Shown: one piece after another, positions 1-64,000 of the stretch
Numbering within the stretch: the first letter of the stretch is position 1
How the letters are laid out: every line of letters begins with the position of its first letter
From: Ochromonas danica
Taxonomy: Eukaryota; Sar; Chrysophyceae; Chromulinales; Chromulinaceae
Direction: 5' to 3'
DNA: 64,000 nucleotides
Assembly (NCBI GenBank): GCA_015146655.1
Contig: VKHL01000095.1
Location: 1-64,000 of the forward strand
Translations under genes and position numbers: made by a program
The notes under the pieces: model-generated
The model's input: the letters and a program-made list of their open reading frames with translations, nothing else
Database searches by the model: none
What the model was told of the DNA's origin: nothing

Positions 1-344
1 AGCTTGTCCTCCAGCTTCTGCAGACTCTCCTTGGCCTTGAAGTACTGGTCCAGGATGAGGTCCGTCTCTGACTTGGGCACTGCCTGCGCCTCCTCGCCTC
101 CCTCCCCGAGGCCTGCGCCCGCGGCGGCCGGGAAGGAAGAGAGAAGACCGTTCTTCGGCTGCATTTGCAGCAAGAGGCGCGCGCTGGGCGGCAGAGAGTT
201 GTGGAGGCGGTTGACTTCTCCTTTCTTCTCTTCGATTTGCGCCTCAATGGTGCGGCGCGTGGAGTATCCCGCGAGGTAGTCGTAGATGGTGCGCAGCGTG
301 CGCTCGTCCTGCAGAGAGAGAGTGATCCTCTGGCCCGACGACAG
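1..344 (-). repeat. Inverted copy of an exon of the EF-hand gene, cut by window edge
   Basis: This segment is the reverse complement of 964-1307, with no difference found at the positions I compared and identical translations in the overlapping frames. The source lies inside exon 1 of the EF-hand gene at 889. Read on the minus strand the copy starts at codon 26 of that gene (a CTG) and runs off the left edge, so it lacks the first 25 codons. No in-frame ATG precedes it, and a TGA lies a few codons upstream. It may be a 5'-truncated second gene copy, one arm of a large palindrome, or an assembly error. The copy ends inside a 12-bp direct repeat (AGTGATCCTCTG at 321-332 and 343-354). Confidence 0.9.
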
Positions 345-388
345 TGATCCTCTGCATGCGAAGTGTCAACCGATCAACAAGGACCGGG

Positions 389-511
389 ACTATTTAATTG
401 TTTATGTTGAGAAGCTTGGGTCATAGACTTCGTTAGGTCTAGCCCATCAGGTGAGTCTCAAAGCACAGACTTGTCATTATTCTTATTGACGCTGATAAAC
501 AATTAAATAGT
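389..511. repeat. 17-bp inverted repeat with 89-bp spacer
   Basis: The arms ACTATTTAATTGTTTAT (389-405) and its exact reverse complement (495-511) flank 89 bp with no open frame of note. The structure could be a small hairpin-forming element or a miniature inverted-repeat element. I see no obvious target-site duplication, so this is only a structural call. Confidence 0.55.
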
Positions 512-611
512 GACATGGTTGGTCACATCAATAGCCACAGCCACACGATAAGTGTGCAGGCTTTACTCTTATTAACTTAACTGGGATTAACTTAATGGGG
601 TTATTCCCAAC

Positions 612-721
612 AGAGAAATTCAGATTCCTGCAAATAGTTTGCCATGGCGTCGCCTCAAGCCACGAGCTCATCACCTCCACAAAATCCTCTCATTCAGTCC
701 TACCGCGCTTGGAGCGAGCGA
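612..721 (+). pseudogene. Copied 5' end of the rhomboid-like gene at 31 kb
   Basis: These 110 bp match the reverse complement of 31685-31794 without gaps and with three differences, all transitions (about 97% identity). The copy carries about 31 bp of leader, the start codon at 643, and the first 26 or so codons of the rhomboid-like gene. Homology then stops abruptly and the frame ends within two codons. It is therefore a dead gene fragment. It includes leader sequence and lies about 31 kb from its source in opposite orientation, which suggests a DNA-level copy rather than a whole retrocopy. Confidence 0.85.
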
Positions 722-888
722 GTGTGACTTTTGACTCTGGTGTCTACTACATGCAAGTACTGTATCATGGAAAAGTTAACTTAACAGAGAGTGAGAGCAA
801 GTTAACTTAAAAAGAACAACAAAACGGCCGAAGCTTTCTTTCGTCAAGTCTGAAGTCGAAAGGGAAGCAAAGCTATCACAAGCTAGAC

Positions 889-2063
889 ATGAGCGAGTCG
901 CTGCCTGGAACAACCCCCTCCACTGCACCTGCGGCAAAGGGCAGGAAGCAAGTGGTGAAGAAGCTGTCGTCGGGCCAGAGGATCACTCTCTCTCTGCAGG
1001 ACGAGCGCACGCTGCGCACCATCTACGACTACCTCGCGGGATACTCCACGCGCCGCACCATTGAGGCGCAAATCGAAGAGAAGAAAGGAGAAGTCAACCG
1101 CCTCCACAACTCTCTGCCGCCCAGCGCGCGCCTCTTGCTGCAAATGCAGCCGAAGAACGGTCTTCTCTCTTCCTTCCCGGCCGCCGCGGGCGCAGGCCTC
1201 GGGGAGGGAGGCGAGGAGGCGCAGGCAGTGCCCAAGTCAGAGACGGACCTCATCCTGGACCAGTACTTCAAGGCCAAGGAGAGTCTGCAGAAGCTGGAGG
1301 ACAAGCTCAAAGCGCACGCCTCGATGGACCACAAGATCTCCTTCCGCGACCTCGATGCCATCCTCAAGACACTCGGCGCCACGTTCCATCGCAAGCAAAT
1401 CGATCAGCTCATCTGGGAGGTGGACGAGAACTTGGACGGCATGGTCGACTTCGACGAGCTGCAGCTGACGTATTATCGCAACCTCACGGACAGCTCGGGC
1501 AGCGAGCCGTGCTTCTTCTTCAAGATCCTCGAGTTCCTCATCTTCGACGCCTCGCACAAAGGGTACATCATCGAGGACGACTGTATGGAGATTCTCTATG
1601 CTCGGTATGGCGGGTGAGTGAGTGACTTCGCTATTGATGGCGACGTGACGATGAAGATGATAGTGATGATGGCTAACAATTGTGTCGTTCTTCTGAATCT
1701 GTTAGAGGCAATCTCGAGAGAGAGATGAAGCTGCTGTTTGGCTCTCGGCTGCGTGCAGAGGGGGGAGATGGGACCCTCAACCTTCCAGCGTAAGTGACCT
1801 AAATGCAGTACCTCTCCTCTGCTATACTATGCTGTGCTATACTATGCTGTGCTCTTTGTCTCCTATCCTTATAGAGCTCTTAACTTAACAACTGCTGTCT
1901 GCTGTATTGTGCTGTGTGTTATATGGTGTTGTATTATGTTACATGCTGTGTGTTGTGTATTATACTGTGTGTGCTGTGCACTGTGTAATGTGTGTTCAAT
2001 GTGTTGTGCAGATATCTCGAGGCAGTGCTGGGGCGCATTGGGCGACGAGCGCTAGTCTTCTGA
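889..2063 (+). CDS. EF-hand calcium-binding protein
   Basis: Three exons (889-1613, 1706-1789, 2012-2063) join in phase to give 286 residues. The N-terminal part is lysine-rich, followed by a predicted helical segment around residues 40-90 and a Gly/Ala/Glu linker. A complete EF-hand loop, DENLDGMVDFDE, lies near residues 179-190. A second, degenerate loop (DASHKGYIIEDD) follows about 40 residues later. The arrangement resembles calmodulin-like cilium-associated proteins, but I cannot assign a named orthologue. The start is the first ATG after several stops. Intron 2 (1790-2011) is long for this region and rich in TGTG/CTAT tracts. A perfect inverted copy of 964-1307 sits at the left edge of the window. 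Confidence 0.85.
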
Positions 2064-2161
2064 GCCAACGAACTATTCATTGAGGAGGTGTTTGTACTGT
2101 AAATAAGAGCTGGTCAGCTGTCTGTCTGCCTGTCTACTATCTGACAGTCTGTCTGTCTAGT

Positions 2162-2692
2162 CTATGTTGACAGTTTGTTGACAGTAGCTGTAGTGGTAAC
2201 AGTAGTGGTACTTGTAGTGGCAGAGGCTGCAGCGAGTGCTTCACAGGAAAGTTCTCCTCGCACGAATTGTTGGAACTGTTCACTTGGCGCCTCTCGATCC
2301 AACAGAGACGTGGCCAGAGACCCTCTCTACACCAATAGTCAACAGTCAGTCAACAGTCAGTCAACTGGATGGTGATAGTGATAGTGATGGTCAACCTCAT
2401 CGATGCGGAAGTCTTGAAGGAAGCGCCGCAGAGCGCTGGGGTCATCGAGTTCGTGCAAGTCGAAGGAAATCTTCCTCATGCGCTGCCAACGATCTTCCAG
2501 ACTGCCGCCTTGCCCTGCAGGAGAAGAGGAAGAGCTTGTCTCGGGGGCAGCAGGTAGCGGTTCCTCCTCCTCCTCCATCCGCTCCTCTCGAGCAACACCG
2601 CTCTCCTCCTTTACAGGAGAAGAGTGCCGAGAAGGCGAAGGTTCTTCTTCATCGGATCCGTACTGCCCCAGCAAAGTCAACAATCCACTCAT
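2162..2692 (-). CDS. Small acidic hypothetical protein
   Basis: I read two exons on the minus strand, 2692-2396 and 2326-2162, giving 153 residues. The protein begins SGLLTLLGQYGSDEEE, a motif style seen near the start of some nuclear RNA-processing or transcription proteins such as the SAP30BP/HCNGP family. It then has an acidic and serine-rich middle and a C-terminal helical part. The proposed intron has a weak donor (GTTGAC), so the second exon is less certain than the first; without splicing the frame stops at 2357. It converges with the EF-hand gene (98 bp apart) and diverges from the LRR gene at 2848. Confidence 0.55.
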
Positions 2693-2743
2693 CGATTCTC
2701 CGCAGCCAATCTGGTTGGAGATCTGGGAATCTGGAAGTTTGGG

Positions 2744-2807
2744 AGTCTGAAAGTCTGAAAGTCTGAGAGTCTGAGAGTCTGAGAGTCTGGGAGTCTGGGA
2801 GTCTGGG
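2744..2807. repeat. 8-bp minisatellite in a divergent promoter
   Basis: Eight tandem copies of AGTCTGRR (AGTCTGAA twice to three times, then AGTCTGAG, then AGTCTGGG) fill much of the 155-bp gap between two divergent genes. The graded change of the last two bases along the array suggests growth by local duplication. Confidence 0.85.
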
Positions 2808-2847
2808 TTCTACTTGTCCGTTTTAAATCTGAAAATAAGGAAATCGA

Positions 2848-3839
2848 ATGCTGCGCTTTCTTGGTTCTCGCTCGAGATACACTGTGGGCAGTGAGGTCGA
2901 GGTTGACAGTGAGCAGAACGGCCGTAGCTGGGAGACGGGCGAAGTGGCGGCTGACCTGGGCGGGGGCTATTACAAAGTGATCTGCGCAGGCCAGCGAGTC
3001 GTGGAGAAGATCTCTGGGCGATACTTGCGCAGCTCTACCTCGCGACAGAGCAGCAGACAAAGTGAGAGCAGCGTCCTCTCGAGACAGCCTCGCGCCCAGT
3101 CCCCCAGTGTTGCCTCTGCTGAGCCCGTCCCCGCCAGCGAGGACGCCATCACATCGCCCCCTCCCAGCCGACCCTTCAGCAGACCAGAGCGCACTGATTT
3201 GGAGAAGCGCATTGCGAGGAGTGCTCGAGGGAAATTGGATCTGCACGGCTTGGCTTTGACGGAGCTCCCCGCCTCCTCTCTGCGCTACTGCGACCGCGTC
3301 GAGGAGGTGCTGCTACCCAAAAACCTCTTGCGCTCTTTCGAAGCTTTCTCGGCCTTCCGGAAGGTGCAAAGACTTGACATCTCGTACAATAACTTGACTC
3401 AGTGCCCCAGGGAGCTGCGAGACCTCGTCTCTCTCGAGGACCTCTCCTTGCGAGGCAACCAGCTCGTCGATCTGCCCAGCTGGATCGCTCACCTCCCCCA
3501 TTTGAAGCGTCTCGACGCGGCGTTGAACCAGATTGAGTCTCTCCCCGAAGCTGTGGAGGATATGCTGCAGCTGGAGGAGGTCTTGTTGGACGGCAACCCC
3601 TGCCTGCAGTCCCTCGCCCCACACAGCCATCTCTCCTCCTTGCTGCGCCAGGTGGGCTGACCTCCTCGTCTCCTTCTCACCTGCTGTTATGACGTGACTT
3701 AAGGGCTGTCTACTCGGTCTACTAGAGGGACGTTTTCCGAGAAAAGAGTCAGCGGCGGGATCTTGTGCGGCGCGCTGCGCTCATCAGACGGCGAGTGGAG
3801 CAGCGGCAACGCCTTCTCGTGGACCACGTCAGCGCTTGA
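2848..3839 (+). CDS. Leucine-rich repeat protein with N-terminal Tudor/Agenet-like segment
   Basis: Two exons (2848-3651, 3726-3839) join in phase 0 for 305 residues. Residues 10-55 (YTVGSEVEVDSE ... EKISGRYLR) look like a Tudor/Agenet or SH3-like barrel, a weak call. A serine-rich linker follows. From about residue 115 there are leucine-rich repeats of the LxxLxLxxNxLxxLP type (for example LEDLSLRGNQLVDLPSW). Exon 2 adds a basic, Arg-rich helical tail (RDVFREKSQRRDLVRRAA). Intron 1 is 74 nt with standard ends. LRR proteins of this size usually act as binding scaffolds; no catalytic domain is visible, and the partner is unknown. Confidence 0.85.
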
Positions 3840-4073
3840 TCGCTCACTCTCTCATCCTCTGCTATAGACTAGCTATTATACCATAGACTATACTATAGAC
3901 TATAGTGTGCAGCGATGAAGACAATTTGATTTAGTCTACAGTGACGAATACTCTTTCCATACAAACAATTCATAATCATTCATCCTTATTTACAAAGTCT
4001 TATTGCACGTCTTTCTTTCATTCATACTGTAGACTAACTTAGTGCTTCTTCTTTCTCAAAGCTGTAGTTTGTG

Positions 4074-5164
4074 TCATAGCTCGTGATGATTCTTCTCTGA
4101 GGGAAGAAGAAGACTGGGAAGGACGCTGTCGCCGAAGAGTTGGGGCTCCTCGCCATTGATAGCCGTCAGCCAGACAGCGCAGGAGGATTTCAGACCATCC
4201 AATCCTGTTCGCGTGGGCACGACTTCTCGAATGATGGAGACTAGTCTGTGCTTGCTGCTCCTCCTCCTCCTCTCCTCACCACCTCCTCGCTGCTCTTCTT
4301 CCTGCTGCTCCGTATGCTTGCCGAACGTGTGCGGGAAATAAATGGTGACGTAGATTTGCTTGTATCTCCGAGCGACGCTGAGAATGCGATCCAAGGCGCG
4401 ACGAAATGGTCGCGAGGCGTCGCTGGACAAAAGCCCTTGGCGCGCGAGGTCTGAGTAGGAATAATAGGCCAGCCAGCCTCGCTCCTGCCAGCCACTCTTC
4501 TCATTCCGCGACTCGCGGGGCAGCAGAGAGGACGCTCGCGGGGCGGCGGTCTCCTCCAGCTCCTTGCGCAGCTCCTGCAGCGATCGTCTATTCTGAGCAA
4601 TGAACTGCCAGACAGACAGACAGACAGAGAGAGACAAAGAGACAGAGAGAGCAAACATCAAAGTGAGAACACAAACTACAGTGCGAGGAGCAGCAAAGAC
4701 AAGGACATCTCTACCGTGAGGTTGTGAGAGTTCTCGGCGGTGATCCCCACAAGGAATCCTTCGTAGAAGAAGTCTGGCAGGTAGAAGGAGCCGTGCTGGT
4801 TCACGTGGGGCTGGAAGGCGAAGGAGATGGTGGCGTGCTCAAGGCGTGCAGATGTCTCTGCCCAGAATATCTCCTCCCTCACCCCTCGCTGTTGATCTGC
4901 GCTCAGCACAGGCCGCAGCTTGGCCAAGTCTTCTTGGGAGATCTTCGGCCGGTCGATGACTGTGCGATAAGGCGCGATGAACAGAGAATAGGCCGCGAAG
5001 AGCGCGGCGACGAGCACAAAGGGCAGGATGAGACGCACTTCGTAGAGAGCAGTCACGAGGTCGTCCACTAAGGAAGACGGACGCCTCAGCCGCTGCAGGA
5101 GCACCTCCTCGTCTTCTTCTTCCTCTGAATTGTCTTTCTCCTTGCGATTCACCAAAATGCTCAT
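4074..5164 (-). CDS. Single-pass membrane protein of unknown function
   Basis: Two exons (5164-4715 and 4604-4074, phase 0) give 326 residues. An acidic, lysine-containing N-terminus is followed by one strong membrane segment near residues 43-65 (LPFVLVAALFAAYSLFIAPY). The rest looks globular, with an N-glycosylation-type NLT near the splice junction. It contains a run of aromatic residues (FAFQPHVN, FYLPDFFYEG) and the C-terminal part AYYSYSDLARQG ... IYVTIYFPHTFG. The tail is Glu/Gln/Arg rich. The topology suggests a type II endomembrane protein. I do not recognise the family. The start is the first in-frame ATG before the conserved-looking acidic segment. Confidence 0.7.
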
Positions 5165-5474
5165 TCTCTCCTTGTTTGTGCTTTGGATATTCCGACTCCA
5201 ACTCCAACTGCCCTGAGATGGTGAACTATAGCACAGTACAGTATAGTACAGTATAGCACAGTCTAGTATAGTATAGTAGACCAGCAGTCTATCTATCCCA
5301 CACACACTCTGTCTCTCTTCTCTCTGTTGATATGGAAAACAAACAGAGAAACGCTTCAAGAATAAACACACACACAAACCACACGTTTATCTGGTTAACC
5401 TGTTTGTTTCCCGCGCTCTACAATAACTATCACTAATTCCCTACACAGCCTGCCAGAGTAATTGATTAGTCTGG
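5165..5474. other. Divergent intergenic region with CAGTATAGTA-type repeats
   Basis: The gap between two divergent genes holds an imperfect repeat of CAGTATAGTA/CACAGTATAG units at about 5222-5282, followed by a short CA-rich tract near 5368. Similar CTATAGACTA or TCTAGACTA runs occur at 3862-3905, 12151-12170 and 13716-13760. They seem to be an intergenic sequence habit of this genome. No gene is seen. Confidence 0.5.
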
Positions 5475-8400
5475 ATGGAAAAAGAGATCCTCTCATCGCA
5501 GGATCTTCCAAAACATGTCCAAGGAGAAGTAGGAGGCAGTGCTTCTTCTGTTTTTCCTTACGTCTATGGCTGTGTTGTGTGCGGTGGCGCCAATGACGAG
5601 GACAAAATCGTCCTCTGCGATGGCCCGGGATGCAACCGAGAGAGTCACTTGTACTGCCTCAGACCTCCTTTGGAAGAGGTGCCCGAGGGCGAGTGGTTCT
5701 GCGATGTCTGCGACCCTCTTGGCAGCAGTCTGCACTTGCTGGCCTACCTCGAGGACGTCGAGAAGAACCGCCGCCTCGCCAACCCGCAGACGAGAGAGAG
5801 ATACGAGATATACATCCACTCTAACCTCCTCCCTCTAGACTCCTGGGTCCCAGGCCAAGAAGGTTTGCTGGACTGCGAGTTTCCTCTCTCTGGCGAAGGG
5901 CTCGTGGGGCAGAAGGTTTGCCTCTTCACCAACACAGACGGCCGCCAGCACACCGGCAGGATTGTTGGCGCAAGATTCGATAAAGCGCTGTGTAAGTGGG
6001 ACCATCTGGTGCACTTCAAGAGGTAGGAGGTGCTTCTCTATAATGTCTGTCTTCTCCTCGTGATAGTCGTGTTTGCTTAGAGGCATTGACGGACGCAACC
6101 GAGCGCTCACACGGTGGCTGGATCTGCAAGAGCTTGATTGTGTAGTGGGTGGAAAAGTTGGCTGGCTGCGGAAGGCCTCGCGGAGGAGCAGTTCAGGCGC
6201 TGGGCGCCGAGAGATCGTCAGCATTACCAAAGAGACTCTCGCCTCTCATCCTCAGACATGGAGACCTGCGCAACAATTCCTGCGCTCAGCCAGATGCAGG
6301 AATTCCAACTCTCCCTTTGGATCCGCTGCAGCCGTCTTTTTCATCTTCTATGATAATGTGTACGAAGTGGTGGCGGAGGAGGAGATGGAGCAATTGGCTT
6401 TTGTAGATCTCGCAGAGAAGTCACTGGGAAGATCCACTGTTGCCAAGGCAAACATTCTTTCTTATCTTCAAGCGTTGGTTGAAGAGCAGGAACAGCGAGA
6501 CTTGAACTTGCTCGCGACAGCTTCGTCTCTTGAAGCGCGCGTCGACTGGGTCGAACACAGTAAGTCTTGGCTCTGTCCATTCCCCACAATCTGATATTCA
6601 CACCTCCTTGTGCATCGTCTGTTTTAGTGGAGAGCGATGCATTGATAGGCGATTTCCCGTTGCGCAAGGAGGACGAGACCGCCCGCGTTGTGTACAATCG
6701 GTTGCACAGAAAGCTCCTCAATGGACTGCTGCGCTTCGAATGTGCCCACGAGAAGATGGAGCAGACGAGTGATGATGCATCATTAGAGGGAATAGAGAGA
6801 GAGTTGGTGAAGCAAGGAGAAGGGTGGCTGCTCGCGGTGAACCATTATCACCTGCTTCGCCTTCATCACAAAGCTTTTGCCCCTTCGGGTGACTCACCCG
6901 CTGCTATAGCCCTGCTGGTTAGTGGTCTACCACGCGAAGAAGGTGCTAAGGAGGAAGAAAACACTACTGAGAAAGAAAAGAGTACGGCCGGAGAGGACGT
7001 TAACAGCGCCCAGATTGTTCGATGGCGTCTCAAACCATTTCGCTTTGAAAACGAGATTTCCACTTTAGCAGAGAACATTCTTTCAGCGGAAGAAGGTAGG
7101 AAGACTTCTAATTTCTTCTCTTTTGGCTTTCAATTGTAACTATACGAGCTGTCTATCAGAGAGACGAAAAGCTGAGCGCGCAGAGAGTCAGCGCAAACGA
7201 GTCGAGGCGGTCAAGGCGGCCAAAGCGCTGAGTCAGCAGCGAAAGAAGGAGATGGCGGAGAAGCGCCGCGCGGCTAACCTGGAGAAGAAGCGACTCTCTC
7301 TCTTGGCTCAAATGGAGGCTTTAGCACAAGAGAGAGAGACAGATATTATGACTGCGAATGACTTCGATGTTTATCCACTTTCTGCTACTCTTCCTCCTCC
7401 ATCTCCGCCGCCAAACATAGACAAGCAAGAAGACTTATCCAATGTCCGCGGGAAAAGAGAAAAGAAAGAAAGCGAAGATGAATCAGGGCGAAAGAAGAGA
7501 AAGTCCTCCACTGAAGATAAAGATAGATCAGCCAAGGAGGAAGTGGTCGAAGAGGTAGTCGAAGAGGTAGTCGAAGAAGGGGGCTCGAATTCGATGGATG
7601 TAGAGCCTGAAGTTAGTCATTATCAGGAACCATTAGAGGAGCTGATGCAAGTGGAGGTGGATCCACTTCTTCCTGTGAACAGCCTCTCTCCCCGCGGCTC
7701 CTCTGCCGCTCCTTCGTCTTGGCGATATCGCAACAAAACAAGTCGAACTGTCTATGTGGATGTGAGCACTGCCAGTAGCTGTGATCCTGTTGCTGGTAGA
7801 AGTGCTGCTGGTGATATTGGGGGAGCTGCAGAGCGAGGGAAGAAAATCCAAAAGAAGTCTCTCAGCACCGCGGAGATCGCCGCCCTTGTCTCGGCGAAGA
7901 AGCAAATGAGCTCAAACGCTTCAGCACGGAACATGACGATCAAACCTATTCTCGCCCAGCCTCTTCGATCTATCACGATCACGAAAACTGCCGTTCAAAC
8001 TGAGAAAGATCAGTTGGTGAAACAAACACAAGACGAGAGCAAACCCCATCCGATTCAATCAAGATCTTCATCTAATGCGCTGTCCGCGCCACATTATGAA
8101 GTAACAACTTCTGGGGGGTTGCCCTCTTCCTCTTCCTCCACAACTGTGGTTAATTCTACTGTGGCTGCCATAGTAACAATCCATTCGAAAGTTCTCGTTG
8201 GAGAATCCTCACAATCAACGGATTGCACTGTACCTCCTTCAGCAACAGCTTCCTCTTCGTTTGGTACTGCTGGCACTTCCACCTCGGATCGTCCTTCGCA
8301 TGTAGCGGTTGGTGATAAAAATAAAGCCAGAGATCGTGCTCGTGATAGACGCGATTCTAGAGATCGTCCTTCTCATGGAATTGTTGGTAATAAACCTATT

Positions 8401-10440
8401 ACCAGAGATCGTCCTTCTCATGGAATTGTTGGTAATAACCCTATTACCAGAGATCACCCTTCTCATGGAATTGTTGGTAATAAACCTATTACCAGAGATC
8501 GTCCTTCTCATGGAATTGTTGGTGATAAACCTATTACCAGAGATCACCCTTCTCATGGAATTGTTGGTAATAAACCTATTACCAGAGATCATCCTTCTCA
8601 TGGAATTGTTGGTGATAACCCTATTACTAGAGATCGTCCTTCTCATGGAATTGTTGGTAATAAACCTATTACCAGAGATCGTCCTTCTCATGGAATTGTT
8701 GGTAATAACCCTATTACCAGAGATCACCCTTCTCATGGAATTGTTGGTAATAAACCTATTACCAGAGATCGTCCTTCTCATGGAATTGTTGGTGATAAAC
8801 CTATTACCAGAGATCACCCTTCTCATGGAATTGTTGGTAATAAACCTATTACCAGAGATCACCCTTCTCATGGAATTGTAAGTGAAAGATCCACTGACGA
8901 ACAACAAAAGCCAACAGGGTATGGGCATGTGCAACAGCCTGTTTCGCAGCAATTTGATGAATATTGGCATGATACATTGGGAAATAATGATGGTGAGCTT
9001 TATTGGTACCCTCAGCAACAAGGAGACGAACAAGATGAAGAAGCACATGCGTTTTTACGACATATTCAATCTCAACACCCTTCAGTGCCCGAGATTGATA
9101 CTCCGATGAAGAGAAGAAGATCTCGCTTCGAGTCTATTCCCTCAAATTCCGTTTTGCCCGTCAACAGTGGTTTTGAGCAAGACAATAGCCGCTTAGTCGC
9201 GATGAGTCTACACGATCCGAGTGCTTTTCCTGTGAATAGTCTTGGCGACTGTTCCTCCCAATACGAGGATGTTTCACAGAGTGTACATTACAGGCCACGC
9301 CGTCCTTCAAGATTTCAGTCACCATCTCAGCCGTTTAGTGTAATAACGTCTTCGAATGAAAATTATCACGAGTATGACCATGGTGGACTGCTTGGAGCTT
9401 CCTTTCAACCAATGCAACAGTTTATGAGTCATTACGTCCAACCCCAACCAGGCAATTATGAACAACTCTGCTCTTTCCCTCACTCTTTGGACTATACGTA
9501 CCCAAATACAGTATCTTCCGAGTATTTGGAGGCAAATGCACCGATGATTGCTCAGTCTTCACAGAATGTATCCATGTATGTTGCTCACGACCATATTAAT
9601 GAGTTGCGACCGTCAGATAGCAAGCGCAGGATAAGTAGGTTTGAACCTAACAATGTCAGGTCATCAGAGAGTCAATGTTTGGATTCATATCAAGATCCTT
9701 TTCGCGTGGAACATTTTGTACATGCGCCAACACAAGAAGAGTATGGACACGACTCAAAGCAGCAGCAACGAGAATCGTCGCCTGATCTCTTCGGCACGAC
9801 CAAAGCCGAACGTAGGCGTATTCGTCGAGAAGCGAAGCAGCGAACTATTGAGGAGGAACTTCGCGAAATAGATCAGGAGCTTGATCAAATCGGCTCAATT
9901 CTGGTGGATGTGTCTGAAGCAGGTTCAGTAAAGGAAGACAACTTAGAAGAACAATATAATGATGTTGCTCGAGAACTCCTTCTTTCCCGAAAGAACCAGA
10001 AGACAAAGAATATCTTGGCGAACCACGGCCGAAGGATTGGACAAGAAGCAGAGTCTTCAGAAGAAGGTGAAATAGATAGTGATGGGGCCGACTTGTACAA
10101 TTGTTTTGAAAGAGATCGGCCAGCGTCCAGTGCCAGAGACCCTTTCTATATTCAACCCGCTGCACTCCAGCCCGTGCTGAAAAAGAAGCAGACCAAACGT
10201 TCCAAATTGAGGTCGTGGCGGCGACCAGTGAAAGATATGAGATCTTCAAATGGAATTGGTCTCCCGTTTGGAACTAATGGTGTTCACTCCCAATTCAATA
10301 CAGATCGTGCTGCCGATTTGGTGAGGCAACCAGTGAAGGGTATGCTGGCTCGCGATCTACGAGTCACCGAATCTGGCTATAGCTATTCCTCTTACAATGA
10401 TAGCCATAATAAAGAAGAAAAGGAGGAGGGGGAAGTTTGA
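5475..10440 (+). CDS. Large PHD-finger nuclear protein
   Basis: Four exons (5475-6022, 6081-6559, 6628-7095, 7160-10440) keep phase and give 1,591 residues. A canonical C4HC3 PHD finger occupies about residues 33-79 (CVVCGG, CDGPGCN, HLYCLRPPLE, WFCDVC). PHD fingers read histone H3 tails, so a chromatin role is likely. Residues around 180-290 have a PWWP-like flavour (VVGGKVGW and FFIFYDNVYEVV), but exon 2 has a second open frame that looks at least as protein-like between 6160 and 6340. A basic coiled-coil segment begins exon 4. The rest is low complexity: acidic, Ser-rich, and a 15-residue tandem repeat (8359-8879). The C-terminus ends EEGEV. The catalytic role, if any, is not visible. Confidence 0.8.
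8359..8879 (+). repeat. 45-bp coding tandem repeat with 270-bp higher-order unit
   Basis: About 11.6 copies of a 45-bp unit encode RDRPSHGIVGNKPIT with variation at residue 3 (R/H) and residues 11-12 (NK, NN, DK, DN). Units 1-5 and 7-11 carry the same order of variants and match exactly at the nucleotide level. The array therefore grew by duplication of a six-unit, 270-bp block. The unit length is a multiple of three without stops in several frames, which creates long spurious open frames on both strands. Confidence 0.95.
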
Positions 10441-10482
10441 TTACACTTACAATTCTTTCTCCGTGCAAAGCGTTAAGCTAAA

Positions 10483-11953
10483 TCATAATCGAACCTTTCC
10501 ACATTTATCTGAGCGGTGCAACCTGTCAATAAGAAGCTGATGCAAAGCAGTACTTTCATGTTTTGCCAAGATCTTCAAGACATCTGGGTGATTCGTCAGA
10601 ATTTTCCAGTTCTCGCCAGCACTTTTCTGTAAATTTTGGTGATATGACTGAGATGAGTACTGATCAAGCACTGAAATATCTGCTGTTAAAGAATGAAAAC
10701 AATGCTCAGTCCTGAATATCTTCACCTTTTTAAAACAGGAAATACTAACCTTGCAAGACTTGGACCCACGCTGGTTCCTTGATGTCTTGAGTGACGTTTA
10801 GTCTTTTAGGGGGTTGGTTTGCCTGCGATGAACTTTGAGGTTCACTTTCTGGAAGATTATGGTCGTGCGAAGGAGCACCATCTGGTACAAAGGAGACTAC
10901 GGAGCTAAAAAACTGCTCTTGTGCGTGGCTTGGTGTATCAAGAGATGTTAACGGCAATCGGAGGTTTTGTAGGAGTGGTTGCCATCCCATGGTGGTTATA
11001 AGTCCACTCAAATGATTTGCTGCCGTAGCCTTCAAGATACCCGCTTGTTTCCAAGTTCGACCTTGTGCGTGTTCATAGAGATGCAGAAGACTGTGAATCT
11101 CAGAGGCTTTCAAATTCTTGTAGATGCTATTTGGGGAATAGCCCGACTTTTGCAAACGGTCATAAATTTCTTGGAGTTCATTCGCTCCCGCAAATCTGGA
11201 GTTTGTAGCTTTCTTGATTCTACTGTTAGGCATTATTGCAATTTCTGCCTGCTGGGGATCCAATGGAGAAGGACCTTTGCACTCATTGCTTTCACGGTTC
11301 TCGTCAGAACTCATCGAGTTGTTTTCGTGCATAGATAGAGATGGGACTGTTGGGATATTGGAATCTGCTGCTACTGATGCGTGCTTTGAAGCTGTGGAGG
11401 GTATCGTGTCTTTCGATTTTTGTGGTTGCATTAACATTTCGTACTTCAAATGCCAAGCCAGCTGCTTCGCCAGATCGACGCCTGCGACGTCATGGGGTAC
11501 CGAGTATCCAAAGATATTCAACGCAGCCTTTATCTCTGCCTGACTCAACATCTTCAGTATATGCTTGTAAGAGAACGATGCTAGCTTCTTCAGTTTGGCG
11601 ATGGTGCTATTTTTGCAGCGAGAATGTCTTGACAATGAGCGATCAGCGGCAGTCAACTTGGAGGGTTTGCCATTTCCAGGTTGTAGTTCTTCAGGGATGA
11701 TTTCTTCAATTACTGGAAGGTCCACAGCTTTGTTTCCTTCCGTGCTTGCATCCATCTTCTGCTCGAAATCGCTTCTGTGAACTATAGTTTCCACGAAAGG
11801 CAGTCCCTGACCTTCCTCGTTGGTAGTGCCTTTCCAATTGGTAGTCCCTTCCTCATTAACAGTCCCTTCCCCATTGACAGTCCCTTGCCCATTGGCAGTC
11901 CCTTCCCCATTGACAGTCCCTTCCTCATTGCTGGTCATGACTTTGGCTTCCAT
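10483..11953 (-). CDS. Hypothetical protein with SAP-like segment and N-terminal repeats
   Basis: Two exons (11953-10750 and 10682-10483) join in phase for 467 residues. The N-terminus has six tandem hexapeptides of the EGTVNG/EGTTNE type. A helical region near residues 130-180 (SQAEIKAALNIFGYSV ... DLAKQLAWHL) is compatible with a SAP-like nucleic-acid-binding fold, a weak inference. A second helical region (ANELQEIYDRLQKSGYSPN) and a basic segment follow. The C-terminal exon is helical (WKILTNHPDVLKILAKHEST). I do not recognise the family. The motif CGTTTTCCGCC lies about 50 bp upstream of the start, on the opposite strand. Confidence 0.65.
11823..11930 (-). repeat. 18-bp coding tandem repeat
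   Basis: Six tandem 18-bp units near the start of the SAP-like protein gene encode hexapeptides of the form EGT(V/T/A)N(G/E/W). The units differ by one to a few bases, so the array is older or less homogenised than the 45-bp array in the PHD gene. Confidence 0.9.
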
Positions 11954-12004
11954 TCTGCGGTGCAGCTCAGCAGATCGACTCCAACTGGAAACTGAAAATG
12001 GATA

Positions 12005-12015
12005 CGTTTTCCGCC
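12005..12015. promoter_or_regulatory. CGTTTTCCGCC motif upstream of the SAP-like gene
   Basis: The 11-mer CGTTTTCCGCC, followed by a similar CGTTTTGATTCGCC, lies about 50 bp upstream of the minus-strand start at 11953. The same 11-mer occurs at 50521-50531, 67 bp upstream of another start. It resembles an E2F/DP-type site (TTTSSCGC), which is an inference from sequence only. Confidence 0.35.
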
Positions 12016-12173
12016 GTTTTGATTCGCCAAAACTGAAAACGAAGAGAATGGGTTGACTGAGAGAAGAAAGAAGGGACTATTAATATACAACTGCCACGCA
12101 GCAGATAGTGTGTGGTGGGTAGAAAGTAGTGTATGGGTAGTGGTTGAGACAGGTCTAGACTATAGACTAGGTG

Positions 12174-13827
12174 CTAATATTGAGCGCTACTATTGTCTTC
12201 TTCGGATGTTCCCTCCTGGCCATAGACCATGCCATGGAACTTGCCCGTCTCTCGAATCTGTTGATCGTCCTGCGCGATATTGTTCAAATGTCCGATAAAG
12301 ATGGCGGCATCTGCATCTCTGTGGCTTTGAAGATCCATGCTGGGACTGGGTACTTGGTTCATCTCGTGCGAGAAGTCCTTTGTGTTCACCGGAGACTTCT
12401 TGCTGTGCCCCAATAGGTCCGGCGCAGAGGCGCTGCCAATTGTCTTCGCTCCCCGTGCGTGCCCCAGAACAGCGCTTGAGTAGAGGTTCTTCTTGATCGC
12501 AGCGAACAGCTTCTGCTGCTCAGCGGCTTGCTTGTTCTCCAAGACAGCCTGGACGTTGCGGTTCCTTTGCAGAAGTCGCTTGGTGTCGAGCTCTCGCTGT
12601 TTAATGTGCTCCTTCCTTCGACATTCAATGCGCTTTAGGAGAGCTTGTAGTTCCACTTGCTGTTGTTGCCTAAATTTGGCTTCTCTTCGCGCAAAGGCAA
12701 CTGCTTGCATTTGCTCCATTTCTCGTTTTTCTTTTTCTTCGTTGCGGTCAGACAATTGCTTCAACTTCTGCGCCATTACGTAGTTCTTGTTTCTGGCGTT
12801 AATGTGCTGCTTCCGTCGCTGATCCAAGAGCTCTTTAGACCATTTAGGCGGTTTGGAAGCCAGCTCTGCTCGAAGTCTCTTTTGGAACTCAAGCAGGACG
12901 ATGGCGTGCCGCTCTGTCATCTGCTGGATGTAGACCTGCGCCATCTGATCGTATTCCTCCAGATACTTGTCCCACGCTCGATTGAATTCTTGGAACTGCA
13001 TATTGTGAGCGAGTTGAACGTCTTGTCGCTCGCTGATGTGTCGGGCTTGGATGACTTTCTGCTGCCGGCGCTCTTCTTGTTTCCGCAGCACCTGCAGCTG
13101 TTTGTGCGCTCTGGACGCCTCGAGGTAGTTCCCGCTCTCTTCACACTGAATGCGGTACTCCTCCAATATCCGCAAAAACTCCAAGACTTTCGGGTCAGCG
13201 CCTTCTATGAAGACTTGGCGAGACTTCTCGTGGCGCCGCATCACGTCGACGATCTCTTGGAAGGTGACCAGTCCTCCGTGCTCGTCCGCGACTTTGGCGG
13301 CCTCATCAGTAATGTGAGCGATATCCTCTGGACGTGCAGTACAGCCTCAGATTAGAACCAACAACGGAGAAGAAAGACAACAGATGCTGCTGCTATCTAT
13401 CTCTGCTCACCTTCTTTCCTGCCCAGCTTGAAGAGCATGCTCGAGACCTGGTTGATGTGGATCTTTCCTTCCCTCTCGATATCGAAGCTGTCAAATATCG
13501 TGCGAATGACACTGTCCAACAACAACAAGAGTCAAACAAAGTGTTAACAGAGCAAAACACAAAGTGTGTAAACTAAACTTCATGTAATACATATATCACA
13601 TGTTTACATACATTACACATATCACATGTATTGCATATATCACATGTATTATACCAGGTATAACATATGTCATATTATCTAGCATTTATTAGCTTTATAG
13701 TAGACTTGACCACATCATAACTGGACTGGACTAGTCTAGACTGGTCTAGAGTAGAGTAGTCTATGTATATGTTATGTTTGTTGTTGTTATCTGACCTGAT
13801 TTCTTCATCTCCAAAATTCTCTATCAT
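12174..13827 (-). CDS. EF-hand and long coiled-coil protein
   Basis: Three exons (13827-13796, 13511-13411, 13327-12174) join in phase for 428 residues. The first third has a degenerate EF-hand pair (DSFDIEREGKIHINQV and ADEHGGLVTFQEIVDV). The rest is almost continuous charged coiled coil (for example LEEYRIQCEESGNYLEA and the QQKVIQARH region), ending in a loose tail. The pattern fits axoneme- or basal-body-associated proteins, but I cannot name an orthologue. The start is uncertain: the ATG at 13827 is the first in its frame after an upstream TGA, and an extra 5' exon is possible. It lies head to head with the TerD/WD40 gene. Confidence 0.75.
13577..13655. repeat. AT-rich tandem repeat within an intron
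   Basis: Three to four imperfect copies of ATATCACATGTATT-type sequence lie in the first intron of the EF-hand/coiled-coil gene. The region is far more AT-rich than its surroundings. Confidence 0.7.
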
Positions 13828-14133
13828 TTCTTCGGGAGATGTGGGAGCAATACGATCGAATGAGTTGTCTCTCTGATTAAGGGTATAGCCGCATGAAGTA
13901 GTCACAGCTATTGATTCACAACTAGCTATTCCCTGGTATTGATTAGTTGTCGTTGATCGACAAGGCGGCAGACGGTTTCACTTCTCCCAGAACTCCAGAT
14001 ATCTAGAGTTCTGGAAACTCCATTGCAGTAACCGCTCTCTGTCTCGTCTTGTTTAATGTTGGGATCCCGTATGGTTCGTATTGATTAATGAGACTTTGCA
14101 CTATGATCTAATGCCTATAGAATACTTTCTACA
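13828..14133. other. Divergent intergenic region
   Basis: The 306-bp gap between the coiled-coil gene and the TerD/WD40 gene may contain an unrecognised 5' exon of the former. A short palindromic stretch (CCAGATATCTAGAGTTCTGG) lies near 13994-14013. No other feature is seen. Confidence 0.4.
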
Positions 14134-17100
14134 ATGCTAAGCAGTCACAATACGGTAGATATTCCTTCTCTTGAGCCCAACGGAACCTTCGACTTCCACC
14201 CCGAGACCGAAGGCGTGCGCGTCACTGTTTCCTGGACGAGCAAGCAGCAGGGCATTGTCTGCGACCTCGATCTTAACGCCTTCTTCTATGACGAACGAGT
14301 AGGCCCTTGCTTGCCTCTTTCCCTTCTTCTCTCTCACTCTGTGTGCTGTTGGACAGGCTCGTTTCTACGACAAAGTCGACGTGACCAACAAGCGCTCGAT
14401 TGACCAGAGCTGCTCACTCTTCAAGGATGAAGAGTACCACCACCATTCCCTCATGAAGATTGACTTCGATCTGGTCAATCCCGAGACCTCGGCCATTGTG
14501 CTCTTTCTGGATGGCGGGCCCAGAAACTTCCAATTCCTGCAGACTGTGGCGCTGGAGTGCAGCCGAGTGTATGCTGAGCGCACTTTGAACAGTTTCCTGC
14601 CCAAGGAAGAGGAGGGGAGCAAGACTGGACCGCTCTTTCAACTCTCGGGTCGGACCCGCAAGAGCTACCAGGGCCTGGCGCTTTGCGTCTTCTACAAGGC
14701 CGTGGACTGGGAAGGGCTTGCTGCGCGGCCGCTTTGGGTGGTCAAGAGCCTTCTTGAGCCTCTCTATGTCTCCTCTATCCGAGACAAGCAGGAGCGCTGC
14801 ACACAGTTGGTAATCGCACAGGTGCCTGCGCTGGAGAAGTTCCGGCCGCGCCTGTTCTCGTCCATCCGCGAAATCTGCGCCGCCCTCTCCTCCCACTCGC
14901 TTCCCAAGCTAAAAAAGAAATTCCAGCGCACGGAAGAGGGGTTGCAGCTGGGTCAGTTCACTGAGGTGATCTTCAAGCAGCTATTCGAGAGCCACCCGCG
15001 CATCGCCGAGGACAGCGAGGCTCCGCATGCCGTGGCGATGCTGCAGGAGATGTTTCACCAAATCGATTACAATGGAGATGGCAGCACCGACTGGGATGAA
15101 TTCACGACTTTCTGTGTACAAACTGGGCTGACGAATGTCAAGAGTCGATCTCAGCAACAAGTCGCGGCTGCGGCTGCGGATCAACCTTTCAGTTTGGACG
15201 AATACGTCATCGAATACGGCGAAGAAATTCTCCACCGCGACCACATTCTCTCAGCCTATCGTTTTGTGAGTCAAATGCGTTATGTTGGCGAGACGCACAA
15301 GCTGTTGGTCATTCCCGAGGACTCTGACCACGTCCTGCTTCTCAACGAGAAGTTCCATCTGCACGCCCAGCTATACCCCTCCAAGATCCAAGTGATTGGC
15401 TCCCTCACCAGCAAGATCGATGGTGTAGATGAAAAAGATAAGAAGAAAAAGAAGAAAAGGTCTCCTGACGGCTCTTCCCACGCCTCCTCCTCCTCCGCGG
15501 CGTCGCGAGTGATGATCTACGACTGCATCTATCTCTCAGGCCGTGACATGTACGCTTTCTCGGCCTCTGACCACTCGATCACAATCTGCCGCGAGCTGTC
15601 TTCAGTGAATAGTCTCAAAGTGAACTTCCTGCAGCACAACCGCTTCTACCACAACCTGCTGCACTTGAAACTCTGCTGGTCTGCCAAACACGATTTGCTC
15701 TGCTCCACTGCCAGTGATCGCGTGATTTACGGCTGGAACATTGATACTGCGCAGATCATCTTTCAGATCACCAGACATAGTGACATCATCACAGACTTCG
15801 TGGCAGTAGATCCGCTGGATCTCTTCCTCACGTGCTCGATGGACAAGCGCATTGTGCTCTGGTCGGCAACGAGTCGCCGTGTAAAGGGTGTTTTACTAGG
15901 CCACCACCGTGGCGTGCGCTCTCTCTCGGTCTTCGAAAACACGCTCTTGTCTGCAGGTTTCGAGTGCGAGGCGAAGGTCTGGGATTTGGTCTCGAAGGAC
16001 TGTGTCGCTGTGCTAAAAGGTCATCGCCACCCTATCGTGGCTGCCAAGCTCATGTGCGAGCGAGCACAATCTGAAAAGGAGCATCGCGCCATCACTGTGG
16101 ACGAGTCAGGCGAGTTTCGTCTCTGGAACATCTACGTGCGCGAGCGAGCAAGCGACCCTGTCCCCGTGCCTACCATCCAGATCTTTGAGATGCAGAATGG
16201 AGAGCCTCCCTTGAATCAATTCCGCTTCCTCGCACTGCCTTATCATCCTCGCCTCTCCACTTCGTACTATTCTAACCTTATTGCCTGCTCGACAAAGTTG
16301 CTTCACTTTCTTCCCGAGAAGAATACCAAAGAGTTCGTTCCGTGCACAGCTCTGGTTTGCCACGATGCGGGCGCCACTGTGTTAGCTGCAGTGGGGAAGA
16401 GCATTTTGAGCTATGACCTCGCAGTGGGCGAAGTGGACCAGGCCTTTCCCGCCCTCTCCATGCAGGACATATTCTCTATCTGCATGGATGGAGAGCGAGG
16501 CAGGAGAATGTTCCTGGGAAATGGTGCGGGAGAAGTCTTGCTGGTGAACTCGATCAGTGGGTTTGTTATTGATCGCCTACACGGGCACACAAAAGAAGTC
16601 ACCTGCTTGGTGCAGCGTCCTCCTCAACCTTCGACTCGCACGGCGCTCTTTTCATGTGGAATGGATGGCCACCTTCGCGTCTACGAAGAGGCGGGAGGCA
16701 AGCTACACTTACAGAACTCGCTCGATAACGTTCTGGGCGAAGGGGTTGGGTTAACTTCATTGAAACTGCTTCCAGCGGCGGGTCTTCTCATGTTGCTTTC
16801 AGCGGGAAAGACGTGGGCACTGCTCAACGACAACACCCTTAAGAAGCTCCTTATTGTGCATGAAAGCGAAGTCGTCACTGCGGCAGAGGTCATTGGCAAA
16901 TCTCCATACAATAGTCATGCGGGAAGCCAGCCAGGAACTAGTCGCTCTTACACTTCTTCGCAGCAGCATTCTCAGCAGCAACCCGTGTTATCTCTGAGAG
17001 AGAACCTGGTCACTCTGGCCGTGGCTACTGGACGCAGCGTGGCTCTCTATGTGATTGACCTCTTGGATCTGTCGCGCGGGGTGCGCATATTCGATCTGGT

Positions 17101-20100
17101 CACTGACCAACCCCTCTACATCACTTCCTTGCTGTCCATAAAATGCGGAGATCTTCAGCAGGCTGTTAACTACTCTTCCTTGCGCACTGGTGGTGAATAC
17201 TCGCTGGGTGGGGGGGAGCAGCTTGTCGCCGCCACAGATGATGGCAAGCTTTTGGTTTGGGAGATGGACCAAGTCAACATGGAGGGTGAGGAGAAGTTCC
17301 GAGCGCATTTTGCTCATCAAAGTTCGTCGCGGAAGAAGCACAGGGGGCGGAGTAAAGACAAAGCGACTCCCCATCAGCCTCCATCAGCCGCAGCGAGAGG
17401 TCTGCCCAATATTTTCACTCGCAACAACAGCAGCAATAACTACAACAGCAGCAACAACAATGGAAACCTCTTTCTCACGGGTGTGGATCCTTCTGGCTCT
17501 GATAGTTATCACGTCAACCTCAGCAATGGCCAAGCTCCTTCTGTTAATAGTGGGCAAACGCCTTGGTTAGAAGGCACTGCCAAAGAGCTCTTTCCTCTGG
17601 CTCATCTTCCCCGGCAGTCAGCCTCGTCTACCTCTGCTGCTTCTTCTTCAACGTCCGGTTCTCCAGATGAACGGCGGCGGTCCATTCTGCGCCGCCTGCC
17701 CCCAGTGCCTCTCGGTAACACAGTGAATGCAACGAGATCTTGGGTAGCACATGCAGAGGCCATTGCTTTCCTGGCCTTGCTTCCCTCTCGCGGATGTTTC
17801 TTGTCAGCAGCACACGATGGCTTCTTGCGCCTCTGGAATCTGGACGCGGACTGTTTAGGTGAGATGGCTCTGCCCAATCTTACGGAGACTATGAAGCAAC
17901 AGGCTGCTAGCTCTGATCCCTCGCAATTAGGAGGTATTAGTAATAGTAGCAGTGGTGGTGGCAGTGGTGGAGGAGGAGCAAAGAGATGGCGCTTCCTCCT
18001 GGAGAGGCTTCCTGTCTCTCAGAGTCAGATCGACTTGGCCAACAAGATCGTGCGATCGCTCAAACAACATTCATCTGTGCCTACAAATCAACCGCTAAGC
18101 TCCGATCGATCGCGTCATTTCATTCCATTTGGATTCAAAGGTTTCCGCGAGGATCATTCCTCGGAGCAGCACGGCGAGGAGCACGAGAAGGAACATTTGC
18201 GTCGTGCGGCTCTGAAGAGTCTCGTGGAGCCCATCAAATTCTCAGAGGAACCTCCTCCAAATCGCTTGCCCACGAAAGAGGAGAAAGATCTCATTCGCCT
18301 TGCCTTCGGCATTAACAGCCACAAGCCCGCCTCGCCATCCGCGCTCTATACCCCTTCGTCTTCGGCGGTCATCGCAGAAGGAAGCAGCGTGATTGGCACG
18401 GACTCCAACGCTCCTGGAGCTTTGATTGCTGGAGGGGCTCTGGAGAACAGCATAACTTTGACAGAGAAGACGATAGGAACCGCATTGAAAACACTAAAGC
18501 GCAGTAACTCTCCTCTCCGACCTCCGGGAGGTGCGGGGGTAGAAGAAGAACACTCCCTGCGCTCCAGTCTGCTCTTCAACGGCGACTCCACTGTCTGTCT
18601 CTCTGCCTTTGGCGTCCCTTCCCTCTGGTATGTCCCTGGCGAGAGGGATATCTTCGGCAAAGCTGTGGGTATAGGCAGTCGACGAGATGATCGCGTGGAG
18701 GTGCCGCAGGTACCAGTACCGCCAGCCTTCTCTGAGGCATCGATCGCCGCTTTGCATCGGGAGGGAGCGATCGACGTCGAAGGGCATCGCATTTTGCGTT
18801 CCATCGCCGCGAAGTCTGACCGCGTGCAGGTTTACGAGCGCTCGCAGCCCACTTTGCTCCTCCGCAACGTTTCTATGTCCACTTCGGCCTCCTTGCCAGC
18901 TCTCGATAGCGTTCGAAAGACTGAGATCGCCTTTGGATCGCAAAAGGTAACATCTGCTTTGAATCCCGCATTCCCTCCCCCACAAACTATTTACATGCAA
19001 TAACCTGTTTTCCTTTCCCAACAACCTCGACCTGGGCAGGACATGTACAAGAACGCAGAGAAGCTTCTCAAGGAGAAAGAAAAGAGTCACACTATGGCCA
19101 AGTCTATCATCCGCAATGCTGTGGCCACCGCGCGCGTGGAAACCAATGTGCGCCGCATTCGCTCCATGATTCATCTGATCCAGCCACCCACCCACGACGA
19201 GGTCATTCTTCCTAAGACGTCTCATAGTGGCGTGGAAGGTGCCGGGGGAGCGGAAGAAGAAGGCGGGCACACGGAGGAGTCGCGCATGCAGCTTCGACTG
19301 CTTCGGTCTGCCGCGGCGGTGCCGCAGGAGGCTTTGATGCGACAACGTCCATTGGATCGATACTCCATTGACCGTTGGTTGTCGAGAGTGAGCCAAGCAA
19401 TGGATTTGACGCAAGAAGGTTCTGGACAAATAGGCAGTGCCTCAAACAGCACCAAGAAGAAGAAGAAGAAAGAGGTGGTCTCTCAGGCCGCGCTACAGTC
19501 CCTTGAGAAGAAACTTTACTTCGCGATCAGAGGAGAGTTCCGTGCTCGCATGGCCGTGATGATCAAACGAAAGCAGGCCATGCAGCAGCGCTCTGGCACA
19601 GCCTCTACAACCGCTTCCGCTGCGGGCACTGCAATGGACAATCCAAATGCTTCTGGTCCAGGAGAACCTCTGTCACGAGCGTCACTCAGTCTTGACATGT
19701 CCACCACATTTCAAGAACTAGCCCGAGTGGACAGTGATGATCTTGGAGACGAACCTTTTGAAGCCGTCGAGTTGCCCGCGCGGCCTTCTTCGCCTGCTCC
19801 CATGTCTCCTGGCAGCCCAGGCAACCCTCCCGCTACCTCCAGCTCCTTTGCTGCCGCCGAGCAATCCGCTGCTGGCGGCGACCCCCCTCAGACTGCTGCC
19901 CCACCCTCCACAGCCTCCTCTGCGAAGAAGACAGTGACTCTGACGACACGCATGCTGCTGCCCTATTACAAGCTTGAAAACGTAACACAATTCATGGACA
20001 TCTTTGCCAAAGTGGACGAAAACTTCTCGGGAGATCTCGACGTGAATGAGTGGATCCATCTCTTCACCTCTTTGAACGAGACTGTGTCTGTGCAAGAAGC

Positions 20101-20551
20101 GCGTATGATCTTTATGAAAATCGACAAGGACGCGGATGGATATCTAACGATGCGTGAGCTCATCCCGGTGGTCTTCAATAAAGCCTCTCGCGACCAACAG
20201 CGTCTCATCATTGCCTTCACGGAGATGGAGTTGACCAAGAAAATCGTCACTGAAACAGTACCGCGCGTGACCGCCGCGGAGCTCGACATGCTCTTTGAGG
20301 CCTATGATGTGGATAACCTTGGCTTCGTGGACGTGGCCTTTATCAAGGACCGCGTGCGAGGCTTAGGCCTGACCGAGCAGCAGCTGTACTTCTTCTTCGA
20401 GCTCACGGCGGAGATGGCTGACGACGATATGGTCAACGTGACGGAGTTTAAGCGTCTCTTCAAGCCATTCTCAGCTACCCATGGTAGCCACTCTCGTCTC
20501 GCTACTCCAAACGGTCCCACTAGAAGAAGCTTCTCCAAGAATGACTCTTAA
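14134..20551 (+). CDS. TerD-like / EF-hand / WD40 repeat protein, WDR49-EFCAB8-like
   Basis: Three exons (14134-14298, 14357-18946, 19040-20551; all phase 0) give 2,088 residues. Residues 20-140 resemble a TerD domain (GVRVTVSWTSK, CDLDLNAFFYDE, ARFYDKVDV). An EF-hand loop follows (DYNGDGSTDWDE, near residue 300). Then come many WD40 blades, for example WSAKHDLLCSTASDRVIYGW, VDPLDLFLTCSMDKRIVLW and LLPSRGCFLSAAHDGFLRLW. A long disordered linker leads to C-terminal EF-hands (DENFSGDLDVNE, DKDADGYLTMRE, and a degenerate DVDNLGFVDVAF). EF-hand followed by WD40 repeats is the layout of the metazoan WDR49/WDR64/EFCAB8 cilium-linked group; the TerD-like head is unusual. Low-complexity Ser, Gly and Asn runs occur in the linker. 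Confidence 0.88.
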
Positions 20552-20696
20552 CCGTAGAGAGATAGGAAACCCCCAAAGTGGTGAAAATAGTGTTTTGTGG
20601 ACTGGTTGGTGCATCGAAGGAAATGTGTGTTATTTCGACTGTTTGTTTGTCAGCCTTCTTTCGCAATTGTTTATGTGGTCCATAATAGAGTTCTCT

Positions 20697-20786
20697 CTGT
20701 AACTAGTAATTACAGTAGCTGCAGTAGTCTAACTCAATGCTGTAACTAGTAATTAGCTGCAGTAGTCTAACTCAATGCTGTAACTA
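20697..20786. repeat. 38-43-bp tandem repeat downstream of the TerD/WD40 gene
   Basis: A 43-bp unit starting CTGTAACTAGTAATTA is followed by a 38-bp unit that lacks a small internal piece, then by a partial third unit. It lies between two genes on the same strand, 145 bp past a stop codon. Confidence 0.85.
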
Positions 20787-20905
20787 CATTAGACTAGATC
20801 CACTGTAGTGATTTAGTCGATATCAGAGGGCTCAGCCCAACAAACGCGTTTATTTTCCAATCGAGCAGTGCTGCTGTAATCTGTCTGCCAACATTCCGCG
20901 ATTTG

Positions 20906-22254
20906 ATGATTTCGTGCATTCTCTCTTTCCTGCCCTTCCTTTCGCTCTTTCTCCTTTTCTCGCACTCGATCAATGCCTTTGTAATACCTAAATCTGACTT
21001 CTTGCTGGAGATCGATGGCAATAGCGTCTCAACAGCTCGCGGTCGTGTCTGTGCGCTCGAGCAGCAGCCTGGCGTGGAGGTTGGAGGACGCGCACGGTGT
21101 TGGAGTCGACGAGATGAGGACGAAGAAGAGGAGAGCCTACCCGAGGCGGTGTATGTACAAGTGGTGGTAGGGGCTACCTTCGTTTGCGGTCTGACGATTG
21201 ATGGCGCCGTCAACTGTCGCGGAGCAGCTGCAATCCCCAGCCAGCTGCAGGGATATTTCAAGCAGATCACCGCTGATTCGCGAGGACGTTTTCTTTGTGG
21301 TCTGAGAACCGATGGTTCAATCCTATGCTATGGTGAGACTCCCCCCGCGGTTCTTCTCTTATTTGCTGCTGTATATGTCACTCTCTATCGTCCTGTGATG
21401 CTGTGCAGGTTCTTCGAAGCTCTTGGCGAATGTTCCGACTGCCGGAGGTTTCGTACAGATCACTTGCTCCAGCGATCACTGCTGTGCCCTCACAGACAAA
21501 GGTACCTCCTGTTCCTTCCCTTTTGAAGTCTCCTGCTCATTGCCATTCCCTTGAAGAGCAGGCTATCCTGTTTGCTGGGGAGACTATGTGAGTCCTGTTA
21601 CGCAGCCGCCTACACTCACCTACCAGGTACCGACTTCGATGTGTCCTTGTCCTTTGTCCCTCTGTGGATTAACTCAACCGCTTTCTCCAGGAGTTTCTTG
21701 AGAGCAAGCGCAACTATGATTGGATAATTAAGCGTGAAAGCGAAGAAGAGGAGGAAGAGGATGTCGAAGAAGAGGAGCTTGACGAGGCTCAACGCGCCGA
21801 ACGCTTGAACAAGCAAGAGATTCAGCTGATGCAATTCCGCCAACTTAGCGCAGCTGATGCGATCACTTGTGGGATCACTCTCTTTGGGTCTCATCTACTA
21901 TGTTGGGGAGCAAAACATATCTTCCGTAAAGGCTTTCCGCGGCGGGTTATGGGGCCTTATCGCCAGGTGTCGGCGGGTATGCTGGGAGTGTGTGTCATCA
22001 CAGGGGATCATATTGATGAGCAAGAGGGAGATAGAAGTGACGAAGAAAGCTCTGCAAGAAGTGCTTCTGACCGATTGGTGTGCTGGGGCAATGTGAAGGA
22101 CATGGTGCGACCTGCGCAGTTCGACGGATGGGATCAGGTGTCCGTTGGCAGCACTGGAGCCTGCGCGGTCTCACTGGATTCAGACTTGGCGTGCTGGGGG
22201 CATACATTTCCAGATACCCTTTACTCCGACCTGTCAAATTTCGTTGTCGCTTAG
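20906..22254 (+). CDS. Secreted RCC1-like beta-propeller protein
   Basis: Four exons (20906-21332, 21409-21501, 21562-21626, 21691-22254) join in phase for 382 residues. A clear signal peptide covers residues 1-24 (MISCILSFLPFLSLFLLF). The mature part has repeated units of the form VxxGxxxxCGLxxDGxxxCxG (VVVGATFVCGLTIDGAVNC, ADSRGRFLCGLRTDGSILC, VSVGSTGACAVSLDSDLAC), typical of secreted RCC1/RLD-type propellers with extra cysteines. A Glu-rich spacer interrupts the middle. No exchange-factor activity should be assumed; such propellers usually bind proteins or glycans. The ATG at 20906 is the one that gives the signal peptide. Confidence 0.8.
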
Positions 22255-23562
22255 AGTCATTGTGCGCCGCATCGCTCAAAACCACTCCTTTTTCCTTGTA
22301 ATTGTTACTGCAATGTCCATAGTCAACGATGTGCGCTTAACATTGAGACGTTCTCACAATCTGGTCTGACTTACAGCACTAGCTACAGTATCTGACTAAC
22401 TATCTGGGTTTGAAGTATCTCCTCGCCAGACTTCTATTGGTAACGTGGTCAAATCACGCCTTTCAGCAGGTAGGAGGAAAGAGGCAGAGGATTCTATAGG
22501 CAGCGGACCTCATCGATCTGTTTGCTCGTAAGCAGTAGAGGGTTCTCCAATTGATTGTTTTGGGGTGAGACGAGCCCTTCGCTGCAATGACGATCAAGGC
22601 CAAGTAGTCCTCTTCTCTTCCTCCACCCTATGCTATGCTGCTGGAGGTCTAACTTCCTCTTTATTCATCATTATATTGGCATATGAACTGTTACTTCTCT
22701 CAGCGTCATAGCTTGTCTCTATGATCCTTTGCTGGCCTCTTTCCAAGTCTTTTATTAGCAAAAGGAAAGTGCTGGGGATCTAAGGCAATTTATGGGCAAT
22801 TGCTGTGCAAACCACAAACAAGGTCATCAAGTTATTGATTTACAGTCATGTGCTACCAACAGACACAACAAACAGCACTGAAGGTCTCGGAGATCCTGAT
22901 CGTCAAGCAAGAACACAAATGAAACAATTCATGCAGTCGAGCTGTCATCCATCAAGAATCTCCAGAACATAGACTTTGCAGCGAGCAGCTGGGGGTGGGG
23001 GACAGTTAGCCTCAGGTGGTGCACTGAGTGTTATTCTCACTCTGTCGCTCTCTCACGATGGGGCGACTTTCCTCCGCCGAGCCTCGAGACAAGGCGCATC
23101 CCGCATGTCCAGTAGGTCTACTCCTGCTGTGAGTGCGACGAGGGGGGTCAGTGGTGTCGCCTTCTCTGTTACGAGGTGGAGGAGGAGTGAGGAGGTTATT
23201 AACTCCGCGAGCGACCACTCCACAAAGATCGATCAATAATCACAGCACCATTTCAATTTAACCAATTCTATTTATTTTATGGAACCAAATGGCGTTGTTT
23301 GCGGGACGTGAGAGCAAGAACAAGTCTGAAATACGAAAAAGTGACTTTAAAGTCGCAATTCGAAGTTTGCACATCTTTGAAAGGAAGTTGCCTGTTTTGA
23401 AGGAAGCGCCGCCCTTCCCGCGCAGTGCCAATCAATCAAGCAATCAAGCAATCCAAGACAAACTGACAAACCCAGCAGCCCAACATCATCTTATCTCACA
23501 AGTGCTCTGTCTTGTCTTCTTCACACTAGTTGGAAGTTGCTTTTCCTCTTAACTTCCTCCGA
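22255..23562. other. 1.3-kb stretch without a recognised gene
   Basis: This is the longest apparently non-coding stretch in the window. Open frames here are short (under 90 codons on both strands) and have no protein-like pattern. The frame starting with ATG at 23289 does not splice in phase to the gene at 23563 by any junction I could find. The stretch may hold UTRs, a non-coding RNA or a gene with very small exons. No tRNA or spliceosomal RNA hallmark was seen. Confidence 0.5.
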
Positions 23563-24339
23563 ATGTTAACTGGTGTCGATAGTGTCGATGACCCCTGGGA
23601 GTTGATTAAAGACCCGCTCAGCTTGGAGAGATTGGACTTGGCTCGAAGCAACCCGTCTGACAGGGAGAGGTGCTTGAAGAGAGTCAAGAAGGCCATCTTT
23701 CGCAGTGCGAAGAGCGGATCTCTCTGTTTGTCTGCGAGAAAACTGCAACGCTTTCAGCACAACGAGCGCATTCGCTTGACATTCAATCGAATCGTGAGGA
23801 ACGACCTGCGAAGAGTTTTCCCCTCCATGTACTACAATGTGCTGAACTTGGCTGACTCCAAGCTGACGGAGGAGTTCCTCTGCCACTACTTCTCACCTGA
23901 TTGCGAGGTGCTGAGCTACTTTTTGTCTCAGCTGGAGCATTGCGAAAGAGAAGGAGCAGGAGCAGGAGCTGGTAGCACTGTTGCTACGTGCATCCAATGC
24001 AGAGGTCCGCTGGAATTGGCTCATCAGATCGCCCGCAGTGCCACCCCCTTCTCAGACTATGTATTCCTCTCGATGAAAAGTCGCATCATTCGGCGGCTGG
24101 AGGCGTCGCACTTCTCGATCATTGAGGTCGACTCGGACTTCAAAGCCACCGCCTTGCTCTCCCAGCCTTCTTCCAGTGCTGCGCTGCGATTAGAAGAGAG
24201 GAGCTGCAGCTATAACAGTCTTCATTCGACGACTGCCAATTGTTCATCGAGGCCTGTGACCGTAGATGCTAAGGTCAAGTTCTTCCTTCATATGAACAGC
24301 GAGGGCTTCATTGTCAAGTCCGTCAGCTACCTAATTTAG
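23563..24339 (+). CDS. Hypothetical protein, possibly NTF2-like
   Basis: A single exon encodes 258 residues from the first ATG of the frame. The N-terminal half is basic and helical (RCLKRVKKAIFRSAKSG, NRIVRNDLRRVFP). The second half (LTEEFLCHYFSPDCEVL ... KVKFFLHMNSEGFIVKSVSYLI) loosely resembles NTF2/SnoaL-like folds, where an early helical FLxxYFxPDC stretch is followed by strands. A Gly/Ala repeat and a Cys pair (CIQC) lie between. An upstream exon is possible because the frame is open to 23530 beyond a potential acceptor. The function is not assigned. Confidence 0.6.
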   Translation: MLTGVDSVDDPWELIKDPLSLERLDLARSNPSDRERCLKRVKKAIFRSAKSGSLCLSARKLQRFQHNERIRLTFNRIVRNDLRRVFPSMYYNVLNLADSKLTEEFLCHYFSPDCEVLSYFLSQLEHCEREGAGAGAGSTVATCIQCRGPLELAHQIARSATPFSDYVFLSMKSRIIRRLEASHFSIIEVDSDFKATALLSQPSSSAALRLEERSCSYNSLHSTTANCSSRPVTVDAKVKFFLHMNSEGFIVKSVSYLI

Positions 24340-24905
24340 CATACATACAAGAAACAGTTAGCGCTTTCAACACAATTCATGCAAGCAAGAACTGTCTCAA
24401 CTAATCGATCGTACTTCCTATCGCCTATTTAGAAAGACCCCGTGTCTCTCTGCTGTCTGTTATCAATGATTCCTACCCGGTTTTCTTAATAGTAAGTGTA
24501 TGCTTTTGATGATAAGAGGATATCAAAGAGAAGCGTTTCCTGAATGCTGTAGACCTAGTGATTGTGTCAGAGTGAGTAGATCGTGTAAGAATTAACAGGA
24601 CGACTAGGTAGTGCTCGCTGATTTTGGCTGAGAGCCTGACCAAGGATATTACATATACGCGTATTACATTACATGTTACATGTGACGAAAGGAAAGGAAG
24701 GCTCTGTACTGTACTAGACCGCAGTGGTTCAGTCCACAGAAAGTATGCAACTGCTGTGCCCCCACCGTGCAATATTATTCGATGCGCGCGATTGTTTGCG
24801 CGGTGAGGCAATAATAATAGGTGATTGTGTGGTGTGGGCAAGGCTGGCTTGGCTGGAGGAGATAGACTACTTGTTGGACCTCGTCTTGCTCCCATCATCA
24901 TCATC
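24340..24905. other. Intergenic region upstream of RPL38
   Basis: The 566-bp gap includes the likely promoter and leader of the ribosomal protein gene, ending in a CATCATCAT run just before its start codon. No coding pattern is visible. Confidence 0.5.
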
Positions 24906-25329
24906 ATGGTGAGATCCACCCTCTCGCTCTTCACCTTACCTATTGACGAGCTCTTATGTCTTCTCTTTTCTCTCATCATTTCTTGCGTAGCCCAAGGAGA
25001 TCACTGACGTGAAGGACTTTCTCACCACTGCTCGCCGGTAAGAAATACTGCCCCGTCCCTGCCCCACCTCCACCGCCCTAACTCCATCTGAATACTCAGC
25101 AAGGATGCTAAGTACGTGAAGATAAAGAAGAGCTCCACTGCCACCAAGTTCAAGGTTCGCTGCTCCAGAGTAAGTCCAGCGCGCGGCTGAATCCATTCGT
25201 TGCGCTCTCTCATCCTGCATTCTGTCTGTTGCGTAGTTCCTCTACACCCTCAAGGTGGCCGATAAGGAGAAGGCCGAGAAGCTGGCTCAGGCTCTGCCTG
25301 CCACTCTCACCAAGAAGGAAGTGAAATAA
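24906..25329 (+). CDS. RPL38: 60S ribosomal protein L38 (eL38)
   Basis: Four exons (24906-24908, 24991-25037, 25100-25169, 25237-25329) give 70 residues, the same length as human RPL38. Key stretches are KEITDVKDFLTTARRKDAK, VKIKKS, KFKVRCSRFLYTL, DKEKAEKLAQ and LPATLTKKEVK. It is a structural protein of the large ribosomal subunit. Exon 1 is the start codon alone, followed at once by a GTGAGA donor, an arrangement common in ribosomal protein genes that allows coupling of splicing to expression. All introns are short with standard ends. Confidence 0.97.
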
Positions 25330-25768
25330 GCGCTCCAACGAGGCTGAACCACTTCCTGTCGCTGCGCTCTCTTCCTTCTGTCCTCGCTGCTGGTACTAGT
25401 AGTGGTGGTTGGTGAAGTGTGATGCAGTTCTTGTAAGAAATGAGACGAGACTTCCACACATCTGTTTCTTATCCCCGAGGAGGGTCTCTTCTCTTCTAGT
25501 CTATCGTTATAGTTACTGTCAACCAACCTCCTTCTAGCATTAGGTGGTAGGAAACCTCGCTTTGTCCTGTTAAAGGCAGCGCAGTGCGTACGGTCGCTTA
25601 TTACTACTGATCCAGGCTTAGGTAGATACAAATACAAGCAGTGGCTGGCTGGCTGTTGGTGCTAAGCTGTCACCCGCTGCAAGCTACTAGCTCAGTGAAG
25701 TATGTACAGGCAAGGGGACTCAAGTCCTTGCTCTATCTACATGGTGTAGGCCACCAAGAATAGGACGT
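25330..25768. other. Convergent intergenic region
   Basis: The 439-bp gap between the RPL38 and MFS transporter stop codons holds both 3' UTRs. No coding pattern, RNA gene or repeat is visible. Confidence 0.5.
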
Positions 25769-27424
25769 CTAGTCAACTTTCCGCTTGTGTTGTTGATCGC
25801 TGCGGTAAGGTGAGAGGTGCAGGAGAGAGAGGCAGTAGAGCAACACCGTGCCCGCCATGTAGACCAAGCCGAGCGATCCATAGCGTTCGAGAAGGACGCT
25901 GCCTACCAGAGGGGAAACGATACGAGCGGCTCGATCTGCCGTGCTGGAAAGTCCGTAGACTGTCCCGCTACTGCTCCTGGAGCCCTTCTTGCTGCCACTA
26001 CTTCGCTCACTCTTGTTGCGCACTTCGTCTTCTTCCTTCACACTGGATGGATCGTTCTCGAGAAGCTGAGAGGCGGTTAGCATAGAAGTGCGCAAATCTC
26101 TTTCGCTAGCCAAGGACAGCAATTTCCGCGAAACGCTCTCTTCCAAAGAGGCAATTTCTTCCGAGTTGCTCGCAGAGCGCTTCTCAGGAGAGGGAGGAGT
26201 TTCTTCCCCGCTACTGTCCGAGTGAGCTCCCTCAGCCACAGCCACGACAGTCCAAGAAGAGGCTGCAGGAATCGAGGCGGAAGAAGAGGAGGCGAGGGGT
26301 GTTTGGGCGTGAGAGATCAGCCCCTGCAGAATGCCCAGGAAGATGTTGCTCGAGACAGTGATCAACGATACTGCCACCATCAATAGTGGCAATGAGCGAG
26401 CGAGAGCCCACAGGGTTAATCCAAGTCCGAGCATCACTGAGAGCGGAGACAAGCATCGCGCGAGATCGTGATCCTCCCAGCGCGCCAGAGCTTTAAGAAT
26501 GAACAAATTGGTCATTGCTGACGCCACTCCTGTCCAAGATAGTACCAAGCCCAAGGCTCCAGAGGTCAGACCCATCATAGCCTGGCTGTGTTGGGCTAGT
26601 AAGGACTCGAAAAGAGCGTTTCCGATCTGAAAGGCGAACTTGAGGTGCAAGTAGTGGAAGAGGGAGGAGCGGTTAGGAACACCTTCCTTCTCTACTCCTG
26701 CTTTAACAGTAGATTTCTTGTCGCTGTTGGATGGCTGGGCCAGATGAGTCGAGTCGTGGTAGGAGAATTCCTTGGCGAGAGCTGACTCGGTGTGGTGGAG
26801 CAGGAGGAGCGCCAGCACGACCATCAATGAGGCCGCTTCGGACGGGTAATACTCATTCCAGGCATAAAGCTGGCCACCGAGTGTGGGGCCGATGATATAG
26901 GCGATGTTAGAGAAAGCGAGCAGCGTGGCGAGGTTTTTGATCTTCTCGCCTCGCTGGGAGATGTCGTGCAAGATTGCCTGCGAAACAACCATGGCGCACT
27001 TGCACGATGCTTGAATACATCGCGCTAGGATAAAGAGGGCGGAAGACTTGAAGTGGAGCGAGGCGATCATAATGAGGTGGCCCACTAACTGGGTGAGGAG
27101 AGAGAGGCGCAGCATGCGGAACCTGCCCAGCGAGTCTGCGAGGCGTCCCTGCGCCACGCCCGTGACAAAGGTTAAGGTCGAGACTAACGAAGAAATGCTG
27201 CCCACAGTGATGGTGGACAGTCCGAGCGACTTGTGCATGCCAGGAAGGGCAGGGATGAGGACGCTCCAGCATATGCTGTCCAGCAAGAGATTGGTAAAGA
27301 GAAGATACTTTGACGACACCATGGTATGCATAGACCCTATTGGACCAATTGGAAGCAAGGGAAGGGCAAGATGTCGCGAGCAAGAGAGGAAGACGAAGTA
27401 GTCGATGATTGCGCTCTGCAACAT
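25769..27424 (-). CDS. Major facilitator superfamily transporter (MFSD9/TetA-like)
   Basis: A single exon encodes 551 residues from the first ATG. About 12 hydrophobic helices are visible. The MFS signature between helices 2 and 3 is present in relaxed form (GRLADSLGRFRMLRLSLL). Helix 5 has IAYIIGPTLGGQL, similar to drug/H+ antiporter-type MFS proteins (MFSD9, MFSD10, TetA). A large Ser/Glu-rich insert of about 100 residues lies between the helix at SLITVSSNIFLGILQGLISH and the last pair of helices. It probably exports or imports a small organic solute at a cell or organelle membrane; the substrate cannot be read from sequence. The N-terminal hydrophobic stretch (LPLLPIGPIGSMHTMVS) might be an alternative leader. 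Confidence 0.82.
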   Translation of the reverse strand: MLQSAIIDYFVFLSCSRHLALPLLPIGPIGSMHTMVSSKYLLFTNLLLDSICWSVLIPALPGMHKSLGLSTITVGSISSLVSTLTFVTGVAQGRLADSLGRFRMLRLSLLTQLVGHLIMIASLHFKSSALFILARCIQASCKCAMVVSQAILHDISQRGEKIKNLATLLAFSNIAYIIGPTLGGQLYAWNEYYPSEAASLMVVLALLLLHHTESALAKEFSYHDSTHLAQPSNSDKKSTVKAGVEKEGVPNRSSLFHYLHLKFAFQIGNALFESLLAQHSQAMMGLTSGALGLVLSWTGVASAMTNLFILKALARWEDHDLARCLSPLSVMLGLGLTLWALARSLPLLMVAVSLITVSSNIFLGILQGLISHAQTPLASSSSASIPAASSWTVVAVAEGAHSDSSGEETPPSPEKRSASNSEEIASLEESVSRKLLSLASERDLRTSMLTASQLLENDPSSVKEEDEVRNKSERSSGSKKGSRSSSGTVYGLSSTADRAARIVSPLVGSVLLERYGSLGLVYMAGTVLLYCLSLLHLSPYRSDQQHKRKVD

Positions 27425-27635
27425 CGACAAGCGCACCCGACTGGCGAAACAAAAAAGCGACTTATAAGTCCTAATTTTGCTTGTTTATAAGTCACTGGAC
27501 GCATGCATCATCATCCAACAGAAAACGCGCTTCTTGTTGTTTGATAAACCAGTTTCTGGGAGGAGTTGAGTTGAGGAATTTGGATGACGGTCTAGCTCTT
27601 GTGGGTGAGGGACAGCAGGCAATCTAGTGGATGAG

Positions 27636-30226
27636 ATGGCGAGATACAGCGCCAAGTACAAGCATCGTCTCGTCGGCTTGGATAGCGGCAAGGAGACCGT
27701 GCTGGGAGATCTGCTTTCCTTTGATGACCACGACCTCGGCGATGCCGCGCTGCCCAACCGTCTCTTCGCCAAGACTGTCCACCGCAAGGACTTCCCCTCG
27801 CTAGACGAGGGAGATGCAGAAACTTTCTTCTTGGGCTTCAAGCCGGAGAAGGAAGAGAACAGGTCTGGCTCACTCTCCCGCATTGTCTCCTCGCTTGGCT
27901 TGCTAACCATTTCTTTGCATTGCTCTGACCATCTGCTGCTCCTTCTCCTCCTCCTCTTACTGCTCCTGCTGCTGCTACCCTTACAGACACCTGGTCCAAT
28001 ACCGTGAGTACCTCAAGCAACACCCGCATAAGTGTGTTCTGATCAGCCTAGCCAGCCAGCCCTCGTTGCTGCTGACAGTCTGCAGCCAGCAAGACAAGGC
28101 GCTCTATGGCCTGACCAAGGGCTTCCTGGGACATGTGGTGGGGAGGAAACGTCGCAAGACGGAAAAGGAGATGATGGTAGCTGCGGAGCAGGAGCAGGAA
28201 GAGAATCCTCACTTCGCTTTCATACCGCAGCCTCTCCCAAGCACAGCCGCGCCTATTGCTGATACTGCACACTCTGCAGAGTCCCATTATAATGATCTGG
28301 TTAGACAGAAGGAGCGGAGGCATCTCTCATTCATTTACCACCTGCGCTGTTGGAATAATTTGCTCAAATCGGAGGCGTTAATATCGGCGGCGGCGATGGT
28401 TGCCCGGGCAAGAGGTCGGGATGGCTTGCGCGTGCTTGATCTGGCGTGTGGCAAGGGAGGAGACTTAATGAAATGGCTGCGCTTGCCTGGAGTGGATGGG
28501 GGGGAAGGGTTAGCGGACTATGTGGGGGTGGACATCGCGCAAGGCTCTCTGAAGGACTTCGTCCAGCGCCTGCAGGGCAGATCTGTGAAAGAAAGGCGTA
28601 AAATTAGCATGTTGATAGCAGCTGACCTTGGTATTGCCTCGTTGCGCTCCAGTCGACTGCCTACTTTTTCGTGGACCACGCCATCATCAGGTGATACTCT
28701 CTGTACCTGTTGTTATTCTCATGTGAGGCGAGGAGTGATGACCTTTGATTGTTAGACACTCGCCGCAAATCCCAACAAATGGAGGCAGCGGAAGAGGGGG
28801 GATGGGCGGATCGAATTCCTTTCGACGGTCAGAGTCCCCGGACAGAGTATTTCGACCTCGTCTCCTGCCAATTCGCCATGCACTACCTTTTCGCCTCCGT
28901 GCAAACTGCGCGCCATTTTCTCTCTGAAGTCTCCACCGCTCTACGACCGGGAGGAATCTTCCTGGCAACTACCATCGGTCAGAGCATTCTATGGCAGTTT
29001 TGAGATTGCAGCTGAACAGATTCTTCTTGCCTCCCTGTTGTCTAGATTGTCGTGTTCTCGCTCAGCTTCTGCTGGAGGCTCGCCATGGAAGAGTAGCTTT
29101 AGATGATGATGAAGAGCATGAGGAAGAGAATGGCAGGAGGCCCTATCTTTCTGTGGACTGGCTCGATGGCGGAGCTCGCATGACTTTTCAAAACGATCTT
29201 GGCCATCGTCTACTCACAATCAATCTGCCCCCTAAGACTGTTGACCATCTCCTCGGCAATAGCGGTAGTAAAGCACAGACGGATCCCGAGGAAGTGTGTG
29301 GCCTGCTCTACACCTTCACGCTGCACGATTCTTCCTCTGAGGCCGCGGTCGACGCGCCGGAGTACATCGTACCTCTTGGTGCGCCTCTGCAGCACCTCCT
29401 CGAAGAAGCTCATCTTAAGCTCCGTGAGTGCACCAACTTTCACCCACTTTACTCCAAGATGTGCCAAGAGAAAGGCAATGCGCGGTGGCTAGATCGTTTA
29501 CGAGAAATGAATGTCATCAACCGCCGCGGCACAATCTCTCAGGCTGAATGGGCAATTGCCAGGTACAGACTATGGCTCATCTGACACTTTCTTCCAGTGT
29601 ACTTATTCTCACTCTCATTCAATCTTAGGCTTTACATGTTGGTGGTGGTGGAGAAGGATGGGCCACAGAATGAGGTGAGGAGCGTTCCCCTTCCAGCTGC
29701 TTCGGTGCAAGGGAGAATGGCAGACTATGATCCTCTTATTGTTACACCCTCTAGTCCAACCCCTCCCCCTCCCCTTTCTTCTTCTGGTAGTCGAAACTCC
29801 ATGTTCGATGGAGAGTCAGTAATGGAGCCTCAGTTTCCTCCACCCCCTGCTACCACCTCTCCGAGGGAAACTGCGCCGCGGCTCTGGTACCCTTCCTTCC
29901 TTGAAACTGGTTTAACGGTTGTGCAAGGCAGCACCGACTCTCAGTGGAAGATGTTAGCACGTTCCCTGGCCTTCATGCAAACCGTTTTCCCTGGACTTCC
30001 TGTTGAATATGAAGAAAAGCAGTTGGGACAAGAACATCAACAAAATGGTGAAGCTGTAGAAGAGGATGACGAACAAGCACGCTATCTTGCTGAGCACGCG
30101 CTGGCGATAGAGCTGGCTGGTGGAGAGGACCAGTGGGACATGCTGGATGAGGACGCACAGAATGATCTTCTTGGACGAGCAGGTCGAGCCCTGCGCCTGC
30201 GCGCCACTAGCTCCACTTCTACCTGA
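27636..30226 (+). CDS. mRNA cap guanine-N7 methyltransferase
   Basis: Five exons (27636-27862, 27987-28690, 28756-28977, 29046-29562, 29629-30226) join in phase for 755 residues. The SAM-binding motif I is VLDLACGKGGDLMKW near residues 224-238. Motif YFDLVSCQFAMHYLF near residue 340 and LRPGGIFLATTIG are diagnostic of the RNMT/Abd1 family, which methylates the guanine cap of nuclear mRNA. The family's conserved FHPLYSKMC and LYMLVVVEK blocks are also present. It carries an N-terminal extension of about 200 residues and a 190-residue low-complexity Pro/Ser/Glu tail, so it is longer than human RNMT (476 residues). The first ATG fits the start of a folded-looking segment (YSAKYKHRLVGLDSGK). Confidence 0.92.
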
Positions 30227-30548
30227 TCTTTGCTCGAAGCCTGAATAAAGTTATATGATGAGTGTATGTAGAACTTGCTCTAACCTATTTCTGCATGTTG
30301 GTTGGCTGGTTGATCTTGACCTTGATTGGCCTTTGACAATAAACTGCTTAGGATAGAGACGCCAATGCCCTGACTTTAGAATGATTTTTATTGCTCGGCC
30401 ACTGGAAAACTGTTTCAAAGTCCAAAGTGCATAGGAGGAGGACATGATATGTGGGGGGGGGGGGGAAGAATTCAACATTGCCACTGCACTCGACTATTAT
30501 TATTCATATACACAAAGAGGGAATCGATAGAAACAACAAGAGGAGTTG
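30227..30548. other. Convergent intergenic region with a poly-G tract
   Basis: The 322 bp between two convergent stop codons hold an AATAAA signal at about 30244 for the plus-strand gene and a run of 13 G at 30453-30465. No gene is seen. Confidence 0.6.
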
Positions 30549-31762
30549 TTAGTAATGTGCTTCGTTGGATGGCGCAGGAGGAGCTGAAGGCTGGGACTGC
30601 AACTGTCCTGCCTCCAGCGCTGCGAGTCTTCGAGCCACGAGTTCTTCTCTCGAGGCAACAGCAACAGGCGCGGCCGTGGGGATGGAGATTCCTCCTCCGG
30701 CTGTGCTTAGCTTGTGCCCAGCACCAGGAAAGAGTTGCTTTTCGTAATAGCATCCAATATAAGCGGGAGACTTTCAACAAATCAACAAGAAGATAATGCA
30801 CACCTGCTCTCCCACTTTGCCGCCATTAGTCCCTCCCGAGCTGCCTCGTCCATTATGAACAGACGCACCAGCAGAGCGATTGTGATCAGAAAGCAAGCCT
30901 TGTCTAGCTTCTCGTTCTGCTTGGATAGCCGATTGATTCGAGGCGATGAAAGCATCCTGGCCTAACGTGCCTGCGAGCACATAGCCGCGGAAGCGGGAGA
31001 GTCGATGCAACGATCCGTTGGGGCTCTCCCAAGCCCCACATCGCTGGCTGGAGGGCTTCCAGCGATCAAGATAGCCTCTGTGTGCCGCATAGCCTAAACA
31101 CGGTTAGGGTTATATCACCAGGCTAGCACACTGTGGATGGATAGGGAAGCATTACCTGCCAGCATGGCGAGGGCGTAGCTGACCTGGAACCCGCCAAATA
31201 ACGTGATGAATCCAAATAGAGCCAAGGGCAAATACTTTGAAGGGATCTCCCAAGGCACACACAGCAGGCGTCTGGGGACATCTGGCGTGAGCATGCAGTC
31301 CATGGTGAGCAGCGCGAAGAGCAGGTTCCAGAAGTCCATGCATTCCCATCCTAGCGCTGAAGGCACGCCAAGAAAAGAGGCTGCAAAGGCGACAAACAGG
31401 AACGAGAAGTTGACGAGGAAGTGCAGGGTAAGTAGGAGACAGAGGAAAGCCGTGGAGCCCATGGACGCCTCCATCTTCAAGCCCAGCGCGGGAAAGGCGA
31501 GAAGGAGGACGATAAGGTTGAGAAGCGAGTTACCCACAAAAGACGAGAAGAGCAGACGGTATAGCTGAAGACGAATGACGGTAAAGTAAGGCACGTTGGC
31601 CAGGAGGCTGTCGAGCGGAAAGAGGAAGGAGAGCAGGTAGACCACCACCAAAGCGATCGTTGTCACCCGCGTGACAAACGGTGTTCGCTCGCTCCAAGCG
31701 TGATAGGACTGAATGAGAGGATTTTGTGGAGGTGATGAGCTCGTGGCTTGAGGCGACGCCAT
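30549..31762 (-). CDS. Rhomboid-like membrane protein (UBAC2/TMEM115-type)
   Basis: Three exons (31762-31156, 31093-30804, 30737-30549) join in phase for 361 residues. Five or six membrane segments occupy residues 30-215 (for example TTIALVVVYLLSFLF, LLNLIVLLLAFPALG). The ordering resembles rhomboid-fold proteins of the UBAC2, TMEM115 or derlin kind. The rhomboid protease motif GxSG and its histidine are not visible, so it is probably an inactive member working in the ER or Golgi. The cytosolic tail ends with a short helix (EELVARRLAALEAG). A diverged copy of the first 26 codons and leader lies at 612-721. Confidence 0.75.
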
Positions 31763-31887
31763 GGCGAACTATTTGCAGGAATCTGAATTTCTCTTTCGTG
31801 GGAGTTAGTTCAACGTTTTACCATGTTTTACCAGATCGTGCCAATGTGTCAAAACTATTTTACCACTCTTCATTGTTGAATCGATGA

Positions 31888-33171
31888 ATGAACAGAGCGA
31901 AATTCTCTTTTCTCTGCTTCATCATATGTCTCTCGTCAGTCACCTTCTTTGCCCTGCTGCGTGTTCATCGCATCTACTCACTGGATGACGTCTCAGCTCT
32001 TCTCCGCGTGGCCAGCCAGCCCACACTGTCTGATGGGCGATGCAAGGCAGTCAATGCCAGCCACTTCCGATGCCTGCCTAACGTCTTCGTCATCGGAGCC
32101 TCGAAAAGCGGGACGACGAGTCTAGTGGCTTATCTTCAGCAACTTCCTGGAGTGCATCTGGTGCGCCGCTTTCTCTCCGCCCCACGCGACCGCCACCGCG
32201 AGATCCACCGCTTCGACCGCTCAGCCTATGCCTGGACCATTCCCTCGATTGAGCTGCATCACGAATGGGCGTCCAGTCCATTAGTCCAAGATCGCGCGGA
32301 TCTAGTCTTGCACTACACCCCGCACTACCTCGCCGCCCCCAGCGCTCCCTTCGCCCTGCGCGATCTTCTCCCACGCCAGGCCCTCGAGGAGGTTCGCTTC
32401 ATCATCCTTCTTCGCGATCCCGTGGAGCGCATGATATCTTCGTATTGGTTCAAGGAGAGCGCTCGCTTCCGAGGAGGCGTGGATGGCGGGTCGATTGATC
32501 ATTTGGTGGCGGAAATCAATCAGCAGCGAGGGTCACGGTCTGATTACGAGCAATGCATGACTCATTGGCTACGTCCACAGGACTCCTCCTCCTCCTCCTC
32601 CTCCTCCTCCTCCTCCTATTTGGAAGTTTTGTGTGAGATGGTGACAGCCAATCACTCTCTCTGTCATTCCTCGTCCAGTCCTCCCTCCCTCAATCCCTAC
32701 CACTCCTTCCACCTCTTCACATTCCATCCCAGCATTGCCTCCTCTCTGTGCAATGGCAGCAGCACTCAGAGCCTTTACTATGAAGGTCTGAAGTATTGCT
32801 ATGGAAAGTCTCACTTCCGCTCTCCAGCTCTGGGACTGCGTCACCTCGAAAAGAGCGTCTACGCCGACCAAGTCCTTCGCTGGCTGGCCGTATTCCCGAG
32901 AAATCGCTTCATTTTCCTCCCCTCTAGCTTTCTGTTGCGTCGCGGAAGTGCTGCTCTGTTCCAATTGCTGCACCATCTTGACTTGCCAAGGCGCCACCTC
33001 TTGGCAGTCGAGCAGCAGCTGCAGGCGATGGACTATTCAGAGAACGCGCAGCGCTTGCGCAGGCCGAACCAAAAGAGTGCGGAAGTGGACAGAAAGTGGC
33101 GAGAAGATATGGGACTCTACTTCCTGCCTGGTGATCATCTGTTGGCTCGTCTCCTCGTCCCTCTCCAATGA
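31888..33171 (+). CDS. Golgi-type sulfotransferase
   Basis: A single exon encodes 427 residues. Residues 5-27 form a signal anchor (FSFLCFIICLSSVTFFALL). The 5'-phosphosulfate loop is VFVIGASKSGTTSLVAYL near residue 64. The 3'-phosphate motif is RFIILLRDPVERMISSYW near residue 169. Both are typical of heparan sulfate/carbohydrate-type sulfotransferases, which use PAPS to sulfate glycans in the Golgi lumen. A serine run of about 12 residues from a TCC repeat interrupts the middle. Near the C-terminus, FLPSSFLLRRGSAAL matches the family's late helix. An out-of-frame ATG at 31884 overlaps the start and could lower initiation here. The substrate is unknown. Confidence 0.9.
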   Translation: MNRAKFSFLCFIICLSSVTFFALLRVHRIYSLDDVSALLRVASQPTLSDGRCKAVNASHFRCLPNVFVIGASKSGTTSLVAYLQQLPGVHLVRRFLSAPRDRHREIHRFDRSAYAWTIPSIELHHEWASSPLVQDRADLVLHYTPHYLAAPSAPFALRDLLPRQALEEVRFIILLRDPVERMISSYWFKESARFRGGVDGGSIDHLVAEINQQRGSRSDYEQCMTHWLRPQDSSSSSSSSSSSYLEVLCEMVTANHSLCHSSSSPPSLNPYHSFHLFTFHPSIASSLCNGSSTQSLYYEGLKYCYGKSHFRSPALGLRHLEKSVYADQVLRWLAVFPRNRFIFLPSSFLLRRGSAALFQLLHHLDLPRRHLLAVEQQLQAMDYSENAQRLRRPNQKSAEVDRKWREDMGLYFLPGDHLLARLLVPLQ

Positions 33172-33802
33172 GCAGTGCAGACAAAGAATAGTCAAAGCAA
33201 TTCATAGAATAGAATAGAATAGAACAGAACAGATGTTGACAAGGTCTGGTTTGGTCTGGAACCGAAAGGTTAAGTTGTTTAGTTTACAGTATTTCTTCTT
33301 CTTTTCTCTCTCCTGCCCACCACCCTCGCGATGACCGCTAGCGATAGGAGGTGATCGATCTTGAAGAAGATCGGGAGAGAGATTCATTCCTTGTGAGTGG
33401 GGAGATGTACTATCTAGCAGCAACCCTTACAAATAAAAACAATACCGCTAATAACGAGCTAAACTAAGTCACAATTAATAGGTGCGCGCGCGAAAATCCT
33501 TCCTGGACTTCCCATTCAATATGATGAGGATAAACAAAGGTGATAGATGGAGAAAGCAAAGGAGAGTTTGCGAGAAGGGAAGGGGAGGGAGGCGCAACTC
33601 ATCATCAAAGTTGATTCACATGAAGCAATCAATAATAAGCAAGACAGGAGAATACAGTATAGCAATATAGTAGTGGAGGGCAATGCAAAATAGATTGTCA
33701 GGCAAGGAGGGGTGGGTGGGGAGGGTATATATCAAAAAGCTCAGAACATAATAAAATAAAGCAAAGGCGCAAAGGCCAGGCTTTACACAGATGGACTCTA
33801 AA
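33172..33802. other. Convergent intergenic region
   Basis: The 631-bp gap between two convergent genes has a short AGAATAGAAT repeat near 33205-33232, AT-rich patches and an AATAAAATAAAG stretch near 33753. No protein-like frame is seen; short open frames are compositionally unlike neighbours. Confidence 0.5.
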
Positions 33803-36547
33803 TTACCATCCTAAGGCGATCAAAAGAACAGTGATAGGCACGACCAAGAAGTTCGTGCCGGCCAGGACGATGGTCATATACATGGTCATCCCCCAACGAG
33901 GTCGGTCATGAGTATGACCTCCACAGACAGATCTCCAGGATTCATCGTCCCCATTGTAGTTCGAGAAAACACATCGAGTCCAGTCAGAGAACGCATCGAT
34001 GAAATCCTCGCGTTGAACCACCGCAGACATGCGGTTGGCAATGTAAGGGATGTGGAGGGCGATGAACAAATAAATAACGAAATAGAAATGGAAGTGAGGA
34101 CCGAGCGGGAAGATGAGGTCCTGCGCCTTGGGCAGGGCGAGATTCTTTCCTGATTGAGAGAAAATGCCATCGACAGGCAAAGCAGTTTCGAGGTCGTTGG
34201 CTTCCCCATTCTCTCTTTCCTTGTCAGCTGCGAGCGAAACAACTCCTTCTTGCTCTTCTTGGTCCTTCTGCTTGCCTTCCTCTTGACTCTCATCTCCTCG
34301 GTTTTCATTGTCCACGCCAAGCACACGCTCATAGGCAACCATCTCCACCGAGGAGGTGATATTGGACAAGGCAGTGGTGATGGTATGAGAGCTTTCTTTA
34401 CGAACGCCGACAGCTTTGACAGACCCGTCGTCCTCCGAGGAATGTCTGGATATCTTCTCATAACCTTCTTCGTCATCTTCTCGCTTGGCGACCACCTCTT
34501 CCTCTTTCTCAAGCTGCTCCACTTTGCTCACTGGGAAGATGCACGCCAGAATGCGATAGGAAAACAAGATTCCGTAGTCGATGCAGCCCGCCACGAGCAA
34601 AGGCAAGGCCGTGAACTTCGCATCGAGTCCGCGATCGTCATAAGCTGGAGGCACGACATAGCACATTGGGGTTGTTCGACCAAAGCCATAGCCATCCTTG
34701 CTTGCCAAAACACAGACAAAAATAATAGGAATCAAAAGGATGAACGCTGCCTGGGATGCATAATAAGCAGGATGGCGTATGACTGAGAATTGCTGCTGGC
34801 CCACTAGCACATGATGAATGACCATGGTTAACATGGTAGCTCCAGTAGCGAGGCAGCAATAGACAAGGATGACTCCTTGAATGAGGCAGGGAGAGGGACC
34901 TTGATTTTGCAGATAGGGCACTGCATTGTCATAACAGTAGCGCCTCTGCTCAGAATAGGCCGTGCGGGATATCAAAGTCGTGAGGGAAGAAACGAAGGAG
35001 ATGCCGATCAAGACAAAGTTCAGGTAGAGTTTTTCGTAGTCTCTCGTGAAGATGACGCAGACCGCAATGCCCATCAATCCAGCCACGATGGACACCACTG
35101 GGATGATAATCTGCTTCTTCAACAGATTCTCCCATTCATCGTCAGACCAAACTGGAGCTCTACAAAGCAGAGCAGGTAGGTGAGTGAGCAAAGGCCGATT
35201 AAGAAGGAACACATTACATGGCACTTACTCGCATTGAACAGCACAGCCAGAGGCTCCAATCCAGTTGATGTTTTCATGGTCAGGATGCTCAGGAACAACG
35301 AATCCTGTGGGACAGTCCGTTGCGTAATTATACTCCGATGAGTTGTAGTAGGTATCTTCATAGGGCGAAGAAGGGAAAGAGATTACACCGAAAGTAGAGG
35401 TAGTCACCGTGGTCATCGTTTGGTTGGCAGTGGGGAATTGATAGACACCGGGCCTATTCTTCACAAAGGCGGTACAATTGGGGACCAGATTGGAGTTAGT
35501 GGTCGATGCAATGAGCTTGGCGCACTTGCTCTTGTAGTCCAAGCAGATGTCTCTATGAGGCAGCGAGGGCACATAGATGTAGAAGTTCAACGCGGCTGGT
35601 CTGCCAATTTGCAATTGATTGATTGCTAGAGTCGATCCAGACCAACTCAAAGCTGTGCGGAGCGTCACTTTTTGGGCAGGAGGCATATTTTGATAACAAA
35701 GGAACTTGCGCAAGGCAGTCATGCATTCATCTTCGAGAAATATGGGGATGGAAGCCGTGGAGCTGGCCAGCTTAGAGTACACCATCGACTGATAGACATG
35801 AGGCAATTGCAACACGGTGAAGTTGGTCGAAAGAGAAGTGCCCGGATTGATGAAGAGCGAATCCACGAAGCCACTGCAGAAGGAGTTGTCGCTAGCATGC
35901 AGATAGCTCTCCTTTTGTCCAGCGATTGTGACCAGATTGGGGGTATAACACTTGGTTTGGTTATTGGAAGCATCGAAGCGCGTCGGCTGATTGTTCGGAC
36001 CTGTTTTACCATTGCTGTAGTCATAGCGTTCGTTGCAGTTGGGCATGGTTCCAACAAAGCTGTAGAGCGTGTTCGCGCAATAGGTCTGGATTACAGTGCA
36101 CACGGAGGCACAAGGACGATAGAAGGGGAGAGGGTAGCTCTTGTTGACAGTCTCGTAGGGGTAGTAGTTGTAAGTTTGGGGGTCCGTCATGACGATGTTA
36201 TTGTAGCATTTCAAGTAGATCTGAGCGCAGGTCAAGGCGACGATGCTCTGGCTGCAGGAGGAAGGCAGAGTCATCACCAAAGTGTTGTTCAGCGCAGTGC
36301 GCGCTTTCTTGGCGAAGTAAGCGGGAGACAATCCATTGGGGACGAAGTAGGAATAGGTGACCACACCCGAGCATGGATTGGTCTGTCGCTCAGCAGCGGT
36401 GCCAGCTAATTGGTAGCACTGGCCGGGACTCACAACGTCGACATCAAAGGAATCCAAATCGACACCCAGGGAAATCATTCCCTCTTCTCCTCTCGCCACG
36501 AAGAAGAGAGAGAGCAGAAGCAAACACAAAGTTGGCAATAATAACAT
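33803..36547 (-). CDS. Frizzled/Smoothened-like seven-helix receptor with cysteine-rich ectodomain
   Basis: Two exons (36547-35229 and 35159-33803) join in phase for 891 residues. A signal peptide (MLLLPTLCLLLLSLFFVARG) leads into a 430-residue ectodomain. Its cysteine pattern (CAQIYLKCYNN, PFYRPCASVCTVIQTYC, PNC) matches the Frizzled cysteine-rich domain. A second Cys-rich block (CMTALRKFLCYQ, ICLDYKSKC) is present. Seven helices follow, from QIIIPVVSIVAGLMGIAVCV to VLAGTNFLVVPITVLLIAL. Between helices 5 and 6 lies an acidic insert of roughly 140 residues. Non-animal Frizzled-like receptors are known in Dictyostelium and related protists; no Wnt link should be assumed. The ATG at 36547 is the first in frame and gives the signal peptide. 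Confidence 0.85.
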
Positions 36548-37380
36548 GATATTTGGGCGGTAAAAGTTCAGGCGAATATTAATCAAATACGAGGAGCCGC
36601 GGCTGGATCTGATTGAGTTTTACTGTGAGGGGGAAGAAGAACAGAAAAGATTGGCTTCGCAGTGGAGAGGGAGAAGGCGAGCGAAGCAAGGGATGATGAC
36701 AGCAGGATGCTGGTGACAGATGGCCGCGAGGGGGTAATTGCCGAGTGACGAGGTCGAGAGAAATGGCTCGGAGAGATCTTTTTGTCTTCTTGAGGCGTGG
36801 AAAGTTCAAGGCGAGTTCAAGGCGGCCTTCTCTCCGAACCTCTCCTAGGCCACCCAGGGAAGTGCGAAAAGTCAAGATTTAACTCGAGTAACAGTCTGGG
36901 ACGAAATTTTCGCAGCCATTCGTTTGGCATCCACGTCATTAAAGTTCCGGTGTAACGGAACTATGCGATGACTCCGTTCGCCTCTTTCTGTTCTTGCATG
37001 TGGTCCCGACCAACGAATCTCAAGCGAGAGGGTCTCAAGCGACATCATCAGGGCAGAGATGTGCTGAGCACTGCATCAACGGGTTATTTGAGTGCATGGA
37101 ATCCATGGGAATCCCCTTTATTGCACCAAGTCGCTCTGTGACGGAAATTTGAAAAACAATTGCATCCAATCATGCACTTAAAATGCGAAACCGATTTCTT
37201 TATACCCATTTCGCCGAAGATGAAACGAGAGAATGTACTATAACGAGATGCTAATTAAGAGCAGAAGTGAAGGTTAATCAAATTGCATATGTTACAGAGG
37301 CATGTAGAGTATGTACAGAGAGCTCATCAAATAGAGCAGAAGCAGGCCATATGAGCATCCATCACCAAAGTGGAGGCGGT
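36548..37380. other. Non-coding stretch upstream of the receptor gene
   Basis: The 833-bp gap between the receptor start and the SET gene stop is the likely promoter of the former plus the 3' UTR of the latter. I see no coding pattern, RNA gene or tandem repeat. A duplicated phrase (AAGTTCAAGGCGAGTTCAAGGC) near 36801-36822 is minor. Confidence 0.5.
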
Positions 37381-37881
37381 TTAGTGTGCAGCGGCAATGC
37401 GAAGTTGGCGGCGTTTGGCGCGTTCGTCTCTGGCCAGGACACTCTCAGGCCGCGACGGGGCGCCTTCGGCAAGAAACCTGGCCATGGTCGCCCAGTAGCT
37501 CTGGCCATAGTTGACGATGATCTCCTCTCCCGGCTGGATGTCTTTGGAAGCCATAATGGAGAAGCACCCTCTACCTTCCCGGTGGAACCGCTTCGTGCCC
37601 AGATCGTAGCGAGCGTTCTGCTCGACAGAAGGGTCTTTGGGGTGGATAGAGTTGGCGTACATGCCGGGATTGCCATCTTCAAAGTCTCCCAGCAGCTTGA
37701 AGCCCTTGCCATACTCGAACTCCACAGTGTAGGTGGGGTCGACGTACTTGCAGTCCACGGCGTCGATGAGCCGCCCCGAATACAAGCAAATCAACTCATT
37801 CCTGGCAATGAACTCCTTCGCAAATAGACCATTCCCTGCTCCAGAAATCTTGGATGGCGCAACCACGACCTTCTCCTCCAT
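37381..37881 (-). CDS. SET-domain protein, lysine methyltransferase family
   Basis: A single exon encodes 166 residues, nearly all SET domain. Visible motifs are GAGNGLFAKEFIARNELI near the start, YANSIHPKDPSVEQNARYD (the SET-I/NH-type region, here less canonical) and IQPGEEIIVNYGQSYW with the catalytic tyrosine near residue 137. SET enzymes transfer methyl groups from SAM to lysines of histones or other proteins. There is no pre-SET or post-SET cysteine cluster, so this is a stand-alone type like those found in many protists, bacteria and viruses. A basic tail ends the protein. It lies head to head with the doubled kinase-like gene, 284 bp apart. Confidence 0.88.
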   Translation of the reverse strand: MEEKVVVAPSKISGAGNGLFAKEFIARNELICLYSGRLIDAVDCKYVDPTYTVEFEYGKGFKLLGDFEDGNPGMYANSIHPKDPSVEQNARYDLGTKRFHREGRGCFSIMASKDIQPGEEIIVNYGQSYWATMARFLAEGAPSRPESVLARDERAKRRQLRIAAAH

Positions 37882-38165
37882 TCCTCTCTCACAATCTCTC
37901 TCTTTCCCTTTGAATTGAAGTAATCGAATTCATTCATTCAAACGCACAACGGCCACTTTTGGAAATTTGGCGATTTGGAGAGTTGAAGAAAATGGTGCTT
38001 CGTTGTAAAAGGCTGAAAAGTGGAGAAATAACTCGCCATTACCGTGCAGCGGCACAGCCCGCACAGTAAAATAACTGTGAGGACTGTGCTATTCCTGCAG
38101 TTTATTGTGTTCTGGTTTAGCTTTGTGAAGGACTATGCGATAGAATAGTTGGAACGTTTGAAGAA

Positions 38166-41100
38166 ATGTCGCGCAATGCCTGGAAAAGCTTCAGCGAGGA
38201 GCTGGTCTTCTGGCGGGCGTATTGTGAGGCGGAGCGAAGCAAATACACCGCGCAGCACGGCGAGAAGAATCGCTTCCTGCACTTCTGCGCGCGGGTCATC
38301 GATAGCCTTGGCTGGTCGCTCTCCTCAGGGCCGAATATTCCCGCTGAGAGAGAGAGGCAGGAGGAGGGCGGCAGGGAAGCGAAGTTCCGTCTGCACTTCC
38401 TGCAGCGCACGGCGGCCATGGTGATGATTTGCCTGCTGCTCAACCTCGCGCTCTTGCTCTGCCTCACTTTGGGCCCACTTGTTGGCCGCCAGACGCGCTC
38501 GTGGTTCGTCACGATGGCCTCGCGCAACTCGTTCTCCTGGTACTGCGCCACGTGGCTGGTGCTCTGCGTGCTCTGCCTGCTCTTCTACGTGCTGCTCTTC
38601 CTCGACAAGAAGCACATCGTGCTATCAGCTCTGACAGGAGGTCATGATATAACGCAGCTACTGCAGGCGCTGGGTCGCATGGCGCTGATGAGTCGCGTGT
38701 TGGTCCTCCTCGTGGAGGTCGTCGCCGTCGCCGCGCAGGGGCCGCAGGAGGGGCGATGCATCGACATCAACTTGCTGAGCCCCTCCGATCACGCCTTCTT
38801 CTTTATTTTGGGCAGGATGGTCATCGATATCGTTCAGATGAGTGTCGTCGCTCTGGTGCCCATTCCTCGTGTGCACGTCTTCTGGCTGTGCCTCATCGAA
38901 GGAGGCGCGCAGACCATCCGCTTGATGACTTGCAAGGACCATATCGGGGCGAGTGGAGAAGTACATGAGCTCCTTGGCGCTATTTCCATCCTCATCCTGC
39001 CCACTTACTGCGTGGTTATCGCCGTGCCGGCCTATGCCATCCAGCAGGCCGTGCAGGCCTCTTTCGAGCACCAGCTCAGCCTTCGCGAGGCCTCTGAGCG
39101 AACCAAACAGCTCGTCAATCTGTTTTGTAGCGATCTGAAAGTGCCTGTTCAGCAGACGTTGCAGTTGTTGAAGGACACATCGAGAGAGGGCGCGGAGGAA
39201 GAAGAAGAGGAGGAAATCGTGCGCAAGAACGACTTGCAGGTGTTGGAGGGCAGCTTGACGACCATTGCGTCTATCGTCGACCACGTTGTCTTCCTTATGC
39301 GCATTCAAGAGGGTCGCTTTGTCTACCGCTGCTCTGACCTCGTGGACGCGAACAGTCTCGCAGAGGAAAGCCTTCGCGTCTTGCAGCAGAGCCTCGACGA
39401 AGACCTCCTCCTCCTCCTGCATGGCGGATCCGTCTCTCAACTCTTCGAACTTGATCTTCCCTCATCGCACTTTTATTCGCATCGCCATTGCCTTCTGATT
39501 CTCCTGCTGTTCAGCTTGAAAGCTGCTTACATGCGCTGGCGCTATTGCGCTTCGAGCGGTGAGTGACCCCACCCTGTCCTTTGCTCTGTGATCTGCTGCA
39601 AACTGATCGTGTCTTTCTCCCTCATGTGGCGAGCAGATGCTGACCGGTCGAGATTGTCTCTCACTCTGAGCTTCGACCACGAGGCGGAGGAAAAGTCTTC
39701 GACGATCAGCAGCCTCTTGGTGGGCACCATTTGCGTCGTCGATGCTCCTCGCGCTCCTGATGCGACGCTTGTGATGGGCGCTTCCAAAGGCAGAGACGCT
39801 CTTTTCTCGGGAAGAAACCAGAACGCCGCCACAGAGAAGACCTTCGAGCACGAGTCCGAGAAAGAGGCTCGCTACCATTACCAGACCAGCCTCATGTTCT
39901 GCTCCCACTTGTTGCGCGCCTGCCATGGCGCATTTGCTCATCATGAGCAAGATGGAACGATCATCTTCAGTCTTCCTATCCGCAAGGCAGAGAAGGAAGG
40001 CGACCATCTGGGAGGCAGTTGGCATGGAAACGATCGAATCGATGGCGCGAACACCATCAACATCATCTCTCAGAAACTGGAAGGCATGGTGGCACAAACC
40101 TTGTGCTTGTATTCTCCAGACCCTTCTCTGATGGAATTGACTGCACAGGCTCTGCGCTGCGTGATCGACGAGGAGCATTACGACAGCATCCCGCTGTTCG
40201 AGCAGCTCAACATGGCGGACATGCATGTGCGCCAAGTGGTCTTTGTCACCTCCTTATCCAGCTGCATGGAGTTGCGCAGGAAGAGCTACCGAGGTCTCAT
40301 TGTTTTGATGTCTGACCGCCTGGCTTACCTGGACGATCGAGACAAGATCTTCTACAGCTACGCGCTGTCCATCTCTCCGTCACCGCAACAATTGCAAGAG
40401 CTAGTCGTCTGGCTGAATGTCACAGTCCAGGAAATGCGGCAGGAAGAGGAGGAGCAGCAGGAGGATATGACCAAAAGCATGTACTCCAGCTTTCGCAATG
40501 GACCGCGAAGTGACGAGCGAAAGACGTCAAGAGACGGCACGCGGAGAGAGAGAGACGAGGAGGTCATGGATGTGAAGGTCTCCTTGCCTACCACGAGCAA
40601 AGGCCGCACATTGAAAGGCAATTCGTCTGAATGCACACCCTGCTGTTGGCTGCCGTGCATTCCGCAGTCAAGCGGGCTGAACTATTGGAGTTGGCGCATG
40701 CTCAACCCGTCTGGCGATGTCTTCCATCACACCAATCTCATCGACTTCTATGTATGCGTGGCTATTTTCGTGGAGTTCGCAGTGTATGCGGTGTATGGTT
40801 TCGACAACTTGACGAGTTTCGTGACCGTGCTGCCCAGCTTGATCTTCTTCGCCATGCGGAGGTTGGTGGTGGAGGACATCACGTCCCATTCCAAGGTCTT
40901 CTACTATGCCGTGCTCGTGACCAATTGCATCGTCTGCATCGCGCCATTCGCCTACAGCCTCACCTTCTACACGCTGATAACGCACCACCATCCGTTCAAG
41001 GCCGCGCCTCTGCCCAGTGGCGTGCACAACATGCGCGACTTCGTGCTGGCGACTTACGGCAGCCAAAATGCAGCAACAGGAGGGAGAGTGTTGATCAACT

Positions 41101-43175
41101 TCTTGTGGTCTTTCATGTTTGCGAAGGGTCACAGCGAGTTCCTCCTTTGGCCCTTCAGTCTTGTGGGTGCGTTCTCTCAAGTGGTCAGTCCGATCATCCT
41201 CATCGCCGCCATCTTCTCGACCTTCATGGGACGAGACATGTTCGTCTTCGTTCTCGTCTTCACCCTCTTGGGCCACGTCTATATCATCGCCTTGTTGGTG
41301 TGCACGGAGAATCTGCGGCGCCAAGAGTTTTTGGGGTTGAGACAAGTCTTTTTGTCGAGAGACTTCCTCGAGCGGTGCGTCTTCGCTTGTTGGAGAAACA
41401 CTTTCTACCCGCTGGCCTCGCTCACTCAGATACAAGAGCGCATGCTGCAAGAGATGACAGTGCGAGCGCTTGTGAAGGAAGAAGAGCAGCAGGCAGTGGC
41501 GGTGCAGGAGACGGTGGTGGTCTTGGAAGACGAGGTGGTGCAGCGTATGGAAGAGTTGGTCCTCAGCGTCACGCTGTCCAAGGAGCTGCTCTACGAGATG
41601 CAAATGAGTCTGCGGTCCCTCGCTGCGACAGGTCCTCCGCGAGAAGGACAATACCTTCTCGTGCAGAAGATGGAAATCATTTTGTTGCGCCCGCTGGTGG
41701 AGCGAGTGATCTCTCTCTTCATAAAAGAGGACCTGGTCGACGAGGAGGGACTGCCCGACGACAGTAAGACTGCCATTCGCTTCCACATGCAGCTTCACCC
41801 CTCGCTGCTGCTCATTCGCTGCGAGAGGAACTTGCTGGAGGCCATGCTCTGCAATGTCTGTAGAGCTGCTGTCGATCGAGTGAAGGACAGCGTGAGAAAG
41901 GGCAAGCAGAGGTACTTGCAGCAGCTTTCGTTGAGCCATGGCATGCGCACGAGCGAAGGAGAAGAAGGCGGGCAGCTCGGCTGGCATCGAGAGCTCGTGC
42001 ACGACATCCTCATTCGACTGGACCCTGAGCCTAACCAATCCTCCGTCAAGTTCAGCGACATTCATATGATGCAACTCTTCGTCTATGACACAGCTTTGGC
42101 GCTTCCGTCTTCTTCCTCCTCCTCCTCGCCTGTTGTTGTAGCTCATAGCCATCCTGGCAGTGTGAAGGAAGATTCCAATCTGTCTCAATCACAGCCTCAG
42201 CCTCAGCCAAGCTTCATGAAGGATATCTACGAGAGCTTCATGAAGCTGCACGGTGTGTCTCAAGCATGCTATCGGCTGGAGAGACTCGATCGTCGCGACT
42301 GCTTGTATCGCCATTGCCAACGCGTCGCTCTGCCCTACAAGCTCTGCCCCTCCACGCCCAAGGTGGCGGCGTTCTATCCTAACCTCGCCTCGCAACACCC
42401 AGTCGTCGTGCAGCCTTCGCATTCTTTCTATTACAATCGCTATCTGAAGGAGAAGCAGCAGATGGAAGGATTCATGCGATGGCGACGACCGAGCGGTCCG
42501 TCTTCCTCCTCGACTGCTGCAAGGCGTCCGACCAAGCCGAGGCAGAGGTTGACCATGCTCACCTACGAAGACTTCAAGAATGATCAAGCCAAACAACGAA
42601 AGCGGCGGTTGTTTCGCGAGCTGAATGACGCTTGCTCAAGCAGCGGGTGGAATTGCGAGTTTCTTTATCTTGAATTGGGGGCGATGCCCTCCCAAGCAGC
42701 TCTGCGCAGGTCATCGTGCATCATGGTTGACGAAGATCTCTCTACGGTCAATGGCTTCGCTGACCGTCCCAAGCAATACCTGCAGGAGTTGATACTCTAT
42801 CTGCGCTGCCACGACTTCTGGGGCATTGTGGCCTTTGTTGGTGATCGTCCCTTGTCAACCAACACAGAGGCTACAGCTGCTGAGCACGATCCGCTGAAGC
42901 TGGACAATGTGCGGGTGCAGGTAGCGTGTGAAATAGCTGGCTTTAGTGCCAATGCTGGAGTGATGTCGCCTGACATCTGCTTCGTGCATCCTGTGGGCGA
43001 GGCGGAGCTACGCGATCTCGCCACGCTCAGTCGAATGCGTTTGTTGCGGCTGGCGTTGCCTTCGGTCAGCGGCGCGCCAATCACTTCCCTGGCCATGGCA
43101 AAGCTCGTCATGGGCAGTGCGCCGTCGTCCGCGGGCACTTCGCGGCAGGGCAGTCGCACCGGCTTGACTTCTTAA
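38166..43175 (+). CDS. Tandem-module membrane protein: six helices, degenerate histidine kinase and receiver-like domain, twice
   Basis: Two exons (38166-39558, 39637-43175) join in phase for 1,643 residues. Residues 80-290 have about six membrane helices. A HisKA-like helix follows, with FCSDLKVPVQQTL near residue 319. This aligns to the kinase H-box HELRTPL with the phospho-acceptor His replaced by Ser. An ATPase-like N-box region is degenerate (SHRHCLLILLLFSLKAAYM). Residues about 620-720 resemble a receiver domain (VCLYSPDPSLMELTAQAL, VVFVTS) without the acidic phosphorylation site. The order then repeats: six helices at about 830-1020, a kinase-like coiled coil and ATPase-like part, and a receiver-like end (CIMVDEDLSTV, CHDFWGIVAFVGD, MSPDICFVHP). 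It is probably a signalling pseudoenzyme born from an internal duplication. Confidence 0.75.
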
Positions 43176-43525
43176 TTCATACTTGCACAAGTACCATGAT
43201 TACCATTAGACTGTTCATTGTTACAGTACCATCCTTTGCCCCTCTTGTCCCTTCTCTCCTGTCCTATGCTATACTATGCTATGCTATGCTGTCCTCTTCT
43301 CTCGGGTTAGCGTGATGGCGATGGCGATGGTGGCGGTCGCTCTTCTTTCCTTTCTTCTTCTTCCTCAAGTGCGCGAAGTCTCGCGTTATCGTTGTGGTCC
43401 ATGTTGATGCAGCCTCTGTGTGTTCTTGTCGAGAGTGATCAGTTGATTTATTGTAGACTTTGTTGTTGTTTCATATCATCAGTGTACATTGTAAAGGAAT
43501 TGTTGCTTTAGACTTTAATTCATTG
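43176..43525. other. Convergent intergenic region
   Basis: The 350 bp between two convergent genes hold a short CTATGCTATA repeat near 43263-43286 and a GATGGCGATGGC run near 43313-43330. No gene is seen. Confidence 0.5.
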
Positions 43526-45663
43526 TTACCAGCAGGCTTGACTGTGAGCCCAAGCGAGGATCTTCTCGGCCACGAGCGCGGCGTCTTCGTCCATGGGGCA
43601 GTGGCCGAGGTCTAGCAGGTCGACCTGCACGCCGCGCTGCGATGTCACGCGAGGAATCTGCGAGAAGGCCGCAGCTCTAGCCGTGGCGTTGTTGAGAGGA
43701 TCGAGCACTCCTTGTGCCAGCAAAATAGGTCCCGTGTATTCATTGAATAAGAGATTCATCGTCTCCGGCGGAGGAAGCTTGCCTGAGAGAGAAACAACAG
43801 ATAGTCAACATGAACAACAGTCATAGTGGTAGTCATAGTGTCGTTACCTCCTGCGGCAAGCAGTCCCGGTGCGCCAGGGTCATAGGAGTCGCGCAGAATG
43901 TTCAAATGCAAAGCGCTCTCCGCGACGCGCTGCGGATGTTTCGCGTAGAGCCACTCGCAAGTTTGTCTCACTCGCGTCTGCAGCGCGAGGAAGATGCCCG
44001 CGCCCACGGCGGACAAGAGCGCAGGAGAGAGGCCGCGGTACTCCGGGAAGAGATCGTCTTGCTCGCGTTGCGGGCTGACAGCCGCCGTGGAGGAGGAGGA
44101 GGAGGGAGTGACTACCTCTCCTGAGGGGTTGAAGAGCACCAAGCCAGCGCAGTCGATCCTCTCCCCAGAGGTCCTTCTCACCTCTTCTCTCGAGAGGAAG
44201 GCAGCAGCTGAGGACGCCGTGTAGCCTCCGATGGAGTTGCCCATGAAGACGAAGCGATTGGCCGCGAAATCGTCTGCGAGAAGTCGCACGGCGTCCACGA
44301 CTTGATCGCGCCAGAGGTACTGGTTGAAGGAGAGCGGAGGCTTCTCCGACCAGCCGAAGCCCAGCGAGTCCAGCGCTGCCACTGCTTTGAATCGCCTGGA
44401 GGCTGCCAAGTGAGTGGCCAGCGCGCTGTACTGGTCCACACTGCCGCCAAAGCCGTGCACTAGCAGCGCCACGGGGCGATTGTCCTCCTCGCCACTGCCT
44501 CCGCCATCGCAGCGCATGAGGGCTAAGCGCTGCAGATATCCTCGCCAATACGAGAAGCTCACTCGCCATCCTTGCTCAGGCTTGACGGAGGAGGAGGAGG
44601 AGGAGGAGGAGGCGAGCAGTTGGTGCCAGTCCTTGCGCCGCGCTTCCTGCTCCAAGGGAGAGGGCGGGGACAGAGAGGAAAGTAAGGGTATCCGCCTCAG
44701 AAGAAGACTAAGAGAGTCGCGTGGCTGTTGGTGGTGGTGGAGGAGGAGGCGCTTCGATACCATTCCCTCGGCCACAAGCGGCGCGAGCAGTCCCGATAAG
44801 ACTTCCCCGCGGAAGAAATGCTTCGGCGCGAGTCGTCTGAGTGCCTGGCGGTGGTCTGCCGTGGTGGCCTGCGCGGCGATGTAGGCGGCGCTCTCTCTGG
44901 CAGTGAAGACTCGCTCGCCCTGCAGCAGGTAGCGCTGCACAAGGTCTAGGGCGAGGTCTTCTCCGCTCAGCGCCTTCTTCTTCTCCTCAGAGGAGGAGGA
45001 GGAGGAGGAGGAGGAGGCATAGTGTGCGAGGCCGGGTAGTGCGGGCAGGTAGTGCACGCCGTCGTGGCTCAGGCGCGGGGCGGAAGGCATTCGCTCTGTG
45101 GGGTGGAAGTCGCGGTAGACCCACTCCCATGGCTCACTAGGAGGAGGAGGAGGAGGAGGAGGGAAGAGGCAGTCCGAGAGCGTCACTGCCGAGCAGTTCT
45201 TCTGGGCCAACACGGCGACAAGCGCGGCGGTCAACGAGGCCATCGGCTCGGCGGGAGAGGCCAGGAAGACCACCTCTGGAGAGGCGCCCACCTCCTGCTG
45301 GATGGCGTCCAGTAGCGCTCCCAGCGAAGACTGCGAGGCTTCTAGAAGCGCTCCGCCCGCTTGGCGCACTTTGCGAGCCAACGAGAGGCGCACCTCCGCA
45401 GAGACCGCCTCGCACGGCCACACCACTGGGATCACTCCTCCTCCTCCTCCTGCTCCAGTGTCTTCGAGGTAGTTCAAGCAGGGATGGTCGTGGATCCTCA
45501 GCCCTCCTGGAGAGAACAGAACCACAGACACACGCTGCTTGGACAGACTCGAGGACGAGCCAGCTGTTGAGAGAAGAGACAGGAAGAGCAGAGCGAAGGG
45601 TGATAACAAGAAGAGGAAGGGGAAGGGGAAGGCCCTCTGTCTCGACATCATCGTCTTCGTCAT
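43526..45663 (-). CDS. Photolyase-N-terminal-like / alpha-beta hydrolase fusion protein
   Basis: Two exons (45663-43848 and 43782-43526) join in phase for 690 residues. An N-terminal hydrophobic leader (FPFLFLLSPFALLFLSLL) could be a signal peptide or the first part of a bipartite plastid leader. Residues 45-180 resemble the photolyase antenna-binding domain (RVSVVLFSPGGLRIHDHPCL). The rest of photolyase, including FAD-binding parts, is missing. From about residue 400 there is an alpha/beta hydrolase: oxyanion motif LLVHGFGGSVDQY, nucleophile elbow GNSIGG, acid region LAQGVLDPL and histidine in DLGHCPMDE. A similar fusion is known in plants and algae (the Arabidopsis At4g25290 type), where it is thought to be plastid-linked. 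The substrate is unknown. Confidence 0.83.
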
Positions 45664-45750
45664 CACTCGATGAAATCTTCGTCATCTCCCCCATTCTGAC
45701 AAGACAGATGGCATAGTCTTCATATTCTCTCACTGCACATCACTCTGCAA

Positions 45751-45823
45751 GCCGTCCTAGCTCAGTCGGTAGAGCGCAAGGCTCTTAACCTTGTGGTCGG
45801 GGGTTCGAGCCCCCCGGTCGGTG
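45751..45823 (+). tRNA. tRNA-Lys(CTT)
   Basis: A full cloverleaf of 73 nt can be folded. The D arm is GCTC/GAGC with loop AGTCGGTA. The anticodon stem CAAGG/CCTTG encloses the loop CTCTTAA, giving anticodon CTT (Lys, codon AAG). The T arm is GGGGG/CCCCC with TTCGAGC. The acceptor stem GCCGTCC/GGTCGGT has one U-U mismatch at pair 5-68 and a G-U at pair 1-72. A TTTT tract about 8 nt downstream fits RNA polymerase III termination. There is no intron. Confidence 0.93.
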
Positions 45824-46274
45824 GATATCTTTTACTCTTTGCCTCCACAAACAAACACTAACATTTTATAGATACCCCCGGATAGATACAGAGTACGGTA
45901 CTACTTTATCCAGTACTGCTGTTTAAGCCGTCCAGAGTGTTAGTATTGTTAGATATCACACCACTCACCTAAAGATGGTTTGAATTGGTTGTTGCTGGTT
46001 TAACAATAAACAATAGACTGTGTGCTAGGATGATCTAATTAGATTAGCGGCTGACAGGAACACAAAACTTGACCCGTCCGTCCCAAAGAGAAGACTACAT
46101 CAATCACTAACTCAGCCGCTATTTTCACTTCAACTTTCTTCTTCGCACTTCATCTCAAATCTCTTCTCATGGGTTAGTAGTTCAACAGCAACATGTATAG
46201 GAAAAGGAGTTTCTTCTTTCTACCTACTGCATTAATAGACCGTGCTAAAGATGACATGAATAGCTTTCTCTGCC
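45824..46274. other. Intergenic region after the tRNA
   Basis: The 451 bp between the tRNA and the stop of the GH94-like gene hold the pol III terminator and the 3' UTR of the minus-strand gene. No coding pattern or repeat is seen. Confidence 0.5.
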
Positions 46275-49200
46275 TTAGGCGAGCTCCACCACGATGGACT
46301 TGACGGCATGGTTGCGAACCTTGAGGGCGAGGTCGCCCACCAGGGAGGAGCCCTCCACCACTGCGGTCTGACCATTGACCAGCGTGACCGTGTAGCGCTG
46401 GACGGTGGTCTCCCAGGAATTAGCACGCGAAGGGTTGTGATAGGTCACGTTGACGCTGCCCAGGAAGGTGAAGGAGACTTGGTCATCATCGTCGAAGAGC
46501 CAGGTTGGCAGCACGGGCTGCAAGGTCAAGACCAAATCCTTGTCGTCCTCCTCCACTGAGAAAGGCTTCTGACCGGCGAACATGATGGCCCACATCGACA
46601 AGAACTCAGCCGTGGAGCCTGACAGACGAGCCGCGAAAGAGCTTCCGTGCATCTTCTTGTCTGGGAAGGCCGAGGAGACGACGAAGGAAGCTGCCTCAAG
46701 AGGAGAGCGACCGTAGACGCGATGGTCCATGAAAGGAACCAATCCAGTGGCGATCTCTTCAAAGAACTCTTCATACAAGCCGCCTCTCAAAAGCTCCAGA
46801 TAGAACTGTTCAACCCAAGCAGTGCGTGTTGATAAGATGATAATGATGACGACAAAGTCATAATCTAAAGAGAGGCGAGGTGAGGCGCGGTACCTTGTAA
46901 GACATGTGCAGCCAGACGGATTGGTTTTCCAGCCAGCCAGGGCTGAAGGCCTTCATTCTGCCAATATCCTGTCCCATGGCAGCCAGAGACTCGCACAGAG
47001 TGAACATCTTCAAGGCGAGGTCGTAGAGAGGACTGCTCTTCACGGCCTGGAAGATCTTGCGGCGCTCCTCGAGGCTCGATACAATCTTCAGATGTCTCGT
47101 GGGGCCCTCCAAGAACAACGGCAAGGTTTTCTGAGTGAAGGACTTGGGGACGACCTTCAGTCCAGACGATCCATCCACAGGCACCATGACAAAGTTGGAG
47201 CAGTCGTAGTAGAAGTAGGTGGGAGACAGTCCGCTGGCTGTGGTCTTCAGAGCGTTGGCAATGCCCACAGACACCTTCTGGTCGATCTTGTCCAATAGCT
47301 GCACCAAATAGTCAGCCGAGATGCTCGCCTTGGTTCCCTGGAAGGTGGCGATGACACTCTGACGGTAAGCTTCTCTGGCTCCATTGGAAGCGTCCCAGAA
47401 GTTAAACTCTGCGGAGACAGACTTGTCTGAAGCCAAGTAAACGTTCAAGGCAGAGTCCAAGGCGGTCAAGAAGTCTCTGAACTCCACGGCCACGTTAACA
47501 GGACGGCCATAGCGAGCAAAGACGCCTCGCACGTAGCGAATGATGCGAAGCATCTCGTAGGTTTCAGGCATGCCGGAGCCCAAGATACCAGGCAAGCCAT
47601 TCATCGCATCGTTCCAACCGGGCTTGCCGCCTTCCATTTCCACACCCATACCCATGGGATCCAAAGTGGAGAACTTGAGCACACCCAGCAACAGGAGCTT
47701 GGCGAGGGGGCTGACGCGGAAAACGGAATAATCACGCGCTCGTTGATAGAAGTTTCCAGCGCCGCTATCGGCGAGAAGGTTGGGGTCGGAATTGATCGCA
47801 TTGATGGCATCGTTTCTCTCACGAGAATAGTCAGCATCACCAGGCATGGCAACAGCACTACAACAACAAGTCGTCGAGTGTTATGTCCAGCACTGTTATG
47901 TCAAGGGGCAGTGTATTGTATTTAGACTGTCTTACCTGTAGGATCTCACTAACGATCCGCCAGGCTTGCTGGGGTCCTGGACTAGGGTGTAGCGATTAAT
48001 GCGGGCGCGCACAAAGGCAGGAGACATGAAGAAAGCGATGGAGTCGGGCTCGTAGAGGAAGGACTCCTCGGCATCAGGGAAGATAGCCAGGTAAGAGTCC
48101 AGCAGATCGAGGGTGTAAGTCCAGTGATCTGCCCAGTAGCCGTTCTGATTGAACTGACCTGCTCAAACACAAACACAAGCAGCAACATGTTAGAGAAACA
48201 TCATAAGAAACCAACAGGGTAAAGTAGAGAAGAAGAATCACTGTACCAGCAAACTCCTGGGTGGAAACAGCGACAATGCGATTGATGACATCTTCTCTGC
48301 TCAAACCAAACTGAATGTTGGCGATCGCGAGGTCTCTGAAGAACTGCCCAGGACGGAAGGGGCGACCCAGCACTGCTCGGACAAAGTTGCGACTGCCCTC
48401 TCCAGCCAAGGGCTCGAGGATGGACAGCGAATCCAACAAACTCTCCAAGCGCTCAGTTGGCACTTTGAATAAAGTGCTCGCCACAGTAAGAGGATTGTAA
48501 GCATCTGCCTGGACGAAGGTCAAGAACATGCGAATGTTGAAGTCCTTGACGAAAGGACTGTGGAAGACATCAACGCGACGGTTCTGAGAGACGTCACGGA
48601 AGTTGCCCGGGCCCTGAGAAAACGTGGTCACGTCAATCTGGAAGTAGTTGTAGTCTCTCTCCAGGTCGCCGTGGATACGAGAATACACATGGAAGACCTT
48701 TTGCGCACGATTGGCGCCTTCAATAGGACTATCGCTGCCATTGCTGCCCAAAGGAATGGGCAGACCGCCTCGCAAGACGTTGTCGATGAAGTCTTGCTTG
48801 ATGTACGCGTCGAAGATGGCGCTGCTGGTCTTGGTGGCCACGCGCTCAGACATATCTTCCACAAGGTCACGAGCTTGAGTGCGTTTGTCTGCCGCATAGG
48901 TGGGCTGGACCACTTGAGGCAGATAAGACGCCAGGTAGGTCTCCAAGCTCTCAGCATAGCCGTACACAGAAGTGATGGTGATGCTCTCTCCAGCTCTCAG
49001 AGAAAGACGAGGAGAAGCGGCGAAGGCGCAGGGAGTACGGGAAGTTGTACCTTGTGGACCTCTCGCGAGTCCCTGGGCAGAGGCGTCAGCTGCGAAGAAG
49101 TTGTCTGCATTCGTCAACGAGGTCTCCTGTCCGAAGACAACGGAAGGGTCCACGATGAAAGGAAGCAAAGGATGAGCAGCAGACTGTCCTTCTCCGTCAA

Positions 49201-50380
49201 GATAGGCCAAAGAGAAGTATCCGTCCTTGATGAGGCGCACTTGGGCTTGGTCGGCGGTGTCTTGGGAGATGTGGAAGAATGGCTGCGTCACAGAGTCTCC
49301 GTCAGTCTGGGCGTTGCCTACGTTATAGACATTCATCCAAGCCTCCATGGTGCGGCCCATAGCATCGATGTTGTAGTTGCCCAGACCGTTGGGAATGAGT
49401 TTGGCGAGGCCATCGAGCACTTCGATCTGCAGGTCTGAGGTGGGGTGGCTGTTGGTGAAGGTAGTCTTCCTCACCAGAGAAGGGAAGTTCTGGTTGGGAG
49501 CGGTGAAGTAGAGAACGTTAGTCTGCAAGAAGTTGGTGGTGTCCTTCTCCTCGATCTCCATCTCGTTGAGGCCGATCATCATGTTTCTCTCGATGGGCTG
49601 GGCGGAGGGGAAGAAAGGCTGGGAGATGAAGTCAACTCCCTCGCGAGAGCCTTTCACCAATGTGCGAAACCCTAGAACAGCACACATGCATACAGAGAGA
49701 CAGAAAGAGATTATCGCATGGAGGCAGGTGGTCAGTCAGCGCACATCATGTGCATGTGCTACTATGTGCTGTGTGTGTGCTACGTGTGTGTGTGCAAAGT
49801 GTGCCGACCTGTGAAGGGAGTCTGCTGGTAGGCCTTCTCGGCCGTGACGAACTTGGCAATGGCTGAGTCCTTGTTTTGTCTTCCAAAAGAAGAGATTCCC
49901 TGCCCACGGTTGACGTAGAAGGCCCACATGGGCACTCCCCAGAGCCCTCCGAGGCCGTTGAGGAAGGAAGCCATGGGCTTGGCCTTGTCGAAGTCGCGGA
50001 GGATGAATCTCTGCTGGTCGTCGAACTCTCCACCTCCGCTAGTAGCCGAGAGCAGAGGATTCATCCGCCCAAGGGCAGAGGTCGAGTAGAGCGCCAGGCC
50101 AGAGAGCGCCAAGAAAAGCGTGGCGGCCACGAGCAACACGCCGCGGTTGGCCGACGACTTCGACAGATCGCCGCCGCCACCATCCAACTCCTTCTGGAAG
50201 TCATCAGACTTCTCCACGTCATTAATCTAAAAGAAAAGAAGAGACAGAAGGTCAGGTTGAACAATGCTTGAAGATGCAGTTCCTCCACTTTCCACAGCCA
50301 GCCGAATCAATCAGATCGCTCACCTCCTGGGCGACAGAAGGTACCTCCTGATAGCCGGACTTGAATCCGAGCATCTCCAT
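46275..50380 (-). CDS. Membrane-anchored GH94-like (cellobiose phosphorylase-like) protein
   Basis: Six exons (50380-50324, 50226-49809, 49671-48247, 48158-47936, 47857-46894, 46805-46275) keep phase for 1,205 residues. One membrane segment at about 48-68 (GVLLVAATLFLALSGLALY) after a short acidic N-terminus indicates a type II protein with a lumenal or outer catalytic part. The region near residue 784 (PGWNDAMNGLPGILGSGMPE) carries the WND signature of the GH94 (alpha/alpha)6 barrel, where the Asp is the acid catalyst. The early part (AAGESITI-type strands before residue 480) looks like the family's beta-sandwich. GH94 enzymes split beta-glucosides with phosphate. A lumenal phosphorylase would be odd, so it may act as a hydrolase or have another substrate. 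Confidence 0.75.
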
Positions 50381-50520
50381 CTTTTCCACGGGTGAACTAC
50401 GAGATGGACCACGAAAATGAGCCGTCACCGAGTCAATGCAGCTTTGCTTCTTGCTTTGCCAGAGGGAGAATCACGAAGAGTTGATGTTCGTGGATCCGCA
50501 TATTCGGCTTTTCGACTTTT

Positions 50521-50531
50521 CGTTTTCCGCC
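50521..50531 (+). promoter_or_regulatory. CGTTTTCCGCC motif upstream of the gene at 50598
   Basis: The same 11-mer as at 12005-12015 lies 67 bp upstream of this start codon, in a TTCG-rich leader. It is E2F-like by sequence; this is an inference. Confidence 0.35.
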
Positions 50532-50597
50532 CATTTTCGTTCCTGCGCGGTAACCTAATAATAATCGTGTCTGACAAGAACAAGAAGAGAAAGGAAA

Positions 50598-51658
50598 ATG
50601 ATGAACGCACAGGGAATGATCAGGAGGAGGCTCCCCTGCTTGTCATTCACCAGTTGGTTCTGTGTCCCAGAACAAGGCATGAAGGACATGGACGTTCTCT
50701 GTCGCGCTTCTGCTTTCTTAGTGCCAGTACAGGTAAGGCTTTCCAATTCCTGCCCAGAAGGCCAAGAGGCGCTGATCGAGGAGGTGTGATGCTCTGTTAG
50801 ACGAAAGCCAACTACAGGTACCATCTCCTCACTGTTTCTCATGCCGCCGCGCCCTGGAGGTGGCCCAAGCTCTACCCGGAGCCTTGGCTGCGCTTCGTGG
50901 ACGAGCGCCACTGCATCTTCACCGCCGAGGCGCGCTTGAGTGACGGAAAGATGCTGACGCAACTCGAGCTATCTGACCATGTCTACCTTCACCCCACTCG
51001 GGACCTGGCTGTGGTCCATCTGGAGAGTGAGGAGGAAGTGATGCCTCTGTTGAAGCAGCTGGCAGTGGATGACTGGCACCTCCTGCCAGACCAACACTAC
51101 CCTTTGACTCCAGAGCAGGTGAGGCGCTCTACTCGTCCTTCTTGCTTTGCGATTCTTTCTTCATTGACTATCTCTCGCTCCCTTCCTGTCCAGCAACTGT
51201 CCTTCTGTGGCCATGTGTTGGAGGATCAGCCCGGGGGCATGTTCAGCTCCTCCTCGGATGCATCCGCGGGAGACATTGACAAACTCATGGTCCCTGTTAA
51301 AGTGGATGGGAACATCGTGGGTCGAACTGCACATCAGGTCTTTGCTTCGACACAGAAAGTGCTGCAGCTGGGCATGTGCGGAGGGCCTGCCGCTGTTACC
51401 CTTCCAACCAAATCAGACGATCCCAGCGAGTTCCAAATGCCATATGTCGCTGGCCTGCTAGAAGGCATTGTTCCCGCTAACCATCCTGATGCTCGTTTGC
51501 GGAATCTCGCAGTCTTCGTGGAGAGTCCTGAGATCGCCAGCTTTCTGAAGGAAATTGAAGAAAATCGTGCCGAGCCTTTGCTTTTGGGTGAAGTGGGGAG
51601 AACGGCTGTCGGTGCAGACCAAGATCCTGACAAAATGGACTTGTCCAAGATATTCTAG
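50598..51658 (+). CDS. Conserved-looking hypothetical protein, possible trypsin-like fold
   Basis: Three exons (50598-50732, 50801-51118, 51194-51658; all phase 0) give 305 residues. The order of strands (FLVPVQ, YRYHLLTVSH, IFTAEARLSDGKML, DLAVVHLE) and a late GMCGGPAAV block followed by YVAGLLEGIV recall trypsin/HtrA-like folds. There CGGP would sit at the nucleophile loop with Cys in place of Ser. The catalytic triad cannot be confirmed. The 75-nt second intron has no in-frame stop, so its retention would give a 25-residue insertion rather than truncation. Two adjacent ATGs occur at the start; the first is used. Confidence 0.65.
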
Positions 51659-51993
51659 GGATAGCAGCAGGTTGTTGGGCAGTTAGAGTAATTAGAGTAA
51701 ATAATGATTGACCCGCTCTGCTCCGAGGCGACGAGTGGAATTTGCTTGATTGTTAACGTGTGTGGCAATTCGCTCATTGAGATGGCGGCGCTTAGCAGCA
51801 GATCAAACACATCTACTACACAAGTCAAGCGGTGTACACAGAATACCATCTCAACTACCTTCATCTTTGATCGCATACATATTAACAATTATACAATTGA
51901 AGAACCATGTATTGATGGATCTCCATCTCAACCCATCTGACTTCATATTTTGATCAGAATGCTGTCGCTGTGATCTATCGAAGCAGTCCTAAA
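51659..51993. other. Convergent intergenic region
   Basis: The 335 bp hold two 3' UTRs between convergent genes. No RNA gene, repeat or protein-like frame is apparent. Confidence 0.5.
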
Positions 51994-54337
51994 TTAGTAA
52001 ATAGAGAAGATCAGCCCTTTAAAGTCAGGATGATGCCTCAGAGAAGCATCTGGCTGGGTCTCTGCCTCGAACTCTTTGCAATAGAAAAGAGAAGGAACGA
52101 ATTCCTCAGCCGCTTGGCCCGCTGATTTGCCGGCCGAGGCGGAGAGATCGTAATCTGACATGGTCAGCACCGTGAGAGCAGTTTCCAGCCAATCAGGCCC
52201 CACGGCAGATTCGGGAAATGCTTGAAACTTGATCTTCTTTAGCAGAGGAAGGACGTTGGCCTTCTCGACTTCTGCACGACAACTGTCCTGGTGCAGGCGC
52301 TAATTGAACAAACAAACAAACAAACAAACAAACAAACAAACAAACAAACAAACAAACAAACAAACAAACAAACAAACAAACAACACAAACCGGAGACATT
52401 GAGGTCACAGCAAGAGATGACATGAAAACATGACGGAAGCTCACCAATAGTTCCGCAGGATTGGGCACGAGTGTGACTAAGACTTTGCCAACTTCCTGCA
52501 GCAAGTAGTGGTCGTTGACAGACTTGCAGACGTCCACCACGCGATTGAGTCCTCCACATACTTCATCAACAACCATCCAGGGATAACACATTGCTAATAC
52601 TGTCAATTACTATCACGCCTTCACTGACTCACCGTAGAAAGCTTCGTGAGTGGAGGGATAGAGCAGCACGGAGGCGAGGGCTTGAGCAATGCGACTGGCC
52701 GTCCAATAGATCGCTTTGGCTTCTTTCTTCGTCTGCCGGCTTCCGCTGCCACCGCCGCTGCTTGCACCTCCCGCAGTGCTCCCTCCCATGCCTGTGCTAC
52801 TCCCTCCTCCTCCTCCTCCGCAGAGAAGATGGAGGCGTGCAGAGAGAATGGCACATCCTTGTTTGGAAGCAATCCGAGACTGCAGCCAAGGCATGGAGGA
52901 TATGATATCAATATCATGCTGTCTATATATAAAGGGTTATGATGCCATACCTTGTTGATGGTATTCTTAAAGGCGGAGGCGAGCAAGAAGTTTGCAGCCT
53001 CGGCCACGAGGAAAGGAGCTCTAACGACAACACATACAATACATACACCACGTACACCACATACAGCACAGCATACTAACGCATTTGCCAACCGAGTCAG
53101 GGGGTTAAGAGGAGGGAAGAACTCACTGGGCATGCTGCAAGATACGCAGAGATGTCTCGATAAGGCGCGGTATGTTGCCAATGTGTGTCTGGTTTGCTTC
53201 CCCCAGGCACATGTTCGCAAAGGCTGCAAGAACAGCGTGAGCGATTCTCTCGCCGTGCTGCCCGTCGATCATCCCCGCAACCCCTGCCCCTGCCCCTGCC
53301 CCTCCAGTAACATCAACACTCTCCAACACTGCCAAGAGTGTTTCGCCTGCTCCAATCAACAGTGCCCGCTGAGCAGGCAAGGTGTTTCCATAGACCATGT
53401 TGGCGATCACCCGCACGCATTGCAGGAGCAGTCCTTCCTTGTTAGTCTTCCGCAGCAAAGCCAATAGCGGTTTGAAGCCCTGCAGCTCCATAGCAAGTCT
53501 TCGACTGGCTTCAGAGTGGTGGTTGATGTTGATCAGTGCTAGCAGAGTATAGTACTGGACCTGCGCTATCTCGGTGGCAGTGGCGTGGGCAGCAGAGGGA
53601 AGGGACGGAGAGGAGGAGTTGGGATAGGAGACCAAGTCATAGAGGGCATGCATGCAACCAGATTGGCAAATCAGCGCCTTGTTGGTCTCGGCGAGAGCCA
53701 GCGATGCGAGCAGCTTGGCCGCCTGAGCCAACAGCGCCGGGCAGTCCAGCCGCAGCAAGAGCTTCAACAAGACGGGCAGCGCGTTCGCTGTGGCCACGAT
53801 CTCCACCTTGAGCACCGGGAAGAAGGAGAGATGGCACAGTGCGAGAAGCGCGGGGCCGACCACGAGCGGTCTGTCCATGGAGGCGAAGTGCACCAATTGG
53901 CTGGCCAGCTTGGCCTGCAGCAGATAACTCGGAGAAACCTCCTCCACACACAGAGCGACGTTGAGGCAGTATCGACTAATGGCGAAGGTGATGGGGTCCA
54001 GCTGCTGCTCGCCGCTCTCCTGCTGCGCGGAGAGGAAGCGGTTGGTCCACTGCGAGAGGATGACCTTGCCCCGCAGCTCCTTGTTCACCAACACCTCGGC
54101 CAGGCTCAGCTCTGCCTCATAGTGCTGCACACTTTGGCGTACTTGGGCTCGAAGCACGTCTTCGCAGTGCACCAGCCGCGCCTCGATCTTCTCCAGCGCG
54201 TGGTTCACTTGCTTCTGCAGCCCGTCCACCATCGTCTTGAAGGACTTCTCGAACTTCTTGTAGAGAGAGCGCTGAAGCTCGCTGGATCCTTGATAAATAT
54301 TGGGCTTGGAGGCTTCAGCATAGATTCCAGTCAACAT
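51994..54337 (-). CDS. Armadillo/HEAT-like helical repeat protein
   Basis: Five exons (54337-53127, 53020-52951, 52879-52633, 52560-52445, 52299-51994) join in phase for 649 residues. A coiled-coil N-terminus (residues 15-75) precedes armadillo-like helical repeats (for example LVVGPALLALCHLSFFPVLK, AKLLASLALAETNKALICQ, LLLQCVRVIANMVYGN, VLAAFANMCLGEANQTHIG). The exon-3 segment has a Gly/Ser run, then further helices (IYWTASRIAQALASVLLY, NDHYLLQEVGKVLVTLV). Armadillo proteins are protein-binding scaffolds, and coiled coil plus armadillo is common in ciliary and cytoskeletal proteins, but no family name is justified. The ATG chosen is the first in the frame. Confidence 0.78.
52307..52383. repeat. 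(AAAC)n microsatellite in an intron
   Basis: About 19 copies of AAAC (TTTG on the sense strand of the gene) fill the last intron of the armadillo-like gene, ending close to the splice acceptor side. Length variation between strains is likely. Confidence 0.97.
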
Positions 54338-54493
54338 AGTCTTTCTATTTTGGATACCATCCACTCAAATCAACTCGTAAGACAAAGAAACGGCACAGGA
54401 CAGATAAACATGTTTATTAAATGAGAAACGCGTTCTTTCTTAGTTAACTTAAGAAGAATAGCTATTCAGCGGCATGTGGATTGAAGAGAAACG

Positions 54494-55685
54494 ATGAACA
54501 AGTGGTTACTCCTCATCTTTGTAATATTCTGCCTCTGCTATCTCACTACATTTGCTCAGGAGGAGGTGGAGGAGGACCATGCTCTATCTCTGGGTGGAGA
54601 AGGAGGAGGAGGAGGAGGAGGAGATGGCGGGGAAGGGCAGGGCCGTGGGGGGAGGGGCCGAGGCAAGAGACTAGGAGGACGCAGACGAAAGAATGGCTTA
54701 CGTGGTCGCAAGCAGAGTCCCGAGCGCTTGGCGTTGAAGGCCTGGGCGGAGTCTCTGCGCGAGGAGGACTACAGCTTCGACTACTGGAAGACTGCCTTCC
54801 ATTCCTCCAGCGCCTCCGACTTCTTCCACGGCTACGCCAAAAAGATCTCCGAAGTCTTTCGTGAAGCAGGAGCGAAGGTCAACTTTGCCCTTGTTGGTCA
54901 GACCCCCTAGACTGTTGCGACTCTTCTCTGAGGCAGATGTGACTTACAACTCGCTTTTCTGGCTTTCCTGCTGTGTCTGCTGCTGTCCCTTGTGCAGGTG
55001 CTTGCGATGGCAATGGCGACAAGACGATCAAGAAGCTCTACATCCCCAACTCGCACTGGAGGGGCGTCTTCGTGGAGCCCATGTCTATCAACGTGCGGGA
55101 CTTGATCAAGTTCCTGGCCGAGAAGAACATCGGCCATCGCAGTCTGGTCCTCCGCGGCGCCGCCACTTTGGAATGCGCTGAGCCCACCATCAAAGTGGAG
55201 CGCCCGCTGTACGAGGAGAAGAATGCTTCCATCCCGGTAGGTGATGACGGCGCTGGTGTCTGCTGGTGTCTGACCTCTCTCACTGTCTGTCTGTCACTGT
55301 CTGTCTGTCACTGTCTGTCTGTCACTGTCTGTCTGTCACTGTCTGTCTCTCTCTCTGACACACTCACACACTGCTCTGTCCTCACTGGCTGTTCAATGGA
55401 ATAGCATTGGCTGCGACGACAGATCGGGTCTGTGCTACCTGCCCATCGCGACCATGCGAGAAGAGAATGGACGATAGAAGAAGTCCGCTGCCTCACAGCC
55501 AAAGACATCTTGACGGAGTGGAGTCTGGCCACCACCTCAGCCACGGGCACTGCCGCAGCGCAGACTGGATACTTCGCTGGCGAGTCTCCTAGCATCTCTC
55601 CTGAGCAGCAGAGACAAGCCAGCGAAGCGCTCCACACAGTCAAGTCAGACCTTTCCTTCTGCCTTGCGATGCTCTGATTAGTCTT

Positions 55686-55729
<44 letters not shown>

Positions 55730-56129
55730 TATCACAGCAAGCTCCGCAGACCTCATATCTTGAAGATTGACGTGGAGGGACACGATTTCGAGGTGTTGAT
55801 GAGCTTTTTCCGATGGGATACCCCCACACACGACCTTCCTCTCATCGTGGAGTTTGAAGCGAAGTCGATCGCCAAGAACTACCCCAAGGCCAGGGAGCGG
55901 TTAGAGTCTCTGTAAGTGACCACCTCGTGGGGACCTCTCCTTCTTGACTCTTGACAGTCTTTGCAGTGCTGCTGCTCACCATAATCTGTTGTTGACATGC
56001 AGAGGTTATGTGGTCTCTCCCTTCGGCCAGGACGGATTCGCTATTCTGCCCGCACAGAAGGTGTTGGAGTCCATCCAGTCGCTCGACCCAGCGCATGGCA
56101 TTCCTGGCGACCTCGAGCCTGACGTGTGA
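54494..56129 (+). CDS. Secreted FkbM-family methyltransferase, copy A
   Basis: Five exons (54494-54896, 54998-55236, 55405-55643, 55738-55911, 56003-56129) join in phase for 393 residues. A signal peptide (MNKWLLLIFVIFCLCYLTTF) is followed by a Gly/Arg-rich segment. The FkbM fold is marked by GACDGNGDKTIKKLY (SAM-binding start), HWRGVFVEP and HILKIDVEGHDFEVL near residue 300. FkbM enzymes O-methylate sugars or other small molecules; here the site would be the secretory pathway or outside the cell. A paralogue lies tail to tail at 56480-57733. The GACDG block is preceded by an intron that the paralogue lacks. A TTAACTTAA site lies 42 bp upstream. Confidence 0.85.
55278..55345. repeat. TGTC-rich tandem repeat in an intron
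   Basis: Four to five copies of a 14-bp unit ACTGTCTGTCTGTC lie in the second intron of FkbM copy A and give a pyrimidine-rich tract before the acceptor. Confidence 0.9.
55689..55728. repeat. (TG)20 microsatellite in an intron
   Basis: Twenty TG units occupy the third intron of FkbM copy A and end 9 bp before the splice acceptor at 55737. Confidence 0.97.
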
Positions 56130-56479
56130 TCTAAGATCTAAGTTACTTAGACTACAGTAGACACTACAGGGCTGTACATACAGTAGCTGGAATAGACAAT
56201 GGAGGTATGGTATGGTATGGAGTGGTGTGGGTGTTAGTGTTACAAGACAGTCATTAGACCTGCTCGGATAATAAGTCAGTTAGTCTTTCTCATAGTGAGC
56301 GAGTTAGTCACTCTGAGCCATGCACAGGAGGTGGTGGTGGTAGATTAGATGCTTTGGTGAGAGCTTTAAGTATGACTTGCCCTGCATGACATCTACCAAA
56401 GAGAAGATAGATGACAATAACAACAATGACGATGCCATGGCATCTCTAACTGACATCATCATCTTCATCTTCTTGTTAA
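56130..56479. other. Convergent region between FkbM paralogues
   Basis: The 350 bp between the two stop codons hold two 3' UTRs, with a GGTATGGTATGG run near 56203-56230. There is no sign that the inverted duplication extends into this spacer. Confidence 0.5.
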
Positions 56480-57733
56480 CTAATCTGTGCTATGCTTCTT
56501 CTTCCTCCTCTTACCACCACCCCGGGGCCTGCTCTTGCCTTCCTCATCTCCTTCTCCTTGCAGACTGCTTCCAGCCAATGCGTCGTCTTGACCTTGCTGT
56601 GACCGCTTGGCTTTCCGTCCACCTCTTAGTCGCGGAGAATCTTCCCCGCCCTCCTCCTGCCCTTCTGCTCGAGAAGAACGCTTACCGCCACCACCCCTCT
56701 TGCGCCACCGATCAGCTTTCAGCATGGCAAAGCCATCATTGGCCAAGTGAGAAACGACATAGCCTCTGTCCAAGAGCTGTTGCCTTAGCGCCGCTTCATT
56801 CTCTCGAAGGGACTTGGCCTCGAAGGAGATGAGCATGGGCAAGGAGGAGGCGGGGATGGAGTCGTCCAAGAAGGACTTGAGAACCTGATAGTCATGTCCT
56901 TCCACGTCCACCTTCAAGATGTGCGGCCTCACGAGGCGGCGACCGTTGCTCCAGGACTGCAAGATGGTCGCGCCCGTGTAGCACTTGACGAACTCGAAGG
57001 TCCACCCTGCCACACGAGAGATTAGCGCATAACGAGGAGATACTGCAGGATGTCTCTGAGTCACCTCCAGTGGCGGGGCGGTCCAGCTTGTCTCTGGGCA
57101 CCACAGCGCCAATCTGTCTGCGCATCCAGTGAGGAAGACTCTTGTTGCGCTCTTCGAAGGTCGGCCTCTTCATCTTGATCTCTGCTTCCTCACCTAGTGA
57201 TCCACATCGCAATTGAGATTGAGAGGGATGAGGTCAGGTCAGGTCAAGGTCATCAGACAGGGTGGGTTAGGGTCACATTGGTCAGTGGCTGCCCCGTGGA
57301 TGAGGTGAGTGCGGTTGACCACTCCGTGCTCAGTCATGAAGGCCGTCAAGTCATCGAAGTTCATCTGGAAGGGTTCCACAAAGGCTCCTCTCCAGTGGCT
57401 GTGCTGGAGGAAGAGGTCGCGGATGGTCTTGTCGTTGGTGCCGTCACACGCCCCGACGAGGAGGAAGTTGACCTGCGCGCCCTCGGCCTCGAAGATGTCG
57501 GAGAGCTTCGCTGCGTAGTGCTCGAAGAAGTTCTGCGGCTGCTTCCACAGCGACTGCCACAGCGTGGCGTTGAAGTCGTTCTCCGTCAAGACCTCTGCCC
57601 ACGCCCTTAGCGCGCGAAAGCCTCCGCCTCGTCTCTTCCCTCTGCGTGATCGACCTCCTTCCTCAGCCAAGACAGAAGCACAAGAGAGGAGAAGAAGCAA
57701 CAAAGAAACCACCAGAATAGTCGTTGTCTTCAT
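56480..57733 (-). CDS. Secreted FkbM-family methyltransferase, copy B
   Basis: Three exons (57733-57277, 57193-57065, 57006-56480) join in phase for 370 residues. A signal peptide (MKTTTILVVSLLLLLLSC) and Arg/Gly-rich segment precede the enzyme. Matching blocks to copy A are LLVGACDGTNDKTIRDLF, HWRGAFVEPFQMN, PHWMRRQIGAVV and HILKVDVEGHDYQVL. Copy A has four introns and copy B two. Copy B lacks the serine/glutamine-rich insert of copy A and instead ends in a 70-residue Lys/Arg/Gly-rich tail. The first exon fuses the segments that copy A splits at GACDG. The shared topology suggests an inverted gene duplication followed by strong divergence. Confidence 0.85.
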
Positions 57734-57897
57734 GTTAAGAACAATCAATCACTCTGTGCTACAAGGTACAAGCACTGCAGGATGTTGCTATTAAGTTAAG
57801 ATAAGAAAAACAGTTTCTGTGTGTTTTCAGTGTTTTTGTGAAGTTAAAGCTGGGAGCCAGTCAGAGAGAGAGAGGCAGCAAGACAAAAGACAGACAA
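57734..57897. promoter_or_regulatory. Shared divergent promoter region with TTAAGTTAA
   Basis: Only 164 bp separate the start codons of FkbM copy B (minus) and the BOP1 gene (plus). TTAAGTTAA (57791-57799), the reverse complement of the motif found upstream of several other genes in the window, lies near its centre-left. Confidence 0.5.
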
Positions 57898-60569
57898 ATG
57901 GTGACCAAGTCCAAGTCCATGGCCAAGGCCAAGAGCCTCCCTGACAGCAAGGCGGCACCACCTGCTAGCAAGAAAGACACTGGCAAGAAAGGTGCCAGCA
58001 AGCCAACTCAAGCCAAGCCAATCGATCAACGCGAGATCCGTCGCATTGTTCGACACGCTGCGAACGAAGAGGAGGATGACGATGAGGACGATGAGGATGA
58101 CGATGAGGATGAGGAGGAGGAGGATGAGGATGAGGAAGAAGAGGACAATGACTTCGAGCAGCAGTCTTCTTCTTCTGAAGACGACAGCGCTGAGAACGAA
58201 GAAGACCAGGACGATGACAATGAGGATGATGATGAGGACGATGATGATGAGAAGGACGAAGAGCGCCGCCTCAAGTCTCTCGAGCAAGCAGCTCGCAAGT
58301 GGCAAGGCGCTACGCAGGCCACCACCTCCTCCTCCTCCCAGCAACAACAGCAGCTGCAACAGCAACAACAACAGGCAGTGGCAAAGTACTTGCATGTGGA
58401 CGATCTCTCCTCCGATGACGAAGAGGCAGGAAACACCATCGGACGCGTCCCTTTGCACTGGTACGATGCCTACGACCACATCGGATACACTCTGGATGGA
58501 CAAAAGCTCGTGAAGCGTAAGGGACCCGATCGCATGGACCTCGCCATCGACTATCACAGCCAGGGAGCAGCTGCTGCGGCCAAGAAAGTCTACGACATGT
58601 ACAATGACCGCGAAGTGGTTCTCTCCGAGAGAGACTTGGAGATCATTCGTCGCATACAAAACAATGCATTCGCTCATCCAGAATTCGAGGCCTACTCGGA
58701 CTATGTGGACTACTTCACGAGCGAGAAGGAGGTCATGCCTCTGCAGGCGTTGCCCTTGCGCAAGTCTTCTTTCCAGCCTTCTCGCTGGGAGATGTTGCGT
58801 GTGAAGCAGATCATGGCGGCCATGAAGAACGGCACCTACCAGACCTACCAGGAGCGACTGGCTGCGAAGAAGAAGGAGAGGGAAGGGAAGAAAGAAGGCG
58901 AAGGGACCTACCTCATGTGGCCTGAGAACGATCACGAGGAGGAGAACGAGTCTCGTCGCTTGCGCTATCACCTCCCAGCGCCTAAGATGCCCCTCCCAGG
59001 CCATGCTGAGTCATACAATCCCCCCGAGGAATACCTCTTCGACGACGAGGAGACGAAGGCTTGGCAGGAAGCTGACCCTGAGGATCGCAAGATCTCTGTC
59101 CTTCCTCATCGCTACGACTCTTTGCGTCATGTGCCAGCCTATCACAACCTCGTGAAAGAGCGCTACGAGCGCTGCCTCGACCTCTACCTCTGCCCGCGTC
59201 GTCTCAAGAAGAGGCTGAACATCGACCCCGCCTCTTTGCTGCCCAAGCTTCCCTCCCCGCAGAGCTTGAAGCCTTTCCCCAACGCGTTGGCTTTGCAGTT
59301 TTTGGGCCATCAGAAGGCTGTGCGCTGCTTGGCCATCTCTCCCGATGGACAGTACTTGGCCTCCGGCGACGAGGTTGGAAGAGTTAAACTCTGGGAAGTC
59401 GCCACTGCCTTCTGTCGGAACACTTGGCAGTTCAATGGAGCGATCACGGCGGTGGCATGGAATCCGCTCTTCAACCACGGCCTCTTGGCTGTGGCGGTGG
59501 AAAAGCGTGTCGTGCTCATCACAACTGGAACGACAGACAAAGATGGCTGTGAGCTGACCGAGGGATTGTTGGCGGCGGTGTTGGATAAGGCAGGAGGAGG
59601 TGGAGGCGGTGATCAGGACGATGACGATGATGATGTTAAGAGAGGAGGTATCGCAGAGTCAGACGAGGAGAGCGACGGTAATGCCGAAGAGGGCGAAGAC
59701 GATGATGAGAGTGAAGGAGGGAAGGCGTCTAGCAAGAGCAAGACTGCCTCTTTACAATGGCACATTCACCCGAAGGAGGCCTCTACCTTCATCATCGCAA
59801 AGGATTGCTATGTTGGACCCAGGGCTGACCTGGTCTTCACTCAGCCAGTCGTCCGCATCGCATGGCACCACAAGGGCGACTATCTCGTCACTGTAACCAC
59901 TCCTTCCTCCTCTGCTTCTTCTGCCTCAGCTATTGCGGTCCATCAGATCAGCAAGGCCAAGTCTCAATACCCTTTCTCCAAGTCACCGGGCAGAGTGCAA
60001 ACTGTCGTCTTCCATCCCTCTCTCCCTTGCCTCATCGTCGTTACCCAGCAGCACATCAAGATCTTTCATCTCGTCCAGCAGAAGCTCATCAAGAAGCTGC
60101 AGAGTAACTGCAAGTGGCTGTCTTCTGTGGACGTGCACAGTAGCGGGGATCACATCTTGGCAGGCAGCTACGATCGCCGTGTGGTGTGGTTCGATTTGGA
60201 CCTCTCTTCCACGCCCTACAAGACTTTGAAGTTTCACGAGAAGGCTGTGAGATCAGTAACCTTCCACAGGTAAGTCTTATCCTGTCCCTGCATTGTGTTA
60301 AATGACTGTCTGATCTGATCTGGTTTGATCTGCTGCACAGGAAATACCCTCTCTTTGCCTCATGTTCAGACGATGGATCTGTGCATGTCTTCCATGGAAT
60401 GGTCTACAACGATCTAATGCGCAACCCTCTCCTTGTCCCTCTCAAAGTGCTGAAGGAACACGGAGTGCGAGGAGAGTTGGGGGTGACTTCCATTGCCTTC
60501 CATCCTCGTCAGCCTTGGCTCTTCTCTGCAGGAGCTGATGGCGTTATCAACCTCTACCAAGACATTTAG
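57898..60569 (+). CDS. BOP1: Ribosome biogenesis protein BOP1/Erb1
   Basis: Two exons (57898-60269, 60341-60569) join in phase for 866 residues. A basic N-terminus and a long Asp/Glu tract (about residues 60-145) precede the BOP1NT domain: [65 protein letters not shown] and [12 protein letters not shown]. The C-terminal half is a WD40 propeller ([20 protein letters not shown] through [15 protein letters not shown]). BOP1/Erb1 acts in the nucleolus with PES1 and WDR12 in 27S pre-rRNA processing and 60S assembly. An acidic insert of about 50 residues interrupts the propeller ([15 protein letters not shown]). The upstream frame is open but has no earlier ATG. Confidence 0.96.
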
Positions 60570-60894
60570 CCTTATGATATGATGATAGATATTCGCTGCT
60601 GTAGGTCAACTAGTTGTTAGCATAGTGAGATAACAATGTACAATGTACTGTATGACTTGACTTGCCCCGACTTTGCGCAAATCCGGCGCAAATGGCGCGC
60701 CATTCATCCCATCCTCCACATTCTTCTCCACCTCGTCTGCTGTGACTGTGACTGTGACTGGACTGACTGCTTGTCTCTTGAGTGGTTCAGTTCTGTTCCA
60801 CTTCCAGGTTTCCATCTCTGCTAACCTTGAGTCCTCCCTCACCATCAACCACTGGATTGACATCTTGCCTAACTATTAAAGAAGTGAGCAAGCT
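60570..60894. other. Intergenic region between BOP1 and the NRAMP gene
   Basis: The 325 bp hold a 3' UTR and the likely promoter of the next gene. A GACTGTGACTGT run lies at about 60741-60764. Open frames are short and unlike protein. Confidence 0.5.
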
Positions 60895-62552
60895 ATGCCA
60901 GAAGGAGGGTCGTCGGAAACCTTGCCATTGCTTCTTCATGTGGACCCCTCCGTCGCCATCGAGGTAGGGTGTGCAAAAGCCAGCAGACCTGCCACCTCCT
61001 CCACCAACACCACCCGTAGTCTCCCTCTCCCGCTTGAGATTGAACGATATCAGTCTCTAGAAGAGCAGCTGGTGACGCCCTGGACACACGCCTTGGAAGA
61101 ACACTCCCTGCCAGAGTTCCACGCAGTGGTGCAAGTGCCCCAGGGAGACCCACCCCCCACCTGGTGGGCTCGTCTCTGTGCCTATGTCGGTCCCGGGGCA
61201 ATGATCGCAGTTGGCTATATGGACCCTGGCAACTGGAGCACAGACATTGCGGGAGGGTCAGCCTTCGGCTATGACCTCTTGAGTGTGGTGCTGATGTCCT
61301 CCTTCATAGGCATGTTCTTGCAGTACCTCGCTCTTAAGACAGGTAGGTGGTTGCAAGGGCTCTGACTCATCATCGTGCTGGGTGCTCTAGTTGACAGTGG
61401 CTGGGTGCTTGTGTTGGTCTGCAGGGCTGGCCACAGGGCGAGACCTCGCTCAGATTTGCCGCGATTCCTACCCTCCTTATGTCGTGACTGCGCTGTGGAT
61501 CTCCATGGAGATCGCCATCTGTGCCACAGGTATGATAACCGTCACCATCACTAGCACTGCTTGACTACTTGACTAAGAGGCTGATGGTTGTTCTTTGATT
61601 GGCAGACATCGCGGAGGTGTTAGGCTCGGCCATCGCGTTGAAGTTATTGTTTGGATTACCTATCTTCTGGGGCGTGTGTTTGACTGCCTTCGATGTCCTT
61701 CTCGTCCTCTTCCTCAACACCGGAGCCTTCCGAGTCATGGAGCTGCTCGTCGTGATGTTGATCGCAGTCATTTCCTTCTGCTTCCTAGGCCAGGTGATCA
61801 TCTCCCAGCCTGACATGTGGGCTGTTATGAAGGGCTTGGTACCTCAGACAGCTCTAGTGACCGACAGTGCTCGACTATTTGTTTCGATTGGTATCCTGGG
61901 CGCCACCATCATGCCCCACAATTTGTTTTTGCATTCCTCCATCGTGCTCACGCGAAATGTCGCTTCGCATCAGATCAAAGAAGCCATTTCCTTTGGAACC
62001 TTAGACAGTAATCTTAGTTTATCCTTAGCTTTCCTGGTGAACGCGGCTATTCTTATTGTCTCGGCCGCGACTTTCCATTCTCATTCCCATCCTGAAGTGG
62101 CAACGTTGGAAGATGCCTATCACCTCATGGACCCCATCCTCAAGTCATCCTTCGCTTCCGTCTTATTCGCTGTTGCGCTATTGGCTTCGGGACAAAACTC
62201 CACCCTCACGGGCACATTGACTGGGCAGATAGTGATGGAGGGCTTCATGACGTGGAAGATGCACCCCACGCTTCGTCGACTCGTCACTCGAGGCATTGCC
62301 ATCTTCCCCGCCCTCCTCGCCACTGCCTTCTACGGCGATGACTACACCAACAGTCTGCTCTTGCTCAGCCAGGTCGTGTTGGCCTTCACACTGCCCTTTG
62401 CAGTCGTTCCGTTGATCCACATCAGCTCTAGCAAGCAGTACATGGGTGCACACGTCAACTCTGCGGTTACTACCATCTGTGCGATAGTGGTGGCTGTGGT
62501 GGTGCTGGGTCTGAATTGTACATTGATTTTCATGCCCACTAGCACTGCGTGA
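60895..62552 (+). CDS. NRAMP-family divalent metal (Mn/Fe) transporter
   Basis: Three exons (60895-61342, 61425-61529, 61606-62552) join in phase for 499 residues. The helix-1 metal-binding motif is DPGNWSTDIAGG near residue 109. The helix-6 motif is GATIMPHNLFLHSS near residue 283, with the Met and His typical of metal-selective members. About 11 helices are seen. NRAMPs import Mn2+, Fe2+ or related ions with protons, at the plasma membrane or vacuole. The form DPGNWSTD (rather than the animal DPGNIESDL) resembles the bacterial MntH-like branch, so an ancient or transferred origin is worth a tree. The N-terminal 85 residues are hydrophilic and unlike bacterial versions. Confidence 0.94.
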
Positions 62553-62952
62553 GGTTTATTGGCAGGATCATTGTCATTGGCATTGTCATTGTGTGACGAC
62601 TTGCAGGTCCAACTGAAACAGATATTCGTGTAAATAGTAAATTATGCATAATAATGGTTTACCTCCCAGGCATTAGACAGGAGGGTAGTGGATAAGGTCT
62701 GAGGGATTAGGACGGGGCTGAATAACACGAGAGGGAAGAGGATCAAATTACTAAATGCACCATTACTCGAAGTAATTAGCAACATCTTAATTTTACTCTC
62801 TCATCACCCTCTTAAGTTAAAATTAGCCTTTAAGTTAACAGCTAAGTTAAGTTAACAGTCCCGCACCGTTTTCCTCGCTTTCCACTTTTCACTTTTCATT
62901 TTTCATTTTTCACTTTCACTTTCCCCCTGTCAGCAGTCCCGGAGTCAGCAGA
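62553..62952. promoter_or_regulatory. Intergenic region with three TTAAGTTAA sites
   Basis: Three copies of TTAAGTTAA (62812-62820, 62830-62838, 62847-62855) cluster about 100-140 bp upstream of the ATG at 62953. They are followed by a polypyrimidine tract with repeated CACTTTTCATTTTT units (about 62880-62930). The layout suggests a core promoter and leader; this is an inference. Confidence 0.45.
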
Positions 62953-63375
62953 ATGAGTTCATGGGGGGAGCAGTTCCGAGTTGGTGACCAAAGCGAAGAG
63001 AGAAGGAAGAAGTTCTTCGAGAAGGGTCGAGCCTGCTGCCCGCTCTGCTCCTCCTCCTCCATCTCCTCTACCGTCCACGTCGCGGGCTGTCGCCACAATG
63101 GCGATGGCTATGGCACGGAAGTCTTCCTCTGCCAGCACTGCTCCTGGACGACGAGCTTCTACTACGACGAGGCCGGGGAGAGCTACTACTACGAGATGGC
63201 TGAGAGACCCCCAGCAACCTCCTCCTCCTCCTCCACGAGGTGTTGCCGAAGTCTGACTGAGGAAGAGAGAGAGAAGTTCAGCAAGTTGAAGAGATTAGCG
63301 CCCAGAGAGCACGTGGAGAGGATGATGACCATCCTGGGCATCTTCCCGCAAGAAATCTCTTCCTTGCTGGATTGA
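62953..63375 (+). CDS. Small zinc-ribbon-like hypothetical protein
   Basis: A single exon encodes 140 residues. Two cysteine pairs, CCPLC near residue 29 and CQHC near residue 62, separated by about 30 residues with a His, would form a zinc ribbon. Aromatic residues follow (SWTTSFYYDE, ESYYYEM). The C-terminal part is helical (LTEEEREKFSKLKRLA). Short proteins of this kind often bind nucleic acids or other proteins, but no family is recognised. Confidence 0.7.
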   Translation: MSSWGEQFRVGDQSEERRKKFFEKGRACCPLCSSSSISSTVHVAGCRHNGDGYGTEVFLCQHCSWTTSFYYDEAGESYYYEMAERPPATSSSSSTRCCRSLTEEEREKFSKLKRLAPREHVERMMTILGIFPQEISSLLD

Positions 63376-63835
63376 CCTCCTCATACCCTCTCGCCTGACC
63401 AAGAATGACTGACTGACTCACTAACTCACTCAAGTCATCACTCGCTAGTGATCTGCTCACTTTCAAACCACCCCACCTCCCGTCAAGTCATGTTGTCATC
63501 TCATCATGTCTTACTGTCATCAAGGCAGCCCAGCGAGTGAAAACTATGACTTGATGAGGTGGGGTGGGGTGGGTTGTAAGTCAGCAGCTGCAAGTCATCA
63601 CTAAACTAGATAGTCTAGTTGGTGCTAAGAGAGGAACATCCCTGCAATTACTAACGGTGTTAGACCGTTTAACTCTCACACTACAGCAGTATACCATGTA
63701 GTTAATTTACTGAATTGGCCTATGGTCATTACTCGCTAGGGTCATTGTATTGTTGATTGCCTTGTGAGGGGATGAAAGATGATTGTTGACTATGGAACAG
63801 AAAGAAGAAGAAGAACAAGAAGAACAAGAAGAAGT
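63376..63835. other. Convergent intergenic region
   Basis: The 460 bp lie between the zinc-ribbon gene and the end of a minus-strand gene. Repeats of GACTGACTCACTAACTCAC type (63407-63430) and an AAGAAGAAC run (63802-63834) are visible. No gene is seen. Confidence 0.5.
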
Positions 63836-64000
63836 CTAGACAAATCGTCCCTGTGGACTGCGATCAGTCTGGGGAGAGCTGATCTCCAGTTGACGCTGTA
63901 GACTCTGTAGATGCACGATCACCTTCTTCTCGAGCTTGGCGTAGGTGTTGCGGATGTCTTGCAGCTCCTGGTCGCGTGTGGCGTTCTCGACCTGCAGCTC
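63836..64000 (-). CDS. 3' end of a coiled-coil protein gene (partial)
   Basis: The minus strand is open from the right edge to a TAG at 63838-63836, giving 54 residues. They form a heptad-rich helix (ENATRDQELQDIRNTYAKLE, then VIVHLQSLQRQLE) and a short polar tail. The gene extends beyond the window, so its function and length are unknown. Confidence 0.75.
   Translation of the reverse strand, partial: ELQVENATRDQELQDIRNTYAKLEKKVIVHLQSLQRQLEISSPQTDRSPQGRFV

Follow-up and report, generated by a model that had tools for sequence, protein, structure and literature searches.

In Caulobacter, DivL is a histidine kinase whose acceptor His has been replaced; in the portion of the account cited here, it functions in vivo without kinase activity, by tuning a second kinase and by binding to a response regulator (PMC4211667). 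Fungal dual (hybrid) histidine kinases, such as Cryptococcus Tco2, have two kinase units per chain (excerpts of PMC4965123 and PMC5285503), and receivers lacking a conserved residue make up about 10% of the bacterial and about 3% of the fungal set in the cited part of a survey (PMC8510515). Precedents exist for pseudo-histidine-kinases and, separately, for doubled histidine kinases. No doubled membrane-bound pseudo-hybrid-kinase family was found among the matches listed for the open-licence literature, and one may have been reported elsewhere.

Here we describe a gene of Ochromonas danica (Chrysophyceae) whose product carries two kinase-like units. It lies in a 64,000-nucleotide stretch of DNA, hereafter the window (positions 1 to 64,000 of contig VKHL01000095.1, assembly GCA_015146655.1), and had been picked out in an initial annotation as a hybrid histidine kinase doubled within one chain and deprived of its catalytic residues.

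Gene structure and copies in the genome

The interval 38166-43175 on the forward strand is a true gene of two exons encoding 1,643 residues (Table 1), so that the coordinates and chain length first given were right once the 78-nt intron is removed. Homologues of exon 1 occur in the C219 and C175 copies (46-48% identity). In L038-L040 an intron of 278 nt lies at the identical place and in the same phase, and four paralogs are intronless, with a frame running straight across the site, which rules out a missing-intron artefact. An assembly artefact is likewise ruled out by the eight copies and by the absence of any N in the window.

Including the window gene, the genome contains eight full-length copies, which fall into four subfamilies with one common double layout; this layout, which it was initially suggested to seek in relatives, occurs in seven further full-length copies of the same genome. 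The eight intact frames span 1,643-1,820 codons (1,782-1,820 in the four intronless ones). The near-identical C219 and C175 copies (<=99.6% alike) may be alleles or assembly duplicates, and independent loci may number fewer than eight. Viral contigs searched with two profiles yielded zero relatives of the family.

Table 1. Features of the two-exon gene and its product, in window coordinates
Feature	Coordinates	Strand	Sequence or residues	Basis
Exon 1	38166..39558	+	residues 1-464 and first base of codon 465	open frame, splice site
Membrane set A	38415..39026	+	residues 84-287	five hydrophobic helices by hydropathy
H-box relic A	39111..39164	+	LVNLFCSDLKVPVQQTLQ; Ser322 (39129-39131) at phospho-acceptor site	
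Second DHp helix relic A	39273..39320	+	IVDHVVFLMRIQEGRF	best of 322 scan windows; chain test agrees
N-box relic A	39474..39536	+		second best of 315 scan windows; HHalign register; chain test picked 393 instead
Intron	39559..39636	+	78 nt, GTGAGT...CAG	GT-AG, phase 1; holds in-frame stop
Exon 2	39637..43175	+	residues 465-1643 and stop	open frame; homologous stretches in 7 paralogs
G2 box and CA end relic A	39876..39983	+		best of 320 and of 323 scan windows; chain test agrees
Receiver-like domain A (REC-A)	40095..40448	+		conservation; weak as receiver by profile and chain test
Start motif, half B	40668..40739	+	LNYWSWRMLNPSGDVFHHTN	best of 1,042 scan windows for N-terminal motif of three active kinases
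Membrane set B	40737..41300	+	residues 832-1019	five hydrophobic helices by hydropathy; poorly conserved
H-box relic B	41376..41435	+	CVFACWRNTFYPLASLTQIQ; Arg1051 (41394-41396) at His site	third best of 1,042 scan windows
N-box relic B	41820..41882	+	Asn1204, kept in 8/8 copies	best of 365 scan windows
G1 relic B	42075..42104	+	LFVYDTALAL; Asp1282 site Asp in 6/8, Glu in 2/8 copies	best of 396 scan windows
F-box relic B	42225..42251	+	IYESFMKLH	best of 411 scan windows, narrow margin
Receiver-like domain B (REC-B)	42549..43043	+	candidate phospho-Asp1496 (42729-42731)	beta-3 motif second best of 383 scan windows

Kinase ancestry and lost motifs of half A

When the half-A family profile was compared with 88 kinases by HHalign, the alignment spanned the DHp and CA core, with an E value of 1.5e-6 for L044 as master and 5e-4 for the window copy as master, and in each case 0 of 40 shuffles reached the score; with 8 kinases the match was weak. 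In a motif-chain test the half-A score was reached by 0 of 300 and 0 of 150 controls; the chain put the H motif at 305 (proposed place 316) and the N motif at 393 (proposed place 437). Half A of L044 and L045 occupied the four top rows in a scan with an HMM of the 88 sequences, above 800 shuffled sequences, and the window's own half A was absent from the best 14 rows. A DHp and CA HMM built from the genome's own kinases ranked half A of L045 first and in the right register (score 3.8, the highest of 800 shuffled sequences scoring 2.3); membrane, receiver and full-length HMMs from the same kinases ranked shuffled sequences top. By these sequence comparisons half A is descended from a histidine kinase, and the doubled pseudokinase claim is well supported for this half by the profile alignment with the 88 kinases.

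Named domain libraries returned no kinase match, whether Pfam was run on the two halves of the window protein and on sequences from seven of the eight copies (all but L040), NCBIfam on four proteins, or PDB sequences were searched with three profiles. Domain profiles, put forward initially as a check on the assignment, gave a divided answer: Pfam and NCBIfam name neither half, whereas HHalign links half A to the 88 kinases.

The heptad SDLKVPV had been read as an H-box with its His changed to Ser, and this register was confirmed. Ser322 sits opposite the kinases' His in HHalign, and at 317 lies the best of 1,042 scan windows for the H-box taken from active kinases of this genome; by contrast, a matrix from 88 kinase H-boxes left the proposed place outside the top three of 312. 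Across the eight copies the acceptor site is Ser in six and Lys in two, and the H-box Pro is invariant. The first Asn position of the N-box is Leu or Phe in all eight, the glycines of the G2 register are gone, and a motif scan gave no convincing place for G1 in half A. Judged as an enzyme from these registers, half A has lost its acceptor His, N-box Asn and G2 glycines.

Kinase-like motifs of half B

In the window protein the two highest scores for the N-terminal motif of three active kinases lie at the half-starts, 813 ranking first and 4 second, and the active-kinase H-box has its third-best score at 1046. At the His site of half B, in the register used, one copy has Arg, five have Lys and two have Glu, followed by an invariant Pro-Leu. 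The N-box, G1 and F-box of this half are each best-ranked and stand in canonical order. HHalign of the half-B profile with kinases gave E values of 0.05-0.12, the score being reached by 0-4 of 30-40 shuffles, and the motif-chain score was reached by 29/300 and 16/150 controls, with the H motif placed elsewhere, at 1107. Half B is probably kinase-derived; the doubled pseudokinase claim has moderate motif support here, set against a weak motif-chain control (29/300).

The claim that catalytic residues are lost holds for the acceptor His of both halves and for the ATP site of half A, but half B retains the N-box Asn, the G1 Asp/Glu and a candidate phospho-Asp. Because the N-box Asn and G1 Asp/Glu are kept, some nucleotide binding by half B may be possible.

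Membrane sets and receiver-like domains

Two hydrophobic sets are present, as had been described, but hydropathy shows five and five helices in the window protein instead of six each. In the seven paralogs the same method counts 4-5 helices in set A and 5-6 in set B, and in five active kinases 5-6. Mean pairwise identity is 33% for set A and 19% for set B. A profile of set A with its H-box, taken from the window copy, matched the active membrane kinase L143 at a score reached by 0 of 50 shuffles; in the other five active-kinase pairings the count was 1, 1, 3, 18 and 21 of 50. The set B profile was unmatched by active kinases in nine pairings.

No long block is better conserved than the core of REC-A (40188-40379), in which four representatives agree at 27 of 64 columns. 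Tested as a receiver, REC-A had a profile score that 0-1 of 30 shuffles reached when the domain was cut out and 3 and 1 of 40 reached within the whole half; its chain score was reached by 46 of 300 controls. HHalign puts Asp659, invariant in all eight copies, at the phospho-Asp site; a motif scan ranks it second best of 330, though visual inspection also allows a register in which Thr/Ser occupies that site. Ser is kept, and Lys is missing at the LSIS place in 8/8 copies. For REC-B the corresponding profile counts were 1-9 of 30 as a cut-out and 6 and 13 of 40 in the whole half, and 58/300 controls reached the chain score. Asp1496 is present in six of eight copies and the acidic pair in four; Thr is missing in all eight, and the Lys site is His in four and Gly or a gap in four.

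A receiver HMM from the 88-sequence set ranked shuffled sequences top. Single-sequence AlphaFold models, one covering residues 1040-1643 and one the REC-B stretch, were too poor to use (mean pLDDT 36.8 and 40.9), and helix/strand alternation was seen for REC-B in two such low-confidence models; Foldseek with the REC-B model gave nothing at E 0.001, and no receiver was among the 50 matches listed. The assignment of REC-A and REC-B as receivers is suggestive only. The initial view that the receiver-like parts lack an obvious phosphorylated Asp does not hold cleanly: in REC-B the candidate Asp1496, in register and kept in 6/8 copies, speaks against it, and in REC-A the site is ambiguous despite the invariant Asp659.

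Proposed role and alternatives

The genome contains at least 38 HATPase_c stretches; among 13 frames read, L008 resembles gyrase B instead. Membrane hybrid kinases that retain His, G1, G2 and the receiver Asp were recognised among these genes by eye, and Pfam named all five of the active membrane kinases scanned. There is one HPt match in the genome.

We consider the chances about even that the protein is a non-catalytic membrane pseudo-hybrid-histidine-kinase with two kinase-like units per chain, serving as adaptor or decoy for the active membrane hybrid kinases. Because the acceptor His is missing from both halves, we infer that it acts by binding. The DHp helices, through which active kinases pair, would join either one half to the other or the protein to an active membrane hybrid kinase. 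Docking would take place on the REC-A core, with its high conservation, and the conformation on offer would be governed by the membrane sets. The likely effect, comparable to the tuning of a kinase by DivL, would fall on active kinases or the phosphotransfer protein, which the protein would hold, tune or titrate while phosphorylating nothing itself.

Unlikely, in our judgement, though the strongest of the other readings, is an intramolecular pseudo-dimer receptor, in which the halves pair in-chain and signal via their receiver-like domains, no kinase partner being involved. The initial annotation had suggested that the chain may have become an obligate intramolecular dimer. The 12-helix adenylyl cyclases, whose two cytosolic halves pair, are a model for such pairing. 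Both halves occur in all eight copies, dN/dS is alike between halves in the two pairs where both vary, and H-box relics lie behind both membrane sets, all of which fits this reading; the halves nevertheless fail to align, and the structure models are unusable. BLASTP of half A against half B gave a best E value of 0.044, and cytosolic profiles compared half to half reached 0 of 40 shuffles in only one of six pairings, which by position arithmetic matched a Ser/Pro-rich linker. A match between the membrane parts (0/50 shuffles in three pairings) was discounted as out of register, helix 1-2 of A being set against helix 1-3 of B. The double layout is found in eight copies, yet its two units show no mutual alignment. 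Internal duplication, proposed initially as the origin of the layout, is unproven, since the halves fail to align and neighbouring active kinase genes, which are present in the genome, could conceivably have fused.

Distinctly doubtful is a fusion of two different proteins, with half A a pseudokinase and half B an unrelated membrane module carrying chance kinase-like motifs. The chain control for half B, the failure of its membrane part to match active kinases and the missing alignment between halves speak for it. The motifs argue otherwise: N-box, G1 and F-box are best-ranked in order with the N-box Asn invariant and G1 Asp/Glu kept, and among 600 shuffled queries only 2 ranked the two H-box sites within their top three and 17 the two half-starts within their top two.

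That the family is decaying into pseudogenes, its catalytic losses marking lost function, is very improbable. The contig does carry broken, rearranged fragments of the family as well, at C95:65.7-69.7 kb and 107.9-108.8 kb, but this reading is largely contradicted by eight intact frames, by motifs invariant across the four diverged subfamilies and by the dN/dS of three recent paralog pairs, which at 0.28, 0.32 and 0.43 (0.27-0.44 per half) is well under 1, in answer to the selection check first suggested. A fourth pair gives 0.45, and 0.63 for half B, resting on 16 changes in total. Maintenance of the doubled dead-kinase layout as a family with dN/dS below 1 is supported by these sequence data.

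The last rival makes the protein a 12-helix nucleotide cyclase of class III, or a two-set membrane protein of some other kind that is not related to kinases. It would account for the alternation of membrane set and domain, which is typical of such cyclases, but is contradicted for half A by the match to histidine kinases (E 1.5e-6) and has a negligible chance of being right. No cyclase family, guanylate-cyclase catalytic domains included, was among the Pfam rows up to E 5 in seven of the eight copies (all but L040), HMMER filters discarding most matches above about 0.1.

A bolder reading, which we hold to be rather unlikely, would make the family a lineage-specific receptor class in which two fused dead hybrid kinases form a built-in pseudo-dimer that senses an outside signal and controls active kinases via a non-phosphorylatable receiver-like core, with half B maybe a nucleotide switch. 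Since the same alga has dozens of active kinases, a conserved family of this kind would allow the idea that dead histidine kinases of eukaryotes act by pairing with live ones to be tested in a natural setting.

Comparison with known systems

Among the closest known systems are the active membrane hybrid kinases of the same genome (for example L048, L049, L050, L142 and L143), which have an N-terminal set of 5-6 helices, an H-box directly after it, a CA domain and, where the frame extends that far, a receiver, a layout that the window protein resembles. They differ in being single units with intact His, G1, G2 and receiver Asp, and in being recognised by Pfam. Fungal dual histidine kinases are soluble and catalytically competent; those of the Cryptococcus Tco2 type share the two-unit chain, whereas the window protein is membrane-bound and, by its motifs, dead, a distinction drawn by description. 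With atypical or pseudo-receivers the window protein shares missing conserved residues, but its suggestive receivers sit within a doubled pseudokinase. DivL and the window protein are alike in the replacement of the acceptor His; DivL is a single unit and, in the cited part of its description, keeps the other kinase boxes (PMC4211667), whereas the window protein is doubled and has lost the G1/G2 glycines.

Gene model and copies in the genome

The doubled protein is encoded in the window, C95:1-64000, part of a 31.2-Mb genome of 337 contigs that contains spliced genes and reads as that of a photosynthetic eukaryote, with 47 chlorophyll-a/b-binding stretches, some of them pieces of a single gene and matched by a cyanobacterial control as well. 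Its two open frames are linked by a predicted intron. Three paralogs carry a 278-nt intron of identical position and phase, and the frame of four intronless paralogs runs straight across the site, both of which support the prediction. Neighboring genes in the window are listed with it.

Coordinates of the doubled gene, related fragments and other genes of the window
Feature	Position	Strand	Remarks
Open frames of the doubled gene	38166-39566; 39588-43175	+	same phase
Intron	39559-39636	+	GT-AG; links the frames into 1,643 residues
Weak Frizzled-type match	35225-36586	-	cysteine-rich domain, in an algal genome (Pfam Fz, E 4.2e-6, under curated cut-off)
Alpha/beta hydrolase	43756-45666	-	N-terminus presumably resembles a photolyase start (by eye)
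BOP1-type ribosome-biogenesis protein	57838-60273	+	BOP1NT E 6e-92, plus WD40 repeats
Family fragments L041, L046	C95: 68754-69668; 107927-108757		non-adjacent family pieces now side by side

Protein searches of the same genome returned seven further full-length copies (two on contig C219, one each on C175, C95 and C210, and two on C5), and the order half A then half B is kept in all eight, at lengths of 1,643-1,820 residues; the double layout first read from the window gene is shared by these seven. The eight fall into four subfamilies, in one of which the window gene stands alone. The C219/C175 copies are 97-99.6% alike in DNA and are 46-48% (exon 1) and about 40-46% (exon 2) identical to the window gene; the C95 and C210 copies are 95% alike, and the two on C5 91-93%. 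Where copies are nearly identical, some may represent alleles or duplicates introduced by the assembly. C95 also contains broken pieces of the family (65.7-69.7 kb and 107.9-108.8 kb), in which for example residues 1-26, 138-373 and 903-947 of one paralog (L042) are juxtaposed, as in rearranged pseudogene remains.

Kinase ancestry of the two halves

Neither half was recognized by Pfam, NCBIfam or PDB sequences, while the identical Pfam scan named all five active kinases of the genome used as positive control. When the half-A family profile was compared with an alignment of 88 kinases (8 from this genome and 80 bacterial loci), the DHp and CA regions aligned jointly (E 1.5e-6 with paralog L044 as master, 5e-4 with the window protein), a score equalled by none of 40 column shuffles for either master. 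The motif-chain test was likewise reached by 0/300 local shuffles and 0/150 block permutations, with the H and N motifs set at 305 and 393 versus the proposed 316 and 437. By these comparisons of sequence, half A is a descendant of a histidine kinase. The profile alignment places CSDLKVP opposite SHEIRTP, bearing out the original reading of SDLKVPV as an H-box with Ser at the His site; the acceptor is Ser in six copies and Lys in two. The first N-box Asn is Leu or Phe in all eight, no convincing G1 was found by motif search, and the G2 glycines are lost.

Kinase descent is less certain for half B. Its best profile alignments fall in the N-box register, with scores reached by 0-4 of 30-40 shuffles, and its membrane part found no match in the profile comparison. 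The motif-chain test was reached by 29/300 and 16/150 controls, placing the H motif at 1107. The top-scoring motif places follow the canonical order (N-box 1193, G1 1278 and, by a narrow margin, F-box 1328); the G1 and F-box letters, and the N-box without its place, had been noted before scoring. With the H-box of three active kinases scored over 1,042 windows of the protein, position 317 ranked best and 1046 third, each directly after a membrane set, and both sites reached the top three for 2 of 600 shuffled queries. The start motif of these kinases ranked 813 best and 4 second, the beginnings of halves B and A (equalled by 17/600 shuffled queries). At the half-B His site stand Arg (one copy), Lys (five) or Glu (two), beside an invariant Pro-Leu. 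The initial annotation had the catalytic residues lost, which holds for the His in both halves of all eight copies but not throughout: half B retains the N-box Asn in 8/8 and Asp (6/8) or Glu (2/8) in G1, whose first Gly is present only in the three C219/C175 copies and whose second is absent from all.

The N-box of the genome's active kinases (L004, L005, L047-L051, L142, L143) reads ENVLCLLSNAVKYS or a near variant, with Cys at the first canonical Asn and an Asn three residues before, an unusual arrangement in kinases otherwise intact.

Membrane sets and receiver-like parts

The two membrane sets stand, but hydropathy peaks predict five helices each in the window protein rather than the six first described. 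The seven paralogs show 4-5 in set A and 5-6 in set B, and five active kinases of the genome 5-6, so each set may still have six. Mean pairwise identity is 33% in set A versus 19% in set B.

The receiver-like part of half A (REC-A) gave a weak profile alignment, reached by 0-1/30 shuffles in one test and by 3/40 and 1/40 in another, and failed the motif-chain test (46/300 and 13/150 controls). That of half B (REC-B) failed both (1-9/30 shuffles; 58/300 and 26/150 controls); helices alternate with strands in two AlphaFold models of low, untrustworthy confidence, and a Foldseek search with the second of them gave no match at E 0.001 and no receiver among the 50 rows listed. Both parts had been described as lacking an obvious phosphorylated Asp, which fits only in part: Asp659 of REC-A is invariant and, according to the register chosen, occupies the phospho-site or lies close to it, and Asp1496 of REC-B is kept in 6/8 copies. 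The LSIS place of REC-A has no Lys; at the REC-B Lys site four copies have His and the other four Gly or a gap. The REC-A core is the most conserved long block, with 27 of 64 columns invariant among four representatives.

Selection and origin of the doubling

The suggested test for purifying selection gave dN/dS (Nei-Gojobori) well below 1 in three paralog pairs, namely 0.28 (L038/L039), 0.32 (L042/L043) and 0.43 (L044/L045); dS between the window gene and its paralogs is saturated or almost so. Individual halves give 0.27-0.44, apart from half A of L038/L039 with only 2 changes; L038/L040 gives 0.45 (half B 0.63) from only 16 changes in total. Divergence is patchy, as noted for L042/L043 and L044/L045 (C95, C210 and C5), with zero-change tracts beside tracts of much higher dS (near 1 in L042/L043), which looks like the pattern expected of gene conversion or segment exchange inside the family.

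The proposed internal duplication gained nothing from direct comparison of half A with half B, which gave no alignment; shared ancestry of the halves therefore runs solely via their separate likeness to active kinases. Since HATPase_c stretches neighbor one another on C33, C53 and C132 (4-7 kb apart, same strand), fusion of neighboring genes is as good a story, and the two origins stand level.

Possible mode of action

Overall, the doubled pseudokinase is partly confirmed as an observation and partly supported as an interpretation. Neither half could start a phosphorelay, because both lack the acceptor His. The remaining action would be binding: the DHp helices might pair with active membrane kinases, or half to half in one chain, and the conserved REC-A core could serve as a docking surface. 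Passages of PMC4211667 offer a precedent for such action without the acceptor His in DivL, in which Tyr replaces the His and which functions without kinase activity, sensing a phosphorylated regulator. For the two-unit chain, the precedent is found in the fungal dual kinases, with two units per chain as described in parts of PMC4965123 and PMC5285503.
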